Of a stretch of 64,000 bases of DNA, positions 1 to 64,000 are shown in pieces (the stretch's first letter is position 1; the number at the start of each line of letters is the position of its first letter). This stretch comes from Anabaena sp. UHCC 0187. GTDB lineage: Bacteria; Cyanobacteriota; Cyanobacteriia; Cyanobacteriales; Nostocaceae. The notes beneath the pieces are model-generated. The model did not search any database. It saw only the letters and a program-made list of their open reading frames with translations, and had not been told where the DNA came from. The position numbers were made by a program, and so were the translations under genes. The stretch is from positions 293,872-357,871 of the forward strand of contig NZ_VILB01000011.1 in the NCBI RefSeq assembly GCF_009712035.1, read 5' to 3'.

Positions 1-1
1 C

Positions 2-1324
2 TTAAGATGGCTTATACAAAACTTCATTGCGATTAGCCGCACCAAGATTTGGTAAGGAATTATCTAAATGAGGAATAAGGGTAGCAGGAATGTCAGTAGA
101 TACTTCTAATTCTTTTTCTAAATGTTGGAGAAGTTTATCTTGTTGATCCCGAAAAGCCGATATATTTCCACCACGATTGATGATTGTAAACCAAACCAAA
201 CCGCGATCGCGTGTGGGAACAACTCCAGCTAAAGCACTAACGTCATTGAGAGTACCGGTTTTCATCACGGTTGCTTTTGGCATATGTCGAGAATGTATTG
301 TTCCTCGGTTGTCTAGTCCAGAGGTAGGAAATAAATCAGCTAAAGTCAACTGATAGGAACTAGCTTCCCGTTGCAATGCCATGAACATAGCACAAACTGC
401 TCTGGGAGAAATCCGATTTTCCTTACCTAAACCAGAACCATTAATCAGGAGAATTTCTGACTTTGAGACTCTAGCAAGTTGCGCTGCTGATGTGCTAACT
501 ACATCTGCTCCTCCCACAGACTCGGCTAACATTTCTGCAATATCATTATTACTAAAAACATTCATTTCCTTAATGAGTTTTTGTAAAGGTAAGGAAAGAT
601 GACGTACTAGTAAAGTTTGTCCTACTTTCGGTTGGGCTTCTACTTTGATATTACCAGTAATAATCACTTGGGGTTTAGGTGTTCCCTTGGGCATCACTGA
701 GTATTGGAAAATCACAGAACGAGACCAAGTTTTATGATTCAATGCTTGTTTGAGTAATTGACCGGCAAGCAGGGGATGACGTTGGAAATTCATGGCAAAA
801 GCCCCAGTAATCACCAAATTTCCCTTTACTTGTTTAATACCCATTTTATTCAGAGTATTTCCCAGAGCGATCGCTTCCTCCCCCACAAACATGGGATCAC
901 CGCTACCAGTAATTACTAAATCACCCTGTACTACCCCATTTACCAACGGTCCGGTGCTACTAACTAAAGTCTCAAACTGGTGATTTGGTCCCCAAGCTTT
1001 AAAAGCCACTAATGAAGTAGCAACTTTAGTTAAGGAAGCAGCGGGTAAAGGTACAGTACCTTGATGATTAGCCATCAGCATTGGTCCCGACTGTAACCAA
1101 ATACCTTGAGAGGACATGAGATTTTGGTCAATTAATTTTGACGTGATTAAACCCTTGAGATATTCTTGGACTGTAATAGCTCCGGCTGGGCTGGGATCAG
1201 GGACAAGAATAAAGCTAGGGCTACCTTGCCAAGCCAATACACTCAAGGCTTCTAAAGGTTGAATCTGCGCCTTAGCCATTTCTAGCCATAGAGAAAACAA
1301 ACCTGATCCTAATAATTCCAGCAT
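2..1324 (-). CDS. dacB: D-alanyl-D-alanine carboxypeptidase/endopeptidase, PBP4 type (peptidase S13)
   Basis: Low-molecular-weight penicillin-binding protein that trims or cleaves peptidoglycan stem peptides in the periplasm. All three active-site motifs of the penicillin-binding serine enzymes are visible: SLTK at residues 97-100 (nucleophile Ser and general-base Lys), SNN at 258-260, and KTG at 355-357. The 440 residues suit the S13 (DacB) family, which carries an insertion between the first two motifs. The N-terminus contains a hydrophobic stretch but no clean signal peptide. The gene is complete: its TAA lies at the very edge of the window (bases 2-4). It stands alone, about 300 bases upstream of the LOG-family gene on the same strand. 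The family assignment is firm; the symbol is by analogy. Confidence 0.9.
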   Translation of the reverse strand: MLELLGSGLFSLWLEMAKAQIQPLEALSVLAWQGSPSFILVPDPSPAGAITVQEYLKGLITSKLIDQNLMSSQGIWLQSGPMLMANHQGTVPLPAASLTKVATSLVAFKAWGPNHQFETLVSSTGPLVNGVVQGDLVITGSGDPMFVGEEAIALGNTLNKMGIKQVKGNLVITGAFAMNFQRHPLLAGQLLKQALNHKTWSRSVIFQYSVMPKGTPKPQVIITGNIKVEAQPKVGQTLLVRHLSLPLQKLIKEMNVFSNNDIAEMLAESVGGADVVSTSAAQLARVSKSEILLINGSGLGKENRISPRAVCAMFMALQREASSYQLTLADLFPTSGLDNRGTIHSRHMPKATVMKTGTLNDVSALAGVVPTRDRGLVWFTIINRGGNISAFRDQQDKLLQHLEKELEVSTDIPATLIPHLDNSLPNLGAANRNEVLYKPS

Positions 1325-1554
1325 AGTTAAATTCCTCTATTGGTTAATTGGTAAGAGTTTTCTTTAATTTTATAAACTTAAGTCATGGGGTGAGGCTATT
1401 TTGGATTTTCAGTGCCTCTTTTCCTAGCAACTTCTACTAATATACGCGCCTGATTATATTTATCAGTATTGAGTTATAATAACTAGTATTTTACACATTT
1501 ATTAAGTAGAGATAATTACATTACTTGCAGATGGATTAGGGATGATTTATTAGT

Positions 1555-1591
1555 AATACCCCTGCCTAGAAAACCTTGAGGTAGGGGTATT
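1555..1591 (-). terminator. Hairpin downstream of the LOG-family gene
   Basis: AATACCCCTGCCT at 1555-1567 pairs with AGGTAGGGGTATT at 1579-1591, giving a 13-bp stem with one G-T wobble, 34 bases after the stop of the minus-strand LOG gene. There is no clear U-run, so it may be a transcript-end stabiliser rather than a classic intrinsic terminator. Nothing else was recognised between 1325 and 1624. Confidence 0.5.
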
Positions 1592-1624
1592 ACAGCGATT
1601 TGATTATCAATGGATTAGGATAGT

Positions 1625-2719
1625 TTACTTCCTTTCAGGATGTGCTGCTTCCTCTGGAGTAGGAATACCCACTTGATTAATTACCCTAATCATTTGATAC
1701 AACCGTCCTAAATCTCGTTGATTGAAATATAAAACTAAGCGGGGTAAATCAGATGTTTCATCTTGCCCTTCTTGCGGTAATGATGGGCTTTTGGCAATTT
1801 TACCAGTCACCAGAATATCACTAAAGTCAGTATTAAGTGATTCCACTTGAGCATCTGATAAATCTTCTCTTAACCGGATAACTAACTGATCACCAACATA
1901 ACGACTAGAATGATAAACTTGGTAAAAACTAGTAATAGCATTACAAGCAACTTCTAGATTATCTGTAATCGTATATAAACTAGGATCATCCGGACTAACA
2001 AGCCCCGTTTTTACCAATTGCTCATCAATATATTGACTCCAAGAACGCCAATAATCACCTCCTGGTTGATCAATTAATACTAAAGGAACTGGACCAAATT
2101 TACCTGTTTGGCTTAATGTCATACATTCAAAAGCCTCATCTTGAGTGCCAAAACCACCAGGAAATAAAGCCACAGCATCACTTTCTTTCAGGAGAAATAA
2201 TTTGCGAGTGAAGAAATATTTGAAGTTAATTAGTTTAGCATCACCTTCAATAATCGGGTTAGCTTGTTGCTCAAAAGGTAACTGAATATTTAAACCAAAA
2301 GAATTGTCTCTGCCAGCACCTTCCTGACCAGCTTGCATAATACCACCACCACCACCTGTCATAATCATAAATCCTAGTTCAGAAACAGCGCGGCTAAATG
2401 CAACTGCCATTTGGTAGGCTGGGGTATCTGGTGCTAGACGTGCAGAACCAAAAATAGTAATTTTCCGAACATGACGGTAATCATAAAACAACTGGAAACC
2501 ACGTTCCATATCTGCTAAAGCCGCAGATAATATTTTCCAATCAAGACGTTCAATTTCACTATCAGCAAGATGCAAAATTGTCGTAAGTGACTGCTGAATA
2601 AATTGCTGATGTTTTAGTGTCGGTAAACGATCTATTAATTCAGCAAGATCGGCTTTGAGAGAATCTAATGTGCAAGAAGACGCTTCAGAGGTCATGGGTA
2701 CTGCCGAAATAATTGGCAT
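1625..2719 (-). CDS. LOG-family (TIGR00730-like) Rossmann-fold protein
   Basis: Member of the LOG/'lysine decarboxylase-like' fold, whose characterised members release cytokinin bases from nucleotide monophosphates. Two family signatures are visible: a glycine-rich nucleotide-binding loop GGGGGIMQAG at residues 122-131 and PGGFGTQDE at 187-195, matching PGGxGTxxE. At 364 residues it is much longer than plant-type LOG proteins (about 200). The extra N-terminal helical segment (residues 1-85) and C-terminal region (275-364) fit the long form seen in cyanobacteria. The substrate is not known and cytokinin activation should not be assumed. It is monocistronic by spacing. Confidence 0.85.
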   Translation of the reverse strand: MPIISAVPMTSEASSCTLDSLKADLAELIDRLPTLKHQQFIQQSLTTILHLADSEIERLDWKILSAALADMERGFQLFYDYRHVRKITIFGSARLAPDTPAYQMAVAFSRAVSELGFMIMTGGGGGIMQAGQEGAGRDNSFGLNIQLPFEQQANPIIEGDAKLINFKYFFTRKLFLLKESDAVALFPGGFGTQDEAFECMTLSQTGKFGPVPLVLIDQPGGDYWRSWSQYIDEQLVKTGLVSPDDPSLYTITDNLEVACNAITSFYQVYHSSRYVGDQLVIRLREDLSDAQVESLNTDFSDILVTGKIAKSPSLPQEGQDETSDLPRLVLYFNQRDLGRLYQMIRVINQVGIPTPEEAAHPERK

Positions 2720-2911
2720 TATATTTTAACCCAAGTTGCTAATTATTTAGTGGAGGTTAGTAATATGTAATAGGTATTTGATGACATTTTTACCTGTTTT
2801 TCTTTCTTCCCTGCCACCTAACTAGCAACTTCAGTTATTTTACACGATATTCAGTATATTGTTTGTAATTATTGCAATACAGGCTTCTCGGTAAATAAGC
2901 TTGATTTGACT

Positions 2912-3080
2912 ATTGACACTCTCCGCTCTAAAGAGACGGAGATTCTTAAAACATCGCTGTTTTAATATCCTGATTTCTCAGGTTCCCAGGCTCAACACGT
3001 TTGCCCTTTGGGCGTGCTGATCTCTCCTCAAGGTTTTTCGAGCGTAGACTTTCCCCCAGTCCAGGGGTAGGTTTTTAAAT
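2912..3080 (-). mobile_element. Remnant of an IS200/IS605-type right end (omega-RNA-like), no transposase
   Basis: The sequence resembles the right ends of cyanobacterial IS605/TnpB elements as I remember them. On the plus strand it begins TTGACACTCTCCGC and forms an imperfect palindrome (CTCCG..CGGAG, 2921-2941). It continues with a block containing TTTGCCCTTTGGGCGTGCTGA and ends in a CCCAGTCCAGGGGTAGG-type segment (about 3055-3072). Read on the minus strand this is the order expected after a tnpB gene: structured RNA, then terminal hairpin. No tnpA or tnpB reading frame remains between it and trxA. The rest of 2720-3351 is AT-rich with nothing else recognised except the possible trxA terminator. 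Boundaries are approximate. Confidence 0.55.
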
Positions 3081-3264
3081 CTTGTACTGATTAAGGTATT
3101 CTAGCATTTTTAGTGCAGTATAAATGCTGCACTAAACTTTCATCCATTGCCTGAAGTCCGAAAAATGCAACTGCGTTGCTGTTTCTCAAGGGTTTTCAGT
3201 ATTTTTCTTATAATCAGAAGGGAACTGTTTGAAAGTGGTACTGACCCCAGGCTTTTTTGTGATT

Positions 3265-3297
3265 AAAAAAAAGAGCGGGGACGCACCATTTTCGTCC
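3265..3297 (-). terminator. Possible intrinsic terminator of trxA
   Basis: On the minus strand GGACG (3293-3297) can pair with CGTCC (3279-3283), followed after a short GC-rich stretch by eight T residues (complement of 3265-3272). The stem is only five base pairs, so the call is weak. It lies 55 bases after the trxA stop. Confidence 0.35.
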
Positions 3298-3351
3298 AGT
3301 AATTTATCTTGTCATTGAATAACTCAAGAGAAGTTTGTGGTCTGGTGAGCT

Positions 3352-3675
3352 TCAAAGATACTTTTCCAAAGTATTAGCTAAAGTGGTTTTAGGTACAGCA
3401 CCCACAACCATATCTACCTTTTCTCCAGCCTTGAAAATCATTAAGGTGGGAATACTGCGAATACCATACTGACTAGCAATCTGAGGATTGTCATCAGTAT
3501 TGACTTTCACAACCTTGAGTTGTCCTTCGTACTGAGCCGCAATTTCTTCAACAACAGGGGCGACCATTCGGCATGGACCACACCAAGGGGCCCAAAAATC
3601 AACTAATACGGGAACTTCACTTTCGAGGACATCTTGCTTAAAACTTGTATCTGTAACGTTTGTCGCTGCTGACAT
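3352..3675 (-). CDS. trxA: Thioredoxin (TrxA, m-type)
   Basis: Small dithiol-disulphide oxidoreductase that reduces target proteins in the cytoplasm, itself reduced through ferredoxin- or NADPH-thioredoxin reductase. The 107-residue length is typical. The redox motif WCGPC is at residues 31-35 and the cis-proline loop (SIPT) near residue 75. The gene lies downstream of Yfr1 and the GuaB3 gene on the same strand. As I recall, this order (guaB, yfr1, trxA) is conserved in many cyanobacteria, which supports both the gene and the RNA calls. Confidence 0.97.
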
Positions 3676-3794
3676 ACCTAAAAACCTTGTCTATGATATT
3701 TCTTGGGCTTGGTGAAAATTCTACCATAGCAAAAACATCCTCTTAGGGGTAAAGAATATACATTTGCAAAGAAACTAGAAAACTTATGCCCATA

Positions 3795-3868
3795 ATAAGG
3801 AACCGCCCGAACATTAGTCCGGGCGGAATGTGGTGTGAGGAGTGAACGGAAACATTCGTCTCCGCCAC
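3795..3868 (-). ncRNA. yfr1: Yfr1 small regulatory RNA
   Basis: The minus strand carries the diagnostic single-stranded motif ACTCCTCACAC (complement of 3833-3843) between two hairpins. The 5' hairpin (about 3846-3867) contains GGCGGAGAC and GTTTCCG. The 3' hairpin is a strong stem, CCGCCCG/CGGGCGG (3803-3826), followed by a U-rich tail and acting as terminator. Yfr1 is a roughly 55-75 nt cyanobacterial sRNA that base-pairs with mRNAs through this motif; outer-membrane porin mRNAs are known targets in Prochlorococcus. Its position between the GuaB3 gene and trxA is the conserved one. Ends are estimated from the structure, not mapped. Confidence 0.88.
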
Positions 3869-3957
3869 CTCTATTGTAGGCTAGATATGTAATTTTTCCA
3901 GTGATCTTTCAAGCTACTAGAAAAGTTGTCAATTGTCAGTTGTTCGTTGTCAGTTGT

Positions 3958-4013
3958 CCCCAATCCCCAATCCCCAGTCCCCAGTCCCCAATCCCCAATC
4001 CCCAATCCCCAGT
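3958..4013. repeat. Heptameric tandem repeat CCCCA(A/G)T x 8 (STRR)
   Basis: Eight consecutive copies of the 7-base unit CCCCAAT or CCCCAGT, preceded by degenerate TTGTCAGTTG repeats (about 3925-3957). Short tandemly repeated repetitive (STRR) heptamers of this type are characteristic of heterocystous cyanobacteria. The array ends four bases before the guaB3 stop codon on the minus strand. Confidence 0.95.
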
Positions 4014-4016
4014 CAC

Positions 4017-5180
4017 TTATTTACCCATACCTAACTGTTGGGCTTTTTGGTAAACTTTGCCTTCGGTTAGCAGGGAAGGAGCAATGACAACTTCAACTTG
4101 CTGCATTTCCTTAATGTTTTTAGCGCCTAAAGTTCCCATACTGGTCTTTAAAGCTCCTAAAAGATTATGAGTACCGTCATCTAAGCCCGCCGGACCTGTG
4201 AGTATTTGTTCTAGAGTTCCCGTCGTACCAACGCGAATCCGAGTCCCACGAGGTAATAGTGGGCTGGGAGTTGCCATCCCCCAGTGATAACCACGCCCAG
4301 GAGCTTCAGCGGCTCTGGCAAATGGAGAACCAATCATCACAGCGTCAGCACCACAGGCGATACATTTACAGATGTCTCCACCAGTGATTAAACCGCCGTC
4401 AGCAATGATAGGGATATATTTCCCCGTTTCCCGGTAATAATCGTCTCTAGCGGCTGTACAATCGGCGACGGCTGTAGCTTGAGGTACGCCCACACCCAGG
4501 ACTCCGCGAGAGGTACAAGCAGCACCAGGTCCAATACCCACTAATACTGCTGCTGCACCAGCTTTCATCAACTCCAAGGTGACTTCATAAGTTACGCAAT
4601 TTCCCAATGCCACAGGAATGGGCATAGAACGGCAAAATTCCGCTAAATCGAGGGGAGTAATGGATTCTGGAGAGAGGTGATCAGTAGAAACCACCGTAGC
4701 TTGGATAAAAAATAAATCTGCTCCGGCTTTAGCTACTATTTCACCATATTTGCTTGCACCTGCTGGAGTTGCGCTAACTGCGGCAATACCACCTTGTTGT
4801 TTAATTTCCTGAATACGTTTTTCAATTAATTCCGGTTTTATGGGTTCGGCATATAGTTCTTGCATCAGACTCACAAATTCATCTTTGCCGACAGAGGCAA
4901 TCCGATCTAAAATCGGTTCTGGATCGGCATAGCGAGTTTGGATACCCTCTAAATTAATTACGCCCAATGCCCCCAACTGAGACAAGCTAACAGCCATTTT
5001 TACATCCACAACCCCATCCATTGCACTGGCAATAATGGGGATTTCTCGCTCAATATTGCCAATTTTCCACTTAGTATCAGCTAAACTCGGATCGAGTGTT
5101 CTGTTACCAGGGACTAGAGCAATTTCATCAATTCCATAGGCTCGACGAGCCATTTTTCCCCGCCCAAGTTGAATTTCCAC
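4017..5180 (-). CDS. guaB3: GuaB3-family IMP dehydrogenase paralogue
   Basis: TIM-barrel protein of the IMPDH/GMP reductase superfamily. At 387 residues it lacks the CBS (Bateman) insertion of canonical GuaB. The N-terminus (GRGKMARRAYGIDEIALVPG at 6-25) is the GuaB3 form. The catalytic-cysteine loop is GPGAACTSRG with Cys at about residue 222; phosphate-binding glycine stretches (IIADGGL, about 258-264) follow. GuaB3 has been reported to have IMP dehydrogenase activity in cyanobacteria, converting IMP to XMP with NAD, so a second, CBS-containing GuaB would be expected elsewhere. It sits upstream of yfr1 and trxA. The long start is kept because MEIQLGRGK matches the family N-terminus. Confidence 0.88.
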   Translation of the reverse strand: MEIQLGRGKMARRAYGIDEIALVPGNRTLDPSLADTKWKIGNIEREIPIIASAMDGVVDVKMAVSLSQLGALGVINLEGIQTRYADPEPILDRIASVGKDEFVSLMQELYAEPIKPELIEKRIQEIKQQGGIAAVSATPAGASKYGEIVAKAGADLFFIQATVVSTDHLSPESITPLDLAEFCRSMPIPVALGNCVTYEVTLELMKAGAAAVLVGIGPGAACTSRGVLGVGVPQATAVADCTAARDDYYRETGKYIPIIADGGLITGGDICKCIACGADAVMIGSPFARAAEAPGRGYHWGMATPSPLLPRGTRIRVGTTGTLEQILTGPAGLDDGTHNLLGALKTSMGTLGAKNIKEMQQVEVVIAPSLLTEGKVYQKAQQLGMGK

Positions 5181-5243
5181 GCTTTAACTTTTCTCAAAAC
5201 TGTTTAAGCTAGGGTATCAAATTGTGGTGATATTGGGAATTGG

Positions 5244-5283
5244 GGAAATTCAAAATTTAAAATACAAAATTCAAAATTTTAGG
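5244..5283. repeat. Degenerate AAAATTC-type heptamer repeats
   Basis: AT-rich run built from variants of AAAATTC and AAAATTT between the guaB3 and ydcF-like genes. It resembles other short tandem repeats of this genome but is too degenerate to count copies confidently. Confidence 0.6.
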
Positions 5284-5320
5284 AATTTTGTCCTCATATT
5301 CCCGTTTACATATCCAAAAT

Positions 5321-5941
5321 CTATTGTTTATTTTTGACATGATTAGCACCTGTATAACCTGTAGCCACCCAAATCACTGCCCTAGCACCATCCCGAATGG
5401 ATTTTTGCATGGGTTCTGGTGAATTGTCTGAAGGAACTGATACGGGTTTAAAATTTATGCCCCGACTACCTAAAATAATTTCACCAACGATGGAAGCACG
5501 ACGCATATGAAAGTCAGATGTAATTAAATAAACACTTTTGATGCCACGAGATCGTAATTCATCTACTAAGGTAGTAAAATTAGTAACTGTGTCTACAGCT
5601 TCATAATCTAAATTTAAACGCTGGGGATCAATTCCTGCACTAGTAAATATTTTTTTTGTATACTGAGGTGGACTGCCTCCAGAAATCCAAATGGGTATAT
5701 TTGGATATTGATGAGCTAATTTGGCTGTAAACTTTTCCCTTTCTAACAAGCGACTAGAACCGCCCAACACTAATATTGCTTGTGGTTGGACAAACTGGTT
5801 TTGTACTGCTTTACACCCCCACCAGATGAATAAGGGTAGGAGACAAGCCATAACCCGCAGAGATTTACCTGTCAACAGTAGCTTATTCAATGCTCTATAG
5901 GTATGTCTATTCGGACGGGAATTTTCTTTAAAAATCAGCAC
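5321..5941 (-). CDS. YdcF/ElyC-family (DUF218) membrane-anchored protein
   Basis: DUF218 protein of 206 residues. An N-terminal hydrophobic segment (about residues 28-44, ending LFIWWGCKA) anchors it to the membrane. The DUF218 core starts with QAILVLGGSSRLLER (about 53-67) and continues with WISGGSPPQYT and a conserved VYLITSDFHMRRA segment (about 137-149). Relatives include E. coli ElyC and SanA, linked to envelope integrity, but the reaction is unknown. It is downstream of no obvious partner and appears to be a single-gene transcript. Confidence 0.82.
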   Translation of the reverse strand: MLIFKENSRPNRHTYRALNKLLLTGKSLRVMACLLPLFIWWGCKAVQNQFVQPQAILVLGGSSRLLEREKFTAKLAHQYPNIPIWISGGSPPQYTKKIFTSAGIDPQRLNLDYEAVDTVTNFTTLVDELRSRGIKSVYLITSDFHMRRASIVGEIILGSRGINFKPVSVPSDNSPEPMQKSIRDGARAVIWVATGYTGANHVKNKQ

Positions 5942-6217
5942 AATGACGGAGGATGATGATGGTTAATATCAGTTTTTGCAAAGTCTGCCTAAAAAGAAGT
6001 TGGTAACTTTACAATCATTGTAATTGCTGCCATATCCTAAACTATATTAGGAAATTAATCAAAGGTGTCTCACCACTCATTTACAGAATAATTTTGAGAT
6101 GTACATACAAGACCTAACACGCCCAAAAATTTGAGCTAGTGTAATTTATTGCTAAATAATTTGGTAAAGTCTAAATTAGTAGATGCCCTCTAAAATTATG
6201 TGTATTGCCGTACTATC

Positions 6218-6430
6218 ATGGAAAATCAACATGGCTACACCACCCAGGCTATCGGATTTTTGTTGAAGCTATTATTTTTTTCGGCTTTGCTATCAGTATT
6301 CATTAAGTATGCTAGTCCATTTTTTTGGATTCCGGCAACGGTGACAAATGTGCTAATTATGGTTTTATCACCAACCTTGATTATGGCAACTGTTCTACTA
6401 TGGCGAGTACCAAGGCAAAAACGAAATTAA
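6218..6430 (+). CDS. Small two-helix membrane protein, unknown function
   Basis: A 70-residue protein starting MENQHGYTTQ. Two hydrophobic helices are visible (about residues 11-32 and 36-58), followed by a basic tail (RVPRQKRN). An in-frame GTG at 6200 would add six residues; the ATG is preferred. It lies 89 bases before the AI-2E-family gene on the same strand, so the two could be cotranscribed. I do not recognise the family. The helix pattern and basic C-terminus support a real membrane protein with the tail inside. Confidence 0.6.
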   Translation: MENQHGYTTQAIGFLLKLLFFSALLSVFIKYASPFFWIPATVTNVLIMVLSPTLIMATVLLWRVPRQKRN

Positions 6431-6519
6431 CACAAAAAATATAGGCAGTGTTCCTAAAATCGGCTAACCTAAGTGCATTATCAAAAATATTGCATCTTAC
6501 CAAGCTGGGAGTCTTGCTT

Positions 6520-7605
6520 GTGAACCTTGGTCAATGGATAGGTTTAATTGCCTTAGTTATATCTTTATATATATTATGGCAGCTTCGTGACGTTTTACTA
6601 CTAATATTTGCTGCTGTTGTATTAGCGACGACTTTAAATCGTCTAGCACGTCGCTTCCAAAGTTTAGGAATAAAACGGGGATTAGCAGTTTTATTAGCTG
6701 TGGGGATTTTCTTTGGGGGTGTTGTCTGTTTTTTCTGGTTGATTGTACCACCGTTTGTCCAGCAATTTCATGAACTAACTTATAGAGTTCCCCAAGGATT
6801 TGGGCGTTTTAATAGTTGGATTGATCTGCAAAGAACTAATATTCCTCCGCAATTGTTGCCCTACATACCGGATCTAAATAGTTTAATTGAACAAGCACAA
6901 CCGCTATTTAATCGCCTATTAGGTAACTCTTTTGCTTTTGTTTCTGGATCGTTAGAGGTTGTTCTCAAAATTTTATTAGTCCTGGTTTTAACAGGAATGT
7001 TTTTAGTTAATCCTGATGCTTATCAAAAAGTATTTGTTCGCATATTTCCCTCCTTTTATCGGCGGCGGGTAGTGGGGATTTTAGATCAATGCGAAGTTTC
7101 CTTGGAGGGGTGGGTGACAGGTGCTTCGATTGGTGTTTTGGTAGTCGGACTGATGAGTTTGGTAGGCTTATCAATTTTAAGTGTAAAAGCAGCACTAGCT
7201 TTGGGCGTATTAGCAGGATTTATGAATTTAATCCCTAATTTGGGTCCAACTATGAGTGTAGTACCAGCAATGGCGATCGCTCTTTTGGATAATCCCTGGA
7301 AAGCCCTGGCTGTGTTTATTCTCTACTTTTTTATTCAACAGGCTGAGAGTAATTTCATCACACCTGTAGTTATGGCCCATCAAGTATCTTTACTACCAGC
7401 AGTCACCCTAATTTCTCAATTATTTTTTGTGACATTTTTTGGATTTTTAGGCTTATTTTTGGCACTTCCCCTCACCGTTGTTGCGAAAATTTGGGTACAA
7501 GAAGTGTTGATTAAAGATGTGTTAGATCAATGGGATAATCATGATAAAAATAATCCTGAGTTAGTGATAGTTGAGGAATATCGAGATGTCAATAATGAAG
7601 TTTAG
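6520..7605 (+). CDS. AI-2E family transporter (PerM/YdiK/TqsA-like)
   Basis: Polytopic inner-membrane protein of the UPF0118/AI-2E exporter family, whose members export autoinducer-2 or exchange Na+/H+; the substrate here is unknown. Family features are visible: an N-terminal helix pair, an amphipathic region after LIVPPFVQQ, and a C-terminal block with NLIPNLGP and the helices around PWKALAVFILYF and HQVSLLPA. The frame opens at a GTG at 6448. The GTG at 6520 has a good GGGAG eight bases upstream and gives the usual N-terminus (MNLGQWIGL), so it is chosen; the length is then 361 residues. Confidence 0.85.
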   Translation: MNLGQWIGLIALVISLYILWQLRDVLLLIFAAVVLATTLNRLARRFQSLGIKRGLAVLLAVGIFFGGVVCFFWLIVPPFVQQFHELTYRVPQGFGRFNSWIDLQRTNIPPQLLPYIPDLNSLIEQAQPLFNRLLGNSFAFVSGSLEVVLKILLVLVLTGMFLVNPDAYQKVFVRIFPSFYRRRVVGILDQCEVSLEGWVTGASIGVLVVGLMSLVGLSILSVKAALALGVLAGFMNLIPNLGPTMSVVPAMAIALLDNPWKALAVFILYFFIQQAESNFITPVVMAHQVSLLPAVTLISQLFFVTFFGFLGLFLALPLTVVAKIWVQEVLIKDVLDQWDNHDKNNPELVIVEEYRDVNNEV

Positions 7606-7665
7606 GAGTTGAGGAAAGGAATTTTCTTCTTTCTCCTTTCTCCTGACTCGGTGACTTCTGCTATA

Positions 7666-8784
7666 TCAACCAAAAGCGGGAATTAGCCGTTTTAAGGCCC
7701 GACCAGCGACATCACCATAACGCAATTCACCACAGAGGATTTTACCCATAATTTGAGTGCTAGAGGGACGTTTCACACCAACTTTGTAGCCAATACCAGG
7801 GAAGCGGTAAAATGCTCCTGCTAGTTTTTGCGCCCAAGCCATCTCAGTTCCCCATTGTTCGTTAATGGCATCGCTGTATTTTTCTAAGGCATTAATATCA
7901 CCAGTTAAAGCATCGTTAATAAACCCTGCGGCGAGAACACCGCTAAAAATCGAGGGACGAATACCTTCGGCCGTAAAGGGGTCAACTAGACAAGCGGCTT
8001 CTCCAGCTAAAACTGCGTTTTGAGTGTGCAGTTTTTGGTTGCCGTCCCAAATACACAGGGGATAACCGTATTGTTTACTATTTTTAATATCTAAATTAAA
8101 AGATTTAGCATATTCATCTAAAATTTTCTTAAAGTCTTGGGGTTCGCCACCAATAAAAGTGCCGACTCCGATAGAATAACAATCATCTTTGGGGAAGTTC
8201 CAAATATAGCCGTTTTTGACTAGACCAAATTCAAAGTGAATTGTGGTTTTTTTTTCGATAATTGCGGGAATTTCTGCTTCTAATGCTCCGGCTAATCGGC
8301 GTTTGCGTTCTTTAAAACCTAGCCATTTAGCCATAGAACCTTTTGCACCGTCCGCAGCGATGAGGTAGCGACCTGTGACTGATCCATTAGCTGTATTTAC
8401 TTGCCAATAATCACTTTTAAATTCGATCCCTGTAACTTCGGTTTTGTCTCGTAGTTCAGCCCCTTGATTTTGAGCTTGCTGGATCAGGAAATGATCAAAA
8501 ATATCCCGTCGCACCATCCAAACTGGTTCTTTGGTGTCAATTTTTGCTTCTACGGGATCGCCTAATTTCCAAGTAAAGCGCAAAGAGTCAGCTTTGACGG
8601 AAATGGCAGGGCTAAAGTCAAAGTCGAACCATTGAGCTATAGCTGGTGACACGCCACCGCCACAAGGCTTATATCTGGGCAAGGATTCTTTTTCTAAGAC
8701 TAAGACTGAGCGCCCTTTTTTGGCTAGATGATATGCTGCTGTTCCACCTGCTGGGCCAGCACCGACAATGATGCAGTCGTACAT
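7666..8784 (-). CDS. Geranylgeranyl reductase family FAD-dependent oxidoreductase
   Basis: Flavoprotein of 372 residues. It has an N-terminal dinucleotide-binding motif VGAGPAGGTAAYHL (about 7-20), the family signature KPCGGG (about 40-45), and a second FAD-contacting block near AGEAACLVDPFTAEGIRPS (about 266-284). Family members reduce isoprenoid double bonds, as in geranylgeranyl-chlorophyll to phytyl-chlorophyll, or archaeal lipids. The sequence differs from ChlP at the N-terminus and is shorter than ChlP (about 405 residues), so it is probably the second cyanobacterial paralogue of unknown substrate. It ends tail-to-tail with the AI-2E-family gene, 60 bases apart. Confidence 0.85.
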   Translation of the reverse strand: MYDCIIVGAGPAGGTAAYHLAKKGRSVLVLEKESLPRYKPCGGGVSPAIAQWFDFDFSPAISVKADSLRFTWKLGDPVEAKIDTKEPVWMVRRDIFDHFLIQQAQNQGAELRDKTEVTGIEFKSDYWQVNTANGSVTGRYLIAADGAKGSMAKWLGFKERKRRLAGALEAEIPAIIEKKTTIHFEFGLVKNGYIWNFPKDDCYSIGVGTFIGGEPQDFKKILDEYAKSFNLDIKNSKQYGYPLCIWDGNQKLHTQNAVLAGEAACLVDPFTAEGIRPSIFSGVLAAGFINDALTGDINALEKYSDAINEQWGTEMAWAQKLAGAFYRFPGIGYKVGVKRPSSTQIMGKILCGELRYGDVAGRALKRLIPAFG

Positions 8785-8919
8785 AATGACTAATTTTTGG
8801 CTTTTTATATTAACTTAGCTGATTTTTTAGTATATACAAGGGGTGATAATTTTTATAACTTTTTAGTGAATACAGGCGCAGGGAAGAGGGAAAGCGGGGA
8901 GACAGAGAGAAATAATTAT

Positions 8920-8954
8920 CCTCTTGCCTCTTGCCTTTTACCTCTTGCCTTTTA
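8920..8954. repeat. CCTCTTG/CCTTTTA heptamer repeat (STRR)
   Basis: Five adjoining 7-base units, CCTCTTG and CCTTTTA variants, just downstream of frr on the minus strand. Same class as the CCCCA(A/G)T array at about 4 kb. Confidence 0.8.
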
Positions 8955-8959
8955 CTAAC

Positions 8960-9508
8960 TTAGACAGTAGTAATGTCTTTTTCTTTTTCTGCTAACAAGT
9001 GGTCAATTTTTTCTGTGTGCTTGTTAGTCATTTTTTGAAGTTTGTCTTGTTGATCCCGTGATTCATCTTCGGAGATTTCAGCACTTTTTTCCTGTTTGCG
9101 AATGGCATCAATAGCTTCTCGACGGATATTGCGAATTGCTACACGACCTTCTTCTGCATACTTGGCCGCAAGTTTGACAAATTCCTTACGGCGATCGCTG
9201 GTTAATGGGGGAATGTTCAACCGAATCACAGTCCCGTCGTTATTGGTAGTTAAACCTACGTCGGATAGAGAGATGGCTTTTTCAATGATGTTCAAGCTGC
9301 TCTTATCGTAGGGCTGAATCAGGATGGTTGAAGAATCTGGGGTGCTAATGTTTGTTAGTGATTTTAAGGATGTTGGTGTACCGTAATACTCCACTTGTAC
9401 CTTATCTAACAAACTCGCATTGGCGCGACCAGTGCGAATTGTATTAAAAGCCCGTTGAGTGGCCTCAACGGTTTTTTGCATTGTCTCTTGAGCTTCAGCT
9501 AATTTCAC
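8960..9508 (-). CDS. frr: Ribosome recycling factor
   Basis: Splits post-termination ribosomes together with EF-G. With the GTG start at 9508 the protein has 182 residues and the usual cyanobacterial N-terminus ([15 protein letters not shown]). The family core with [11 protein letters not shown] and the C-terminal helix LLAEKEKDI are intact. The frame is open further upstream (MAPLWEVL), but GGGAGG lies seven bases before the GTG and fixes the start. The start overlaps the last 14 bases of pyrH, so translation is probably coupled. The pyrH-frr order is conserved widely in bacteria. Confidence 0.96.
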
Positions 9509-10223
9509 AAGAACCTCCCACAAGGGTGCCAATAGATTCTCCCATGACTGCCCGGTGGATATTACCTCGCACCGTTAGGTCAAATACTAGAATGGGGAGA
9601 TTATTTTCTTTACATAGGGCAATTGCGGTACTATCCATGACTCGCAAATCTTTAGCCAAAACGTGGGCGTAAGTAAGAGTAGTAAAACGCTTGGCATCAG
9701 GATAAAGTTTGGGGTCAGCATCGTAAATGCCGTCTACTTTGGTAGCTTTAAAAATCACTTCGGCTTCAATTTCTGCGGCTCTTAAGGCCGCAGTGGTATC
9801 TGTGGTAAAGAAGGGATTGCCTGAACCAGCCCCAAAAATCACCACCCGCCCTTTTTCTAGATGACGGATGGCACGACGGCGAATATAAGGTTCTGCTAGT
9901 TCTTGCATAGCAATGGCAGTTTGAACTCTTGTCTGTACTCCCATCCGTTCCAGGGAATCTTGCAAAGTCATGGCGTTCATGACTGTGGCAATCATGCCGA
10001 TATAGTCGCCGGTTGCCCGATCCATACCCGCTGATGCTGCTTTAACGCCTCGAAAAATATTACCGCCGCCAACAACGATGGCCATCTGCACACCAGTGGC
10101 GATCACCTCTCTTATTTCCTTGGCTATTCCCTCGACCACTTCTGGATCAATGCCATAACCTAGGTTGCCCATTAAGGCTTCACCGCTCAGTTTAAGTAAA
10201 ACCCGTCGGTAATTCGTTCCCAT
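9495..10223 (-). CDS. pyrH: UMP kinase
   Basis: Hexameric bacterial UMP kinase of the amino-acid-kinase fold, which phosphorylates UMP to UDP with ATP. From the ATG at 10223 it has 242 residues starting [17 protein letters not shown]. The nucleotide-binding KLSGEAL and [10 protein letters not shown], the TGDYIGM segment and the base-contacting [13 protein letters not shown] are all present. A longer in-frame start at 10262 adds 13 residues that the family lacks. It is immediately upstream of frr with overlapping ends; a redoxin gene lies 74 bases beyond on the same strand. Confidence 0.96.
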
Positions 10224-10297
10224 GAAGTTCCGCTTTATCAAAAAAGTTGCAATTGCCTCCAATTTAAGATAGCAGTACAGTGACTATCTATGTCTAG

Positions 10298-10855
10298 TTA
10301 GATTGTCCGCCATCTGAATACAGTACCAACTTGCTCGGTTTCTGCTGGCTGTATTTCCTGCTGTTGAAATAAACAAGTGATTGCATTTCTTAAATAATCT
10401 ACTCCCTGGGCTGATGCTGCTTGGGGGTGATTATCTATTTGCCCTTTATAGCGCACAATCCCATGATGATCTATTAAAAAAGCTGTGGGTGTAGTAATTA
10501 CACCAAAACTGCGGGTGACATCTTGGGTTGAGTCCCAGATGTAGGGGAAATTTAGCTGATGACGCTCGGCAAAAGCTTTCATCTGCTCAAAATTGTCTCC
10601 AGTATCATTTTCGCCACTACTACCATTTAAACCAATGAGTGTAAACCCACTATCAGCAAATTCCGCTTGGATATTTTTGAGTCTATTTATGTATATTTCT
10701 ACAGAGGCACATTCGTTACATAAAGAAATAACACAAACTGAGCGAAATTTTTTCAGATATTGACTTAAATGGTGTACTTGTTGATCAATGCCGGGCAGTT
10801 CAAAATCTGGGGCATAACTCCCAATCGGAGTATCAGTTATTTCTAGTATATTCAT
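10298..10855 (-). CDS. Thioredoxin-fold redoxin (AhpC/TSA-like)
   Basis: Cytoplasmic thioredoxin-fold protein of 185 residues. After an APDFELPG segment typical of redoxins, a CxxC pair lies in LCNECASVE (Cys46 and Cys49). Close relatives usually have CNHCP; here the sequence is CNECA, so the His-Pro of the loop is replaced. The cis-Pro region (GVITTPTAFLID) is present. It is probably a reductase or peroxidase of unknown partner. Spacing to pyrH (74 bases, same strand) would allow cotranscription. Confidence 0.8.
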   Translation of the reverse strand: MNILEITDTPIGSYAPDFELPGIDQQVHHLSQYLKKFRSVCVISLCNECASVEIYINRLKNIQAEFADSGFTLIGLNGSSGENDTGDNFEQMKAFAERHQLNFPYIWDSTQDVTRSFGVITTPTAFLIDHHGIVRYKGQIDNHPQAASAQGVDYLRNAITCLFQQQEIQPAETEQVGTVFRWRTI

Positions 10856-11175
10856 TGTATGACAACTGCTATAAACACACCATATTATGGAGATGCTGTA
10901 TAAAACGTCTCTAAAGCGGTTTGAATTTTCCCTGTAGGTTTTAGCTACATGAAAATTACTGTATTCTTCTTAGTATAGCCATGATAATAACTTTATTCAA
11001 TTTAGGTTCTGAGAAAATTTACAGAACTTTGACAAAAGTTGGTAATTTTTAGTTAAAACTTTAGTATTAAATTTACAAAAATTTGATATGTATTTATACT
11101 TCTACTCACTTAATTTTCCTAAAATACTCGAAATCATGAGTATTTTTGGGAAAATATGAGAATAGGCAATTTTCA
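10856..11175. other. AT-rich intergenic region
   Basis: Divergent spacer between the redoxin gene (minus) and the alpha/beta hydrolase gene (plus). It must hold both promoters, but no box stands out enough to annotate. Confidence 0.6.
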
Positions 11176-12078
11176 ATGATCAATACTACATTTCCCATGA
11201 CAACTTCTACAAAAATTTGGCAATGGCTTGGCTTTTCTATTTGTTACCAAACCCAAGGGACTACAGGACCTGCTGTAATTCTCATCCATGGATTTGGCGC
11301 ATCATGGTTGCACTGGCGCAAAAATATTCCAGCTTTAGCAGTCAATTGCCGAGTTTATGCTATTGATTTAATTGGCTTTGGGGGTTCAGATAAACCCAAA
11401 CCAGGGGAACAAATTACCTACACACTAGAAACCTGGGGACAACAAGTAGCTGATTTCTGTCGGGAAGTGGTGGGTGAACCTGCATTTCTAGTGGGAAATT
11501 CCATTGGTTGTATTGTCGCTATGCAAGCAGCAGCAACTAACCCAGATGTGGCTTTAGGAACTGCATTATTGAACTGTTCTTTGCGGTTATTACATGATCG
11601 CAAACGTGTTACTTTACCTTGGATGAAGCGGTTTGGTGCGCCAATTTTGCAAAACTTGTTAGCAATTCAATCTGTGGGGGACTTCTTTTTTAATCGTCTG
11701 GCTCAACCAAAAACAGTTAAAAATATTCTTTTACAAGCCTATGCTAACCCAGAAACGGTGACAGATGAATTAGTTGATATTCTGATGACACCAGCCAAAG
11801 ATCCTGGGGCTGCTGCTGTATTTTTAGCTTTTACTGCTTACTCTAGTGGTCCTTTACCGGAAGACTTATTACCTAGATTATCTTGTCCAGTGATTATTTT
11901 ATGGGGAACGGCTGACCCTTGGGAACCTATTAATTTAGGGAGAGAGTTAGCCAATTTTCCCCAAGTTCAAAAGTTTATTCCTTTAGAAGGTGTGGGACAC
12001 TGTCCTCAAGATGAAGCTCCTGAGTTGGTAAATCCGATTTTACTGAATTGGATTGGTGAGTTACTAAGCAGAAGGTAG
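11176..12078 (+). CDS. Alpha/beta-fold hydrolase
   Basis: Serine hydrolase of 300 residues. The oxyanion-hole motif HGFGAS is at 38-43, the nucleophile elbow GNSIG has Ser at about 109, the acid is probably the Asp in GTADPW (about 246) and the His in GVGHCPQ (about 275). Cyanobacterial relatives with this elbow include chlorophyll dephytylase and pheophytinase-like enzymes, but the sequence does not prove that substrate. The frame opens at a TTG (11146); ATGs at 11176 and 11197 are both plausible and neither has a good ribosome-binding site. Confidence 0.85.
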   Translation: MINTTFPMTTSTKIWQWLGFSICYQTQGTTGPAVILIHGFGASWLHWRKNIPALAVNCRVYAIDLIGFGGSDKPKPGEQITYTLETWGQQVADFCREVVGEPAFLVGNSIGCIVAMQAAATNPDVALGTALLNCSLRLLHDRKRVTLPWMKRFGAPILQNLLAIQSVGDFFFNRLAQPKTVKNILLQAYANPETVTDELVDILMTPAKDPGAAAVFLAFTAYSSGPLPEDLLPRLSCPVIILWGTADPWEPINLGRELANFPQVQKFIPLEGVGHCPQDEAPELVNPILLNWIGELLSRR

Positions 12079-12106
12079 TAGGGCAGATGAACTTCATCTT
12101 TGATAG

Positions 12107-12292
12107 TTATCTACCATACCAACTACCATATTTCTTTTTCTTCCGATTTCTGCCAGATTTTTTAGGTTTATAACCTCCACCATAGCCATCATCTCTATCA
12201 TCTTTATCACCTCGGTATCCGCCAGTTAGAAGTTGCTGTTCTTCTATGGATAATTCCACAAGTAAATTAGATAGGATATTTTGATTTGACAT
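12107..12292 (-). CDS. Double-glycine leader precursor peptide (61 aa)
   Basis: Putative secreted bacteriocin-like peptide. The 25-residue leader ends in GG (EEQQLLTGG) and is nearly the same as the leaders of the three following small genes. This is the type cleaved by the C39 peptidase encoded upstream at 14.6-16.7 kb. The core of 36 residues has no cysteine. It is rich in Lys, Arg, Asp, Gly and Tyr (acidic DKDDRDD, then basic NRKKKK), so it cannot be a lanthipeptide or a disulphide peptide. GAGG lies upstream of the ATG. It has its own copy of the shared promoter block (12343-12415). Confidence 0.8.
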   Translation of the reverse strand: MSNQNILSNLLVELSIEEQQLLTGGYRGDKDDRDDGYGGGYKPKKSGRNRKKKKYGSWYGR

Positions 12293-12342
12293 AAATAATT
12301 GTTGACCTCAATTGTTTGATTAGGTGTCATATACCTATGCTT

Positions 12343-12415
12343 ACTTTATAAAAGGTTTTTCGATCAATGTAATGATTCTATGGTCGTAAATTAATAATTA
12401 TAATTTCTATCTTTT
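12343..12415 (-). promoter_or_regulatory. Conserved upstream block of precursor genes, copy 1
   Basis: Plus-strand order: TTTATAA, then AATGATTCTATGG, then TTTCTATCTT. The same order occurs upstream of three sibling genes at nearly the same distance from the ATG. On the minus strand TTATAAAG would serve as the -10 region about 54 bases before the start codon. Confidence 0.6.
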
Positions 12416-12524
12416 GAATTAGATATTTAAGTTGTGAAAATTGAAAGTTAAACATGGTTTAAATATTTTATTTCTAATCAAATACTTCTAGTGATAATTG
12501 TTAGATAAAGACTTTCACTGCTGA

Positions 12525-12549
12525 CATTCCCAGCCAATGGCTGGGAATG
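12525..12549. terminator. Perfect 11-bp hairpin downstream of the 67-aa precursor gene
   Basis: CATTCCCAGCC and GGCTGGGAATG are perfect complements around a 3-base loop, 41 bases after the stop of the minus-strand precursor gene. No U-run follows on either strand, so this may be a processing or stabilising hairpin. Confidence 0.5.
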
Positions 12550-12590
12550 AATCTAATAAGTTTAAACTAGGACAGAACTAGGTTAGCTTA

Positions 12591-12794
12591 CTACCAGCGA
12601 CGGCGGGGTCTCCAACCTCCACCACCTCCGTGCCAGGGACCAGAACCACCCCAGTTACCGCCACCACCGCACCGAGGACCACAGTGACCACCGCCTCTGT
12701 GCCAAGGACCACCCCAGTGACCACCAGATAGCAGTTGTTGTTCTTCTGTAGATAATTCCTCAAGCAAATCAGATTTGATGTTTTGATCAGACAT
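12591..12794 (-). CDS. Double-glycine leader precursor peptide (67 aa, Gly/Trp/His-rich)
   Basis: The 25-residue leader (MSDQN...LSTEEQQLLSGG) is followed by a 42-residue core with 18 glycines, six tryptophans, three histidines, two cysteines and a basic RPRRRW end. The leader marks it as a substrate of the neighbouring C39 exporter. The Gly-rich, His/Cys-containing core could bind metal or act on membranes; this is inference. GGAGG lies about ten bases before the ATG (GGAGGCTGACAAT). A frame overlapping it in another phase is a shadow. Confidence 0.82.
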   Translation of the reverse strand: MSDQNIKSDLLEELSTEEQQLLSGGHWGGPWHRGGGHCGPRCGGGGNWGGSGPWHGGGGGWRPRRRW

Positions 12795-12839
12795 AATTGT
12801 CAGCCTCCATTCGTTGATAGATATTATTTAACCCTCATC

Positions 12840-12910
12840 TTTTTATAAGCTTTATCTCGATAATTTTAATGATTCTATGGTTATAAAATAATCGTTGCGA
12901 TTTCTATCTT
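12840..12910 (-). promoter_or_regulatory. Conserved upstream block of precursor genes, copy 2
   Basis: Contains CTTTTTATAAGC, AATGATTCTATGGTTATAAA and TTTCTATCTT on the plus strand, in the same order as the other copies. TATAA lies about 48 bases upstream of the ATG of the 67-aa precursor. Confidence 0.65.
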
Positions 12911-13228
12911 TAGCATTATATAAATTCATGAATTTATTTATTTTTTACCACTAGGGGCTGACTACTACAAACATGAGTAACTTACAACTTTAAACTGTCA
13001 TATTAAAAAAAGAGAGAGGAGAAAGTTATGGCACAAAATTTAGCAAGTTTCTGTTTTATTTCTCAACGGTAGATGTCAAGATTTACAGATTCAGAGACTA
13101 AGATAGTGCTGATGCTTGATCTCAAGCCATTTATGTGAAATTTTCTCCTCACCCTATAACTATAAATTTGAAAACGAAGACTATTAAGGATAGCCTAGTT
13201 TATAGACTTTAGCTACTAAGGAAGATTA

Positions 13229-13435
13229 TTAACAACCTGGCTTAGAGTCACTATCAGAGGAACTATCATCACCGTCATAAGGTGTAGGTTCATCATATTT
13301 GGGATAGTCTCCGCAACATTTTTGTTTTTTCGGTTTACAGCAAGGGGAGGACTTATACAATCCTCCAGATAAGAGTTCTTGTTCTGCTGTAGATAGGTCC
13401 TCAAATAAATTAAATGTGGTATTTTGATTAGACAT
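13229..13435 (-). CDS. Double-glycine leader precursor peptide (68 aa, Cys-rich)
   Basis: The 25-residue leader ends AEQELLSGG. The 43-residue core has five cysteines (two CC pairs and a C-terminal GC), a basic KPKKQK stretch and an acidic, serine-rich tail (DDSSSDSDS). Disulphide formation or metal binding is possible. No modifying enzyme is encoded nearby. GGAGG lies upstream of the ATG (GGAGGCTCATAATC). It sits between its sibling genes, and each has its own upstream block, so these are probably separate transcripts rather than one operon. Confidence 0.82.
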   Translation of the reverse strand: MSNQNTTFNLFEDLSTAEQELLSGGLYKSSPCCKPKKQKCCGDYPKYDEPTPYDGDDSSSDSDSKPGC

Positions 13436-13478
13436 GATTATGAGCCTCCATTGGTTTACTGATTATTCACTTCTAATC

Positions 13479-13550
13479 CTTTTATAAGCTTTATTTTCAG
13501 AGATTCAATGATTCTCTAGTTATAAATTAATAAATATAATTTCTATCTTC
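13479..13550 (-). promoter_or_regulatory. Conserved upstream block of precursor genes, copy 3
   Basis: Plus-strand CTTTTATAAGCTTTAT, then AATGATTCTCTAGTTATAAATTAAT, then TTTCTATCTT. TATAA is about 46 bases upstream of the ATG of the 68-aa precursor. Confidence 0.65.
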
Positions 13551-13628
13551 TAATTTATATTTAAAGCTATAATAATATCCAATTGATCAAGCATTTTAGA
13601 AACATTGAATCTTTTTATGTGACAAAAA

Positions 13629-13661
13629 CCCACTCAAAAAACAATCAATTTTTTGAGTGGG
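13629..13661 (-). terminator. Strong intrinsic terminator of the 51-aa precursor gene
   Basis: CCCACTCAAAAAA (13629-13641) and TTTTTTGAGTGGG (13649-13661) form a perfect 13-bp stem. On the minus strand it is followed by TTTTTG, the classic layout, 52 bases after the stop of the short precursor gene. It separates that gene from the 68-aa gene. Confidence 0.88.
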
Positions 13662-13712
13662 CTATCTGTTTATTAAACGCTACTTAATAATTGCAAAGTT
13701 CTCAGATGACCT

Positions 13713-13868
13713 TTAAGAATCTTCATCACGCTCGCTATCACGCTCACCTTTTGGACAATACCAGTAGCATTTCTTGTAACATCGTTTATTCTTTCCTCCA
13801 GATAAAAGTTCCTGTTCTTCTGTGGATAATTCGACAAGCAAATTAGATTTAGTGATTTGAGTGGACAT
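13713..13868 (-). CDS. Double-glycine leader precursor peptide (51 aa)
   Basis: A short gene that a 60-codon cutoff would miss. It starts ATG at 13868 and stops TAA at 13713-13715. The leader of 25 residues (MSTQITKSNLLVELSTEEQE then LLSGG) is almost the same as those of the neighbours. The 26-residue core has three cysteines in a basic/aromatic half (RCYKKCYWYC) and an acidic half (ERDSERDED). GAGG lies upstream of the ATG, a shared-type promoter block lies at 13913-13964, and a strong terminator lies downstream. All of this supports a real gene. Confidence 0.85.
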   Translation of the reverse strand: MSTQITKSNLLVELSTEEQELLSGGKNKRCYKKCYWYCPKGERDSERDEDS

Positions 13869-13912
13869 GATTGTTAGCCTCAATTTATAAATAGGTGAAT
13901 AACACCTGTGCC

Positions 13913-13964
13913 TCTTTTATAAATATTTTTTATTATAAATAAATGACTCAATAGTTATAAATTT
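13913..13964 (-). promoter_or_regulatory. Conserved upstream block of precursor genes, copy 4 (divergent)
   Basis: Contains CTTTTATAAAT, then AATGACTCAATAGTTATAAAT. The TTTCTATCTT part is not conserved here. TATAA lies about 47 bases upstream of the ATG of the 51-aa precursor, the same spacing as in copies 2 and 3. Confidence 0.5.
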
Positions 13965-14176
13965 GTAAGACTTTAAATTGTTCTTAGGATATATCTATAT
14001 TTAGGCATATCTCTTTCTTTTAACTCATGTTGATTTTATTTGTCTCATTCATAATAACTCAAGGATGTGTGCGTAATTTTTAAAGAGAGTTATTTATTAA
14101 TTCAGGCAAGAGAAAATGTAGAGCAGAAAATAAAGCTGTCTCTACAAGAAAGTTTTTGAATTTAAATATAGCGATT

Positions 14177-14482
14177 TCATGAAATCAAATTATTTAGAAG
14201 ATTGGGCAAAAAATCACTCAATTTATCACCACTAGAACTAATTGTTAAGAATCCAAATGTAAAAGAAAGTGCCATAGTAATTTGAGAAAATTTGTACTTG
14301 GTGGTTTGTGTGTTAGAATCACCTGAAGCTAAAGTTAAATCATTTTTTCCTTCAGTTTCTAAATCGGTTTTTTGGAAGAATAATTTACCTTCATTGAATA
14401 AACCTAACATTGGAATATTTTGCCCACCAACTACAGATTCTTGTTCGGCATCAGAAAGATATCTAAATAATTTATTTGGCAT
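14177..14482 (-). CDS. Double-glycine leader protein downstream of the exporter (101 aa)
   Basis: Leader-bearing protein of different type. The 20-residue leader ends SDAEQESVVGG; the 81-residue remainder contains a hydrophobic segment (SQITMALSFTFGFLTISS, about 66-83) and no cysteine. AAGGAG lies eight bases before the ATG. It follows the C39 exporter gene by 68 bases on the same strand and is probably in its operon, so it may be either a substrate or an accessory/immunity factor. The leader favours a substrate. Confidence 0.75.
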   Translation of the reverse strand: MPNKLFRYLSDAEQESVVGGQNIPMLGLFNEGKLFFQKTDLETEGKNDLTLASGDSNTQTTKYKFSQITMALSFTFGFLTISSSGDKLSDFLPNLLNNLIS

Positions 14483-14550
14483 ATTATTACTCCTTGCATA
14501 AGTAACTAGATTGGGTTAATTGATTAGCAAAAAACTTTAACAATGTTGAT

Positions 14551-16719
14551 TTATGCAGCTAAAAACTGTAAATGCTCTCCCGGTTTTGATAAAAAAGTAT
14601 CAGGAGTTCCTTGAATTTGTACTTGACCTTTTTCTATGAGAACAATCCAATTAGCTCGGTGAATGACGCTAGGACGATGGGTAATTAAAATTGTGGTTTT
14701 ACCTCTACGATATTCCAACAGACGATCTAGAACATGAGCTTCACTCATCGGATCTAGTCCAGCAGTAGCTTCATCTAAAATCAGTATAGGTGGATTTGTG
14801 AGAATTCCGCGAGCGATCGCTAATCTTTGTCTTTGTCCACCGGAAAGATTTGCCCCAAATTCCCCTAATACGGTTTGATATTTATTGGGTAATTGACTGA
14901 TAAAACCATCTGCATCAGCAATATCACAAGCTTGAACAATTTCTTCAAAAGAAATAGAAGGTGTTCCTAAACGGAAGTTTTCTAAAATTGAACGACTCCA
15001 AAAATGAGGTTCTTGGGGAACATAAACTACTTGTTGTCGGTAACAATCTAAGGCAATATCTTGGATATTAAAAAACCCGATGCGGATATTACCAGAATCT
15101 GGTACATATAGACCAGCCAATAATTTTGCTAAAGTGCTTTTACCACAACCTGATTTACCAATTAATGCAATAACTTGTCCCCCAGGAAGCTGAAGAGAAA
15201 AATCATCTAATAAGTCAATTCTGCCTGGATGATGAAATTGGAGATGGGAACAACTAATATCTGCTACACTAGAAATTTGGGCAATGGGCTTTTGACTTCC
15301 TCCTACTACTTCTGGTGTAGCATCAATAACTTCTAATAATCGAGAAACTGCGGTTTGAGAACGAAAATATTCATCAACAAAACCAACCAATGAGTTAATT
15401 AAAGCTAAAACATTCACTTGTAAAGCATTAAAAGCTAACATTTGTCCAATGCTTAAATTGCCTTTAATTACTAACATACTTCCAAATCCTAGCAAGACAA
15501 CACCACCAATTGTAGAGATGATTTTAGCAATAGTTCCGTTGATAATTGCAATTTGAACTGTGCTAAAAGCAAGATTGGCAAGACGACCAAAGCGACTTTG
15601 AAATTCATCCCAAAATTGAGGAGCAGCATTGGTAGTTTTAATTACTTGTGCGCCTTTAAATGTTTCTACTAAAACACCTTGATTTTCTGCACCTAAAACC
15701 AAGAGACTCCGGGTTTTTTGTTGCAGAATTGGCAAAAAAGGTAAGGTAGATAAAGTTATTAACCCAGCAACTACTAAGACTGCTATTGTTAATTGCCAGC
15801 TATAAAATAACATTAAGCAAAAAGAAATCACAGCGATGAAAAACTGGCTCGGTAAAACAATCACAATCTGTGATACTAATTGGTTGATTTCACCAATATC
15901 TCGGAGTCGGCTAGTGATTTCACCACTGCGACGAGATTCATAATAATTTAAGGGTAATTGCAGAAGTTTGCGTCCAAATTCTAGGACTAAACCTAATTGT
16001 AATCTTTGCCCAAAATGAGAAATCATTAAGGCTTGAAATACTTGCAAACCTCCACTAAATAAACTCATGACGACAACTGCGGAAACTACAACAGTCAGTA
16101 ATTGTACATCTCCTCGAACGAGAACATCATCTGTTAATAATTGAATTAAAACAGGACTTCCCAGAGCTAATAAACCCAGGACAATATTGATCATTAAAAC
16201 CTGAGTTAGCAACCCACGATAGGGTACAATACGGCGAAAAAAGCGCGTTATCCCACCTTTTGATTGTTCTTGGGGTTGCTCAGAAAAGCGATCCGGATCT
16301 GGCTCTAATAAGAGCATTACCCCATTCCAAGCGGTGGTTAATTCTTCTTTAGTCAAATAACGAATACCCACAGCCGGATCGGCAATTACATATTTTTTGC
16401 CTTTTTTACCATATAAAACAACCCAATGATAACCTTGCCAATGGATAATGGCAGGTAATGTAATTTCTGTAATTCTGTCTATAATTTCTGGGGAAGCCTT
16501 AACTGCTCTAGCATTAAAACCGAGATTTTCTGAGCCTCGTTTTAAACCTAATAATGTTGTTCCTAATTGTCCAGTACCAACAGCTTCTCGGCTTTTAATC
16601 ATGCTTAAAAAGCGTCCATAATACTTGCTAATAGAAACTAGACAAGCTGCTCCACAGTCTTCTTCACTTAACTGTAAAGTACATTGGTAATTTTGATGAG
16701 GTTTGAAAATATTGAGCAT
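14551..16719 (-). CDS. Peptidase-containing ABC transporter (C39 peptidase, SunT/HlyB-like)
   Basis: Bifunctional inner-membrane exporter that cuts double-glycine leaders and exports the core peptide. From the ATG at 16719 it has 722 residues. The N-terminal C39 peptidase has catalytic Cys22 (DCGAAC), His98 (YHW) and Asp114 (ADP). A six-helix membrane domain follows (about 165-450). The ATPase has Walker A GKSGCGKST, signature LSGGQRQR, Walker B ILILDEAT and the switch His in ITHRPS. An in-frame start at 16767 adds 16 residues. With the HlyD gene upstream it forms the export machine for the leader peptides around it. Confidence 0.93.
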   Translation of the reverse strand: MLNIFKPHQNYQCTLQLSEEDCGAACLVSISKYYGRFLSMIKSREAVGTGQLGTTLLGLKRGSENLGFNARAVKASPEIIDRITEITLPAIIHWQGYHWVVLYGKKGKKYVIADPAVGIRYLTKEELTTAWNGVMLLLEPDPDRFSEQPQEQSKGGITRFFRRIVPYRGLLTQVLMINIVLGLLALGSPVLIQLLTDDVLVRGDVQLLTVVVSAVVVMSLFSGGLQVFQALMISHFGQRLQLGLVLEFGRKLLQLPLNYYESRRSGEITSRLRDIGEINQLVSQIVIVLPSQFFIAVISFCLMLFYSWQLTIAVLVVAGLITLSTLPFLPILQQKTRSLLVLGAENQGVLVETFKGAQVIKTTNAAPQFWDEFQSRFGRLANLAFSTVQIAIINGTIAKIISTIGGVVLLGFGSMLVIKGNLSIGQMLAFNALQVNVLALINSLVGFVDEYFRSQTAVSRLLEVIDATPEVVGGSQKPIAQISSVADISCSHLQFHHPGRIDLLDDFSLQLPGGQVIALIGKSGCGKSTLAKLLAGLYVPDSGNIRIGFFNIQDIALDCYRQQVVYVPQEPHFWSRSILENFRLGTPSISFEEIVQACDIADADGFISQLPNKYQTVLGEFGANLSGGQRQRLAIARGILTNPPILILDEATAGLDPMSEAHVLDRLLEYRRGKTTILITHRPSVIHRANWIVLIEKGQVQIQGTPDTFLSKPGEHLQFLAA

Positions 16720-16764
16720 AATTAGTAAGATGAGTTGAGTAGGTTGGGTTGACGTGAGGAGATC

Positions 16765-16900
16765 CAACTTTATTAAAGATTTTGTTGAGTTGTGCTGTTG
16801 CTTAACCCAACAGAGAGTATTAGTAACAGGAGTTTATTTGACGGAAGTAAACACAACTTTATTAAAGATTTTGTTGGGTTGCGCTGTCGCTTAACCCAAC
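16765..16900. repeat. Two direct copies of a 47-bp GTTGGGTT/AACCCAAC repeat
   Basis: A 47-base unit beginning CAACTTTATTAAAG and ending CTTAACCCAAC occurs at 16765-16811 and 16854-16900 with few differences. Each unit contains GTTG(A/G)GTTG facing AACCCAAC, so it can fold. A further GGTTGGGTT lies just outside (16742-16750). Copies of the same GGTTGGGTT/AACCCAACC family occur at 27.3, 33.4 and 33.7 kb. The pair fills the gap between the HlyD and exporter genes. Confidence 0.85.
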
Positions 16901-16912
16901 CTACGTTTTTAT

Positions 16913-18493
16913 TTATAAATTAGTGATTAATTTGCCTTTTCTGAGGATGAATTGGAGTACAGTTTCCCGACGGGAGATAATATCAGCCCGTCCTTCCATA
17001 CCAGATTTGAGATAACATGAGTGGTTGCTTTTTCCTAAAAATAGACTTTGTGGTTCAATATTAATTTCGTAAGTAGCTATTTGGGGTGTACTAATAATGG
17101 AATTATTTTGTGTAGTTACAAGAACATCTGCTCCAACTGTTTTCACAGTTCCTTTGAGAGTTCCATAGTCTGGATAGGGACAAGCTGAAACCTGCATTTG
17201 CACTGGTTGACCAGTTTTTACTTTGTCAATATCCTTAGCAGAAACATGAGCTTTGATGATTAAAGGAGCATCCGCAGGAGCAATTTGAGCAAGAGCTTCA
17301 CTGATTTGTACAACCTGTCCAGCGTTGCGGAGTTTGAGTTGCATGAGGGTGCCGGTGGCTGGTGAGCGAATTACACTTTTATTCAACTCATTTTCTAGCT
17401 GTTGTAGTTCTTGACGAGTGCGAATTTGCTGTTTTTGCAGTTCTAGACGTTGCTGAATTAATATTTCGCGTTCTTTTTTTAAAGCCGCTAAATTGCCTTC
17501 ACCTTTAGCTTTTTCTTGTTGAATTCGTTCCAATGCTACTGTAACAATTGCCGGACTGGGATTAACGGCAATTTTTGCTTTTTGTAAGTTTATTTTGGCT
17601 AATTTTACAGCTTGTTCTTTTTCTTCTTGGAGATTTTTAGAACTGGATTTGGCTTGTTCTAATTTAGCTTGAGCCGATTTTACAGCTTGTTCTTTTTCCT
17701 CAACTAAATTGCGAGATATTGCTCCTGATGTAACTACACTTCGCAAGCGATCATGCTGTAAAATAGCTAGTTTTAAAGCTGCTTCTGCTTCTTCTACAGT
17801 GGCTACTAACACCCTTTCTCTTTGTAATCTTGCTAGTTGCTCATTTGCTAAATTTATAGCTATTTTAGCTTGAATCATTTCCGCACTAGCTTTAATTTGC
17901 TGATCTTTATAATTGCGTTCCGTTCCAGCTAATTCAGCTTGTGCAGCTAAAATAGTGCGGTCATTTAAGTTGGTTTGAGAAACTATTTGAGTATTAATTT
18001 GATTGATTTGAGCATCAATTTGAATAAGTTGCAATTGACTTTGCTGGATAGTATTTTGCAGTTGTCTTTTTTGAGATTGCAGTTGGGAGTCATCAATATA
18101 AGCAATTATTTCTCCCTTATCTACTACCTGATTTTCTTTAACTACAATTCTTTTTACAGTTCCTGTCATTGCAGATTCAACTAACCGTAATTCTCCCAAT
18201 GGTCGGATAGTTGCAGGGACTTTGACTGTAATATTGTAATAGAGGACAGAGGTGAGACTTACAGCCACTACAAACATACTAATCATCACTCCCCCACCGA
18301 TATGAATCCATTTGCCAATATGGGGGAGAAACTCATTAGCTTCTAGTAAATGCAAATCCTCTGTAGTCCCGTTATTGAAGTTATACCAAGAATTGTTATC
18401 TTGACTCTGACTCTGTAAGGAATTCACGCTATTACACCTTCTGTTAGGACTAAAATAGTCTGACCTCAGATAGAAATTACTAATATCATGCAA
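16913..18493 (-). CDS. HlyD-family membrane-fusion (periplasmic adaptor) protein
   Basis: Adaptor linking the inner-membrane ABC exporter to an outer-membrane channel. It has 526 residues: a cytoplasmic N-tail, one membrane helix (about 64-86), a biotinyl-lipoyl-like hairpin split around a very long coiled coil (about 130-370, rich in Gln, Glu, Leu and Ala), then the second lipoyl half (RSPATGTL) and a C-terminal beta-barrel region. It is 145 bases upstream of the C39 exporter gene on the same strand. An outer-membrane TolC-like partner is not in the window. Confidence 0.9.
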   Translation of the reverse strand: MHDISNFYLRSDYFSPNRRCNSVNSLQSQSQDNNSWYNFNNGTTEDLHLLEANEFLPHIGKWIHIGGGVMISMFVVAVSLTSVLYYNITVKVPATIRPLGELRLVESAMTGTVKRIVVKENQVVDKGEIIAYIDDSQLQSQKRQLQNTIQQSQLQLIQIDAQINQINTQIVSQTNLNDRTILAAQAELAGTERNYKDQQIKASAEMIQAKIAINLANEQLARLQRERVLVATVEEAEAALKLAILQHDRLRSVVTSGAISRNLVEEKEQAVKSAQAKLEQAKSSSKNLQEEKEQAVKLAKINLQKAKIAVNPSPAIVTVALERIQQEKAKGEGNLAALKKEREILIQQRLELQKQQIRTRQELQQLENELNKSVIRSPATGTLMQLKLRNAGQVVQISEALAQIAPADAPLIIKAHVSAKDIDKVKTGQPVQMQVSACPYPDYGTLKGTVKTVGADVLVTTQNNSIISTPQIATYEINIEPQSLFLGKSNHSCYLKSGMEGRADIISRRETVLQFILRKGKLITNL

Positions 18494-18576
18494 CTCGAAA
18501 AGTAACTATCTTAGGTAATAAATTAGCGGAAATAAAAACAAGTAAATTTCTCTATTCACAGGGTGAAAAATTATTT

Positions 18577-18762
18577 GATCATGGGTTATAATCTAGTGAA
18601 GGGGGTAGAGATAGTTATGCCCTTGCATTGGGAGTTATCTTTCTCAAATCTTCGACGCGGCTCAAGCGTTAAAAAAATGGGGGAGGAGAATTAAACTTTC
18701 TCAAAGTCCTCACTTACGTTGAGCAAGTTCTTATCATCTCCTCTAACCCCCTTTATGATCTA
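18577..18762. repeat. MITE-like element with imperfect inverted ends
   Basis: Left end GATCAT...AAGGGGGTAGAG (18577-18610) is mirrored by the right end, whose complement reads GATCATAAAGGGGGTTAGAG (18735-18760). Inside, GCTCAAGCGT (18660-18669) faces ACGTTGAGC (18717-18725), and CTTTCTCAAA occurs twice. The whole could fold as one long hairpin. No reading frame is inside. It lies between the CTB-type precursor and HlyD genes and could be a miniature transposable element or a structured leader. Confidence 0.5.
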
Positions 18763-18807
18763 AAAAAGGTATTGACTAGCAGTGCAGAGCGGTAAAAAGA
18801 ACTAACC

Positions 18808-18857
18808 ATTAAAAATTCCTAAAAAGCTGGCGCAATTTGCTTTTTTAATTTTTAATT
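18808..18857 (-). terminator. Terminator-like repeat, copy A (after the CTB-type gene)
   Basis: On the minus strand: AATTAAAAATTAAAAAAGCA, then CCAGCTTTTTAG, then AATTTTTAAT. AAAAAGC pairs with GCTTTTT and the outer AT-rich arms can pair too. Two very similar copies occur at 39724-39778 and 49679-49730, each just downstream of a gene in the same orientation. Confidence 0.6.
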
Positions 18858-18925
18858 CTTATTAATTCCGCCCTGCGGCGCTAGTTCAATTCAGCTTTGA
18901 GATTGGGAAACCTACTAGCCCATAT

Positions 18926-19291
18926 TTACTGAAGTGCAACTCCAGTTAGTGCAACTTCGGGTTGAGCTAAGAGTCCACCACCTACTGGTGGTGTAATTCC
19001 AATTCCTCCGTTACCTGGTAGGACTGCTGGACCTAAAGCCCCTACACTAGCAGGAGGTTCTGCACCTAAGCCTAAGAAATCTTGTGCCGCAGTCAGGATG
19101 GTATTAGCCTTACCTGCGGAAGTAGCACTGCTACCTTGAGGACCGGAAACACTTGTTCCCATTAAGAGTGATCCTTTGTTAGCGTAATTACTACCAGCTA
19201 GTTCAAAGTCAGCCCCACCAGTTACTATCTCTTGTTGTTGATCAGATAAAGCAACAAGCAAATCGGATGCGTTGATTTGATTTAACATCAT
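18926..19291 (-). CDS. CTB-family-type bacteriocin precursor (double-glycine leader)
   Basis: Secreted-peptide precursor of 121 residues. The leader (ASDLLVALSDQQQEIVTGG) is the typical form of the cyanobacterial CTB bacteriocin family, followed by ADFELAGSNYA and a Gly/Ala/Pro-rich core with AQDFLGLGAEPPAS and repeated proline-glycine turns. No cysteine is present. The ATG at 19291 follows GAGGC by six bases; the next ATG (19288) is also possible. It is the first gene of the minus-strand run CTB, HlyD, C39 exporter. The MITE-like element lies between it and HlyD. Confidence 0.85.
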   Translation of the reverse strand: MMLNQINASDLLVALSDQQQEIVTGGADFELAGSNYANKGSLLMGTSVSGPQGSSATSAGKANTILTAAQDFLGLGAEPPASVGALGPAVLPGNGGIGITPPVGGGLLAQPEVALTGVALQ

Positions 19292-19303
19292 TATTAGCCT
19301 CAC

Positions 19304-19633
19304 TTACGTAATTAGGTGTTTCACCACCTAACAACTCAACTATAAGCATTATTGCCTAAGAATTCATAAACCTACGGGTAGAAAGTAAAGTTTATAAATT
19401 TACCTCTAAAAGTAGAGACAAAATAGTTCTTTATCACTAGAATAGTCTTATTAGAAGATTAATATTCAGTTCCATAAAATCTGCAAAATATTTATTTTTT
19501 TTCTATAGAAAACTCTGATTATCTAGATTTATTTAGGTTTTTTACTAGGTTTTCCCCTCAATAAAAAATTCAATCTCTATATTCTTAGATATCTTTAATT
19601 TCCAAAAAATCATTTTGCTAGATCAAAAATTAT
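19304..19633. other. AT-rich spacer upstream of the CTB-type gene
   Basis: Runs of A/T only. It must contain the promoter of the CTB-type precursor, but none of the shared blocks of the small precursor genes was seen here. Confidence 0.5.
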
Positions 19634-20341
19634 TCAGTAAGCAGAGAGTAGCTGAGTTAATATATAGGCACAGGTAGCACTACCGATAGGAACTGTTAAG
19701 TTATCTATTCCCAAAAAAGAGAACGCTTCTAAAATCGTAGCAATAAAGGCGACAATTAACGAAACTATCCAAGTTTGCCAAATGTTACCTTGGGTAATCA
19801 GTAAAAGAATTACACAAATCAAATAACTAATAAAAGTAACTGTGAAAGAACCTTCCCAGCTTTTTTGAGCGCCGAAAGCTAGATATTTGTGTTTACCAAA
19901 GCGTTTGCCAATTAAAGCAGCTAGTCCATCTCCCCACGCCATAGTCATAATTCCTAAAACAGCATATTGGGGTTGGTGTAAATGCCAGAAAATACCTACT
20001 AAAACACCAATACTCACAGCATAGAAGAAAGTACCTAAACTGTGACGGCCGATGCTATTAATACCAGGAAGAATCGGGAATTTATAAGATAATAAAGTGA
20101 TAATACTCGCAAAAACTGAAGCTGTAATTCCCACAAATGGGGGAATATCTAACCACCAAGCAATTAAAATAACATTACCTGTGCCAATATGCACGATTTT
20201 ACGAATGATTTCCGGTTCGCTATTAGTAAAACGATTAACCGCCCAAGCAATGCAGATAATTAATCCTACCCAAGCCGCTGCGGGGGCAATTTGCAGCGAC
20301 AATGGGGAAAGGGTTTCTAAGCTGAGGAATGTGTTAAACAA
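19634..20341 (-). CDS. Phytol/polyprenol kinase-like (VTE5/SEC59-type) membrane protein
   Basis: Polytopic CTP-dependent kinase-type protein of 235 residues. The family motif [10 protein letters not shown] (about 47-56) and [20 protein letters not shown] (about 134-153) are seen, with several hydrophobic helices. Cyanobacterial members phosphorylate phytol released from chlorophyll so it can be reused for tocopherol or chlorophyll. That role is inferred from the family; dolichol or diacylglycerol kinases share the fold. It is divergent from yidD, with 52 bases between starts. Confidence 0.82.
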
Positions 20342-20393
20342 TGATCGAAATAGAGGTATTTTTAACTTTAATCCTACTTTATTAGATTTGGGT

Positions 20394-20639
20394 ATGAAAA
20401 TATTATTGATTTGGCTGATTAAGGGTTATCGCTTCTTGATTTCTCCCCTGTTTCCCCCCACTTGTCGCTTTCAACCTACTTGTTCTCTGTATGCGATACA
20501 AGCAATTGAACGGTTTGGGGTATTTCGTGGTGGTTGGATGGGTATTATGCGGATTTTACGCTGTCATCCTTTCCATCCAGGAGGTTATGATCCTGTTCCG
20601 AATCAGGAAGAAAAATCTTGCTGTGAACATGAAGACTGA
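20394..20639 (+). CDS. yidD: Membrane protein insertion efficiency factor YidD
   Basis: Small amphipathic protein that aids YidC-dependent membrane insertion. From the ATG at 20394 it has 81 residues. The family core is complete: [19 protein letters not shown] (8-26), [15 protein letters not shown] (28-42), [17 protein letters not shown] (53-69). The open frame extends 99 codons upstream through the antisense of the kinase-like gene; that part is not coding. YidD is usually near rpmH-rnpA-yidC; here it stands apart from that cluster. Confidence 0.95.
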
Positions 20640-20797
20640 ACACGGATTATAGAGATTACAGGATTACACGGTGAGAAGGTGAGGTACAGTTTTAAATTAC
20701 CAGGACTGGAGGTGCAACGAGTATGCGTCCTGGATTGTATTTCATCCGATTAAGAACCGCTATAATAATTTATAGACATTTAGAATAACTAAAGAAA

Positions 20798-21328
20798 ATG
20801 CAACCTTTTAAAAGTAGGTGGATTGCAGTTATATTTGGGTTAATCTTGGTCACAATCCCATCTTTAGCAAAAGCTAATGATCCTGGTCTTTGTTTTATGG
20901 TGACATCATCAGGTAAAATTATCAGTTTAGACCAACTGTGCAAAGTTACACTACCAACTGCAACTGTTTTTCGGATACCAATTAAACGTCGTGAGGCTAA
21001 AACTCCAATTATAGATGTGACATTTAATGGTAATCAAGTTTTCGAGATGGTTTTTGATACTAGTGTAAGTGGGATTTTGATTACTCAAGAAATGGCAAAA
21101 GTTCTCAAGCTTACGCCGGGAGAAAATATAAAATTCACCATTATTGATGGTAGTATAGTAGAGTTCCCCTCTGGCACAATTTCATCTATAGGAGTTGGTG
21201 GTTTGGTTATTAATAATCCCCAAGTTGCAGTTCCTCCTCAAGCTCAGATTGGTCTACTTAGTCAAGATTTTTTGAAGAACTATGATATCAAAATTTTAGA
21301 TAAATACATACAATTTCATCGGCGTTGA
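20798..21328 (+). CDS. Secreted retropepsin-like aspartic protease (clan AA)
   Basis: 176 residues with a signal peptide (hydrophobic 9-24, cleavage probably after AKA). The protease half starts at IDVTFNGNQVFEMVFDTSVSG (about 67-87). The catalytic Asp lies in DTS rather than the usual DTG, followed by a hydrophobic strand and the flap-like IDGS segment. C-terminal LLSQDFLKNYDIKIL matches the LG..L end of clan AA domains. It is likely periplasmic. The Gly to Ser change after DT may reduce activity. Its TGA overlaps the frame of the next gene, so the two may be cotranscribed. Confidence 0.78.
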   Translation: MQPFKSRWIAVIFGLILVTIPSLAKANDPGLCFMVTSSGKIISLDQLCKVTLPTATVFRIPIKRREAKTPIIDVTFNGNQVFEMVFDTSVSGILITQEMAKVLKLTPGENIKFTIIDGSIVEFPSGTISSIGVGGLVINNPQVAVPPQAQIGLLSQDFLKNYDIKILDKYIQFHRR

Positions 21329-21354
21329 CAAAGAATTCAAAATTATCCATTAAA

Positions 21355-22071
21355 ATGCGACCATACCATCAAATCCCCATTATTGAATGTGGTGAATCTT
21401 TGATTAAGATTCCTCTAGAATTGTTTGCTGTGGAATCTCCTCACCCTTATCAAAAGTTAGGTGCTAATTATGGAGAACACTCACCTTATTATCTACGCCA
21501 AAGTGTCATTGAAAATTTGATTCAGGCGCAAAATTATTTACAATTACTACATCCCCATTGGTATATTCAAATATTTGATGCTTATCGTCCTGTGACTGTG
21601 CAGCAGTTTATGGTAGACTACAGTTTTGGCGAAGCATTGCGGGAGAGGGGTTTAAAAGAAGAGGAATTGTTACCTCAGCAACGGGAAGAAGCATGGCAAG
21701 CAGTTTATGAAATTTGGGCTGTACCCAGTTTGGATATGCAAACCCCTCCTCCCCACAGTACAGGGGCTGCGGTGGATATTACTCTAGTAAATGATGCTGG
21801 AGAAATTGTCAATATGGGTTCACCTATTGATGAAATGTCCGAGCGATCGCACCCAGAATATTATGCTAGTAGTAATCAAGAGTATGATGCTAACCGCCAA
21901 TTATTGCAGAATGTAATGTTAAAAGCTGGATTTCAACGCAATCCTAGAGAATGGTGGCATTTTTCCTTTGGTGATCAAATGTGGGCTTGGTTGTATAATC
22001 AATCTCATCCCGAAACTACAATGACAGCCCGTTATGGCAGGTTAACAGGTTCAAAACTGATATCTTCATAG
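21355..22071 (+). CDS. D-alanyl-D-alanine dipeptidase (VanX/DdpX-like, M15D)
   Basis: Zinc dipeptidase that hydrolyses D-Ala-D-Ala, probably for wall recycling rather than vancomycin resistance, since no other van genes are present. From the ATG at 21355 it has 238 residues. Zinc ligands are visible in PHSTGAAVDI (His and Asp) and in EWWHFSF (Glu base and His). The substrate-binding FDAYRP also matches. A TTG start at 21325 overlapping the previous stop would add ten residues. The 3' end overlaps the Uma2 gene tail-to-tail by 40 bases. Confidence 0.9.
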   Translation: MRPYHQIPIIECGESLIKIPLELFAVESPHPYQKLGANYGEHSPYYLRQSVIENLIQAQNYLQLLHPHWYIQIFDAYRPVTVQQFMVDYSFGEALRERGLKEEELLPQQREEAWQAVYEIWAVPSLDMQTPPPHSTGAAVDITLVNDAGEIVNMGSPIDEMSERSHPEYYASSNQEYDANRQLLQNVMLKAGFQRNPREWWHFSFGDQMWAWLYNQSHPETTMTARYGRLTGSKLISS

Positions 22072-22613
22072 ACATCTGCAATAGCAAGCTGAAAATTCAC
22101 ACTGGCTAGATGTATATTTTCTCCTTGTCCATAACTATAAAACACCCATTGACCTTCTGCGTTACGGCGGAAAACTTCTACATTTATCCGGGTTTGACTG
22201 ACTAATACATACTCCTGAAGTGATTCTAATTGCCGATAGTCAGCAAATTTATCACCTCTATCAAAAGCTTCTGTGGTAGGAGATAACACCTCCACAATCA
22301 AACAGGGATAACGCAAAAAGTTATTAAAGGCTTTATCTTTTTGGTTACAACTGACTATCACATCAGGATAGTAATAAGTATCTATTAATTCAATATGTGC
22401 TTTGGTATCAGCCATGTAAGCTTGACATCCACTTCCACGGAGATGATTTCTCAGTAGTGAAGCAATATTGAGAGTAATAACTACATGAGTATTACTTGCC
22501 CCTGCCATTGCATAAACTTCTCCCTGTCTGTATTCATGTTTGACGGGACTGGTTTCTTCTCCTTCGAGATATTCAGTGGGAGAAATATAGTCGTAACTGG
22601 GAGTTGCAATCAT
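22032..22613 (-). CDS. Uma2-family (DUF820) PD-(D/E)XK nuclease-like protein
   Basis: 193 residues with the N-terminal helix SPTEYLEGEE, the VKHEYRQGEVYAMAGAS segment, and the core YPDVIVSC...CLIVEVLSPTTEAFDRGDK that carries the acidic and Glu residues of the PD-(D/E)XK fold. The family is greatly expanded in cyanobacteria and its function is unknown; restriction-type or mobile-element roles have been proposed. It appears to be a single gene. It overlaps the VanX-like gene by 40 bases at the 3' end. Confidence 0.9.
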   Translation of the reverse strand: MIATPSYDYISPTEYLEGEETSPVKHEYRQGEVYAMAGASNTHVVITLNIASLLRNHLRGSGCQAYMADTKAHIELIDTYYYPDVIVSCNQKDKAFNNFLRYPCLIVEVLSPTTEAFDRGDKFADYRQLESLQEYVLVSQTRINVEVFRRNAEGQWVFYSYGQGENIHLASVNFQLAIADVYEDISFEPVNLP

Positions 22614-22698
22614 GAGTATGACCTAATGTAATTTGTATCTATGGTTGTGCTATAATCGAAAGCGCGGCTAGTGAAGCAAAAACTTCAGAGTTTGTTGT

Positions 22699-22783
22699 GG
22701 AGAGGTGTCCGAGTGGTTGATGGTGACGCACTCGAAATGCGTTTTGGGGCAACTCAACGGGGGTTCGAATCCCCCCCTCTCCG
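22699..22783 (+). tRNA. tRNA-Ser (anticodon CGA)
   Basis: 85-nt class II tRNA. The acceptor stem GGAGAGG pairs with CCTCTCC (22776-22782) with discriminator G. The anticodon stem ACGCA/TGCGT encloses loop CTCGAAA with anticodon CGA at 22733-22735, reading UCG. A long variable arm (TTTTGGGGCAACTCAA) and the T-arm GGGGGTTCGAATCCCCC confirm serine. CCA is not encoded. The gene lies in the spacer between the Uma2 and kinase genes. Confidence 0.97.
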
Positions 22784-22799
22784 TTGATTTTACCAAATA

Positions 22800-24347
22800 T
22801 TATTGCGGCTTTTCTTCCTTTTGCTGCTGACTTTCCGGCGCTTGATTTGGGTTTGTTTCTAGGGTTGGGACTACCACAGAAGAAGAATTTGCTGGTTGAG
22901 ATTCCTTGGGGGGAATAACTACAGGATTGGATTCCGGTGCAGTATTCTCTGGGGGAGGAGAAGCTTGCTGAGATTCCTTCGCATTACGCAAGGTATCCAT
23001 TAAGGATGGTGTAGAAGTCACAACCGGTGTTGATTTCTTGATTGTGGTGTCGGGAGTGGGGATAGATTGGGAGTTGTTTTTAGGTGCTTTTTCTTCAGAA
23101 TTACGATTGCTAGTAGGAGTTGGTTCTGGGGAAATCCGCATATTTTTGCGTTTTCTCCTCACACTAGGTAGGGGTGCAGATTCACTCAAAGAAGAATTTT
23201 GCGTCTTTTGATTTTCAGATAATGGAGATATTTCAACCACAGGTTTCGGTGTGTTAGGTTCGTAGGTAGGTTGTTCAAAAAGTGGTTTAGGTGATGATTG
23301 TAAATCAGGTTTTGAGAATATTCGCGTCATACTAAAACCTGCTGTAGCCGCAACTAAGGCGATACTAATGCTAATAACTCCCTTAGATATACTGGCTTTT
23401 TTGCCTATGTTTGCGAATTTTGATGGTGTAGCCTGAGGATGAGAAGGAGCTTTTTTGAGTAAATCTGCTGATTTTAAATCTGATAAATTAATAGTCGGCG
23501 CTGCTTGAGTAGGTAAAAGTGGTGATGTAAAATTTACCCCATTTTCTGGTAGTAGTTGCAACCATGCTGCTACTGTGGTCGGACGAAAGTGAGGTTCTAC
23601 AGCCATTCCCCGGATAACTGCTTGATTGACAGCCCCACTCAGATGGGGTTGTAGTTCACGGGGAGAGGGCATTTGTTCCCTGTCCCGTAATAATGCAGGG
23701 AGGGGAACTTGTGCTGTTAATAGTGCATATAAAGTTGCTGCTAAACCATAAACGTCTGTAGCTGCTGTGCGTTGGGCTTGAGTCAAATACTGCTCAATGG
23801 GTGCATATCCTTCACTGACTAAGCCTGTATGTGTCTGCTTTGCCCCGTTATTAAATTCTCTAGCAATGCCAAAATCAATTAGCACTACGTCCTGAGTTCC
23901 TTGACGCAAAATAATATTATCTGGTTTAATATCTCGGTGCAATAAGCCATTATTATGGACCACCTGCAATGCTGCGCCTATTTGGCGGATATAATGAATG
24001 GCTGTGGTTTCTGGTAGGGGTATTCCTGGTAATACAAATGCTGCACCTAAGGTCTCTCCAGGAATGTATTCCATCACCATGTAAGGAAGATTATCTTCCT
24101 CAAAAAAGTCGCTTACCCGCACAATATGAGGATGAACACAAGCGGCTAATCTTTTGGCCTCATCTTGAAATTGGCGTTGGAACTTGGGAAAATCGGGATG
24201 TTGTTGCAACCGTTCATGGATGGTTTTCATCACCACTTCTTGTCCTAAATAGTGGTGCATAGCTTTGAAGGTAACACCAAATCCGCCCCGCCCTATTTCC
24301 TGGAGGATGGTATATTTTCCATTCTGTAAAATTGTGCCTGCTAACAT
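22800..24347 (-). CDS. Ser/Thr protein kinase (Hanks type) with single membrane helix and extracytoplasmic tail
   Basis: 515 residues. The N-terminal kinase domain (about 12-270) has GRGGFG (19-24), Lys41 in [14 protein letters not shown] (137-144) and DFG (158-160), so it should be active. A juxtamembrane region leads to one helix (about 318-336). The remaining 180 residues are Pro/Ser/Thr/Gln-rich and lack PASTA or other sensor domains. This is a common cyanobacterial layout (SpkC-like). Phosphatase and substrates are not adjacent. A downstream tRNA-Ser on the opposite strand is 16 bases away. Confidence 0.93.
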
Positions 24348-24863
24348 AGGGTTTTTTGAGTCTTAAATGAGCAGATAATTAACTGGGTTGTAGCAATATT
24401 ACTTATTATGATAACGGTTTTTCATTCTGAACAAATATTCTGGAATATCACTTATAGAGCTAATTAGTCACCATGATAATTGATTAAGGAAAAATTGCCG
24501 CATTAGTCATAAGTATCCCGAATATAGGAATTGATAGAGAGGTATAAATTTCTCCAGTAGCATTAAAAACAATTGCACTTTTTTAACAAAAGATTAAGTG
24601 TAATCTCATATTTTATTATCTCGCTATTCGACATAGATCAGCTAAAAGCATGAACACAGATCACAAACTTTGTGTGATATTTATCACGTTAAATCAGTAT
24701 TTATATCACGGTGAAATTTATAAAAATCGCTAAAGATTAATTATGTAAACTATTTAAAAATAAAAGCTAACTTCTTGGAAGTCTGAATATTTGTCAAAAC
24801 AGATAAATTTTGAGCAAATTTCCTATACCAATAAGGTAAGCATCGTGATAAATCTTTTTATTT
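24348..24863. other. Long intergenic region with divergent promoters
   Basis: 516 bases between the kinase gene (minus) and the 85-aa gene (plus). Apart from a CRP-like palindrome at 24673-24688 it is AT-rich and nothing further was recognised. Confidence 0.6.
24673..24688. promoter_or_regulatory. CRP/SyCRP1-like binding site
   Basis: TGTGA-TATTTA-TCACG matches the CRP-family consensus TGTGA-N6-TCACA with one mismatch. A second half-like TATCACGGTGA lies about 20 bases on. It is 176 bases upstream of the 85-aa gene and 326 bases upstream of the kinase gene. Whether it is used is not known. Confidence 0.5.
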
Positions 24864-25121
24864 ATGCAACTTGAGATGAATTTACAAACCATAACTCAGA
24901 ATGAAAATTCTCACCAGGAGTTTTTAGGGGCTAAACTTTATTCTGTTACTTATCGTCAAAAATTTGGTAGTTGTTTCATATATAGAAATGAAATAATGAT
25001 GGGTATTTCTATAAATGCAGTCCGTAAATTAGCTGAGTTATTACTTCAACCCGGTGAAACAATTAGTCATATTAAAGATGTTTATTCACTACTACCAGCA
25101 AGTTTGAATTTAACAACATAA
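24864..25121 (+). CDS. Small orphan protein (85 aa)
   Basis: Not recognised. The sequence has no membrane helix or signal. The central part (EFLGAKLYSVTYRQKFGSCF) suggests short beta strands and the end (INAVRKLAELLLQ) a helix. An alternative ATG lies at 24876. A strong intrinsic terminator directly downstream (25140-25185) and a CRP-like box upstream support real transcription. Function unknown. Confidence 0.6.
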   Translation: MQLEMNLQTITQNENSHQEFLGAKLYSVTYRQKFGSCFIYRNEIMMGISINAVRKLAELLLQPGETISHIKDVYSLLPASLNLTT

Positions 25122-25139
25122 TCAGCTTTTTTAAATATG

Positions 25140-25185
25140 GCGATCGCTTATTTGCTAATAATTAAAGATAAGCCATCGCTTTTTT
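25140..25185 (+). terminator. Intrinsic terminator built on a HIP1 site
   Basis: GCGATCGCTTAT (25140-25151) pairs with ATAAGCCATCGC (25168-25179) over 12 positions with one mismatch and is followed by TTTTTT. The left arm contains the HIP1 octamer GCGATCGC. It is 18 bases after the stop of the 85-aa gene. Confidence 0.85.
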
Positions 25186-25307
25186 ATTTCACGCTTCAGG
25201 TGCAGAGAACGTAAAGAAAGAGTTTTAATTTTATGTTTAAATAATGGTAAACATTGCAATCAAGAAAAATTCAAGTTAAAATAATAAATAGAGTTCAAGT
25301 TAATAAT

Positions 25308-25625
25308 ATGACTCATATAACATCAAAAAAAGTAGTAAGAAGAGGAAGAATTTTTCCCGAATTGATTATAGCACCAGAAGAATTAGCTAGACGAGAAGCA
25401 GAGGATGAAATATTTTATCAACGTTGTTGGGCAATTTTTGAGCGTGTCCGTCCTGAATATATGGAAAGTCACTATGGTTGGTATATTGCCATAGAACCAG
25501 ATAGTGGAGAATATTTAGTTGATCAGGATAGAATGCAATCTCATAAAAGAATGTTGGAAAAATATCCTCAATCTAGACATTTCGTTTTTTGTTTAAATGA
25601 AACGGGAACAACTGGCACAATATGA
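25308..25625 (+). CDS. Unknown protein paired with an aspartyl-protease-like gene
   Basis: 105 residues from the ATG at 25308 (the frame is open 18 codons earlier). It has a basic start (KKVVRRGRIFPE), a long helix (EELARREAEDEIFYQRCWAI), then YGWYIAIEPDSGEYLVDQD, which resembles a DUF5678-like strand segment. The last codon overlaps the ATG of the next gene (ATGA at 25622), so the two are translationally coupled. I do not recognise a function; the pairing with a clan AA protease-like partner is common enough in cyanobacteria to suggest joint work. Confidence 0.65.
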   Translation: MTHITSKKVVRRGRIFPELIIAPEELARREAEDEIFYQRCWAIFERVRPEYMESHYGWYIAIEPDSGEYLVDQDRMQSHKRMLEKYPQSRHFVFCLNETGTTGTI

Positions 25626-25984
25626 TAGATGGTTATTTTGGAGGTAATGGGCAATTATTTTTTGAGATTGAATTAGTTACTAATGATGGCTTAAATCTTC
25701 CTGTAGATGCCCTATTTGATACGGGCTTTGCAGGTTTTATGGCTATTAATACACAAGATTTAGATGGATTAGAATGGGTGTATAGTGGGGAGGAAATGCT
25801 ACGGACAGCTAAAGGTGAATCAAAATTTCAGATTTATTTAGGTCAAGTGATATTAGACGGAAAGCAGTATCAAATTCCTGTGAATGTGGGTAAAGGAATT
25901 AATGAAGTTTTGCTTGGTTCTGAGTGGTTGAAGTTTTTGCGGTTGGTGGTGGATTTTCCAGAGGGTATTTTGACTTTGGGGTAA
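25622..25984 (+). CDS. Aspartyl-protease-like (clan AA retropepsin) protein
   Basis: 120 residues, no signal peptide, so cytoplasmic. The domain has LPVDALFDTGFAGFMAI with the catalytic DTG (about 33-35), a flap-like loop around TAKGESKFQ, and C-terminal NEVLLGSEWLKFLRLVVDF, matching the LLG..L strand of retropepsins. The gene overlaps the previous one by four bases. Probably active as a homodimer, as in other single-domain retropepsins. Confidence 0.78.
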   Translation: MIDGYFGGNGQLFFEIELVTNDGLNLPVDALFDTGFAGFMAINTQDLDGLEWVYSGEEMLRTAKGESKFQIYLGQVILDGKQYQIPVNVGKGINEVLLGSEWLKFLRLVVDFPEGILTLG

Positions 25985-25986
25985 TT

Positions 25987-26022
25987 TTTTTATCTCACGC
26001 AAAGACGCAAAGGCGCAAAGGA
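25987..26022. repeat. CACGCAAAG(A/G)CGC interspersed repeat
   Basis: TTTTATCTCACGCAAAGACG followed by CAAAGGCGCAAAGG. A closely related copy, ATTTCACGCAGAGGCGCAGA, lies at 42151-42181. This GC-rich repeat is common between genes in Nostocales, often next to a T-run. Confidence 0.75.
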
Positions 26023-26036
26023 AGAGTGCAAAAAAA

Positions 26037-26498
26037 TTAACCCTCTGCAAAACCAGTAAACTGCCTAATATGAGGCGCTCTAAAACCTAGCACAATATCT
26101 GTTTTCGGTACTCCTAACTCTACTAATTGATTAGGAATTCCTTCTTCTGTAAAATCGCGCTGAATCCAAATTTTTCCATCTTTAATATCTACATGAATCA
26201 TTGTACCATAGGTTCTATTTTCACCTTCCCAACCTATATGAACTACTAGATAGCGATTTCTTTGAATATCAAATATTAACTCGATTTCTGTTCCTTCAGA
26301 GCAATGACCGTCTGTATGTGTTGCTAACACTTGTTGTACTAATTCAGGGTAATCTAATTTTTCCATAACATTGGGAACTGGTTTAATTTCTGCAATTGCT
26401 TTACCTGATTCGATGATAATTATGCTTTCTCCTGCTGCTACTTGGTGAAGATAGCTAGTGAAGTTTTTCTGGATTTCATCAATGGTTACGGTTAGCAT
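26037..26498 (-). CDS. Phd-like antitoxin domain fused to XisI
   Basis: 153 residues from MLTVTIDE. Residues 1-43 read as a Phd/YefM-type antitoxin (IDEIQKNFTSYLHQVAAGES then an IIIIESGKAIAEIKP strand). Residues 45-153 read as XisI, the fdxN-element excision controlling factor (FDIQRNRYLVVHIGWEG, IHVDIKDGKIWIQ, LGVPKTDIVLGFRAP, RQFTGFAEG). XisI is normally a separate protein of about 110 residues paired with XisH; no XisH is present here. The frame is continuous, with the XisI start codon retained as Met45. An upstream ATG at 26522 is also in frame. Confidence 0.85.
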   Translation of the reverse strand: MLTVTIDEIQKNFTSYLHQVAAGESIIIIESGKAIAEIKPVPNVMEKLDYPELVQQVLATHTDGHCSEGTEIELIFDIQRNRYLVVHIGWEGENRTYGTMIHVDIKDGKIWIQRDFTEEGIPNQLVELGVPKTDIVLGFRAPHIRQFTGFAEG

Positions 26499-26533
26499 GA
26501 GATGATTCTGTAGGAATATCAATGATAATTAAT

Positions 26534-26701
26534 TTATGATTCATCAGATAATAATTGTTCCAATATTTCTTCTGTAAGTCCTTTAGCTTGAGCATTTTTA
26601 CCAATTCTATCAAAGACAGTTAGTAAATCTTCCTCTGCTTGGTCTTTTGCATATTTAGAGATAATATATTTTACTATCTCTTGATAATTTAATCTTTCCA
26701 T
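26534..26701 (-). CDS. Antitoxin-like small protein (55 aa)
   Basis: Too short for a 60-codon cutoff. It starts ATG at 26701 and stops TAA at 26534-26536. The N-terminus (MERLNYQEIVKYIISKY) resembles the XisI start in the next gene (MEKLDYPELVQQVLA). The tail (NAQAKGLTEEILEQLLSDES) resembles the C-terminal helix of several type II antitoxins. It lies 12 bases after hicB and 35 before the Phd-XisI gene on the same strand. No toxin partner is adjacent unless it is HicA. Function unknown. Confidence 0.65.
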   Translation of the reverse strand: MERLNYQEIVKYIISKYAKDQAEEDLLTVFDRIGKNAQAKGLTEEILEQLLSDES

Positions 26702-26713
26702 AAGACTATAAAG

Positions 26714-26935
26714 TTATGAAGCTATCTGATAAATTACAGGTTTATATCTTGCTTCGGGAATTGGTTTACCTTCTATTTCCGCAGCTTCTAACCAAGCAGC
26801 TTTAGCTTTCAAAACTTCTTGCAGTGCTTCTTCTTCAGTTAAACCAAATCCTGAACAATATTTTAAATCAGGAATATCAGCAATATAACCTTCATCTTCT
26901 TGACTGTAGAAAATATTAATGTGATACTGCTTCAT
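26714..26935 (-). CDS. hicB: HicB-family antitoxin
   Basis: 73 residues with the HicB fold: strand YHINIFYSQEDEGYIADIPDL (about 4-24), then SGFGLTEEEALQEVLKAKAAWLEAA (about 28-52). No C-terminal DNA-binding domain is visible, so it is the short HicB form. The ATG overlaps the TGA of hicA (ATGA at 26932-26935). It binds and blocks HicA in the cytoplasm. Confidence 0.9.
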   Translation of the reverse strand: MKQYHINIFYSQEDEGYIADIPDLKYCSGFGLTEEEALQEVLKAKAAWLEAAEIEGKPIPEARYKPVIYQIAS

Positions 26936-27189
26936 TGCTCATTCTCCAAAGTGAGTGCATATTCTTCAATCAAAATCAAAAATTGACGAACCTGATAAGG
27001 AATAGCTTTACCATTGCGATTTTGTAAGTTAATAAGTTCTGGGATAGTTGGATGTGTAAAAATGTGATGACTACCGTTGATACGTGATAGGGAAAAACCA
27101 AAGGCTTCAACTAAAGTGACTAAATCATCAAATTGAAGATTTTTAGATCCTGAAAGAACTTTCTCCAGTAATTTACGCTTTTTTGACAT
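26932..27189 (-). CDS. hicA: HicA-type mRNA interferase toxin
   Basis: 85 residues of the double-stranded-RNA-binding-like HicA fold, which cleaves mRNA. The catalytic His lies in NGSHHIFTHP (about 59-68), and the supporting RNGKAIPYQVRQFL segment follows. It is upstream of hicB with a four-base overlap, the usual toxin-first order. Together with the 55-aa and Phd-XisI genes it forms a run of four small minus-strand genes of toxin-antitoxin type. Confidence 0.88.
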   Translation of the reverse strand: MSKKRKLLEKVLSGSKNLQFDDLVTLVEAFGFSLSRINGSHHIFTHPTIPELINLQNRNGKAIPYQVRQFLILIEEYALTLENEQ

Positions 27190-27255
27190 TACTTTATTTT
27201 ATCATTGTTTTACATTAAGTTCTATCCTACTATCATTATTCTTTACCTAGTAATA

Positions 27256-27341
27256 ATTCGTAGGTTGGGTTAAGCAAAGCGCAACCCAAAATGGTAAAAT
27301 TATAAAGATGTTGGGTTTTATCCCTCAACCCAACCTACATA
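27256..27341. repeat. GTAGGTTGGGTT/AACCCAACCTAC inverted repeat
   Basis: CGTAGGTTGGGTTAAGC at the left end faces CCTCAACCCAACCTAC at the right end, with GCGCAACCCAA and GTTGGGTTT inside, so two nested hairpins are possible. Same family as the copies at 16.8, 33.4 and 33.7 kb. Confidence 0.85.
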
Positions 27342-27475
27342 ACTGCGTGGACTAAAAACAAGATTTTTGAACACGCGTAGGCGGGTTTTGTCTGTGTAGA
27401 CGCGAATTATATTTGCTGGGTGCTATACTTAAAATACACATAAAATTCAATTAGATATACGTGAGTGTTATTAAC

Positions 27476-27838
27476 ATGAAACGAGACTGGAATCTTGTCA
27501 GACAAATATTGCTTCAAGCTGAATCTTATTCTCCGGGAGTTTATATTGAAAGTTTTACCTGTGAAGGATTTGATGAAGCTACGATTATTGAACATATTGA
27601 AATTATGATTGAGTCCAAATTACTTGATGGTGAGATTGATAAAACTCAGGCAGGCACGTCAGGTTTTTTAGTACATAAAATTACCTGGGAAGGACACAAT
27701 TTTTTAGACAATGCCAAGAATGATACTATATGGAAAAAGGTGATGGCTGAAGCAAAGGAGAAGGGAACATCTACAAGCTTTGTCGTTCTAAATGGACTTC
27801 TAACCAAAGCAGCGCAGAAATATGCAGGATTGGGATAA
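27476..27838 (+). CDS. DUF2513 protein
   Basis: 120 residues from the ATG at 27476 (KRDWNLVRQILLQ). The DUF2513 pattern is seen throughout: N-terminal winged-helix-like segment, GFDEATIIEHIEIMIE, LVHKITWEGHNFLDN, DDT/NDTIWKKV. The family, found in phages and genomic islands, has no firm function and probably binds nucleic acid. It is 12 bases upstream of the HEPN-like gene on the same strand, so they form an operon. A GTG at 27461 would add five residues. Confidence 0.82.
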   Translation: MKRDWNLVRQILLQAESYSPGVYIESFTCEGFDEATIIEHIEIMIESKLLDGEIDKTQAGTSGFLVHKITWEGHNFLDNAKNDTIWKKVMAEAKEKGTSTSFVVLNGLLTKAAQKYAGLG

Positions 27839-27850
27839 GTAGGTAATAAT

Positions 27851-29455
27851 ATGGAATTCAAATTTGTAGACCAGAAAATTGAAAAAACAATTAATCAAAC
27901 TTGGAATACTTTAATTAAACCAAAAAATTATTGTATTGCCTCAACGCTTGAGGATCTAGCAAAATCTTTTAAAACTCCCCATTTAACAATTAATTCCCAA
28001 ATATGGATGTTCAATGATGAATCAATTAAAAAAATGCGCGAATTTACTGATATTTTTTACTTTAAAACTATTTATATAAATAAAAAAACAGAAGAAATTG
28101 CGACTTATGATACTATTTGGAAATCTATAAAAATAGAACTTGAGCTAGAAATAAGTAATATTTATCAAGGTATTGAGAAGAGAAATTTTCAGAATGTAAT
28201 TACAGCAATTTTTTCTCGTATGTCCGAACAAATTAAAAAAATTGACTTCTTTTTTATTTTAGATGGGTTAGAGTTAGAAGAAATAAATCAAATATCTTTT
28301 GGAAATATAAAAATAGTTAAATTCGATAAAAATTTAACGAATGATTTTTATGAAAAGAATATTGAAATCAATCCTTTATATGCTGAAAATCTGAAAAAAA
28401 ATATTGAAGATAATTTTTTGAATAAAGTAGTGATGATATGTTCAGCTTTTGGTGATTCAGATAAGGCAGAGGAAATTGTTAGATACAAATCTAAAGAATT
28501 AATAAATTATTTTAGATATATAATATGTGTTTGGACACATGAAAGAATTTCTGAAAATATTTTTAAAATCAATATTGCTTCAGAAGCTTATACTCAAACT
28601 GAATATTTGCTATACCAAGAAGTTACAAATAATACAACAGGTTCTATAAGAAGTAGAGGAAGAAGAAGTTTACAGAAATTCATTATTAATAAAAAGCTGC
28701 TTAATGATCTAGAAGAAAAAGCTTTTTTAAATGAAGTTAAAACCTTTTTAAATAATGAGCAAATCAGCGAATTAGAAGGAAGTATTATAACTGCAATATA
28801 TTGGACTGGAGAAGCTCAAAATGAATTCGACCTTGATATTGCATTTTTAAAATATTGGACTGCTCTTGAAACTATATTCTCTAACGAGAAGGAAAAAATT
28901 ACTCATGCTTTGTGTAAAGGAATTTCAATTACATTAGCATTGAGTCGTTATCATTTTATTAAAGATTGTGAAACCTTGACTATTTATAAAAGAATTTCTT
29001 ATCTTTATGATAAACGTTCAAAAATCATTCATACTGGATTCAGGAAAAGTATTACTCCATCAGAACTATCGGAAATTTGTAGATATACTTCATATGTAAT
29101 TTTAAGTTTGTTTGATTTCAGAAATCAAGGTTATACAGAATTAAAGCAGATTGGTAGAGAAATTGAAAAACACTATAAAATTGTAAATAAAGAAAATACA
29201 CAGAAAATAACAGCACTGGCTGATAAAATTCAGAAAATCTTAGTAGAGATAAGCACTTTAAATTCAATGAATACAACTACTGAAAAGATGATAATTGCAG
29301 CTAAAAGTATTGAAAATATAGAAAATAATTCCAACTTAATGCAGGAAATTATGGATGTGATAAGACAAAGTGATATTACAGATTTGGCAAAATTACTTAA
29401 TCATCCATCTGCACCTTTTTTAATTGTTGCTTTAGAAGGGTTGCAAAAAAAATAA
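27851..29455 (+). CDS. Large protein with C-terminal Apea-like HEPN domain
   Basis: 534 residues, very rich in Ile, Lys, Asn and Glu, no signal or membrane helix. The N-terminal 300 residues are not recognised. Around 330-430 the protein has the HEPN/Apea pattern: FLKYWTALETIFSNEKEKIT, then YDKRSKIIHTGF with the Rx4-6H signature of HEPN ribonucleases (RSKIIH). A coiled, helical tail follows. HEPN proteins of this type occur in anti-phage and abortive systems. The AT content looks higher than that of neighbours, suggesting acquired DNA. Function unknown; defence is inference. Confidence 0.7.
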   Translation: MEFKFVDQKIEKTINQTWNTLIKPKNYCIASTLEDLAKSFKTPHLTINSQIWMFNDESIKKMREFTDIFYFKTIYINKKTEEIATYDTIWKSIKIELELEISNIYQGIEKRNFQNVITAIFSRMSEQIKKIDFFFILDGLELEEINQISFGNIKIVKFDKNLTNDFYEKNIEINPLYAENLKKNIEDNFLNKVVMICSAFGDSDKAEEIVRYKSKELINYFRYIICVWTHERISENIFKINIASEAYTQTEYLLYQEVTNNTTGSIRSRGRRSLQKFIINKKLLNDLEEKAFLNEVKTFLNNEQISELEGSIITAIYWTGEAQNEFDLDIAFLKYWTALETIFSNEKEKITHALCKGISITLALSRYHFIKDCETLTIYKRISYLYDKRSKIIHTGFRKSITPSELSEICRYTSYVILSLFDFRNQGYTELKQIGREIEKHYKIVNKENTQKITALADKIQKILVEISTLNSMNTTTEKMIIAAKSIENIENNSNLMQEIMDVIRQSDITDLAKLLNHPSAPFLIVALEGLQKK

Positions 29456-29576
29456 GTTAGTGAAATTTTCTCAAAAAAGTTTAAACTTTCATCTTATTTC
29501 TTCTTCCCTTCTTCCCTTCTTCCTTCGCGCTCTTCGTTCCTTCGTGGTTCATTAAACAAATCCATAACACAAAACG

Positions 29577-29610
29577 AAAAAAAAGGGGATAAGCCCAAAA
29601 GCCTATCCCC
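29577..29610 (-). terminator. Intrinsic terminator of ahcY
   Basis: GGGGATAAGCC (29585-29595) pairs with GCCTATCCCC (29601-29610). On the minus strand the stem is followed by eight T residues (complement of 29577-29584), 24 bases after the ahcY stop. The preceding bases (about 29496-29525) are TTCTTCCC tandem repeats. Confidence 0.92.
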
Positions 29611-29633
29611 AAAAAAATCAACTAATTAATGAC

Positions 29634-30917
<1,284 letters not shown>

Positions 30918-31270
30918 TTATCCTTTAAAAAAAATGAAAAATGTACGTGAAAATTTTCGTACTCCCATAGATTGTGCCACGACTCGCAATTTTTTGCTGT
31001 AATTTCCCCATAACTACTCAATGCTACTCTTACCAGCTTGACCTATAAAGATTATCAATCTCTGCCTCCGGGTTGTCATATCCTACAAATATCTGTTATG
31101 AGTATGATGAACAAATAGCCAGATCATAACTATCAACAAAATTTATCTATCTGACGATAGAACAATCAGCAATTAGAGACAGATTCCACCTGACATACAT
31201 CATCTCAATTCCTATGGTGAAAATGACTCTAAAAAATTTACAAATAAACTTTGCTCAAGGAGGTATTTGA

Positions 31271-32878
31271 GTGCGCTTTAAATTTTTGGGGATAACTAGC
31301 GCAATGGTAATCACCATTGTATCAATACCAAAAGCTACAGCCCAAATCCCTCTTTTACCATACTTATCCACTCCTAGCAGTGCAGCTAGTTCTGCGAAAG
31401 ATCCCACTGTTTCCGAATGGGTTTATTTAGATGGTCGTCAATTATTTCAAATTGCCGCATCCAAAAATGATGTTTCCCAACGATTGCAAAATATTCAACT
31501 AAATTTGCAGCAAATTAGTCAAGATTATTTTTATTCAGGTAATCAGAAATTTGATATCAAAATCCTGAAAGTAAATAATTTGCCCGTAATTTACATCAAT
31601 GAAAAATATCTCATGACGGTTAATTCCGATGATGCTGAATTACGTCAGTTAGATCCGGTAACATTAGCCAATCAAATCGCTGGAGATTTGCAAAAAGACT
31701 TAGCAACAGCAAAAGCAGAAAGACAAACTCACTATTTAATTGATCAAGGTAAAATAGCAGGTGGTATTGCCTTAGTAGTTATCTTGTCGAGTTTACTCAT
31801 ATATCATTGGCAACGCCGTTCTCTCAAGGATTCAGGAGAACCAATTTCTCCATCGGTGGAAACAGATGAATCAATTACCACCCAGCTAAATTACCAGCAA
31901 AGTGAGCATTTAGCAGAAGTCAAAAAACGCCTATTCCAATTAACTCAAACAGGAATTTGGGGATGTGGAAGTTTTGTGATTTTGGGGTTATTTCCCTACA
32001 CACGAGCCTTACAAATAGCAGTTCTTGCCGTTGCCCAAATCCCTCTAAAAGTCGGTATTGTCGGATTAGGGACTTATGTAGTAATTCGGTTTAGTTATGC
32101 TCTGATTGACCAATTTACCACAACTATAATTAGCGGTGGAGTGATATTAAAATCAGGTAATTCTGAACGGACACAACTGCGAGTTTCCACATTTTCAGGA
32201 GTGACAAAAAGTATCACCACTCTGCTTTTGATAGGAGTTGGTATTTTAATCGCTTTGATTGCCTTGGGTATAGATATAATTCCTTTATTAGCTGGTGCAG
32301 GTTTAATTGGTGTAGCTGTATCTCTCGCTTCTCAGAACTTAATTAAAGATGCCATTAATGGCTTTTTAATTATTCTCGAAGATCAATATGCTCTGGGTGA
32401 TGTGATTACTGTGGGAGATGTGGGAGGATTGGTAGAAAATCTCAATCTGCGGATGACTCAAGTGCGAGATGCAGAAGGACGTTTAATTACAATTCCTAAC
32501 AGTGAAGTCAAAATTGTTGCCAATCTTTCTAGTCGTTGGTCACGGGCTGATTTAACTATTCCTGTTTCTTACCAAACCGATATTGATCACGCTTTGAAGT
32601 TAATCACAGACGTAGCTGTGGATATGAATCAAGAACCATTCTGGAAGCGGCAAATCCTGGAAAAACCCAGTATTTTGGGAATTGATAATTTTAGCGAGCG
32701 CGGGATGATGATTCGCGTCTGGATTAAAACCCAACCCCTCAAACAATGGGATGTGGCGCGAGAATATCGTCGTCGGCTCAAAATTGCCTTAGATCAAGCC
32801 GGAATAGCAATTCCTATACCACAACAAGCCATCTGGATTAATGATACTCCGTTGTTGAGTTATCAAGAAAATACTTAG
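31271..32878 (+). CDS. MscS-family mechanosensitive ion channel with signal peptide
   Basis: Small-conductance mechanosensitive-type channel of 535 residues. An N-terminal signal peptide (to about residue 24, ending ATAQ) and a periplasmic domain (25-155) precede helices near 162-180, 228-245, 258-277 and 310-335. The pore-forming helix and beta domain follow with AGLIGVAVSLASQNLIKDAI and ALGDVITVGDVGG. The start is GTG, set by AGGAGG nine bases upstream. It releases solutes on osmotic downshock, or conducts ions; the periplasmic domain may add sensing. Confidence 0.92.
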   Translation: MRFKFLGITSAMVITIVSIPKATAQIPLLPYLSTPSSAASSAKDPTVSEWVYLDGRQLFQIAASKNDVSQRLQNIQLNLQQISQDYFYSGNQKFDIKILKVNNLPVIYINEKYLMTVNSDDAELRQLDPVTLANQIAGDLQKDLATAKAERQTHYLIDQGKIAGGIALVVILSSLLIYHWQRRSLKDSGEPISPSVETDESITTQLNYQQSEHLAEVKKRLFQLTQTGIWGCGSFVILGLFPYTRALQIAVLAVAQIPLKVGIVGLGTYVVIRFSYALIDQFTTTIISGGVILKSGNSERTQLRVSTFSGVTKSITTLLLIGVGILIALIALGIDIIPLLAGAGLIGVAVSLASQNLIKDAINGFLIILEDQYALGDVITVGDVGGLVENLNLRMTQVRDAEGRLITIPNSEVKIVANLSSRWSRADLTIPVSYQTDIDHALKLITDVAVDMNQEPFWKRQILEKPSILGIDNFSERGMMIRVWIKTQPLKQWDVAREYRRRLKIALDQAGIAIPIPQQAIWINDTPLLSYQENT

Positions 32879-32935
32879 TCTCAATTTTCATCAACAGTAG
32901 CAAAAAATATTTAATTTTTGTTGCTGAGTAGACAT

Positions 32936-32975
32936 AAAAATGTAGAGATGCTTGCTAGAGCGTTTCTACATTTTT
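32936..32975 (+). terminator. Terminator downstream of the MscS-family gene
   Basis: AAAAATGTAGA (32936-32946) and TCTACATTTTT (32965-32975) pair perfectly over 11 positions. An inner GCT/AGC pairing lengthens the stem, and the T-run belongs to the right arm. It is 57 bases after the stop codon. Confidence 0.75.
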
Positions 32976-33065
32976 GTTGGCTGAATATCTTGCTATTTTA
33001 GTAAATTTGTACTACAATACGGAAATAGTCTTCAAACCTGGAAAGACTTATGGAATAAGGATTTT

Positions 33066-33091
33066 AAGGACTACACCTAAGGACTACACCT
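33066..33091 (+). repeat. Exact 13-bp tandem duplication at a ribosome-binding site
   Basis: AAGGACTACACCT occurs twice in a row and ends directly at the ATG of the 87-aa gene. Each copy carries an AAGGA Shine-Dalgarno-like core, at 8 and 21 bases before the start. Confidence 0.9.
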
Positions 33092-33355
33092 ATGATGAAG
33101 CATTATATTCTCAATCTTAACCCCACCGCCAAACATGAATGGGATCGTTGTATTATCCGTGATCCTTTAACTGCAAAACGTCCAGATATAGCTAAAATAA
33201 TTTCTGAAGCCGTAGGTGCAGATACAGGTAGTTATTTAGTCAGTGTAAATATTGAAGTCACAGTATTAGAAGAAGCATCAGCACCATCACCAGAACAACT
33301 TTCCCTACCGTTTCCAGAAGTGCCTGTACCCACACAACTGCGGGAAGCAGCATAG
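33092..33355 (+). CDS. Small orphan protein (87 aa)
   Basis: Not recognised. The N-terminal half (HYILNLNPTAKHEWDRCIIR) and VSVNIEVTVLEEA suggest beta strands. The end is Pro-rich (SPEQLSLPFPEVPVPT) and probably flexible. No signal peptide or membrane helix. AAGGA occurs twice before the ATG because of an exact 13-base tandem duplication (33066-33091). It lies between two repeats and appears to stand alone. Confidence 0.65.
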   Translation: MMKHYILNLNPTAKHEWDRCIIRDPLTAKRPDIAKIISEAVGADTGSYLVSVNIEVTVLEEASAPSPEQLSLPFPEVPVPTQLREAA

Positions 33356-33729
33356 AAGGTGCAAATTATCCGCTTTGACTAATTTCACTGTCGGTTGGGT
33401 TGACGCAAGGAAACCCAACACCATACAGACTTTTGATTAAGCCCAAAAATTAGATAGCACTTTAGCCAATTATATCTCTAATACTAGCACAAAAAGTCAA
33501 GGGGTATTTATCAATCCTGTAAAAACCTATTTTCGTTACCTTATTGATAACATTATCAATATTATTGAGAATAGAGAGAATTTTTCTCAATAAACATCAA
33601 CTTTACCAATTTTGCGAAAATGTCTATTTAAAAAACTTATACAAGGGTGGGTTGGGTTGACTTGAGTATAGTTCCCAACACTTTCCAAACTCTATTCTTC
33701 TTCCTGAGACCTAATTCCTAATTCCTCAA
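33356..33729. other. Intergenic region with GTTGGGTT repeats
   Basis: Contains CGGTTGGGTTGACGCAAGG facing AACCCAAC (33393-33419) and GGGTTGGGTTGACTTGAG with TTCCCAACAC (33648-33681), members of the GTTGGGTT family. A TTATTGATAACATTATCAAT palindrome lies at about 33541-33560. Nothing else was recognised. Confidence 0.7.
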
Positions 33730-35094
33730 TTATGCCAAGTGCATAAAAATCATTTTCAGCAATTCAGCACGGGTGAAAGGTTTGGTTAGATATCCAGAAG
33801 CACCGACGAATCTCGCTTTTACCTTATCTATAATTCCCTTATTGCTAGTCACAAAAATAATGGGAATATTTTTAAACATGGAATTATTGCGGATAATTTT
33901 ACATAATTCATAACCATCAATTCCTGCCATATTTAAATCCAGTAAAATCAAATCCGGCTTATGTCGAATAATTGACATGACTGCTTTCACTGGTTCATTA
34001 ATAGTTACCAAAGTAAAATTCTCATCTTCTAAATAGCGACTGATTTCTTTAAGAATCGTGGGACTATCATCTACAGAAATAATTTTGTAGGTTTTTTGTA
34101 GAGTTCTCCTATTAACTTTGATTTTTTCTGCTGCAACTATTTCTGGTTGCAAATCCTCTTGAGGTAGATCAGAAATATCTGGTACTAGCTGCTGAACCGC
34201 TACATTCTCTGGAGAAATAATCGGAGTTTCTTCAGGAGTATCTGTGCTTGGTGCTACGTCTAAAACAAATAATTTACCCCGAACTAATTCTGTGCTATCT
34301 TCGGAAAATAGGAATGAATGTGGATAGGTTTTCGGTAATTTATCAAATGGGGGATCTGGTTCATGTAATACTATAGAACCTTTCACAATATAGGGGTATA
34401 AACTTAAAGCTAGTTGCAATTCATCCTGATTCATAATAATCGCTAGATGACGCAAGCTAAAACCCTTCATCCAGTTGGTAATATTCTCCTGTAGTGGTGG
34501 TAGTCTTTTATCATGAAATTTGCTACTAACTAATAAATACGGACGCTGATAGGGAGAAGATATATATCTACCAAGATAACGCCAATTTTGTAACTGATTT
34601 TGACATTGCTCTATGATAGAATTGACATCCAATTTACAAATTACCGTGAGATCATGCAGTGTTTCTGTTAGTTCATAAGTGCCTATCTTAATGAGGATAA
34701 ATGATTCAATTACTTCTTTAACTAATTCTTGAATAAGTAATATTGCTTGAGTCGGAAGCAGATGTTTTTCCGTAACTAGCCAATTAATCGCTTCATATTC
34801 TGGAGGCTGGCTAGGTAAATTATGGTGATCTTCATTGTCAAACATCAAGCGCATTTGTATACGCACTTCATTATCTACGAGAGGAATTTGTTCATGGAGA
34901 CGACGCATTTGTCGTTCTAATCTATCAAAGGGTTCTACTGAATGAGTTGCATAAACGATTTTCCCCTGTTCTATATATATCAACCAAGATACAGAGTTAC
35001 TAAATGCTTGCAAACAGGTAGTTTCATGACAATTAGTTAATTGTCTTAATAAACCCTGGGGAGATAGTTTGGTAAACGTGCCAGTATTCTTCAT
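33730..35094 (-). CDS. PatA-type response regulator (PATAN domain + receiver)
   Basis: 454 residues. The N-terminal PATAN-like domain (about 1-230) begins with SPQGLLRQLTN and the DUF4388-like WLIYIEQGKIVYATH. A low-complexity linker follows. The C-terminal receiver (about 335-454) has the acid pair VDD, the phospho-acceptor Asp in LILLDLNM, VTSNKG and the Lys in LTKPF, so it should be phosphorylatable. PatA of Anabaena controls heterocyst placement and relatives control phototaxis. No histidine kinase or CheW gene is adjacent. It is divergent from the vWA gene. Confidence 0.88.
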   Translation of the reverse strand: MKNTGTFTKLSPQGLLRQLTNCHETTCLQAFSNSVSWLIYIEQGKIVYATHSVEPFDRLERQMRRLHEQIPLVDNEVRIQMRLMFDNEDHHNLPSQPPEYEAINWLVTEKHLLPTQAILLIQELVKEVIESFILIKIGTYELTETLHDLTVICKLDVNSIIEQCQNQLQNWRYLGRYISSPYQRPYLLVSSKFHDKRLPPLQENITNWMKGFSLRHLAIIMNQDELQLALSLYPYIVKGSIVLHEPDPPFDKLPKTYPHSFLFSEDSTELVRGKLFVLDVAPSTDTPEETPIISPENVAVQQLVPDISDLPQEDLQPEIVAAEKIKVNRRTLQKTYKIISVDDSPTILKEISRYLEDENFTLVTINEPVKAVMSIIRHKPDLILLDLNMAGIDGYELCKIIRNNSMFKNIPIIFVTSNKGIIDKVKARFVGASGYLTKPFTRAELLKMIFMHLA

Positions 35095-35757
35095 AGTTTT
35101 TACAATTTTTTGGCGGATACATCAATATACTCTTGGAAAAGATTAAATATCAGGCTGTAATATGATATCACTGAGAAAAATGGTCATGATCAGAGTTATT
35201 AAATTATGAATATCAATGAAAAACATCTTCTAAAGTTTATCCAATTTGAATGTAACAGTTTATGTAATTTTTTATGCTGATTTTTCACCATTTGTCTATA
35301 GGAAAATCTCCAGGTTGTCATATTTTTTCTTGATCATTTAAATTCATCAAATTTCATACTGATATTCCTCCTGGAAATGGATTTAACAATGATGAATTTA
35401 TTAGCTTTAAGATAGACAAAATCCCACATAGAATCTTTAAAAATTTATGGAGGTAAATCTATATATTGATTATTACAGCTTTAGCAATATTAAACCCCTG
35501 CTGACTGACCCCTGAATTCTCTCATTTTAACTTGGGCTAAGTGCAATTATGGTAAACAGTCTATAAATTACCACTGACTAAGTAGTGATGGGAAGTAGGA
35601 GAGATATTTGGTAAAGATTGCCCAAATGAGGATCTTTACTGGCAAAATAAATAATCTCCCGCAAAATACCATAATTTTAGTCATCCTAGCGCCAGAAACT
35701 ATATACTTTGAAGAAAAGGAAAATAAAGCTTTGGACTATAACATAACACAAAACGTT
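35095..35757. other. Divergent promoter region, 660 bases
   Basis: AT-rich spacer between the PatA-type gene and the vWA gene. The first 50 codons of the open frame leading into the vWA gene (35608-35757) are probably not translated. No repeat, RNA or clear operator was recognised. Confidence 0.6.
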
Positions 35758-36435
35758 ATGATTGATACATTTAACCTTGATGAAGTTGTAGAATTTGCGG
35801 AAAATCCAGAACCACGTTGCCCATGCGTATTATTACTTGATACATCTGGCTCAATGCAGGGGGAACGAATTGAAGCTTTAAATCAAGGTTTGCTGAGTTT
35901 AAAAGATGAACTGGTAAAAAATTCCTTAGCAGCCAGAAGGGTAGAAGTAGCAATTGTAACCTTTGACAGTAGTGTCAATGTTGTACAGGACTTTGTAACT
36001 GCTGATCAATTTAACCCACCTATTCTGACAGCCCAGGGATTGACAATCATGGGATCGGCAATTCACAAAGCATTAGATATTATCCAAGAGCGCAAATCTC
36101 AGTATCGGACTAATGGTATTGCTTATTATCGTCCTTGGGTATTCATGATTACCGATGGTGAACCCCAAGGTGAACTAGATCATGTGATCGAACAAGCAGC
36201 CCAAAGACTGCAAGGAGATGAATCTAGTAAACGTGTGGCCTTCTTTACAGTAGGTGTAGATAATGCGAACATGAGCCGATTAAGTCAAATTGCTGTGCGG
36301 AGTCCGCTGAAGCTAAAAGGCTTAAACTTTATTGAGATGTTTGTTTGGCTATCTGCGAGTATGTCAGCGGTATCTCATTCTAAGGTAAGTGATGAACAGG
36401 TAGCACTACCGCCAATTGGTTGGGGAACTGTTTAG
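35758..36435 (+). CDS. von Willebrand factor A domain protein, TerY-like
   Basis: 225 residues from the ATG at 35758 (MIDTFNLDE). The vWA domain fills nearly the whole protein. The metal-ion site has DTSGSM, then Thr in LTIMGSA, then the Asp in ITDGEP. The TerY family of vWA proteins works with a PP2C phosphatase and a protein kinase in the TerY-P signalling triad (stress or chemical sensing, described from gene neighbourhoods), and both follow directly here. Cytoplasmic. No zinc-ribbon tail is visible. Confidence 0.9.
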   Translation: MIDTFNLDEVVEFAENPEPRCPCVLLLDTSGSMQGERIEALNQGLLSLKDELVKNSLAARRVEVAIVTFDSSVNVVQDFVTADQFNPPILTAQGLTIMGSAIHKALDIIQERKSQYRTNGIAYYRPWVFMITDGEPQGELDHVIEQAAQRLQGDESSKRVAFFTVGVDNANMSRLSQIAVRSPLKLKGLNFIEMFVWLSASMSAVSHSKVSDEQVALPPIGWGTV

Positions 36436-36592
36436 TTATAGCAACGGATAAGGTGACTAGGACATCAATTAATAACGAAACGCCGTCCACAATACAGGTT
36501 TACTCCTGACTTGGTGACTCGGTAACTCCTGACTCCTGCTATAAAATTACAGCTTGATGTTCAAATTGAACTAGCTGTGGAAAACAAATTAT

Positions 36593-37375
36593 ATGAACAC
36601 ATCAAAACAGATTTCTCAATGGCGCATAGTAGCCGCCTCTGTCTGTGGAACTAGCCACTCAAAAAACCAGCAACTTTGTCAGGATGCTCACCATTGGCAG
36701 CTATTAGCAAATAATGTGTTGATCATAGCAGCAGCCGATGGTGCAGGTTCTGCTAAACTAGGAAAGGTGGGATCAATGATTGCTGTAGAAACGGCAATAG
36801 AACATCTTTCTCTCCAAGAGATTACCAATGATGCTTTAGCTAATGATGATTTTTTGCGTCATTTGCTAACTGATACCATGTTAGTCGCCCGCCAAGCCAT
36901 AGAAACTGAGGCGGATGCTGGCAACAATCAACTTCATGATTTAGCAACTACCTTAATTCTCATGATTGCTACACCACAGATTGCGGCTGTAGCTCAAGTG
37001 GGAGATGGTTTAGCTGTAGCTAAGAATAGTATGGGCAATCTCATCGCCTTAACTATACCCAGCAGCGGCGAGTATATTAACGAAACTACCTTTTTGACAT
37101 CTCCTTCCGCCTTAGAGACAGCACAAGTTAAATTATGGCGGGAAGAAATTGTGAATGTTGGTGTTCTCACTGATGGACTACAAATGTTGGCTTTGAATAT
37201 GATGGTTGGTGAACCTCACAAACCCTTCTTTCTGCCTTTGTTCGAGTTTGTAGCCAATGCGGAAGATAGAATATTAGCAAAAGAACAGTTAATGAAGTTT
37301 TTAAGCTCCGAGCGGATTACCCAGCGCACTGATGATGATTTGACTCTAGTTTTAGGTGCATTTAGCAATTCATGA
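36593..37375 (+). CDS. PP2C-family Ser/Thr phosphatase of the TerY-P triad
   Basis: 260 residues, a single PP2C domain. N-terminal CGTSHSKNQQLCQDA with the first metal Asp, then AAADGAGSAKLGKVGS with the second Asp (ADGAG), AQVGDGLAV, and a C-terminal RTDDDLTLVLG, all in PP2C order. Proteins of this kind lack membrane segments and dephosphorylate the partner kinase or vWA protein. It lies 157 bases downstream of the vWA gene and 147 upstream of the kinase gene. Confidence 0.88.
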   Translation: MNTSKQISQWRIVAASVCGTSHSKNQQLCQDAHHWQLLANNVLIIAAADGAGSAKLGKVGSMIAVETAIEHLSLQEITNDALANDDFLRHLLTDTMLVARQAIETEADAGNNQLHDLATTLILMIATPQIAAVAQVGDGLAVAKNSMGNLIALTIPSSGEYINETTFLTSPSALETAQVKLWREEIVNVGVLTDGLQMLALNMMVGEPHKPFFLPLFEFVANAEDRILAKEQLMKFLSSERITQRTDDDLTLVLGAFSNS

Positions 37376-37522
37376 GTCATATTTATTAGTAGACCTCTTG
37401 TAAAAAAAAGTTTTGCAAGAGTTGGGAAAAAGTTAAAGGGTTAATTAACAGTAGGAAAATACTCCCCCTTCCTTTTTCCTCTTCCCCCAACTCCAATCAC
37501 CCCACATAACCTTAATTCTTCC

Positions 37523-39712
37523 ATGCAGGTACTACGTCGTCTTCCCAATCCAGAAATTCTCAACCTCTCTGTCAGTGTGGGACATGGTGGTGAAGCTTGT
37601 ATCTATGCAGTGCCATCGGATGAAAATTTGGTAGCGAAAATCTATCACAAGCAAACCATCTCTTCTGCCCAAAAACTCCAGGCGATGCTTGCCAATCCCC
37701 CAATAAATCCTACAGCCAATTTAGGGCATACTTCCATTGCTTGGCCACAGGAATTGTTGGAGGCAGTGGATGGTAGCGGTAAGATTGTTGGCTTTGTGAT
37801 GCCAAGGATTCGGGGAATGCGGCCAATCATGGATTTTTATAATCCGGGGATTCGCCGACAACATTGCCCATTATTCAATTATCAGTATTTACTGCGGACT
37901 GCTCGCAACCTAGCGGCGGCTTTTGTGGCTTTGCACGCCAGCCGATATTGTATTGGTGATGTGAATGAGTCAAATATCTTGGTTAGTGATACAGCCTTGG
38001 TAACGTTGGTAGATACAGATTCCTTCCAAGTGACCGAACCATTACAGAATGTTGTTTATCGTTGTTCTGTGGGTAAACCTGAATATACTCCCCCAGAATT
38101 ACAGAATAAGACTTTTGCTGACTATGACCGGGAAAGTTATCATGATTTGTTTGGGTTAGCAGTGCTGATCTTCCAGTTGTTAATGGAAGGAACTCACCCA
38201 TTTTCCGGGATATTTCAAGGTGGGATAGAACCTCCCCCCTATGAAGGCAGAATTCTTGCTGGTCATTTTACCTATAGTCAAAAGAAACCAGTCCCCTATT
38301 TACCAACTCCTATTTCCCCGGCTTGGGATCTACTTCATCCCAGTTTACAGGATTTATTTGTGCGTTGTTTTGAAGATGGTCATTGCCATCCCCAGGTACG
38401 CCCTACTGCTCAAACCTGGTTGTCAGCATTAACGGCGGTGGAAGAGAGTTTGATCACTTGTGCTGCTAATCCTCAGCATCTATATCATAATCACTTGGAT
38501 AAATGTCCTTGGTGCGAACGGACTAGGCGATTAGGTGGGAGAGATCCGTTTCCATCCTTAGATGTGATCGCTTCTAAACAACATCTCCAACCCCGTCGCA
38601 AATCTAAACGGCAGTATATCCCTACCCCACGGATTACTCAGCCAGTAAGATCACATTCCCCAGTATATCATTGGCAGCCAGGATCTAGTCAGCAGTTTTA
38701 TAATATTCCCCCTGCTAAGAAGTTAAACTCGAAGTTATATGGTGTAATTTTCGGTGTGATGGGGTTGGGTATTTTGGGCTATTTAGACCTCATAGTTAAA
38801 TTTACCCGTCCCTTTGTTTCCCAAAATCCTTATACTCAACAAAGTTTGATGTCTCGGACAGCTAATCAAGCTCCTGAGCCAACCAATCTTTCTTTTATAG
38901 ATTACTATCAGCGCGGTGATACTGCTTATCAACAGCAAAATTATCACCAAGCAGTTGCTAACTTTACCCAAGCGATTAAAAAAAATCCCCAATATGCTAA
39001 AGGGTATGTAAATTTAGGGAATGCTCGTTACAACTTAAATGATTATGAAGGTGCATTAGCTAATTATAACGAAGCTCTGAAACTAAATCCTCAAGAAGTT
39101 AAAGCTTATGTGAATCGCGGTAATGCTTACTATATGCTGGCGGATTATAGTAGCGATCCTGATAAAGAATATAAACAAGCGATCGCAGATTTTAATACTG
39201 CCATCAACATAGATAAAAATGATGCTGAAGCTTATATCAGAAGGGGTATTGTCCGATTTGAAATTACCAAATACATTAATAATTCTCTTCAGGAATACCA
39301 AAAATCAATTACCGACTTTACTGAGGCAATTAAACTCAATTCGTCTAAAGTAGAAGCTTATTTTCAACGGGGTTTGGTAAGATATCAAATTGCTCAATAC
39401 AGTAGTAATTATGCAGCAGAATATAAACAGGCAATTGCCGATTTTACTGAAGCATTAAAAATTAATCCCCAACAAGCTAAAGTTTATCTTAAACGTGGCA
39501 TGGCTTACTATGAACTGGCACAGTATGGGGAAACTGGGTCTGAGAAGAACCAGATTCAAGCAGTTGCCGATTTACAAACAGCCGCGAAAGTCTCCCTAGA
39601 GCGAGATGATATGGATAACTATCAACAAGCTCTCAGTAGCATTTGTATTGTTGTCGCTAATAAATGTGACAATTTATTACCCCAATCAACTCTAGTAGGA
39701 CAGAATAATTGA
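37523..39712 (+). CDS. TerY-P-triad protein kinase with zinc-binding motif, membrane helix and TPR repeats
   Basis: 729 residues. The kinase-like domain (about 12-310) has GHGGEACIY in place of a typical P-loop, Lys in LVAKIYH, the catalytic Asp in GDVNESNILV and DTDSFQV for DFG. A CPWC pair (about 328-331) suggests a zinc site. One membrane helix (about 412-430) follows a basic linker. The rest (about 455-700) is made of TPR repeats, several with inserted YSSDP-like loops. The kinase resembles the YegI type. TPRs probably bind a partner on the other side of the membrane. Confidence 0.85.
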   Translation: MQVLRRLPNPEILNLSVSVGHGGEACIYAVPSDENLVAKIYHKQTISSAQKLQAMLANPPINPTANLGHTSIAWPQELLEAVDGSGKIVGFVMPRIRGMRPIMDFYNPGIRRQHCPLFNYQYLLRTARNLAAAFVALHASRYCIGDVNESNILVSDTALVTLVDTDSFQVTEPLQNVVYRCSVGKPEYTPPELQNKTFADYDRESYHDLFGLAVLIFQLLMEGTHPFSGIFQGGIEPPPYEGRILAGHFTYSQKKPVPYLPTPISPAWDLLHPSLQDLFVRCFEDGHCHPQVRPTAQTWLSALTAVEESLITCAANPQHLYHNHLDKCPWCERTRRLGGRDPFPSLDVIASKQHLQPRRKSKRQYIPTPRITQPVRSHSPVYHWQPGSSQQFYNIPPAKKLNSKLYGVIFGVMGLGILGYLDLIVKFTRPFVSQNPYTQQSLMSRTANQAPEPTNLSFIDYYQRGDTAYQQQNYHQAVANFTQAIKKNPQYAKGYVNLGNARYNLNDYEGALANYNEALKLNPQEVKAYVNRGNAYYMLADYSSDPDKEYKQAIADFNTAINIDKNDAEAYIRRGIVRFEITKYINNSLQEYQKSITDFTEAIKLNSSKVEAYFQRGLVRYQIAQYSSNYAAEYKQAIADFTEALKINPQQAKVYLKRGMAYYELAQYGETGSEKNQIQAVADLQTAAKVSLERDDMDNYQQALSSICIVVANKCDNLLPQSTLVGQNN

Positions 39713-39723
39713 TACAGTAGGGC

Positions 39724-39778
39724 AAATTAAAAATCAAAAAAGCAGACTAAATCAACCAGCTTTTTGAGAATTTTTAAT
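39724..39778 (+). terminator. Terminator-like repeat, copy B
   Basis: AAATTAAAAATCAAAAAAGC, then CCAGCTTTTTGAG, then AATTTTTAAT, 11 bases after the stop of the kinase-TPR gene. Same layout as copies A (18808-18857) and C (49679-49730). Confidence 0.65.
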
Positions 39779-39806
39779 GTATTACTAATTTTAAATACCA
39801 AAAAAG

Positions 39807-39835
39807 ATACCTGACTTCTTAGAGAAATCAGGTAT
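39807..39835. repeat. Palindrome ATACCTGA...TCAGGTAT
   Basis: Eight-base arms around CTTCTTAGAGAAA, whose ends can pair as well. The GATACCTGACTTCTTAGAG form is a palindrome I associate with intergenic DNA of Nostocales. The remaining 250 bases before rfbF hold nothing recognised. Confidence 0.65.
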
Positions 39836-40086
39836 TTGATCTTAAGTATATTTATTATTTACTGTTACCTCTTATTTATACACTTTTTTATATTTACAAA
39901 TATTTTACAGATAAAATATCTTAATTTACGTATTCTTTATCCTTTTCTACAAATTTATAGCTAAATTATGTTTATCTGCCATCAGCAAAGAGAAATAATC
40001 GTTCTACTTATTTCATATCATTGTGCGTTCTCTTCATTTCAATTAGTTTAAATTAGCAACCACCTGCAAATCTTTGAGGTAATTAT

Positions 40087-40860
40087 ATGAAAGCGGTGAT
40101 TTTAGCAGGAGGTCTGGGTACACGTTTAAGTGAAGAAACCAGTATCAGACCCAAACCCATGGTTGAGGTTGGTGGTAAGCCAATTCTCTGGCACATAATG
40201 AAGATTTACTCCGCTCATGGTATTAATGATTTTATTATCTGTTGCGGTTACAAAGGGTACATCATCAAGGAATACTTTGCTAACTACTTCTTGCATATGT
40301 CCGATGTGACATTTGATATGCGATTTAATCAAATGAATGTTCATTCTGGATATGCTGAACCTTGGCGTGTCACCTTAGTAAATACAGGTGATAATACAAT
40401 GACTGGGGGGCGTTTAAAGCAAGTTCGGGAACATATTGGTAATGATACCTTTTGTTTTACCTATGGTGATGGTGTCAGTAATGTAAATATTACAGAGTTA
40501 ATTAAATTTCATCAAGAACAAAAGACATTAGCGACACTCAGCGCAGTCCAACCAGCCGGAAGATTTGGGGCAATTTCTCTCGGACAAGAACAAACAAAAA
40601 TTACCAGTTTTCAAGAAAAACCTGAAGGTGATGGTGCTTGGATTAATGGTGGCTATTTTGTCCTAGAACCGCAAGTAATTGATTTTATTGCTGATAGCTC
40701 AACTGTGTGGGAAAAAGAACCATTAGAGAAGTTAGCTAATTTAGAACAATTATCTGCTTACAAACATCATGGTTTTTGGCAACCCATGGACACATTAAGA
40801 GATAAAAACTATCTTGAAGACCTTTGGAAAAGTGGTAAAGCTCCTTGGCAAGTTTGGTAG
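40087..40860 (+). CDS. rfbF: Glucose-1-phosphate cytidylyltransferase
   Basis: Makes CDP-glucose from CTP and glucose-1-phosphate, the entry to CDP-deoxyhexoses. 257 residues. The nucleotidyltransferase loop [20 protein letters not shown] (6-25), [14 protein letters not shown], and [11 protein letters not shown] with the metal Asp are all seen. TGAGG lies upstream of the ATG. It is the first gene of the HEP-type run (alr2825 by position in Anabaena PCC 7120). A CDP-glucose 4,6-dehydratase gene is not next to it. Confidence 0.92.
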
Positions 40861-40865
40861 TAGCA

Positions 40866-40900
40866 ATTTTAGATTTTAGATTTTAGATTTTGGATTTTGG
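40866..40900. repeat. Heptameric tandem repeat ATTTT(A/G)G x 5
   Basis: Five consecutive 7-base units, ATTTTAG three times then ATTTTGG twice, in the short gap between rfbF and the oxidase gene. Another STRR-type array. Confidence 0.92.
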
Positions 40901-40918
40901 ATAAGGGAAAGATTACTA

Positions 40919-42133
40919 ATGTATGATTTTGCAATTATTGGTGGGGGAATAGTTGGACTTTCCACAGCCATGGCTTTAGGAGAGCGTTATCAAAATGCCC
41001 GGATATTAGTGCTAGAAAAAGAGAGTCAATGGGCATTTCATCAAACTGGTAATAATAGCGGTGTAATTCATTCTGGTATTTACTATAAACCGGGAAGTTT
41101 TAAGGCTAAATTTTCCCGTGATGGTAGCCGTTCCATGGTAGACTTTTGCCAGAAACATAATATTGATCATGAAGTTTGTGGTAAGGTAATTGTTGCCACT
41201 AATGAACAAGAATTACCCCGGCTAGAAAATCTCTATACACGCGGTTTAGAAAACGGTATTCCTGTTAAAAGAATTAGTCCTGAAGAAGTCAAAGAAATTG
41301 AACCTCATGTTAGTTGTGTAGGTGGAATTCGGGTATTCAATACAGGGATTGTTAATTACAAACAAGTTTGTTTAAAATACGCAGAATTAATTCGCAATCA
41401 AGGGGGAGATTTACGTCTCAATACCCAAGTTTTGAAAATTGCCCGCAGTGGAAAAAATCAGGTTTTAGAAACTAATAATGGCAGTTTTGAAACTCGATTT
41501 GTGATCAATTGTGCCGGATTGCATAGCGATCGCATTGCAAAATTAGGTAAGGCTAACCCCCAAGCCAAAATAGTTCCCTTCCGGGGCGAATATTACGAAC
41601 TAACCCCCGAAAAACGCTATTTGGTGAAAACTCTCATTTACCCAGTTCCCAACCCAGATTTCCCCTTTCTCGGCGTGCATTTCACCCGGATGATTGATAA
41701 CAGTGTCCACGCAGGACCAAATGCAGTTCTCAGTCTTAAACGGGAAGGTTACAAAAAAACCGATTTTGACTTCAGAGATTTTGCTGAAGTGATCACTTAT
41801 CCCGGATTCTGGAAACTAGCAGCTAAACACGCTGACGAAGGGATTCAAGAAATCATTCGTTCCTTCAGTAAAGCAGCATTTGTCAAAAGTCTGCAAACAC
41901 TAATTCCCGAAATTCGAGCAGAAGATGTAATTCCTACCCATGCAGGAGTTCGCGCTCAAGCATTGATGAATAATGGTTCTCTGGTTGATGATTTTCTCAT
42001 CATTGCTGGTGATAATTCTATTCATGTTTGCAATGCCCCTTCACCCGCTGCAACTTCTTCTTTGGAAATCGGTAAAGCCATAGTTAAGCAAATACCAGAA
42101 CCCACTCATTTGCATAGTTTAGTATCTTCGTAG
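40919..42133 (+). CDS. lhgO: L-2-hydroxyglutarate oxidase-like FAD enzyme
   Basis: 404-residue flavoprotein of the glycine-oxidase/DAO family. FAD loop IIGGGIVGLSTAMALG (about 6-21), GNNSGVIHSGIYY with the family His, and C-terminal PTHAGVRAQAL (about 340-350) match LhgO, which oxidises L-2-hydroxyglutarate to 2-oxoglutarate. AGGGAAAG lies before the ATG. Its place between two sugar-nucleotide genes is unusual for a housekeeping repair enzyme, so the substrate may be a sugar acid or another 2-hydroxy acid. The assignment to family is firm; the substrate is not. Confidence 0.88.
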   Translation: MYDFAIIGGGIVGLSTAMALGERYQNARILVLEKESQWAFHQTGNNSGVIHSGIYYKPGSFKAKFSRDGSRSMVDFCQKHNIDHEVCGKVIVATNEQELPRLENLYTRGLENGIPVKRISPEEVKEIEPHVSCVGGIRVFNTGIVNYKQVCLKYAELIRNQGGDLRLNTQVLKIARSGKNQVLETNNGSFETRFVINCAGLHSDRIAKLGKANPQAKIVPFRGEYYELTPEKRYLVKTLIYPVPNPDFPFLGVHFTRMIDNSVHAGPNAVLSLKREGYKKTDFDFRDFAEVITYPGFWKLAAKHADEGIQEIIRSFSKAAFVKSLQTLIPEIRAEDVIPTHAGVRAQALMNNGSLVDDFLIIAGDNSIHVCNAPSPAATSSLEIGKAIVKQIPEPTHLHSLVSS

Positions 42134-42150
42134 AATGAACTACATTTTTT

Positions 42151-42181
42151 TATTTCACGCAGAGGCGCAGAGGCACAGAGA
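42151..42181. repeat. CACGCAGAGGCGC interspersed repeat
   Basis: ATTTCACGCAGAGGCGCAGAGG, related to the copy at 25987-26022. It sits just after the lhgO-like gene. Confidence 0.75.
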
Positions 42182-42255
42182 GTAAGGAAAGAGAATTTTA
42201 TCTGCGGATTTTTCAAGCAACAACATATTTTCACACATCAAAAATTTTAACAATC

Positions 42256-43284
42256 ATGAAGATTTTAGTAACTGGCACAGAAGGTTATCTTGGTTCTTTA
42301 TTGCCTTCTTTATTAATGCAAAAAGGACATGAAGTTCTTGGTGTTGATACTGGTTTTTATAAAGCTGGTTGGCTATATAACGGCACTAACTTAACAGCTA
42401 AAACCCTCAATAAAGATATTCGTGATATCAATCCTGAAGATTTAGAAGGCGTAGATGCTATTGTTCACATGGCGGAATTATCTAATGATCCGACTGGACA
42501 ATTATCACCCACAATTACTTATGATATTAATCATTTAGGTTCAGTACGTCTCGCTAATTTGGCAAAAACAGTGGGTGTCCGTCGCTTTGTTTATATGTCC
42601 TCCTGTAGTGTTTACGGTGTGGCTAGTGAAGGTGATATTACAGAATCATCACCAGTTAATCCGCAAACAGCTTACGCAGAATGTAAAACATTAGTAGAAA
42701 GAGATTTACAACCATTAGCTGATGATGATTTCTCTCCTACTTTCATGCGGAATGCTACTGCTTTTGGTGCTTCCCCCAGAATGCGATTTGATATTGTTTT
42801 AAATAACTTGGCGGGTTTAGCTTGGACTACCAAAGAAATTAAAATGACCAGTGATGGTACTCCTTGGCGGCCATTGGTTCACGCTTTAGATATTTGTAAA
42901 GCCATTGTTTGTGCATTAGAAGCACCCAGAGATATTATTCACAATCAAATCTTTAATGTTGGTGATACTGCTAATAACTATCGAGTGAAAGAAATAGCAG
43001 AAATCGTTGCTGATGTTTTTCCTGGTTGTCAATTATCTTTTGGTAATAACGGTGCAGACAATCGCAGTTATCGAGTTTCTTTTGAAAAGATTAACAGTAT
43101 TCTTCCCGGCTTTAAGTGTGATTGGAATGCTCAACTTGGGGCTGAACAACTATGTAATATTTTCAATCAAATTGATATGAATGAAGATACTTTCTTGTTT
43201 AGAGGATTCACCCGCTTAAAACAACTAGAATATCTAATTCGCACCGAACAAATTGATAAAGATTTTTTCTGGAATCAAAAGTAA
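42256..43284 (+). CDS. NAD-dependent epimerase/dehydratase (extended SDR)
   Basis: 342 residues. NAD loop GTEGYLGS (7-14), the catalytic Ser in MSSCSVYG (about 114-121) and YAECK (about 138-142) define an extended SDR acting on nucleotide sugars. ATAFGASPRMRFDIVLNN and RPLVHALDICKAI (about 209-221) bind the sugar nucleotide. Whether it is an epimerase, dehydratase or reductase is not decided by the motifs. It is the likely counterpart of alr2827 in the HEP island. Confidence 0.88.
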   Translation: MKILVTGTEGYLGSLLPSLLMQKGHEVLGVDTGFYKAGWLYNGTNLTAKTLNKDIRDINPEDLEGVDAIVHMAELSNDPTGQLSPTITYDINHLGSVRLANLAKTVGVRRFVYMSSCSVYGVASEGDITESSPVNPQTAYAECKTLVERDLQPLADDDFSPTFMRNATAFGASPRMRFDIVLNNLAGLAWTTKEIKMTSDGTPWRPLVHALDICKAIVCALEAPRDIIHNQIFNVGDTANNYRVKEIAEIVADVFPGCQLSFGNNGADNRSYRVSFEKINSILPGFKCDWNAQLGAEQLCNIFNQIDMNEDTFLFRGFTRLKQLEYLIRTEQIDKDFFWNQK

Positions 43285-43299
43285 ATAGGATCTTTTTTC

Positions 43300-43333
43300 C
43301 TGAGTGCGTTAATTTTAATTTAACGCACCTCAG
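43300..43333. terminator. Hairpin between the SDR and first GT2 genes
   Basis: CTGAGTGCGTTAA pairs with TTAACGCACCTCAG, a 13-bp stem with a one-base bulge. The T-run lies upstream, not downstream, so classic termination on the plus strand is unlikely. Confidence 0.45.
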
Positions 43334-43443
43334 TAATCAACAATTTTATCAAGACGGACTAAATACAATTTAATAACCACTTGTAAATCAAGATCAATTC
43401 TCAATTTTGTACTAATAACTATATTTTCACTTGAGGATTACTA

Positions 43444-44457
43444 ATGCAAAAACTACTAACTATTGCTATTCCTACTTACAATCGCGCCGAGTTACTTGAT
43501 AAACAATTAACTTGGTTGTCTCAAGCTATTAAAGGATTTGAAACAGAATGTGAAATTTTAGTTTCTGATAACTGTTCTACAGATCATACTCAATCTATCA
43601 TTAGTAAATGGCAAAATATTCTCAAAAATATCACCTTAAAATCAAATAGAAATCCTGAAAATATAGGCGTAATGCGAAACATTTTTTATTGCCTAAGTGC
43701 TGCTACAACCAAGTATGTATGGACAATTGGGGATGATGATCCAATTCAGGAAAGAGCAGTTGCTTATGTAATAGGGAAAATTAAAAATATTGATGATTTA
43801 TCATTATTGTTTCTAAATTTTTCTGGTCGGAATAAAATTACTGGGGAAGCAGTACATCCACCAAAAATAGTTGGTAATCGTTGGTTTGATGCGGATACTG
43901 AAGATGGTAAAGGTGATGGTAAAGCAATATTTGAACATTGTTTGACTAAAAGTGTAGGGGCAGTAATTTTTCTAACTGCTACAGTATATCGGACTGATTT
44001 AATTAAACGCGCTCTCCAAATTTGGCCAACTGCTAGTAATAATTGGATATCTTTAGCATATTTAGCCGGTTATTGTGCTGCTAATGGCAAAGTAATTGTG
44101 ACTAAAGATATCTATCTAGAATGTATTGTGGGTGTTAGTTATTGGCAAAAAGAACCAAAGGCTGCACTTTTAATGCAATACCAACATATCCCTGAAGTGA
44201 TTTTAAAACTTGAGCAAATTGGCTATTCTAAAGCATATTGTTGTCGGATGCTTTTACAAAACTATCATGAAGTAGACTTGAAAGTTTTTTTAGGAGCAAT
44301 GAGAAGATGGCCTGTATCAGCTATAAAAACAGTAGTTCCTTTTTTAGCTTTAGCTAGTATGGCAGTATTGGAATTAATACCAATGAGAGAATTAAAAGTA
44401 GCAGAAACAGAACTTGAGAGAACAAAAATTTCAGAAGTAAAAAACTATCAGGGATAA
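43444..44457 (+). CDS. Glycosyltransferase family 2 (first of a duplicated pair)
   Basis: 337 residues, GT-A fold. N-terminal LTIAIPTYNRAELLDKQL, then EILVSDNCSTDHTQ, and the metal-binding WTIGDDDP (about 97-104). A hydrophobic segment near 298-315 may touch the membrane. A paralogue with the same N-terminal pattern lies at 45384, with a dioxygenase gene between them. It likely adds one sugar of the envelope polysaccharide repeat. GAGGA precedes the ATG. Confidence 0.88.
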   Translation: MQKLLTIAIPTYNRAELLDKQLTWLSQAIKGFETECEILVSDNCSTDHTQSIISKWQNILKNITLKSNRNPENIGVMRNIFYCLSAATTKYVWTIGDDDPIQERAVAYVIGKIKNIDDLSLLFLNFSGRNKITGEAVHPPKIVGNRWFDADTEDGKGDGKAIFEHCLTKSVGAVIFLTATVYRTDLIKRALQIWPTASNNWISLAYLAGYCAANGKVIVTKDIYLECIVGVSYWQKEPKAALLMQYQHIPEVILKLEQIGYSKAYCCRMLLQNYHEVDLKVFLGAMRRWPVSAIKTVVPFLALASMAVLELIPMRELKVAETELERTKISEVKNYQG

Positions 44458-44486
44458 ATCAATAAATTTTAATCGGTAGGTATTTC

Positions 44487-45251
44487 ATGCTTAACAGTAT
44501 TAAAGACAAAGTATCTTTATTCCAGTCTGAGTTGAATTATCAAGCAAATCTTTGGCAGCATCAGAGAAATTTGCCTACTATCAATTCAGGGGATCACTTG
44601 ATTGTTGAACATCTTAAAAGAGAAGGTGTTTACATCACGTCTTTAGCAGATTTAGGTTTATCATCTACTTCAAAAATGTTAGCTAGTGCTAATAGTTATG
44701 CAGATAGTATGGTAAATCCCAGAGATATTCATGCAGGGTATAAGTTACCACAAATTTATACAATTACAGATTTACCAGAATTTTTTAATTGGGGAATTGA
44801 AACCCGACTACAAAACATTATTGAAAATTATATAGGTTTACCTATCGTTTTTCATGGTGTTCATGTGCGGAAAGACTTCCCTAATGAGCAACAACTGGAG
44901 ACTTTACTATGGCATAAAGATTCTGAAGATAGACGCATGATTAAAGTCATTATCTATCTAAATGATGTAACTGAAAAACAGGGGCCATTTGAATATATTC
45001 CACTACCTGTTAATTTTCTAGAACGAGTTAACAATTATCGAGTTGATTATGAACTTTGGCGTTCTAATTTTCTAGGAATTAACGACGATAAAATGATGAA
45101 AATAATTCCTAAATCAGCCTGGAAATCCTGCCCTGGCAAAGCTGGGACTGTGATTTTTGCGGATACAAGGAATATTTTACATCATGGTACTGCAAGAAGC
45201 CTAGAGCGTTCAGCTTTATTTTTTGCATACACAGCTAACTCTCCTAAATGA
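44487..45251 (+). CDS. Phytanoyl-CoA-dioxygenase-like 2OG-Fe(II) enzyme
   Basis: 254 residues of the double-stranded beta-helix oxygenase fold. The iron site is WHKDSED (His and Asp, about 137-143) and a distal His in ILHHGTARS (about 230-238), with Arg of ERSALFF (about 241-247) for the 2-oxoglutarate carboxylate. These residues suggest an active enzyme. The substrate is unknown; hydroxylation of a sugar or lipid carrier is inference. It lies 29 bases after the first GT2 gene and 132 before the second. Confidence 0.85.
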   Translation: MLNSIKDKVSLFQSELNYQANLWQHQRNLPTINSGDHLIVEHLKREGVYITSLADLGLSSTSKMLASANSYADSMVNPRDIHAGYKLPQIYTITDLPEFFNWGIETRLQNIIENYIGLPIVFHGVHVRKDFPNEQQLETLLWHKDSEDRRMIKVIIYLNDVTEKQGPFEYIPLPVNFLERVNNYRVDYELWRSNFLGINDDKMMKIIPKSAWKSCPGKAGTVIFADTRNILHHGTARSLERSALFFAYTANSPK

Positions 45252-45383
45252 CCAGAACTTTGTACACAATATCATGATGATACCTTTGCCAAACCAAGTC
45301 AACAATTAATAGCTGGTAGCTTAGGTTCAAGATAGAAAATCATAGCCAAAAACATTTGCCCTCTCAATAATAATTTATCTACA

Positions 45384-46373
45384 ATGAATCCAGTATTGAC
45401 AATTGCTATACCCACATATAACCGTGCTGCTTTACTTGATAAACAGTTAACATGGCTGGCGAAATCTATCAAAGGTTTTGAATCTGAATGTGAAATTATT
45501 GTTTCTGATAACTGTTCAGAAGATAATACACAGGAAATAGTTAAAAAATGGCAGTCATTTTTACCAACTACAACATTTCATATCAACAAAAATAGTGAAA
45601 ATGTTGGCGTAATGAAAAATATTGCTTATTGCATTAAAGCAGCAACAAGTAAATATGTTTGGACTATTAGTGATGATGATATTATCGCTGATAACACGAT
45701 ATCTTATCTCATTAATACGTTAAAAAAAGAGCCAGATTTAGCATTACTAATTTTGAATTTTTCCTGTCGTCATGAAGTAACAGGTGAATTATTATATCAA
45801 CGCTGTTATAAGCTTCATCATGAACAAATTGAGCATGATGGTGAATCGGCATTTGAACGTTGTATACAGGAAAATCGCTCTGGGGTACAACTGATGTCTG
45901 CTCAAGTATACAAAACAGAATTAGCTCAAAGCGCTCTACAAAAATGGACTAATGGTGTAAAAAACTTAGATTATCAGGTCTATTTAACTGGGTTTTGTGC
46001 TTTTCATGGCAGTGTAAAAATAACCAAAGATACTTTTTTGGAAAATGCTTTTGGTGCTAGTCATTGGATGGTGAAGCCAAAGATATTGCTAAAGATGCAA
46101 TATACTTATTCACCTGAAGTTAATATCAAACTCCAGGAAATAGGATACTCTAAATTATTTTGTAGTCAATTAATTCTTCAGCACTTTACTGACAATAATT
46201 GGCGAGTTTTCTTCGGGGCTTTGAGAAGATGGCCTATCATGGCAATTACCACAATCATTCCTTACTTTGGTTTAGTATGTACATCACTCCTGGAAAGTGT
46301 TATAGCCCAACAAGAGATGGAACTTAAAACTTCACATTTAACCAGTTTAAGAAATAAAAAAATATCATTGTGA
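45384..46373 (+). CDS. Glycosyltransferase family 2 (second of the duplicated pair)
   Basis: 329 residues, clear paralogue of the gene at 43444: LTIAIPTYNRAALLDKQLTW, CEIIVSDNCSEDNTQ and WTISDDDII match the first copy position by position. The C-terminal parts (LQEIGYSKLFCSQLILQ and FFGALRRWPIMAITTIIPY) are similar as well. The GDDD to SDDD change keeps the metal-binding acids. The pair probably arose by tandem duplication, now split by the dioxygenase gene. Confidence 0.88.
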   Translation: MNPVLTIAIPTYNRAALLDKQLTWLAKSIKGFESECEIIVSDNCSEDNTQEIVKKWQSFLPTTTFHINKNSENVGVMKNIAYCIKAATSKYVWTISDDDIIADNTISYLINTLKKEPDLALLILNFSCRHEVTGELLYQRCYKLHHEQIEHDGESAFERCIQENRSGVQLMSAQVYKTELAQSALQKWTNGVKNLDYQVYLTGFCAFHGSVKITKDTFLENAFGASHWMVKPKILLKMQYTYSPEVNIKLQEIGYSKLFCSQLILQHFTDNNWRVFFGALRRWPIMAITTIIPYFGLVCTSLLESVIAQQEMELKTSHLTSLRNKKISL

Positions 46374-46469
46374 TACCTTTTTTTATATAAATACCCCATG
46401 GAGATTTAAGGTATAAACCTAAAATCAAAACCCGTTCTGTTATCCTCAATAAAAACTTTCTCAACAACC

Positions 46470-47015
46470 ATGATTTTTACCTCTACTAAACTCGCTGGTG
46501 CTTTCATTATTGACTTAGAAGAAAAGCCCGATGCTCGCGGTTTTTTTGCTCGCACTTTCTGCGCTGATGAATTTATCGCTCATGGTTTAAAACCAACAGT
46601 TGCCCAATGTAACCTTTCTTTCAATCATAAAAAAGGCACATTGCGGGGAATGCACTATCAAACTCTTCCCGCAGCCGAAACAAAATTAATTCGCTGCACT
46701 CAAGGAGCGATTTATGACGTAATTGTGGATATGCGTCCTGAATCTCCTACTTATCTAGTGCATATTGGTGTAGAACTGAGTGCAGAAAATCGTCGCGCTC
46801 TTTATGTTCCAGAAATGTTTGCCCATGGTTATCAAGCTTTAACCGATGGTGCAGAAGTTGTGTATCAAGTGGGTGAATTTTACACTCCTGGATATGAAAG
46901 AGGTTTGCGTTATGATGATCCAATTTTAGAAATTTCTTGGCCATTGGATGCAACGGAAATGTCTGATAAAGATCGGAATTGGCCTTTACTAGAATCTATT
47001 TTAATAGGAGTTTAA
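46470..47015 (+). CDS. rfbC: dTDP-4-dehydrorhamnose 3,5-epimerase-like
   Basis: 181-residue cupin. The RmlC pattern is present: DARGFFARTFC, VAQCNLSFNHKKGTLRGMHYQ with the catalytic His, VIVDMRPESPTY, and FAHGYQALTDGAEVVYQV. In the HEP island this is the position of alr2830. The substrate could be another 4-keto sugar nucleotide, since rfbB and rfbD genes are not nearby. It ends two bases before the next start. Confidence 0.92.
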   Translation: MIFTSTKLAGAFIIDLEEKPDARGFFARTFCADEFIAHGLKPTVAQCNLSFNHKKGTLRGMHYQTLPAAETKLIRCTQGAIYDVIVDMRPESPTYLVHIGVELSAENRRALYVPEMFAHGYQALTDGAEVVYQVGEFYTPGYERGLRYDDPILEISWPLDATEMSDKDRNWPLLESILIGV

Positions 47016-47017
47016 TC

Positions 47018-48331
47018 ATGATTATTGTTGATAAAGCTTTACAAGCGCGGGCTGCATTAGGTAAGCCAGTAAAAGTGGCAATGATTGGGGCTGGTTTTAT
47101 GGGTCGAGGCATTGCCAATCAAATTGTCAATTCTGTGCCAGGAATGGAGTTAGTTGCTATTTCTAATCGTCATATTGATTCAGCTAAACGAGCTTATGTA
47201 GAAGCAGGAATTGAGGATATCAAAATTGTTGATAACTTGGCTGATTTAGAAAATGCACTTGCTCAAAATGAGTATGCAATCACCGAAGATGCGATGTTGC
47301 TATGTGAAGCAGATGGCATAGATGCAATCATTGAAGTGACAGGAACAATTGAATATGCGGCTCATTTGGTCATGTGTGCGATCGCTCATCACAAGCATAT
47401 CATTTTAATGAATGCCGAACTTGATGGCACAATTGGGCCTATCCTCAAAGTCCATGCAGACCGGGCTGGCGTGATTCTCAGCGCCTGTGATGGCGACCAA
47501 CCAGGGGTAGAAATGAACCTGTACCGCTTTGTCAAAAGCATCGGTTTAAAGCCTTTACTGTGTGGCAACATCAAAGGTTTACAAGACCCCTACCGCAACC
47601 CCACCACCCAAGCAGGTTTTGCCCAACGCTGGGGTCAAAATCCCGCCATGGTAACAAGCTTTGCTGACGGCACGAAAATTTCCTTTGAGCAAGCCATAGT
47701 AGCCAACGGCACAGGGATGAAAGTAGCCAAGCGGGGGATGTTGGGATACGACTACACCGGTCATGTGGATGAAATGACCAAAATGTATGACATTGACCAA
47801 CTGCAAGAATTAGGCGGTATCGTTGATTACGTTGTTGGCACTAAACCAGGTCCAGGAGTATTTGTATTTGCTACTCACGAAGACCCCAAACAACGCCATT
47901 ATCTCAACCTTTATAAACTAGGTGAAGGACCTCTGTACAGCTTCTATACCCCCTATCACCTTTGTCATTTTGAAGTTCCCCTGTCCGTAGCTCGCGCTGT
48001 CCTCTTCCATGATGCTGTGCTTGCACCCATCGCCGGTCCGGTTGTTGATGTCGTCACCACCGCCAAAATTGATCTCACAGCCGGAGAAACTCTTGATGGT
48101 ATTGGTTATTACATGACCTATGGCCAATGTGAAAATTCCCCAATTGTGCAACAAGAAAACTTACTACCAATGGGTATTGCTGAAGGATGCCGCTTGAAGC
48201 GTGATATTCCTAAAGATCAGGTTCTCACTTACGATGATGTGGAATTGCCTGAAGGCAGACTTTGCGATCAATTACGGGCTGAACAAGCAGTTTATTTTGC
48301 TCCTGTGAAAACTTTAGCGCTCACAAAATAG
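47018..48331 (+). CDS. NAD(P)-dependent oxidoreductase with SAF domain
   Basis: 437 residues from the ATG at 47018, just two bases after the rfbC stop, with TAGGAG upstream. The Rossmann loop is IGAGFMGRGIANQIV (about 22-36), with homoserine-dehydrogenase-like surroundings (DAIIEVTGT, ILMNAELDGTIGP). The C-terminus (PMGIAEGCRLKRDIPKDQVL) reads as a SAF domain. Proteins of this type lie in polysaccharide clusters and probably oxidise a sugar or sugar-acid intermediate; the reaction is not known. The frame extends 13 codons upstream into rfbC, which is discounted. Confidence 0.8.
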   Translation: MIIVDKALQARAALGKPVKVAMIGAGFMGRGIANQIVNSVPGMELVAISNRHIDSAKRAYVEAGIEDIKIVDNLADLENALAQNEYAITEDAMLLCEADGIDAIIEVTGTIEYAAHLVMCAIAHHKHIILMNAELDGTIGPILKVHADRAGVILSACDGDQPGVEMNLYRFVKSIGLKPLLCGNIKGLQDPYRNPTTQAGFAQRWGQNPAMVTSFADGTKISFEQAIVANGTGMKVAKRGMLGYDYTGHVDEMTKMYDIDQLQELGGIVDYVVGTKPGPGVFVFATHEDPKQRHYLNLYKLGEGPLYSFYTPYHLCHFEVPLSVARAVLFHDAVLAPIAGPVVDVVTTAKIDLTAGETLDGIGYYMTYGQCENSPIVQQENLLPMGIAEGCRLKRDIPKDQVLTYDDVELPEGRLCDQLRAEQAVYFAPVKTLALTK

Positions 48332-48352
48332 TTTTCAAATTAGCATCAAGAT

Positions 48353-48393
48353 AATTCAGAGGTTTCCTGATATTTTCATTTAACCTCTGAATT
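48353..48393 (+). terminator. Perfect 12-bp hairpin after the SAF-domain oxidoreductase gene
   Basis: AATTCAGAGGTT (48353-48364) and AACCTCTGAATT (48382-48393) pair perfectly, 21 bases after the stop codon. No U-run follows; attenuation or message stabilisation is possible. Confidence 0.55.
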
Positions 48394-48588
48394 TACATAT
48401 ATACAGTAAATAACAGAGATTATTTTGATAATCTTGTGAGGTTTTGCATGATTTAAACTCCTATTAAACAAATAAATTAATTGATACAAAGCAAGGGATA
48501 CAACCTAGTAATGCAACATTAAAAATTAAATTACTAGAGAATAAATATTAAACCCAATCGCCAATTACCAAATTATAGGGAATCAGAT

Positions 48589-49674
48589 ATGAAAATTGCT
48601 CTTGTTCATGATTACTTAACCCAGCGCGGTGGAGCAGAGCGCGTATTTGAATTACTGTGTAAGCGATATCCTGAAGCTGACATTTTCACCTCATTATACG
48701 ACCCCCAAAAAAGTATTGATTTAGGGGAACGTATTATTAACACCACATTTTTGCAAAAAATTCCTGGTGCAACCAAATATTTTCGGATGTTAGCTCCCCT
48801 CTATTTTCCGGCATTTCGCTCTTTGGATTTGCAAGACTATGATCTAATTATTAGCAGCAGTACCAGTTTTGCTAAAGCAGTCCGGAAAAATCCCGCAGCT
48901 AGACATATTTGTTTTTGTCATAATGTTACCCGGTTTTTATGGGATACAGAAACTTATTTACGGGAATACGGAGACTATAGATACTTTGCTCCTCTCATTG
49001 AAAAAATATTTCAAATGATGAGAAATGTAGACCTGCAATATGCTCAAGAACCCGATCTCTACATTGCCAATTCTAGTATTGTTGCCCGACGAATTCAAAA
49101 TATTTATCATAAAGAAGCCATTGCTATTAACTATCCAATTGATACTAGCAATTTTGTTTTCTCCGATACCAAAGAAGAATATTACTTGGCATCGGCGCGG
49201 ATGATAAGTTATAAACGTCTTGATATAATAGTCGAAGCTTTTAATTGGTTAGGCTGGAACTTATTAATATCAGGTGATGGACCAGAACAAGAAAGATTAA
49301 AAGCCCAGGCATTACCCAACATCCAATTTCTAGGTCATGTCAGTGATAGAGAACGTAAAGATTTATTCTCTAAAGCCAAATCAATTATTGTTGCGGCTTT
49401 AGAAGATTATGGATTAGTTCCAGTCGAGGCAAATGCTAGTGGTACACCAGTCATTGCCTATGGAGCAGGTGGAGTATTAGATACTCAAATACCAGGGAAA
49501 ACAGGCGTATTTTTTAAGAGACAAACACCATGCTCTCTACAAGCAGCATTACTAGAAGCCAGAGGAATATCTTGGGATTACGAAACTATCCGTAATCACG
49601 CTGTTAGCAAGTTTTCAGAACAGTCATTTTTTAGCAAAGTTGATCAAATTATTGATCAAGCTAGTACCGCATGA
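48589..49674 (+). CDS. Glycosyltransferase family 4 (WbaZ-like)
   Basis: 361 residues, GT-B fold. The N-terminal domain starts MKIALVHDYLTQRGGAERVF, with CFCHNVTRFLWD and YIANSSIVARRIQ. The C-terminal domain has YYLASARMISYKRLDI, and EDYGLVPVEANASGTPVIAY with the E-x7-E nucleotide-sugar motif. It is the likely counterpart of alr2832, adding one sugar of the HEP repeat. It is followed by a terminator-like repeat (copy C). Confidence 0.9.
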   Translation: MKIALVHDYLTQRGGAERVFELLCKRYPEADIFTSLYDPQKSIDLGERIINTTFLQKIPGATKYFRMLAPLYFPAFRSLDLQDYDLIISSSTSFAKAVRKNPAARHICFCHNVTRFLWDTETYLREYGDYRYFAPLIEKIFQMMRNVDLQYAQEPDLYIANSSIVARRIQNIYHKEAIAINYPIDTSNFVFSDTKEEYYLASARMISYKRLDIIVEAFNWLGWNLLISGDGPEQERLKAQALPNIQFLGHVSDRERKDLFSKAKSIIVAALEDYGLVPVEANASGTPVIAYGAGGVLDTQIPGKTGVFFKRQTPCSLQAALLEARGISWDYETIRNHAVSKFSEQSFFSKVDQIIDQASTA

Positions 49675-49678
49675 CGGA

Positions 49679-49730
49679 ATTAAAGATTAAAAAAAAAGCA
49701 AATTTCACCAGCTTTTTCAAAATTTTTAAT
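49679..49730 (+). terminator. Terminator-like repeat, copy C
   Basis: ATTAAAGATTAAAAAAAAAG, then CACCAGCTTTTTC, then AATTTTTAAT. It begins four bases after the GT4 stop. Same layout as copies A and B. Confidence 0.65.
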
Positions 49731-49826
49731 CCTTGCTTGACTTCCGTCTTTGTGTGCTAGTAATGTGCATCTTTCATTTAATTTTTTAGGTGTTTGCGTA
49801 GTTTATCGCAGATAAGGATAATAAAA

Positions 49827-52055
49827 GTGGTTCAAACTAGTCTAAGTCCAAATACAAATCCAGCATCAGAAACAGAACCAGGTTATGGACAAATATTTGC
49901 TGTAATTTTGCGGCGATTCCCCTGGTTATTATTAGTATTGCTGAGTTCTACGGCTATTGCTGGCATCATGACCTTAAAAACAGAACCCAGCTTCAAAAGT
50001 ACCATGCAATTGTTAGTAGAAGCTAACTATCAAGGGAAAAAAGAAGGTGATAACGGCGAAAGTCAGTTTACTGATGCTAACGTCCAGGTAGATACGGCAA
50101 CTCAATTGAACTTAATGCAGAGTTCTGGGCTGATTCAAAAAGCAGTTGATAAACTCAAGACTGAATATCCAAACTTAACAGCAATGGATCTAAAAAAGTC
50201 TTTAGTATTAACTCAACTGAAGACTCCAGAGGATAATATTGTCACTAAAATCTTTCAAGTTGATTATAGTGATAACGATCCAGAGAAAACCGAAAAAGTT
50301 CTCAAGACTATTCAGCAAGTTTATTTAGAATATAATAAACAACAGCAGGATTCGCGCTTACAGAAAGGTCTGCAAGTCATCAGAGATCAATTGAGAAAAG
50401 CGACAGATGAAGTCACCGCTTCCGAAGCAAATTTGCAACGGTTTCGGAGAACTCAGAATTTAATTGATCCAGAAACTCAGGCCAAAACTGTAGAGACAAC
50501 TTTAAATACTATCCAGCAAGAACGACAAACAACTCGTTCCCAGTATGAAGAAGCTGTAGCAAAGCAAAAATCTTTGCAAGTACAGCTAAACCGTTCTCCA
50601 CAAAATGCCTTAGTTTCTTCCCGTTTGAGTCAGTCTACTCGCTATCAAGGCTTACTCAACGAAATTCAGAAAACAGAACTAGCTTTAGCCCAGGAACGTT
50701 TACGCTTCACTGACGATACTCCCAGCGTTCAAAAATTGACCGAACAACTGCAAAGTCAAAAACAACTTTTGCAAAAAGAAGTCAGCAGAACCTTGGGACA
50801 AAATTCTCATCCTGTTGCCAGTTCTGGAGATAATCTTCTAGAACAAGGACAATTTGGGCAAATTGATCTTAATCTCGCAGGGCAGTTAGTAGAAACGCAA
50901 ACTACTATAGTTTCATTAAGCGCACGTGATCAAACTTTAGCAGTAAAAGAGAAAGAATTACAAGCAGACCTCAAACGTTTTCCTTCTCTATTAGCTTATT
51001 ACAATCGCATACTTCCCCAACTACAATTTAGCAGAGAAAGATTAGAACAATTATTAAGAGCAGAACAAAAATTACGCCAGGAACTTTCTAAAGGTGGATT
51101 TAATTGGGAAGTAGTCGAAGAACCTCAACAAGGTATGCAAACAGGCCCTAACCTCAAACAAAACCTATTATTAGGAGGAGTTATTGGGTTAATGTTAGGA
51201 GGTGTTGCGGCCTTTATTCGTGAAGCATCTGATGACGCTGTACATACTACTGCGGAATTAGAAAAACAGGTTGCTCTCCCATTATTAGGAACAACTCCTA
51301 AATTGCCACCTGCTAGACCCAGGGAATCAATGATTAAATTGCCATTTGGCAAACCAGAAGTTCTTGCTCCTTGGACAATTCAAGTATTACAATCTCCTCC
51401 TCGTTGGGAAGCACTTGATCTAATTTACAAAAATATTGAACTGCTCAATAATGTCTCTGATTTGAGATCCTTAATGGTGACATCAGCGTTGCCAGATGAT
51501 GGTAAGTCAGCCTTAGCTTTAGGTCTAGCCATGAGTGCAGCTCGCTTGCATAAAAAAGTCTTACTAATTGATGCTAACTTACGCGATCCTAATCTGCACA
51601 AACAGCTAAATCTTCCTAATGAACAGGGACTTTCAACTTTATTAGAAAGTGAAGTTACCGTACCTAATCACATCAGTGTTCCCTACTCCGGCTCATCTTA
51701 TATTGATATTTTGACCGCTGGCCCCATACCAACCGATCCTGCCCATCTTTTGAGTTCTCCGCGCATGATAGAATTGATGGCTGCATTTGAAGAAAACTAT
51801 GATTTGGTACTCATAGATGCCCCTTCCGTCTTAGGTTTAGTTGATGCTATGCTCACAGCGTCATCTTGTCGGAGTGTGGTGATGATGGCTAGTATTGGTA
51901 AGGTGACACGCACCCAACTTAATCAAGCTACAAAGATGTTGAGTAAGTTAAATTTGATTGGAGTTGTGGCTAATGGTGCATCTCCATCTGACAGCACTTA
52001 TGTCCCCTATATAAAGCCGAAACAGTTGGTATTGCAACAAGCATTGGAAGAATAA
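49827..52055 (+). CDS. Polysaccharide co-polymerase / BY-type tyrosine autokinase (Wzc-like)
   Basis: Controls chain length and export of the polysaccharide. With the GTG at 49827 (AAGGA upstream) it has 742 residues: helix one (about 29-49), a Wzz periplasmic domain with long coiled coils (about 60-430), helix two (about 445-462), and the cytoplasmic kinase. The kinase has Walker A PDDGKSALAL, Walker A' LLIDANLRDP and Walker B VLIDAP. Two tyrosines near the end (TYVPYIKPK) form a minimal Tyr cluster. A TTG at 49794 would add 11 residues. Confidence 0.9.
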   Translation: MVQTSLSPNTNPASETEPGYGQIFAVILRRFPWLLLVLLSSTAIAGIMTLKTEPSFKSTMQLLVEANYQGKKEGDNGESQFTDANVQVDTATQLNLMQSSGLIQKAVDKLKTEYPNLTAMDLKKSLVLTQLKTPEDNIVTKIFQVDYSDNDPEKTEKVLKTIQQVYLEYNKQQQDSRLQKGLQVIRDQLRKATDEVTASEANLQRFRRTQNLIDPETQAKTVETTLNTIQQERQTTRSQYEEAVAKQKSLQVQLNRSPQNALVSSRLSQSTRYQGLLNEIQKTELALAQERLRFTDDTPSVQKLTEQLQSQKQLLQKEVSRTLGQNSHPVASSGDNLLEQGQFGQIDLNLAGQLVETQTTIVSLSARDQTLAVKEKELQADLKRFPSLLAYYNRILPQLQFSRERLEQLLRAEQKLRQELSKGGFNWEVVEEPQQGMQTGPNLKQNLLLGGVIGLMLGGVAAFIREASDDAVHTTAELEKQVALPLLGTTPKLPPARPRESMIKLPFGKPEVLAPWTIQVLQSPPRWEALDLIYKNIELLNNVSDLRSLMVTSALPDDGKSALALGLAMSAARLHKKVLLIDANLRDPNLHKQLNLPNEQGLSTLLESEVTVPNHISVPYSGSSYIDILTAGPIPTDPAHLLSSPRMIELMAAFEENYDLVLIDAPSVLGLVDAMLTASSCRSVVMMASIGKVTRTQLNQATKMLSKLNLIGVVANGASPSDSTYVPYIKPKQLVLQQALEE

Positions 52056-52658
52056 ACCAGAATATTTGATAATTATTCAACCAAATACAAATATATTTAC
52101 CCTCGGCTATCCGGGGGTTTTTAATTAAATAAAATCCTCAATAAATTATCTATTTAATATGTTTTTAAAACAACAAAATCTTGGTTATTTTTATTTAGTG
52201 ACAATTAATTCATTTTATCATAGCTTAATATTTCGCACAGAAAAGTAATATCTATTTAAAGAGTGAATAAAGAAGTTGCTTATTGATGATCTATTTATCA
52301 AGATTCTTATATTCTAGAGATTGAAACACATATTCAAAGCAAGAGTTCAGAATTTAGAAGTCATTGAGTCAAGAAAAAGTAATTATACATTCTGAATCTT
52401 GACTATTCCAACTTGCCTCTTGCCTTGCCATAACAACAATTTTCAACACCAACCTACTTAAGTGTCATCAATTTTCAGTTATTTTAATAATACTCAGTCA
52501 AACAGCTTATGTTAGGACTGGATATAGGGAAAACCATTAGGAGGAATGAGTATAGAGAAAATTGTCATTTGTATTTACTCACCTTTATCTGCGTTTAAAC
52601 CGCACCTTTTCTGATCATTTTACACTCTCTCTCTATTACTTTATCACTGCCAATATAT
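52056..52658. other. Long leader region before hepC
   Basis: 603 bases. It holds the terminator at 52100-52124, AT-rich sequence, and a 22-codon frame behind AGGAGG (52546-52614). Promoter boxes could not be assigned with confidence. Confidence 0.55.
52100..52124 (+). terminator. Intrinsic terminator of the Wzc-like gene
   Basis: CCCTCGG (52100-52106) pairs with CCGGGGG (52111-52117) with one wobble around a CTAT loop, followed by TTTTT. It is 45 bases after the stop and separates the upstream genes from hepC. Confidence 0.88.
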
Positions 52659-53411
52659 ATGTCAATGTCAGTCATTTCCAATCCCAATAATAACTACATT
52701 ATCCCTCAGCAGTCTGAAAATATTAGCTGCCTATCCTGCACCTTACAATGGCGTATGGGAAAGTTATTAGTAAAAAGTTCTGGAAAATTACCACAGCTAT
52801 ATTTAGCTTCACTAGAGAATAAAGAATCTTTAATAGAGTGTTTAAAGCATTCTTCAGTTAGTTTAGTCAGCATAGATCCAAAAATAGGTGATTCTTTATT
52901 AAAAGTTTGGGCAGATGCTTGTTTACAAGCTAATAAACCCATATTTGTGAGTATTCCTAGACATCATAAATTTCCGAAGAAAGGTCATCAAATTTTCAGA
53001 GTTTTATCAAGAATCATTGATTGGACTTTAGCTTTATTTCTGCTGCTATTTATGAGTCCATTTGTTCTAGCAGGATTTATAATCATGCGAATATATTCCC
53101 CCAGGTTTTTGCTGGATTATGAATGGTATATTGGCGAAAACTGTCAACTTTTTCGAGTTATTAAGTTTTCTTCAACTACCTCAGGAAGTCTTAGGGACTC
53201 ACATATTAGCTTAAGTAAATATTGCCTAGAAAATTTCTGCAAATTATTGAATGTATTGCAAGGCAGAAATTGCTTAATTGGCAAATGTTCTTTATCCTTG
53301 GAGGATGCGACGAAGTTAAGCTTGGAGAAACAGGATAAAAAGTTAAATCAACAACCTAAATTCATTAAATCATTACAGATGATATCTAAAAATAAAATAC
53401 CTACGGCTTAG
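52659..53411 (+). CDS. hepC: HepC-like protein (degenerate sugar-phosphate transferase)
   Basis: 250 residues preceding hepA, as HepC does in Anabaena (alr2834), where it is needed for the heterocyst envelope polysaccharide. The C-terminal half aligns by eye with bacterial sugar transferases: a membrane helix (RIIDWTLALFLLLFMSPFVL, about 117-136), then YEWYIGENCQLFRVIKFSS in place of the ERVGRNGKPF..YKFRSM block. The usual SLDELPQL is CLENFCKL here, so the catalytic Asp-Glu pair is replaced by Glu-Asn, and GPRP becomes GKCS. The N-terminal 110 residues are not recognised. A pseudo-enzyme or altered chemistry is possible. Confidence 0.8.
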   Translation: MSMSVISNPNNNYIIPQQSENISCLSCTLQWRMGKLLVKSSGKLPQLYLASLENKESLIECLKHSSVSLVSIDPKIGDSLLKVWADACLQANKPIFVSIPRHHKFPKKGHQIFRVLSRIIDWTLALFLLLFMSPFVLAGFIIMRIYSPRFLLDYEWYIGENCQLFRVIKFSSTTSGSLRDSHISLSKYCLENFCKLLNVLQGRNCLIGKCSLSLEDATKLSLEKQDKKLNQQPKFIKSLQMISKNKIPTA

Positions 53412-53662
53412 GAGAATTAGATAATTTTCGATTTCGATAAATATTTCCTGTTTTGATATTTATCACCATGAATTATGTACCTAATTCAGAAATAATAAAT
53501 ACTATGCAAATAGTGATTTGCACTGTATTTAAAAAGGAAGTTATTTTTGAATTGCTACTTTTTTGATTTTATTCTCTGTGCATCAAAATCAGGATACTTC
53601 TTTTCTTTTGATTGATATTTCTGTGCTTAATTAGTAAAATTATCCTCCAAAATTTTTATTTT

Positions 53663-55507
53663 ATGGATTCTAAATTTCTACTGTCAACTGTGAAACTTTT
53701 CCAAGCTACGAGTTTTTGGCAAAATAACCGATTAATATTACGAGAATTTAAAAACTTTCGACTTGTGGCAATTTTAGCCTTAGTGTTTTCAATATTATCT
53801 GCAAGTTTTGAAGGGTTTGGTTTAGGATTTTTATTAGTATTCTTACAAAGCTTAACAACTCCTGGTAGTGAACCAGTAAAAACAGGAATTGAGTGGTTTG
53901 ATATTTTGATTTTAGGAATTAATGCTTCAGCAACAGAACGATTATATCGAGTATCGACTTTAATTGTAACCACAACTTGTATGCGCGCATTATTTAATTA
54001 TCTTGCGCAAGTTTGCATTAATTTTAGTGAAATAAGTCTAGTAGACAGTCTCCGTAAACGAATTTTTGAACAATTGGAAGCTCAAACTCTCAATTATTTT
54101 AATCATAAAAAATCTGGAGAATTAGTTAATATACTCACCAATGAAATGGAGCGAATTAGACAGCTTGTTGGTGGCACAGCTTTTTTAATAACTAGAAGCT
54201 TCGCACTGATTGTCTATTCTACTTCCTTGTTTATGCTTTCGTGGAAAATGTCCATGGTGGCAATTTCGCTATTTAGTCTTGTAGCAGTGGGATTATCTAC
54301 ACTTAATAAACAAATTAGAGAACGTAGTTTTGGTATTACTAAGGCTAATGATAATTTTACTTCTAGGACGCTTGAGTTTATTGAAGGTATCCGCACAATT
54401 CATGCTTTTTCTACTCAAGAATTTGAGCGAAAAAGGTATTATCAAGCAAGTGAAAAAATAGTTAATACTTTAAAAAGTGTTGATTTGATTTCCTTAGTCG
54501 TAAAACCTGTCGCTGAAAGTATATCTACTCTGATTCTTATCAGTATGATCATCGTGGCATTAACTACGGGTTTAATGAAGGTTTCTGCTTTGCTGACCTT
54601 CTTTTTTGTCCTATTTCGCATTATGCCTATGATTCAAGATATAAATGGAGTTGTAGCTTTTTTAATTACTCAGACAGGAGCAGTAGAAAATATCAAGAAT
54701 CTGTTGAAAACTGATGATAAAATCTACTTTCAAAATGGCAAACTTAGATTTCCAGGTTTAAAAAGATCAATTGATTTAGTATCTGTAGATTTCGACTATA
54801 ATCTTAATCAACGAGTTTTACATAATATTACTCTTTCCATTAAACAAGGTGAGATGACAGCTTTAGTTGGTTCATCTGGTGCTGGTAAAACTACACTTGC
54901 AGATTTAATTCCTCGGTTTCATGATGCGAGTGATGGCTATATTTATATAGATGAAGTTGATATTCGCAAATTTGAAATTAATTCTCTTCGTCGTCAGATA
55001 GCAGTTGTGAGTCAGAACACATTTATTTTCAATACTTCTGTTTGGAAAAATATTTCTTACGGCACACCAACAGCCACAGAAGCAGAAATTGAAGAAGCTG
55101 CTCGACTGGCAAATGCTCTAGAATTTATTCTAGAAATGCCTGAAGGGTTTAATACAGAATTAGGAGATAGAGGTGTGCGGTTATCAGGGGGACAAAGACA
55201 ACGGATTGCCATTGCTAGAGCATTGCTGAGAAATCCAGAAATCTTGATTTTAGATGAAGCTACAAGTGCTTTAGATTCTCTCTCTGAACGGTTAATTCAA
55301 GAATCACTAGAAAAGCTCTCTGTTGGCCGGACAGTAATTACAATTGCTCACCGTCTTTCTACTATTGCTAAGGCAGATAAAGTTGTGGTTCTAGAACAGG
55401 GAAGAATCATTGAACAGGGTAAATATCAAGAACTACTAGAACTTAAAGGGAAACTTTGGCAATATCACCAAATGCAGTATGAAACTAGTCCTCAACATGA
55501 TAGTTGA
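53663..55507 (+). CDS. hepA: HepA-like ABC exporter
   Basis: Type-1 half-size ABC exporter required for laying down the heterocyst envelope polysaccharide in Anabaena (alr2835). From the ATG at 53663 it has 614 residues, starting MDSKFLLSTVKL. Six membrane helices (about 37-330) precede the ATPase with GSSGAGKTT, LSGGQRQR, ILILDEATSALDS and AHRLST. It would act as a homodimer. The long frame extends 17 codons upstream (53612), which is not needed. The hepC-hepA order and 251-base gap match the known locus, where hepA is induced in developing heterocysts. Confidence 0.92.
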   Translation: MDSKFLLSTVKLFQATSFWQNNRLILREFKNFRLVAILALVFSILSASFEGFGLGFLLVFLQSLTTPGSEPVKTGIEWFDILILGINASATERLYRVSTLIVTTTCMRALFNYLAQVCINFSEISLVDSLRKRIFEQLEAQTLNYFNHKKSGELVNILTNEMERIRQLVGGTAFLITRSFALIVYSTSLFMLSWKMSMVAISLFSLVAVGLSTLNKQIRERSFGITKANDNFTSRTLEFIEGIRTIHAFSTQEFERKRYYQASEKIVNTLKSVDLISLVVKPVAESISTLILISMIIVALTTGLMKVSALLTFFFVLFRIMPMIQDINGVVAFLITQTGAVENIKNLLKTDDKIYFQNGKLRFPGLKRSIDLVSVDFDYNLNQRVLHNITLSIKQGEMTALVGSSGAGKTTLADLIPRFHDASDGYIYIDEVDIRKFEINSLRRQIAVVSQNTFIFNTSVWKNISYGTPTATEAEIEEAARLANALEFILEMPEGFNTELGDRGVRLSGGQRQRIAIARALLRNPEILILDEATSALDSLSERLIQESLEKLSVGRTVITIAHRLSTIAKADKVVVLEQGRIIEQGKYQELLELKGKLWQYHQMQYETSPQHDS

Positions 55508-55673
55508 TCATTTAAATTACCTATGGTGCTAGGGAACGGAAAATAAGGTAAGTTAAAGGGTGCTAATTTCTCAAACAATTAAATAGGAGTCTTTTATTTA
55601 TCCTAAATTCTCAATATTTAGAAAATAAATATTCTGCACAGTTTTAGTTAATAAGTTAGTAATTAGTCAACCA

Positions 55674-57125
55674 ATGTATAGAAAAATGAATAATTCTTTT
55701 TTGGGATTTCTATCTTTAAGTTTTACTAAATTTAAAAAAGCTGCTATTATCCCCAATAATTTGGCAGACAAATCACAAAATCAGCCAAAAGTTTTCTGTG
55801 TGGCTCATTATTTACCTCCGTTAAAAAACCCTATTGCCTATAGGGCTAATAAACTCTTAGGAGAATTCCAGAAAACTTGGAAAGTAGATGTATTAACTGC
55901 CACAAAAGATAGTTGTTTACCAGGAAAATGTAATATTCATTATGTAAAAAGTTACTATCCTGAAGCTTTAATTACATGGTTACAAAAACTAAGATTTGAG
56001 AAAATATTAAACTTATTAATTTGGCCAGATCCAGAAATATTTTGGGTTTTTCCCGCAGTGTTAAAAGGCTACCAGTTAATTAAACAACAAAAACCAGATG
56101 CAATTTTTGTGATCATGATGCCCTATTCTGCGGGTTTGGTGGGAGTAGCACTAAAATGGCTGACAGGTTTACCTTTAGTAGTTAGTTTAGATGATTCACT
56201 TAGTTGCACTGATATGCACCCCAATACTGTTAGTTGGTTACATCATCATCTTGAACGTTGGTTAGAAAACCTTTATGTTCGACAAGCAAATGCGGTAGTT
56301 TATGTTTCTCAATTCAATTTAGATCTAGTCAAAAATCGTCAACCTGAATCTGAAAAATCTAAATTTCATTTAATTCGTTGTGGTGCAGATCCTTTGGATT
56401 TTGCTACTCCTATTAATTCCCAAAATGATAATTCATCTTTCGAGATTATTTACACGGGAGGGATGAATGGATGGTATAATTTCTATCATCTACCTCAAGA
56501 AAAAACTTTAGTTAAAAAACTTTATAAAGCTTGGCTAGAATGGGGATATTATCAACGAACAAAAATTGATCATCGTAGTTCTAGTCCAGTTTTTGTAGGT
56601 CAGGCAATTAAAAAACTCATCTCTCAAAAATTGGCATGGGAAAACAAAATTAAACTCTCGGTTTATGGCAATAGTTTTCCTGAATTTGTAGTTAATAAAG
56701 TCTTACAAAATCAAAATATTACAGATGTAGTGACTGTATCTGGAGCATTACCTCATTTTCAAGCTATTCAACTAGCTAGACAGGCAGATTTATTATTAAT
56801 AACCTTACCAAATCGTCCAGATGGTACGCAAGGAGGAAGAATTTCTTGCAAAAGCTATGAATATTTAATGACAGATAGACCCATTTTAGCAGCAGTACCT
56901 TACGGAGAAAATTGGGATTATTTACAAGATAAACCCGGTATTTGGTTAGTAGAACCCACCGATATAGAGGCTATGAAAGAAGTAATTGCTCACATCGCTA
57001 CAGCCAAATTTTCTGGATCTCCTTTACGATTTGATCGGACTCATTTACACAATGAATTAAGTTATCAAATCCTAGTGCAAGACTATTTAAAAATTTTCGA
57101 TAATCTTTGCTCAATCTCAAATTAA
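55674..57125 (+). CDS. Glycosyltransferase (GT4-like), HEP island
   Basis: 483 residues. N-terminal KVFCVAHYLPPLKNPIAYRA and later VVSLDDSLSCTD and ADLLLITLPNRPDGTQGGR place it among GT-B enzymes. KSYEYLMTDRPILAAVPYGE stands where the E-x7-E nucleotide-sugar motif is expected (here YEYLMTDRPI). A longer spacer (residues about 265-300) is unusual. Position suggests the alr2836 counterpart. It likely adds a sugar to the HEP repeat at the cytoplasmic face. Confidence 0.8.
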   Translation: MYRKMNNSFLGFLSLSFTKFKKAAIIPNNLADKSQNQPKVFCVAHYLPPLKNPIAYRANKLLGEFQKTWKVDVLTATKDSCLPGKCNIHYVKSYYPEALITWLQKLRFEKILNLLIWPDPEIFWVFPAVLKGYQLIKQQKPDAIFVIMMPYSAGLVGVALKWLTGLPLVVSLDDSLSCTDMHPNTVSWLHHHLERWLENLYVRQANAVVYVSQFNLDLVKNRQPESEKSKFHLIRCGADPLDFATPINSQNDNSSFEIIYTGGMNGWYNFYHLPQEKTLVKKLYKAWLEWGYYQRTKIDHRSSSPVFVGQAIKKLISQKLAWENKIKLSVYGNSFPEFVVNKVLQNQNITDVVTVSGALPHFQAIQLARQADLLLITLPNRPDGTQGGRISCKSYEYLMTDRPILAAVPYGENWDYLQDKPGIWLVEPTDIEAMKEVIAHIATAKFSGSPLRFDRTHLHNELSYQILVQDYLKIFDNLCSISN

Positions 57126-57278
57126 ACTAAGTCTTAATTGTAAATTGGGTTAAGTGTCGTACACAAGCACCGGACAATTTAAAGGTGTAATTACAAGCGT
57201 AATTTAACAAGACTTTAATTACACTGTTAGTATCAAGATTTCGATTCAGTATTATTTCTAGGTTATTGGAGAAAAGTT

Positions 57279-58148
57279 ATGGTTAACATAGGCTATCATT
57301 CAGCAAAAATTCAAGGACAAATCCATCGTTTTTTGTACTCAAAAGCAATTAATAATATTGTAGCCTTTCCCATTATTCAACAGAGGAAAGTTAACATAAA
57401 TGTCTATGCTTTCTCTTGTCAACGCGATTTAGCTATCCAAGTAGCAAATATTCGCTCATTTATTCGTCATGTTGGTATTCCTAACAAATTTACTGTCATT
57501 TCTGACGGTAGTTATTTGCCAAAATCTAGTAATATTTTACGTCAAATTCATCCTTGTGTTGATGTTGTGGAATGGCAAGATTTAGTGATAGGTGATATAC
57601 CTAAACCTATCTCCAACTATGCGCTAGATTATCCTAATCGTGCCATCATGGCATTTTGGAGAAGATTGGCTGTATTAACTTCAATGCCCATTGAACAGCC
57701 AACAATTTACACTGATGCTGATATTCTATTTTTTCCAGGTGCTGAGGAAATTGTGAATTTATGTGAGTCAGATGATAGCTTTTCTTGGTATTTACCTGAT
57801 TGCCTACCTTCATTAGATGAGCGAATAATATTACATAATCATGAGAAGTTAAACCCAGTAAATGCAGGTTTTTTCCTCCTAAAACAGCAAATAAATTGGG
57901 AAAAGTCTCTAGAACGTGTTGCCCAATTGGTAGATGTACCTGTATATTTTACAGAACAAACTGTGGTGCATTTAGCTATGCACAATAACCAAGCAAAACC
58001 ACTTGATACAAACAAATTTATTTTAAGTGTTGATGACCAATTTAAGTATTTAGATCATTTCGATCAAAAGAAAATTGTTTTGAGACATTATGTCAATGAT
58101 GTTAGACATAAATTTTGGTTAAATTTAGGTACTCCCGGCACAATTTGA
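57279..58148 (+). CDS. GT8-like glycosyltransferase, HEP island
   Basis: 289 residues. INVYAFSCQRDLAIQVANIR begins a GT-A fold, and IYTDADILFFPG (about 146-157) has the DxD metal motif (DAD). VNAGFFLLKQQ (about 195-205) and TEQTVVHLAMH (about 229-239) match the GT8-like acceptor region. The end overlaps the frame of the next ORF, but the real start of the next gene lies 62 bases later. GGAGA precedes the ATG. Confidence 0.75.
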   Translation: MVNIGYHSAKIQGQIHRFLYSKAINNIVAFPIIQQRKVNINVYAFSCQRDLAIQVANIRSFIRHVGIPNKFTVISDGSYLPKSSNILRQIHPCVDVVEWQDLVIGDIPKPISNYALDYPNRAIMAFWRRLAVLTSMPIEQPTIYTDADILFFPGAEEIVNLCESDDSFSWYLPDCLPSLDERIILHNHEKLNPVNAGFFLLKQQINWEKSLERVAQLVDVPVYFTEQTVVHLAMHNNQAKPLDTNKFILSVDDQFKYLDHFDQKKIVLRHYVNDVRHKFWLNLGTPGTI

Positions 58149-58210
58149 CCAGACAATTAAAGATCCATCAATTGTTTTACCTTATACGCCATAACTTTAA
58201 TAAGTTAAAT

Positions 58211-59371
58211 ATGAATCATACAATAGTTGATCAAAAGATGATATATCACTGTTCTGGTGCTAATATTCGCGGTGGTGGTGGTCTAGAAACCTATATATCT
58301 TCTCTCATTAATTCCCAAAATTCCGAGCTAATTAATACTGGTGTTCAGCCAGAACAATTATTAATTAGTTCCTTGAAAAACCTGGAACAAAGTCAGTTTC
58401 CATTACTGCATATACATGATCCTGATATGTTAGTAAATTTTCGGGAACAATGCCCAGCCGTGTTAACTATTCATAATCATTCTAGTTATTGTCCTAGTGG
58501 TACAAAATACTTAGCAGATCGTCAACAAAAATGTGATCGCATAATGCACCCTCTTGGCTGTACTTGGGGACATTTAGTAGATGGTTGTGGTAGTCGTAAA
58601 CCGCAAAATATTTTTCAAAGTTGGCAAAATACTTCTCATTTTCTTAAAGATATTAAAAATCTGAATATTACTGTAATTGCGAATAGTAATTATGTGCGAG
58701 AAGAAATTATTTTAAATGGCTTATCACCGGATAAAGTCGTGACTTTACTTTGTGCAGTAGAAAGACCTAAACATGATATTATCCCTTTAAATCAAGCAAT
58801 TCATCACCAGCAACGGATTTTATTTGTCGGTCGCATTGTTCCCTATAAAGGTATTGAATGGTTGATCAAAGCATTAGCAAAAACTGATCAAAAAATTCAC
58901 TTAGATATTGCCGGTGATGGTTGGGGTAAGCCCAAGATGGAAGAATTAGCTGAAAAAATGGGTTTAAGTAATCGGATTACTTGGCATGGTTGGTGCAATG
59001 GTAAAAAACTAGAATCACTTTATCAACAGTGTTTTACAGTGGTTTTTCCGAGTCTGTGGCCAGAACCTGCCGGCTTAGTAACTTTAGAAGCTTATGCCCA
59101 TTGTCGTCCGATTATTGCTAGTGCTATTGGTGGTATTCCTGAATATATACAAGATGGCAAAACAGGTATTCTCGTAGCACATAATCACATTACTCAACTG
59201 TCAGATGCTATTACTGAATTAGCCACCAATTATCACAAAAGCCGATTAATAGGTGAACAAGGTCAGGCTTGGTTTGAACAAGAATTCACTATGGAAATTC
59301 ATATGCAGAGATTGACAGAAATCTATAATAAAACCATTACTGATTTTAAAATTCAAAAGCAAAAACTGTAA
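58211..59371 (+). CDS. Glycosyltransferase family 4, HEP island
   Basis: 386 residues from the ATG at 58211. N-terminal MIYHCSGANIRGGGGLETYI (about 10-29), later RILFVGRIVPYKGIEWLIKA, ITWHGWCNGKKLESLYQQC and PEPAGLVTLEAYAHCRPIIAS with the E-x7-E motif. The frame is open 32 codons earlier and would overlap the previous gene; those codons lack family character. It should be active. Confidence 0.9.
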   Translation: MNHTIVDQKMIYHCSGANIRGGGGLETYISSLINSQNSELINTGVQPEQLLISSLKNLEQSQFPLLHIHDPDMLVNFREQCPAVLTIHNHSSYCPSGTKYLADRQQKCDRIMHPLGCTWGHLVDGCGSRKPQNIFQSWQNTSHFLKDIKNLNITVIANSNYVREEIILNGLSPDKVVTLLCAVERPKHDIIPLNQAIHHQQRILFVGRIVPYKGIEWLIKALAKTDQKIHLDIAGDGWGKPKMEELAEKMGLSNRITWHGWCNGKKLESLYQQCFTVVFPSLWPEPAGLVTLEAYAHCRPIIASAIGGIPEYIQDGKTGILVAHNHITQLSDAITELATNYHKSRLIGEQGQAWFEQEFTMEIHMQRLTEIYNKTITDFKIQKQKL

Positions 59372-59398
59372 TATTTACTCAAGCCTCAGACTAAATAC

Positions 59399-60577
59399 AT
59401 GATAAATGATCTTGCTCTAAAATTTCCCCTCAAAATTTATTTTTATTGTGACCCTAGGGAGAATATTTCTATAGGAGATAAATTCCAACATTTATCAGTT
59501 TGTCTTGCGGAAGGTTTTCAAAAGTTAGGAATACCATTTTTTTCTAATGTTAATTATTGGCAAAGTTCTCTAAAAATATCAGAATACCTTTTTCAAACTC
59601 ATGCCAAGGTGACACCAGATGATTGTTCTATTGTGATCATTACACATAATTGGTATCAGTTTTATCAACCATTGCCAAAAAAATTATTTCATCCTCAGCG
59701 TGAATATATCACTGTTTATTTAGATGATGAAGATAATAATCAAGCCTATACTAACAGACCGGAATTTAGGCAATTTGATTTTATCTTAAGAACTCATTTT
59801 AATAGCCAACTCAACTATGGATATAACTTTCATCCCTGGGCTTTTGGACTTAGTAATCGAATCTTAAAAGAACTGAATCAAGTTCCAGATTTTATCCAGA
59901 GAAAAAGGCAAATTTTAGTTAATTTTCGGCATTGGAAATCTGGACATCCTGTCAGAAATATTAGCTGTAGTCAACTTATTCCTCAGATGGAAAATATTCT
60001 CTCTCTTAATAATTTTATTGATGTTCCTCATCATCGTCCTCAAGAAGGATATCATTATTTACAATGGTTACAAACTGGTGGTAGACATTATCCAAATTAT
60101 TATCAACGTCTGCAAGAATCTGTTGCTTGTAATTGCTTTGGTGGGTTCTTTGTACCTCCTTGGCCTAATGATCCTGGTAATGTAGTTAATCGCGGAATTA
60201 AACAAGTTTTAGCTAAGTTAAAATTACAATCAAATACAATTATACAGTGGGATAGTTGGCGTTTTTGGGAATCTTTAGCCGCAGGATGTGTTAGCTTTCA
60301 TGTTGATTTTGAAAAATATGGGATTGCCTTACCTGTAATGCCTGAAAATTGGCGACATTATATTGGTGTAGATTTGGATAATATCCAAGCAACAATAGAT
60401 AGAATTATCGCCAATCCAGAAATTCTAGAATATATTGCTAAAGAAGGAAGAAGTTGGGCAATTAAACATTATAGTCCTGTCCCTACAGCTTTACGTTTCT
60501 TAGAAATAGTTTCCCAAAAACCAAGCAAAATTCAAAGTAATTTTCTTTCTAATCCTCCAGTCAATATTAAAAATTAA
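59399..60577 (+). CDS. Glycosyltransferase-like (GT1_2 type), HEP island
   Basis: 392 residues. No clear N-terminal motif (KIYFYCDPRENISIGDKF). The C-terminal part (DSWRFWESLAAGCVSFHVDF then MPENWRHYIGVD, and YIAKEGRSWAIKHYSP) matches the Glyco_trans_1_2 type, in which the ESLAAGC segment binds the sugar donor. The family role in HEP synthesis is by context. It is 27 bases after the previous gene. Confidence 0.72.
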   Translation: MINDLALKFPLKIYFYCDPRENISIGDKFQHLSVCLAEGFQKLGIPFFSNVNYWQSSLKISEYLFQTHAKVTPDDCSIVIITHNWYQFYQPLPKKLFHPQREYITVYLDDEDNNQAYTNRPEFRQFDFILRTHFNSQLNYGYNFHPWAFGLSNRILKELNQVPDFIQRKRQILVNFRHWKSGHPVRNISCSQLIPQMENILSLNNFIDVPHHRPQEGYHYLQWLQTGGRHYPNYYQRLQESVACNCFGGFFVPPWPNDPGNVVNRGIKQVLAKLKLQSNTIIQWDSWRFWESLAAGCVSFHVDFEKYGIALPVMPENWRHYIGVDLDNIQATIDRIIANPEILEYIAKEGRSWAIKHYSPVPTALRFLEIVSQKPSKIQSNFLSNPPVNIKN

Positions 60578-60588
60578 CCAGGAAAATT

Positions 60589-61575
60589 ATGTCTATAAAT
60601 GTTAAATCATCTGAACCTTTGGTAACTGTCATTATCCCTACCTACAATCGTATAGAATACCTCAAACACGCAATTAATAGTGCTGTTAAACAAACCTATA
60701 AAAATCTAGAAATTATAGTTTCTGATAATTGCAGTCCGGAAAATCCTCAAGCCCTAGTTGAATCATTTAAAGACCCACGCATTAAATTTTGGCGACATGG
60801 GCAAAATATTGGAATGCTGGGAAATCAATTGCATGGCTTTAAAATGGCACAGGGTAAATATATTGCCAGTCTTCATGACGATGATATTTGGAATGAAGAC
60901 TTTTTAATCAAACTTGTGCCACATTTAGAAAAAAATCCCAGTTTAATTCTAGCCTTTTGTGACCAATATATTATTGATGCTCAAGGACAAATTAATTATT
61001 CGGGAACTGAGGAAAATTCACGGGGATTTAAGCGAGATCAAATCACACCAGGCATTCATGAAAACTTTACTAAAATTGGTTTGATTGATAAAAGTATCCC
61101 GACTGCGGCTGCTTGTGTAATTCGCAATGGTGTCCTTAATTGGGATAGTATTCCTTCACAAGTTGGGGGAATGTGGGATTTATATTTAACTTACCTTTGT
61201 TGTATTACTGGTTATGGAGTTTATTATGTTCCAGAAAAACTAACACAATATCGCGCCCATGAACAAACTGATACCATGCTTAGTGGTAGTCGCAATGTTC
61301 AAGCGAAAATTCGTAAAGGCAAAAGTGAGATATTCTGTTATCAAGTCTTTATGAAAGATGAACGGTTACAAGAATTTAATTCCTACTTTAGACAAAAATG
61401 GTTGGAAGCTAATACAACTTTAGGAATTGGGTTATTACGAGATCAACAAATTACAGCCGCCCGTCCTTATTTTTGGCAAACATTGACTGAACAAAAATTC
61501 AATTTGCGAACTTTAGTAGCCCTAATTCTCAGTTTTATTCCTCCAGCTTTAACGAATAAAATTTTGAATGTTTGA
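60589..61575 (+). CDS. Glycosyltransferase family 2, HEP island
   Basis: 328 residues, GT-A fold: LVTVIIPTYNRIEYLKHAI (about 10-28), EIIVSDNCSPENPQ, and IASLHDDDIWNE with the DxD acids (about 92-103). It differs from the duplicated pair at 43-46 kb. AGGAAA precedes the ATG; the gap to the previous gene is 11 bases, so it is in the same operon. Confidence 0.9.
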   Translation: MSINVKSSEPLVTVIIPTYNRIEYLKHAINSAVKQTYKNLEIIVSDNCSPENPQALVESFKDPRIKFWRHGQNIGMLGNQLHGFKMAQGKYIASLHDDDIWNEDFLIKLVPHLEKNPSLILAFCDQYIIDAQGQINYSGTEENSRGFKRDQITPGIHENFTKIGLIDKSIPTAAACVIRNGVLNWDSIPSQVGGMWDLYLTYLCCITGYGVYYVPEKLTQYRAHEQTDTMLSGSRNVQAKIRKGKSEIFCYQVFMKDERLQEFNSYFRQKWLEANTTLGIGLLRDQQITAARPYFWQTLTEQKFNLRTLVALILSFIPPALTNKILNV

Positions 61576-61608
61576 TAATTCAGTACATTAAATAAACAGA
61601 GGTTATCC

Positions 61609-62811
61609 GTGAAACTTTGTATTGTTACTCACAAAATTAAGAAAGGTGATGGTCAAGGAAGAGTTAATTATGAAGTAGCTCAAGAAGCAATTCGTCAGGG
61701 TTATCAATTAACATTATTAGCCAGTGAAGTTGCCCCAGAATTGTTAGAGAATAGTTCCGTTAATTGGATTTCTATCCCAGTGGAAGGTTATCCTAGCGAA
61801 TTGATTCGCAATTTCATTTTTGCAAAAAAAAGTGCAGATTGGTTGCGTAAAAATCGAGATACTTTTGATTTAATTAAAGTCAATGGTGCGATTACTATGG
61901 GGGCAGCAGATGTGAATGCTGTGCATTTTGTTCATAGTTCATGGTGGCTATCTCCTGTACATATTTCTCGCAGTCGCCGAGATTTTTACGGTTTATATCA
62001 ATGGTTATTTACTGCGGCTAATTCCTATTGGGAAAAACAAGCTTTCTCTCAAGCCAAAAGTATTATTGCTGTCTCCGAAAAAGTTGCTAAAGAATTAGTA
62101 AATATTGGTGTTCCTCGCCAGAAAATTCGTGTCGTTCTCAATGGTGTAGATTTAGAAGAATTTACTCCTGGTGTCAGTTCTCGCACTTCATTAGGTTTGC
62201 CAGAAAATGTTACCTTAGCTTTATTTGCGGGAGATATTCGCACACCGAGAAAAAATTTAGATACGGTATTACAAGCTTTAAAAAAAGTTGCTAATTTACA
62301 TTTAGCAGTCGTAGGAGACACTAAAGGTAGTCCATTTTTAGAATTAGCAAATAGTTTAGGTATCAGTGAACGAGTCCATTTTTTGGGCTATCGTCGAGAT
62401 ATTGCCAAAATTATGCAAGCAGCAGATTTATTTGTGTTTCCTTCCCGTTACGAAGCTTGCACCCTTGTACTATTAGAAGCATTGGCTTCCGCTCTACCAG
62501 TGATCACTGCCACCGCCACAGGGGGCGCAGAATTAGTCACAGCCGAAGCAGGAATTGTCTTGCCAGAAACCGATAACATTGATAATTTAGCTGCTAGTTT
62601 GTCTCTTTTAGCCAGCGATCGCTCATTACGTCAACAAATGGGACAAGCTGCTCGCATCGTCGCCGAACAGCATAGCTGGACAAATATGGCACAAAACTAT
62701 CTCACTATTTTTACGGAATTAAACAACCATGAGAAACACAGTTCTCATCCCCACCTATCGCCGTCCTCAAGACCTATGCCGCTGTCTGAAAGCCCTACAA
62801 CAGCAAACTAA
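61609..62811 (+). CDS. Glycosyltransferase family 4 with unusual C-terminal extension
   Basis: 400 residues from GTG, with AGAGG upstream. KIKKGDGQGRVNYEVAQEAI binds the nucleotide sugar at the N-terminus; the C-terminal domain has ALFAGDIRTPRKNLDTV and PSRYEACTLVLLEALASALPVIT with E-x7-E. The final 27 residues (NHEKHSSHPHLSPSSRP...) lie beyond the usual end and are encoded in the overlap with the next gene. This tail may be non-functional readthrough of a lost stop. Confidence 0.88.
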   Translation: MKLCIVTHKIKKGDGQGRVNYEVAQEAIRQGYQLTLLASEVAPELLENSSVNWISIPVEGYPSELIRNFIFAKKSADWLRKNRDTFDLIKVNGAITMGAADVNAVHFVHSSWWLSPVHISRSRRDFYGLYQWLFTAANSYWEKQAFSQAKSIIAVSEKVAKELVNIGVPRQKIRVVLNGVDLEEFTPGVSSRTSLGLPENVTLALFAGDIRTPRKNLDTVLQALKKVANLHLAVVGDTKGSPFLELANSLGISERVHFLGYRRDIAKIMQAADLFVFPSRYEACTLVLLEALASALPVITATATGGAELVTAEAGIVLPETDNIDNLAASLSLLASDRSLRQQMGQAARIVAEQHSWTNMAQNYLTIFTELNNHEKHSSHPHLSPSSRPMPLSESPTTAN

Positions 62812-63688
62812 ATCAGTTGATCAGGCGATCGTCGTCATCCGCGACACAGACACAGAAACTCAGCAGTTTCTCGCCCAACTGCACCACCACTTACCTCTAG
62901 AAATTGTGACTGTTAACCAACCGGGAGTAGTCGCCGCCCTCAACGCTGGATTAGTTAAAGTTAACGGTGATATCCTTTCCATCACCGACGATGACGCAGC
63001 CCCCCATCCGGACTGGTTAGCTACAATTAATACTCATTTTAGCGTCAATGGTTCCATTGGTGGCGTTGGTGGCCGTGACTGGATTTATCAAGGAGATAAA
63101 TTAGAAGACGCTTCTCGCCCCATAGTTGGTAAATTACAATGGTGTGGGCGCGTCATTGGCAACCATCATCTAGGCGTAGGCGCACCCCGCGAAGTTGATG
63201 TTCTCAAAGGTGTAAACATGAGCTTTCGTACCAAGGCTATTGGTAAACTGCGTTTTGATGAAAGAATGCGAGGAACAGGCGCACAGGTGCATTTTGAAAT
63301 GTCCTTTGCTCTCACCCTCAAACGAGCCGGATGGAAAATGATTTATGATCCCAGTATTGCTGTAGATCATTATCCAGCCCAACGTTTTGATGAAGATCAA
63401 CGCCAAAACTTTAACGACATTGCATTAATCAACCTAGTCCATAACGAAACCCTAGTTTTATTAGAACATCTTTCCTCACCGCGCCAAGTAGTATTTTTAC
63501 TTTGGTCAGTTTTAGTCGGAACCAGGGAAAGTTTAGGAATATGTCAATGGCTAAGATTGTTTCCCAACCAAAGAGAACTTGCGACTAAAAAATTGCAAGC
63601 ATCCTTACAAGGAAGGTGGTTAGGATATCAAAAATATAGAATCCAATCTAGAAAAATCAATCTGGCAAAACACCATCTTGGCTATTAA
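62729..63688 (+). CDS. Glycosyltransferase family 2, HEP island
   Basis: 319 residues. TVLIPTYRRPQDLCRCLKAL, LNAGLVKVNGDILSITDDDAAP (about 69-90) with DDD, and KGVNMSFRTKAI show a GT-A enzyme like WcaA/rhamnosyl transferases. Its start overlaps the end of the preceding GT4 by 83 bases. No Shine-Dalgarno is visible, so translation is probably coupled. The last 70 residues are helical. Confidence 0.9.
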   Translation: MRNTVLIPTYRRPQDLCRCLKALQQQTKSVDQAIVVIRDTDTETQQFLAQLHHHLPLEIVTVNQPGVVAALNAGLVKVNGDILSITDDDAAPHPDWLATINTHFSVNGSIGGVGGRDWIYQGDKLEDASRPIVGKLQWCGRVIGNHHLGVGAPREVDVLKGVNMSFRTKAIGKLRFDERMRGTGAQVHFEMSFALTLKRAGWKMIYDPSIAVDHYPAQRFDEDQRQNFNDIALINLVHNETLVLLEHLSSPRQVVFLLWSVLVGTRESLGICQWLRLFPNQRELATKKLQASLQGRWLGYQKYRIQSRKINLAKHHLGY

Positions 63689-63734
63689 TTAACATTTGTA
63701 AACACCCAAATTTTTATCCAACATCGAGATCAAA

Positions 63735-64000
63735 GTGATTTCCAAACCAATACTTTTCAATAGTTTTTCACGAAAAAATTTTTATCCTCACGAACGAGCA
63801 GCAGAGGCTTGGATAGTCATTCTCGGCTTCCTTTTTTTAATAACATCTGGTTATTTTATTAGTGCTGCAATGTTGCGCCTAGTTTTTCCCGTGACAGCTT
63901 TACTAGTAGCTGTGTTTTTGTATTTGCGACATCCCATACTTTACATTGGCTTTACTTGGTGGATATGGTTTCTTTCACCCTTGCTAACTCGTTTAGTTGA
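63735..64000 (+). CDS. Polytopic membrane protein, partial (possible polysaccharide polymerase/ligase)
   Basis: The gene begins at GTG 63735 and runs off the window; 88 residues are visible (MISKPILFNSFSRKNFYPHE...). After a short soluble N-terminus three hydrophobic segments follow (about 27-47, 47-63, 69-88). By position it would be alr2841-like, the last gene of the HEP island, and could be an O-antigen polymerase or ligase-type protein. The visible part is too short to confirm this. A GTG start without a clear ribosome-binding site is uncertain. Confidence 0.6.
   Translation, partial: MISKPILFNSFSRKNFYPHERAAEAWIVILGFLFLITSGYFISAAMLRLVFPVTALLVAVFLYLRHPILYIGFTWWIWFLSPLLTRLV

Follow-up and report, generated by a model that had tools for sequence, protein, structure and literature searches.

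The window analysed here, a 64 kb stretch of DNA from Anabaena sp. UHCC 0187, carries a peptide-export locus that, judging from its conserved surroundings, is vertically inherited in the Nostocaceae, and that probably encodes a set of co-regulated, separately promoted secreted peptides which the adjoining exporter would cut after a double glycine. Many of the precursor genes are preceded by a noncoding 5' element, which sequence comparison resolves as a short hairpin and GTAAGTGAGG directly before the start codon. We found no description of this element in the open-licence literature searched.

A predicted peptide-export locus with six double-glycine precursors

All features of the locus given below lie on the minus strand. 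The exporter (14551..16719) is 722 aa long when read from its ATG, and its open reading frame extends to 16767 from a TTG. It has the Pfam domains C39 (117.8 bits), ABC_membrane and ABC_tran, and is of the short type, with C39 starting at about residue 10 and no CAP_ED-type match among the matches listed. Residues 9-710 of 722 align to the solved structure 4ry2, an 'ABC-type bacteriocin transporter'. The Cys of EEDCGAAC, the His of YHWVVLYG and the Asp of IADPAVG, which we take to be the catalytic residues, are intact. The adaptor gene (16913..18493, start codon uncertain) has an HlyD_3 domain and adjoins the exporter in all 61 loci compared (60 fetched plus the window). An initial annotation had described an HlyD adaptor and an intact C39-peptidase ABC exporter flanked by precursors, and the domains and motif residues bear this out.

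It had also listed six precursors with double-glycine leaders (61, 67, 68, 51, 101 and 121 residues), all of which we recovered. The 101-aa precursor (14177..14482), 68 nt downstream of the exporter, has a 20-aa leader and a conserved core (FFQKTD..SQTTKYKFSQ). The other four on this side have 25-aa leaders: the 51-aa precursor (13713..13868) with a three-Cys core (KRCYKKCYWYCPK) present in 2 of 61 loci, the 68-aa precursor (13229..13435) with a five-Cys core (CCKPKKQKCCG) represented by 10 genes in 10 of 61 loci, the window being counted in both cases, the 67-aa precursor (12591..12794) with a Gly/Trp/His/Arg core, and the 61-aa precursor (12107..12292) with the core YRGDKDDRDD..KKKKYGSWYGR. 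The 121-aa precursor (18926..19291) belongs to the CTB family, scoring 77.3 bits against NF038167 (cut-off 32). Exactly these six ORFs of the window match a regular expression for double-glycine leaders, and none does in 50 shuffled versions (200-nt blocks). A leader profile, of which the window's leaders are part, gives five strong matches in this genome, all at the exporter locus, and one weak match (E 2.7e-4) at a second locus.

A conserved site without recognisable immunity genes

Across the 61 loci the same neighbours recur: the protein encoded at 19634-20341 in 49, an abhydrolase in 39, and homologues of pyrH and frr in 31, counts that include contigs ending early. LanM, YcaO, radical SAM and immunity genes had been reported as missing from the locus, and for LanC-type and YcaO enzymes and immunity the wider comparison agrees: neither LANC_like nor YcaO has a match anywhere in the genome, and no immunity gene is recognisable at the locus in relatives. 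Within 39 array intervals, no non-precursor ORF of at least 45 aa recurs in at least three loci (up to six members of each family inspected); the recurring families consist solely of precursors and of their shadows in other frames or on the antisense strand, so that no dedicated immunity gene is seen. A hydrophobic ORF family in three arrays, considered as an immunity gene, proved to be the wrong frame of precursors missed by the regular expression. Among 16 proteins at 8.9-22.1 kb (a subset of the ORFs), Pfam shows neither SurA nor a further ABC transporter. For the six precursors, no NHLP or Nif11-type NCBIfam precursor model is listed up to E 1, and a part in anti-phage defence was rejected on the lack of any PADLOC match to them.

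Shared leaders and unrelated cores

Double-glycine leaders shared by unrelated cores beside a C39 exporter fit the common export tag that had been proposed for this locus. The four leaders described as nearly identical are all 25 residues long, but they have only 15 to 19 of 25 residues in common, pairwise. A related 25-residue leader starts at the second Met of the 121-aa precursor and matches these four at 10-13 of 25 positions. Positions M1, L14, Q19, G24 and G25 are invariant in 39 chosen leaders, and the precursors show what is expected of C39 (PCAT) substrates, a GG leader in which hydrophobic and acidic positions are conserved. The five non-CTB precursors match NF038167 through their leaders at 17.8-28.6 bits (25.6 for the 61-aa precursor), under the cut-off of 32. 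Because the regular expression misses variants such as SG, AG and SPESQELISGG, our precursor counts are lower bounds; at least 11 further genes of the 101-aa class, plus others, lie beyond them.

Homogenisation of leaders within genomes by gene conversion was not seen. In 26 genes from the loci closest to the window, leader DNA identity between different classes is.734 for the 22 pairs within genomes and.741 for the 239 pairs between genomes; leaders of the same class in different genomes are at.797 (64 pairs).

The cores had been called hypervariable. Between paralogues they are indeed unrelated, but clear homologues in relatives exist for five of the six window cores. The compositions assigned to the Cys-free, five-Cys and three-Cys cores stand, and the Gly/Trp/His-rich 67-residue precursor additionally has two Cys. 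Its Gly-rich core is a singleton in phmmer clustering and was grouped with relatives by eye only; the charged core of the 61-aa precursor is 92% identical in one relative (L047). Of the 124 downstream precursors, 123 entered this clustering; 37 stayed singletons, a number that overstates core novelty because many of them are Gly/aromatic repeats, whose scores may be lowered by the composition correction of phmmer. Of our alignments, A2 comprises 23 of 24 candidates (the excluded one being a short precursor) and A3 comprises 48 members chosen by motif from the 76 precursors upstream of HlyD.

Rapid diversification, also proposed initially, holds in that cores change faster than leaders in most classes, but no defined pooled dN/dS of the cores reaches 1, and we rejected positive selection on this ground. 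Pooled leader and core ratios are.27 and.46 in the CTB class,.43 and.60 in the Cys class,.44 and.52 in the three-Cys class (one pair),.22 and.32 in the Gly class, and.10 and.54 in the RPIICY class found in relatives; two classes of this sample consist of one pair each and one leader ratio is undefined. In the 101-residue class, core versus leader gives a mean identity of.76 versus.77 and a dN/dS of.26 versus.39. Two cores are conserved to the same degree as their own leaders, one of them judged from a single pair. That cores are as conserved as leaders across relatives, put forward initially as an observation that would refute the proposal, is thus true of some cores and false of others. By these comparisons the cores are not free-running. 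AF2 models of two conserved precursors are of low confidence (pLDDT 55.3 and 63.5); the latter, of the 101-aa precursor, has two long strands at a pLDDT of about 75-80. The CTB alignment gives no significant match to a solved structure (best E 0.39).

A 5' element in front of the precursors

A recognisable element stands before three of the six window precursors, all three being members of the training set of our element model, R1. That of the CTB gene (19289..19352, 64.2 bits) has the hairpin TTAGGTG..CACCTAA followed by ACGTAAGTGAGG, and folds at -12.2 kcal/mol (z -2.40). Those of the 51-aa precursor (13869..13930, 54.7 bits) and the 61-aa precursor (12297..12359, 54.1 bits) fold no better than shuffles; one of five window upstream regions folded has a notable z-score. 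The upstream regions of the 67-aa (12795..12921) and 68-aa (13436..13560) precursors have the repeat families D1 and D2 in common with those of their neighbours and no recognisable hairpin, the model giving 17.4 bits for the former (E 0.76, not significant) and no match for the latter.

In an initial search for inverted repeats, strong stems were present at 18 of the 124 short precursors, compared with 1-2 in shuffles, and at 0 of the 76 upstream ones. For R1, 85 of 224 upstream regions passed a hairpin-plus-GAGG filter and 53 remained after removal of near-duplicates; with two taken out by hand and two window regions added, the training set again numbered 53, and a model trained on sequences filtered in this way is biased towards the hairpin. 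A known RNA family was rejected: Rfam yields three chance-level matches over 11900-19800, none at gathering score.

Across 80 named loci the model has 131 matches, every one of them on the strand of the exporter. Exporters are 78-96% identical to that of the window in the 59 loci with matches, and 64-73% identical in the 21 loci with none. An element-only model matched 28 of 60 whole genomes of the family: 27 of the 28 with an exporter at least 77% identical, and 1 of the 32 others. Among 194 genomes across the class, matches occur in the window's family only. On reading all 23 matches that lie outside the exporter site, we found a GG precursor behind 21 of them, an AG variant behind one and a broken leader behind one, so that 22 directly precede another tagged precursor. 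A regulon of unrelated genes was rejected, as none of these distant matches led to anything but a precursor, intact or broken. Several matches at the named loci also stand before broken leaders. In one relative, four tagged precursors that lie about 610 kb away from the exporter came to light through the noncoding model. The element helps to locate very small genes for secreted peptides even when their cores are unrelated.

It is possible that the hairpin works as a regulatory RNA element specific to the family, by which a trans-acting factor or a small RNA would read precursor mRNAs both near and far from the exporter. The changing repertoire of secreted peptides would then form one regulon, and a new core joining element and leader would at once be expressed and exported. 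In an alignment fitted to the structure, two-sided changes occur at all seven stem pairs (79 cells vs 32.6 in shuffles; 150 of 152 matches retained by the aligner). The unfitted alignment A1 has them at 2 of 7 pairs, a number also seen in shuffles, though in 20 cells vs 9.3, and RNAalifold on A5 retained three pairs at -0.65 kcal/mol. A palindromic DNA site for a transcription factor would account for the near-invariance of the AGG..CCT letters in the training set, and for single window members mostly folding no better than shuffles. We consider such a site unlikely, however, as the arms stay paired at spacings that range from 3 to about 40 nt, stems with other letters exist (L234 and L238), and the distance to the start codon is nearly fixed. 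If the element does act as RNA, it would represent a Nostocaceae regulatory RNA family absent from Rfam.

A proposed mechanism and the role of the peptides

We propose that each short precursor is expressed from its own upstream region, many of these bearing the hairpin just 5' of the ribosome-binding site. The C39 domain of the exporter would recognise the GG leader and cut after GG, and the released core would exit by way of HlyD and an outer-membrane channel whose gene lies elsewhere. Duplication, divergence and decay would add and remove cores, for the most part in the fixed array and sometimes elsewhere in the genome, with the shared 5' element keeping the changing cores within one expression programme.

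By analogy, our leading candidate for the extracellular role, held with a little less than even confidence and favoured over killing, is that of cell-surface or matrix peptides, as for EbfG1-4 of Synechococcus elongatus. Secretion of EbfG1-4 requires PteB, a C39 exporter, and amyloid is formed by EbfG1-3 (PMC4997328, PMC9981879); we counted this in favour of a matrix role.

A class II, microcin-like bacteriocin locus, whose cores kill or inhibit related cyanobacteria, is a doubtful reading. It would explain core diversity, and it agrees with the induction of a CTB operon by phosphate starvation in Nodularia, reported in PMC9846622. The cores are charge-patterned, Cys-rich or Gly/aromatic, and cationic Cys-rich and Gly-rich cores suit a bacteriocin too, as does the decay of precursors seen where the element precedes broken leaders. 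The database name 'CTB family bacteriocin' also speaks for it, but our evidence for that word is leader similarity rather than activity. No immunity-like ORF of at least 45 aa recurs in the 39 array intervals, the chromosomal site is fixed family-wide rather than mobile, and two cores (one from the single pair) are conserved like their leaders, all of which argue against a bacteriocin.

Peptide signalling between the cells of a filament, or between filaments, is very improbable, since the cores are repeat-rich, unlike typical pheromones, and the array intervals hold no recurring receptor or sensor ORF. Separate upstream regions would permit graded signals, and PMC10986499 reports that pheromones are also exported by C39 exporters and that heterocyst differentiation in Nostoc PCC 7120 is under the control of one of these, HetC.

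Comparison with known systems

The exporter is similar over nearly its full length to peptidase-containing ABC transporters of the 4ry2 type, with the same domain order of C39, membrane and ATPase. 4ry2, presumably a Clostridium thermocellum transporter without an HlyD partner, differs in this last respect from the window's exporter, which has an adjoining HlyD partner gene. Within the CTB family NF038167, the 121-aa gene is a full member; the other five match via the leader and have unrelated cores.

As had been noted initially, cyanobacterial bacteriocin clusters with HlyD and C39 exporters are known, and by gene content the locus is of that type, group III of Wang, Fewer and Sivonen 2011 (PMC3140520). 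The available text of that paper gives each group III cluster several diverse precursors, 3.89 on average. The likeness lies in HlyD, a C39-ABC of the short type, multiple diverse GG precursors and the lack of LanM; here we find HlyD, a short C39-ABC without CAP_ED extension, no LanM or YcaO, and neither a second ABC transporter nor SurA among the 16 proteins. Beyond the group III description, as far as that text extends, are the fixed ancestral site, the separate upstream regions, the recurring core classes, the 5' element and the exporter-distant precursors.

A table in the same paper lists one group III cluster in S. elongatus PCC 7942, the strain of EbfG1-4 and PteB. For mature EbfGs, the authors report no homologues in other cyanobacteria (PMC4997328, PMC9981879). 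By gene content, the two systems are alike in combining a C39 exporter with several small GG proteins; they differ in that the EbfG genes form one four-gene operon, whereas the precursors of the window have separate upstream regions.

A leader-peptide export locus at a conserved genomic site

On the minus strand, from 19291 down to 12107, a 121-aa precursor gene is followed by HlyD, the C39-peptidase ABC exporter, a 101-aa precursor and then precursors of 51, 68, 67 and 61 aa. The initial annotation of six double-glycine (GG) precursors around HlyD and a C39 exporter was borne out: C39, membrane and ATPase domains were found in the exporter, whose residues 9-710 of 722 align to the solved transporter 4ry2, and a leader regular expression matched exactly the six precursor ORFs in the 64 kb window and nothing in 50 block-shuffled windows. 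The leaders of the four short precursors, described as nearly identical, are indeed all 25 residues long, with pairwise identities of 15-19/25. The suggested lack of a modifying enzyme holds for LANC_like and YcaO, neither of which has a match in the window's genome. This genome contains five C39 matches; one of these, on contig C13 of G000 (L209, 7520-12270), has beside it another HlyD and a further two GG precursors (MSNLLFTVVPIEQQETIIGG.. and MSNLFTAVSVEQQEIVAGG..), with leaders of a different kind from those in the window.

Of 145 sampled family genomes, 144 contain a protein that matches the exporter at E 1e-100 or better, paralogues included. We compared the window with the 60 best-scoring exporter matches from other genomes, leaving out nine further genomes at 77-81% identity; named relatives with exporters 93-96% identical to the window's include Dolichospermum, Anabaena and Aphanizomenon. 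Across these 61 loci, some of whose contigs end early, the neighbourhood includes the protein at 19634-20341, which has no Pfam match (49 loci), YidD (49), an abhydrolase (39), pyrH and frr homologues (31; the name pyrH comes from an amino-acid-kinase match and the position next to frr) and a redoxin (26). Since the flanking genes recur across loci, the site, judged from gene order, is old and, most simply, vertically inherited. HlyD (16913-18493 in the window, and its relatives) diverges much faster than the adjoining exporter, with 46-64% identity where the exporter has 80-83%. In 8 of the 49 upstream intervals, among them those of L096, L098 and L064, HlyD and the flank gene are separated by a conserved hydrophobic protein (FILWGLICAGIFITAQFLPISW), which is absent from the ORFs listed for the window.

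A 5' element that predicts precursor genes

The unexpected part of the analysis is a 5' element, which predicts further family members from noncoding sequence alone. At the scale of the family, upstream regions have in common TTTATAAC..AGAATAATT, a TATAA-like box, the hairpin ATAGGTG..CACCTAT and, immediately ahead of the start codon, (AC)GTAAGTGAGG; the hairpin and (AC)GTAAGTGAGG are also present before genes upstream of HlyD. TATAAC was seen upstream of 60/124 short precursors versus 0/76 genes upstream of HlyD, and the TTTATAAC..AGAATAATT block, a further conserved stretch upstream of the hairpin before short precursors (L047-L106), is possibly a regulator site. From 53 upstream regions we built a model of 63 positions. 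The elements before the genes starting at 19291 (64.2 bits), 13868 (54.7 bits) and 12292 (54.1 bits) are training-set members, and the region before the 12794 gene, at 17.4 bits, is not significant. Rfam gave no match at gathering score across 11900-19800. An extra copy of ACGTAAGTGAGG stands at 18708-18719 on the minus strand, in the interval that separates HlyD from the CTB gene; no tagged ORF was seen to follow it, and it may be what is left of a lost precursor.

On 80 named loci the model gave 131 matches, all on the exporter strand, with an intact tagged ORF (by regular expression) behind 108; 46 of the 131 have sequences that do not occur in L047-L106, and an intact tagged ORF follows 39 of the 46. 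Exporters are 78-96% identical to the window's in the 59 loci with matches and 64-73% in the 21 without. Under stricter filters, whole-genome searches found matches in 28 of 60 family genomes: by our tally, in 27 of the 28 with an exporter of 77% identity or more (the exception being G013) and in 1 of 32 others (G004). All 23 matches away from the exporter site were inspected. Behind 21 of them, within 3 nt, comes a GG precursor (60-99 aa), with cores again different from the others; one (L224) precedes a precursor that has AG instead of GG, and one (G004) a broken leader. Eight lie on the orthologous exporter's contig, 32 kb to megabases off (four in G035, two in G038, one each in G026 and G014), and the remainder on different contigs from the exporter in draft genomes, apart from the G004 match, for whose genome no exporter orthologue is listed. 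The two at L223, on a short contig of a genome with a cut exporter contig, may be part of the exporter's own array. At L221, in G035, four element-bearing precursors lie ~610 kb from the exporter orthologue. Among 194 genomes sampled across the class, again under stricter filters, the 8 with matches all belong to the window's family; two more genomes of the family are listed without a match, and 166 genomes without matches are not broken down by family. Several matches precede broken leaders (e.g. L110 12862 and L139 14586), a sign of precursor decay.

In 144 distinct aligned matches, two-sided changes occur at all 7 hairpin pairs, in 79 cells versus 32.6 for shuffles and no more than 11 for slid controls, the alignment being fitted to the structure; in the unfitted training alignment they occur at 2 pairs only, the same as in shuffles, in 20 cells versus 9.3. 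RNAalifold retains only 3 pairs, and one of five window upstream regions folded singly stands out. The hairpin arms lie between 3 and about 40 nt apart, a variation that favours RNA over a DNA site.

Leaders and core peptides

Comparison by core alone placed 123 downstream precursors in 50 groups, 37 of them single; recurring groups include the tails RRIPIRLTGILEVVK, PDIxVxGxLTxxxGxxFPV, CCKPKKQKC, PTYICRPVY and RPIICYxY. Counting the window, 10 loci have the five-Cys core (gene at 13229..13435), and the charged and three-Cys cores are each found in 2; the alignment of the 101-aa precursor (gene at 14177..14482) covers 23 loci, and variants of it are present in another 11. The idea of a shared export tag on rapidly diversifying peptides proved half right. 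Mean leader identity exceeds core identity in the CTB (.85/.75), Cys (.71/.48) and three-Cys (.80/.62, one pair) classes and in the RPIICY class of relatives, not in the window (.86/.54); in the 101-aa (.77/.76), Gly (.68/.68, 40% of core columns gapped) and charged (.92/.92, one pair) classes the two values are equal or nearly so, and pooled dN/dS of the precursor classes is below 1 wherever defined. Leader similarity tracks core class, not genome. The first slot behind the 101-aa gene is occupied by the three-Cys gene in the window and by the RPIICY gene in L058; their upstream regions are 88% identical although the cores look unrelated, and on these alignments the slot is a conserved position with a changed core, via divergence or replacement.

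Possible roles and relation to known clusters

Export genes, leaders, repeated upstream regions, the fixed site and the element-precursor link are visible in the sequence. In the mechanism that we propose, the C39 domain would cut the precursors after GG, the cut peptides would leave by way of HlyD and a channel in the outer membrane, the hairpin would work as RNA and the precursors would be co-regulated. A possible matrix or surface role is suggested by analogy to EbfG1-4/PteB (PMC4997328, PMC9981879), and the strand pairs that the low-confidence models of both conserved precursors contain also speak for it. Phosphate starvation induces a CTB operon in Nodularia (PMC9846622), which fits several readings of the role. 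That the peptides are dedicated bacteriocins is argued against by the fixed site and by the 39 array intervals, in which no non-precursor ORF of 45 aa or more recurs.

The 19291 gene is a CTB family bacteriocin by NCBIfam (77.3 bits, cut-off 32), a model that the other five precursors match via the leader at 17.8-28.6 bits, under the same cut-off; of 388 genomes sampled from the class, 66 have a CTB match at E 0.001. Its HlyD, short-type C39 exporter, several precursors and lack of LanM mark the window locus as a group III cluster as described by Wang et al. 2011 (PMC3140520), a cluster type that is already known.
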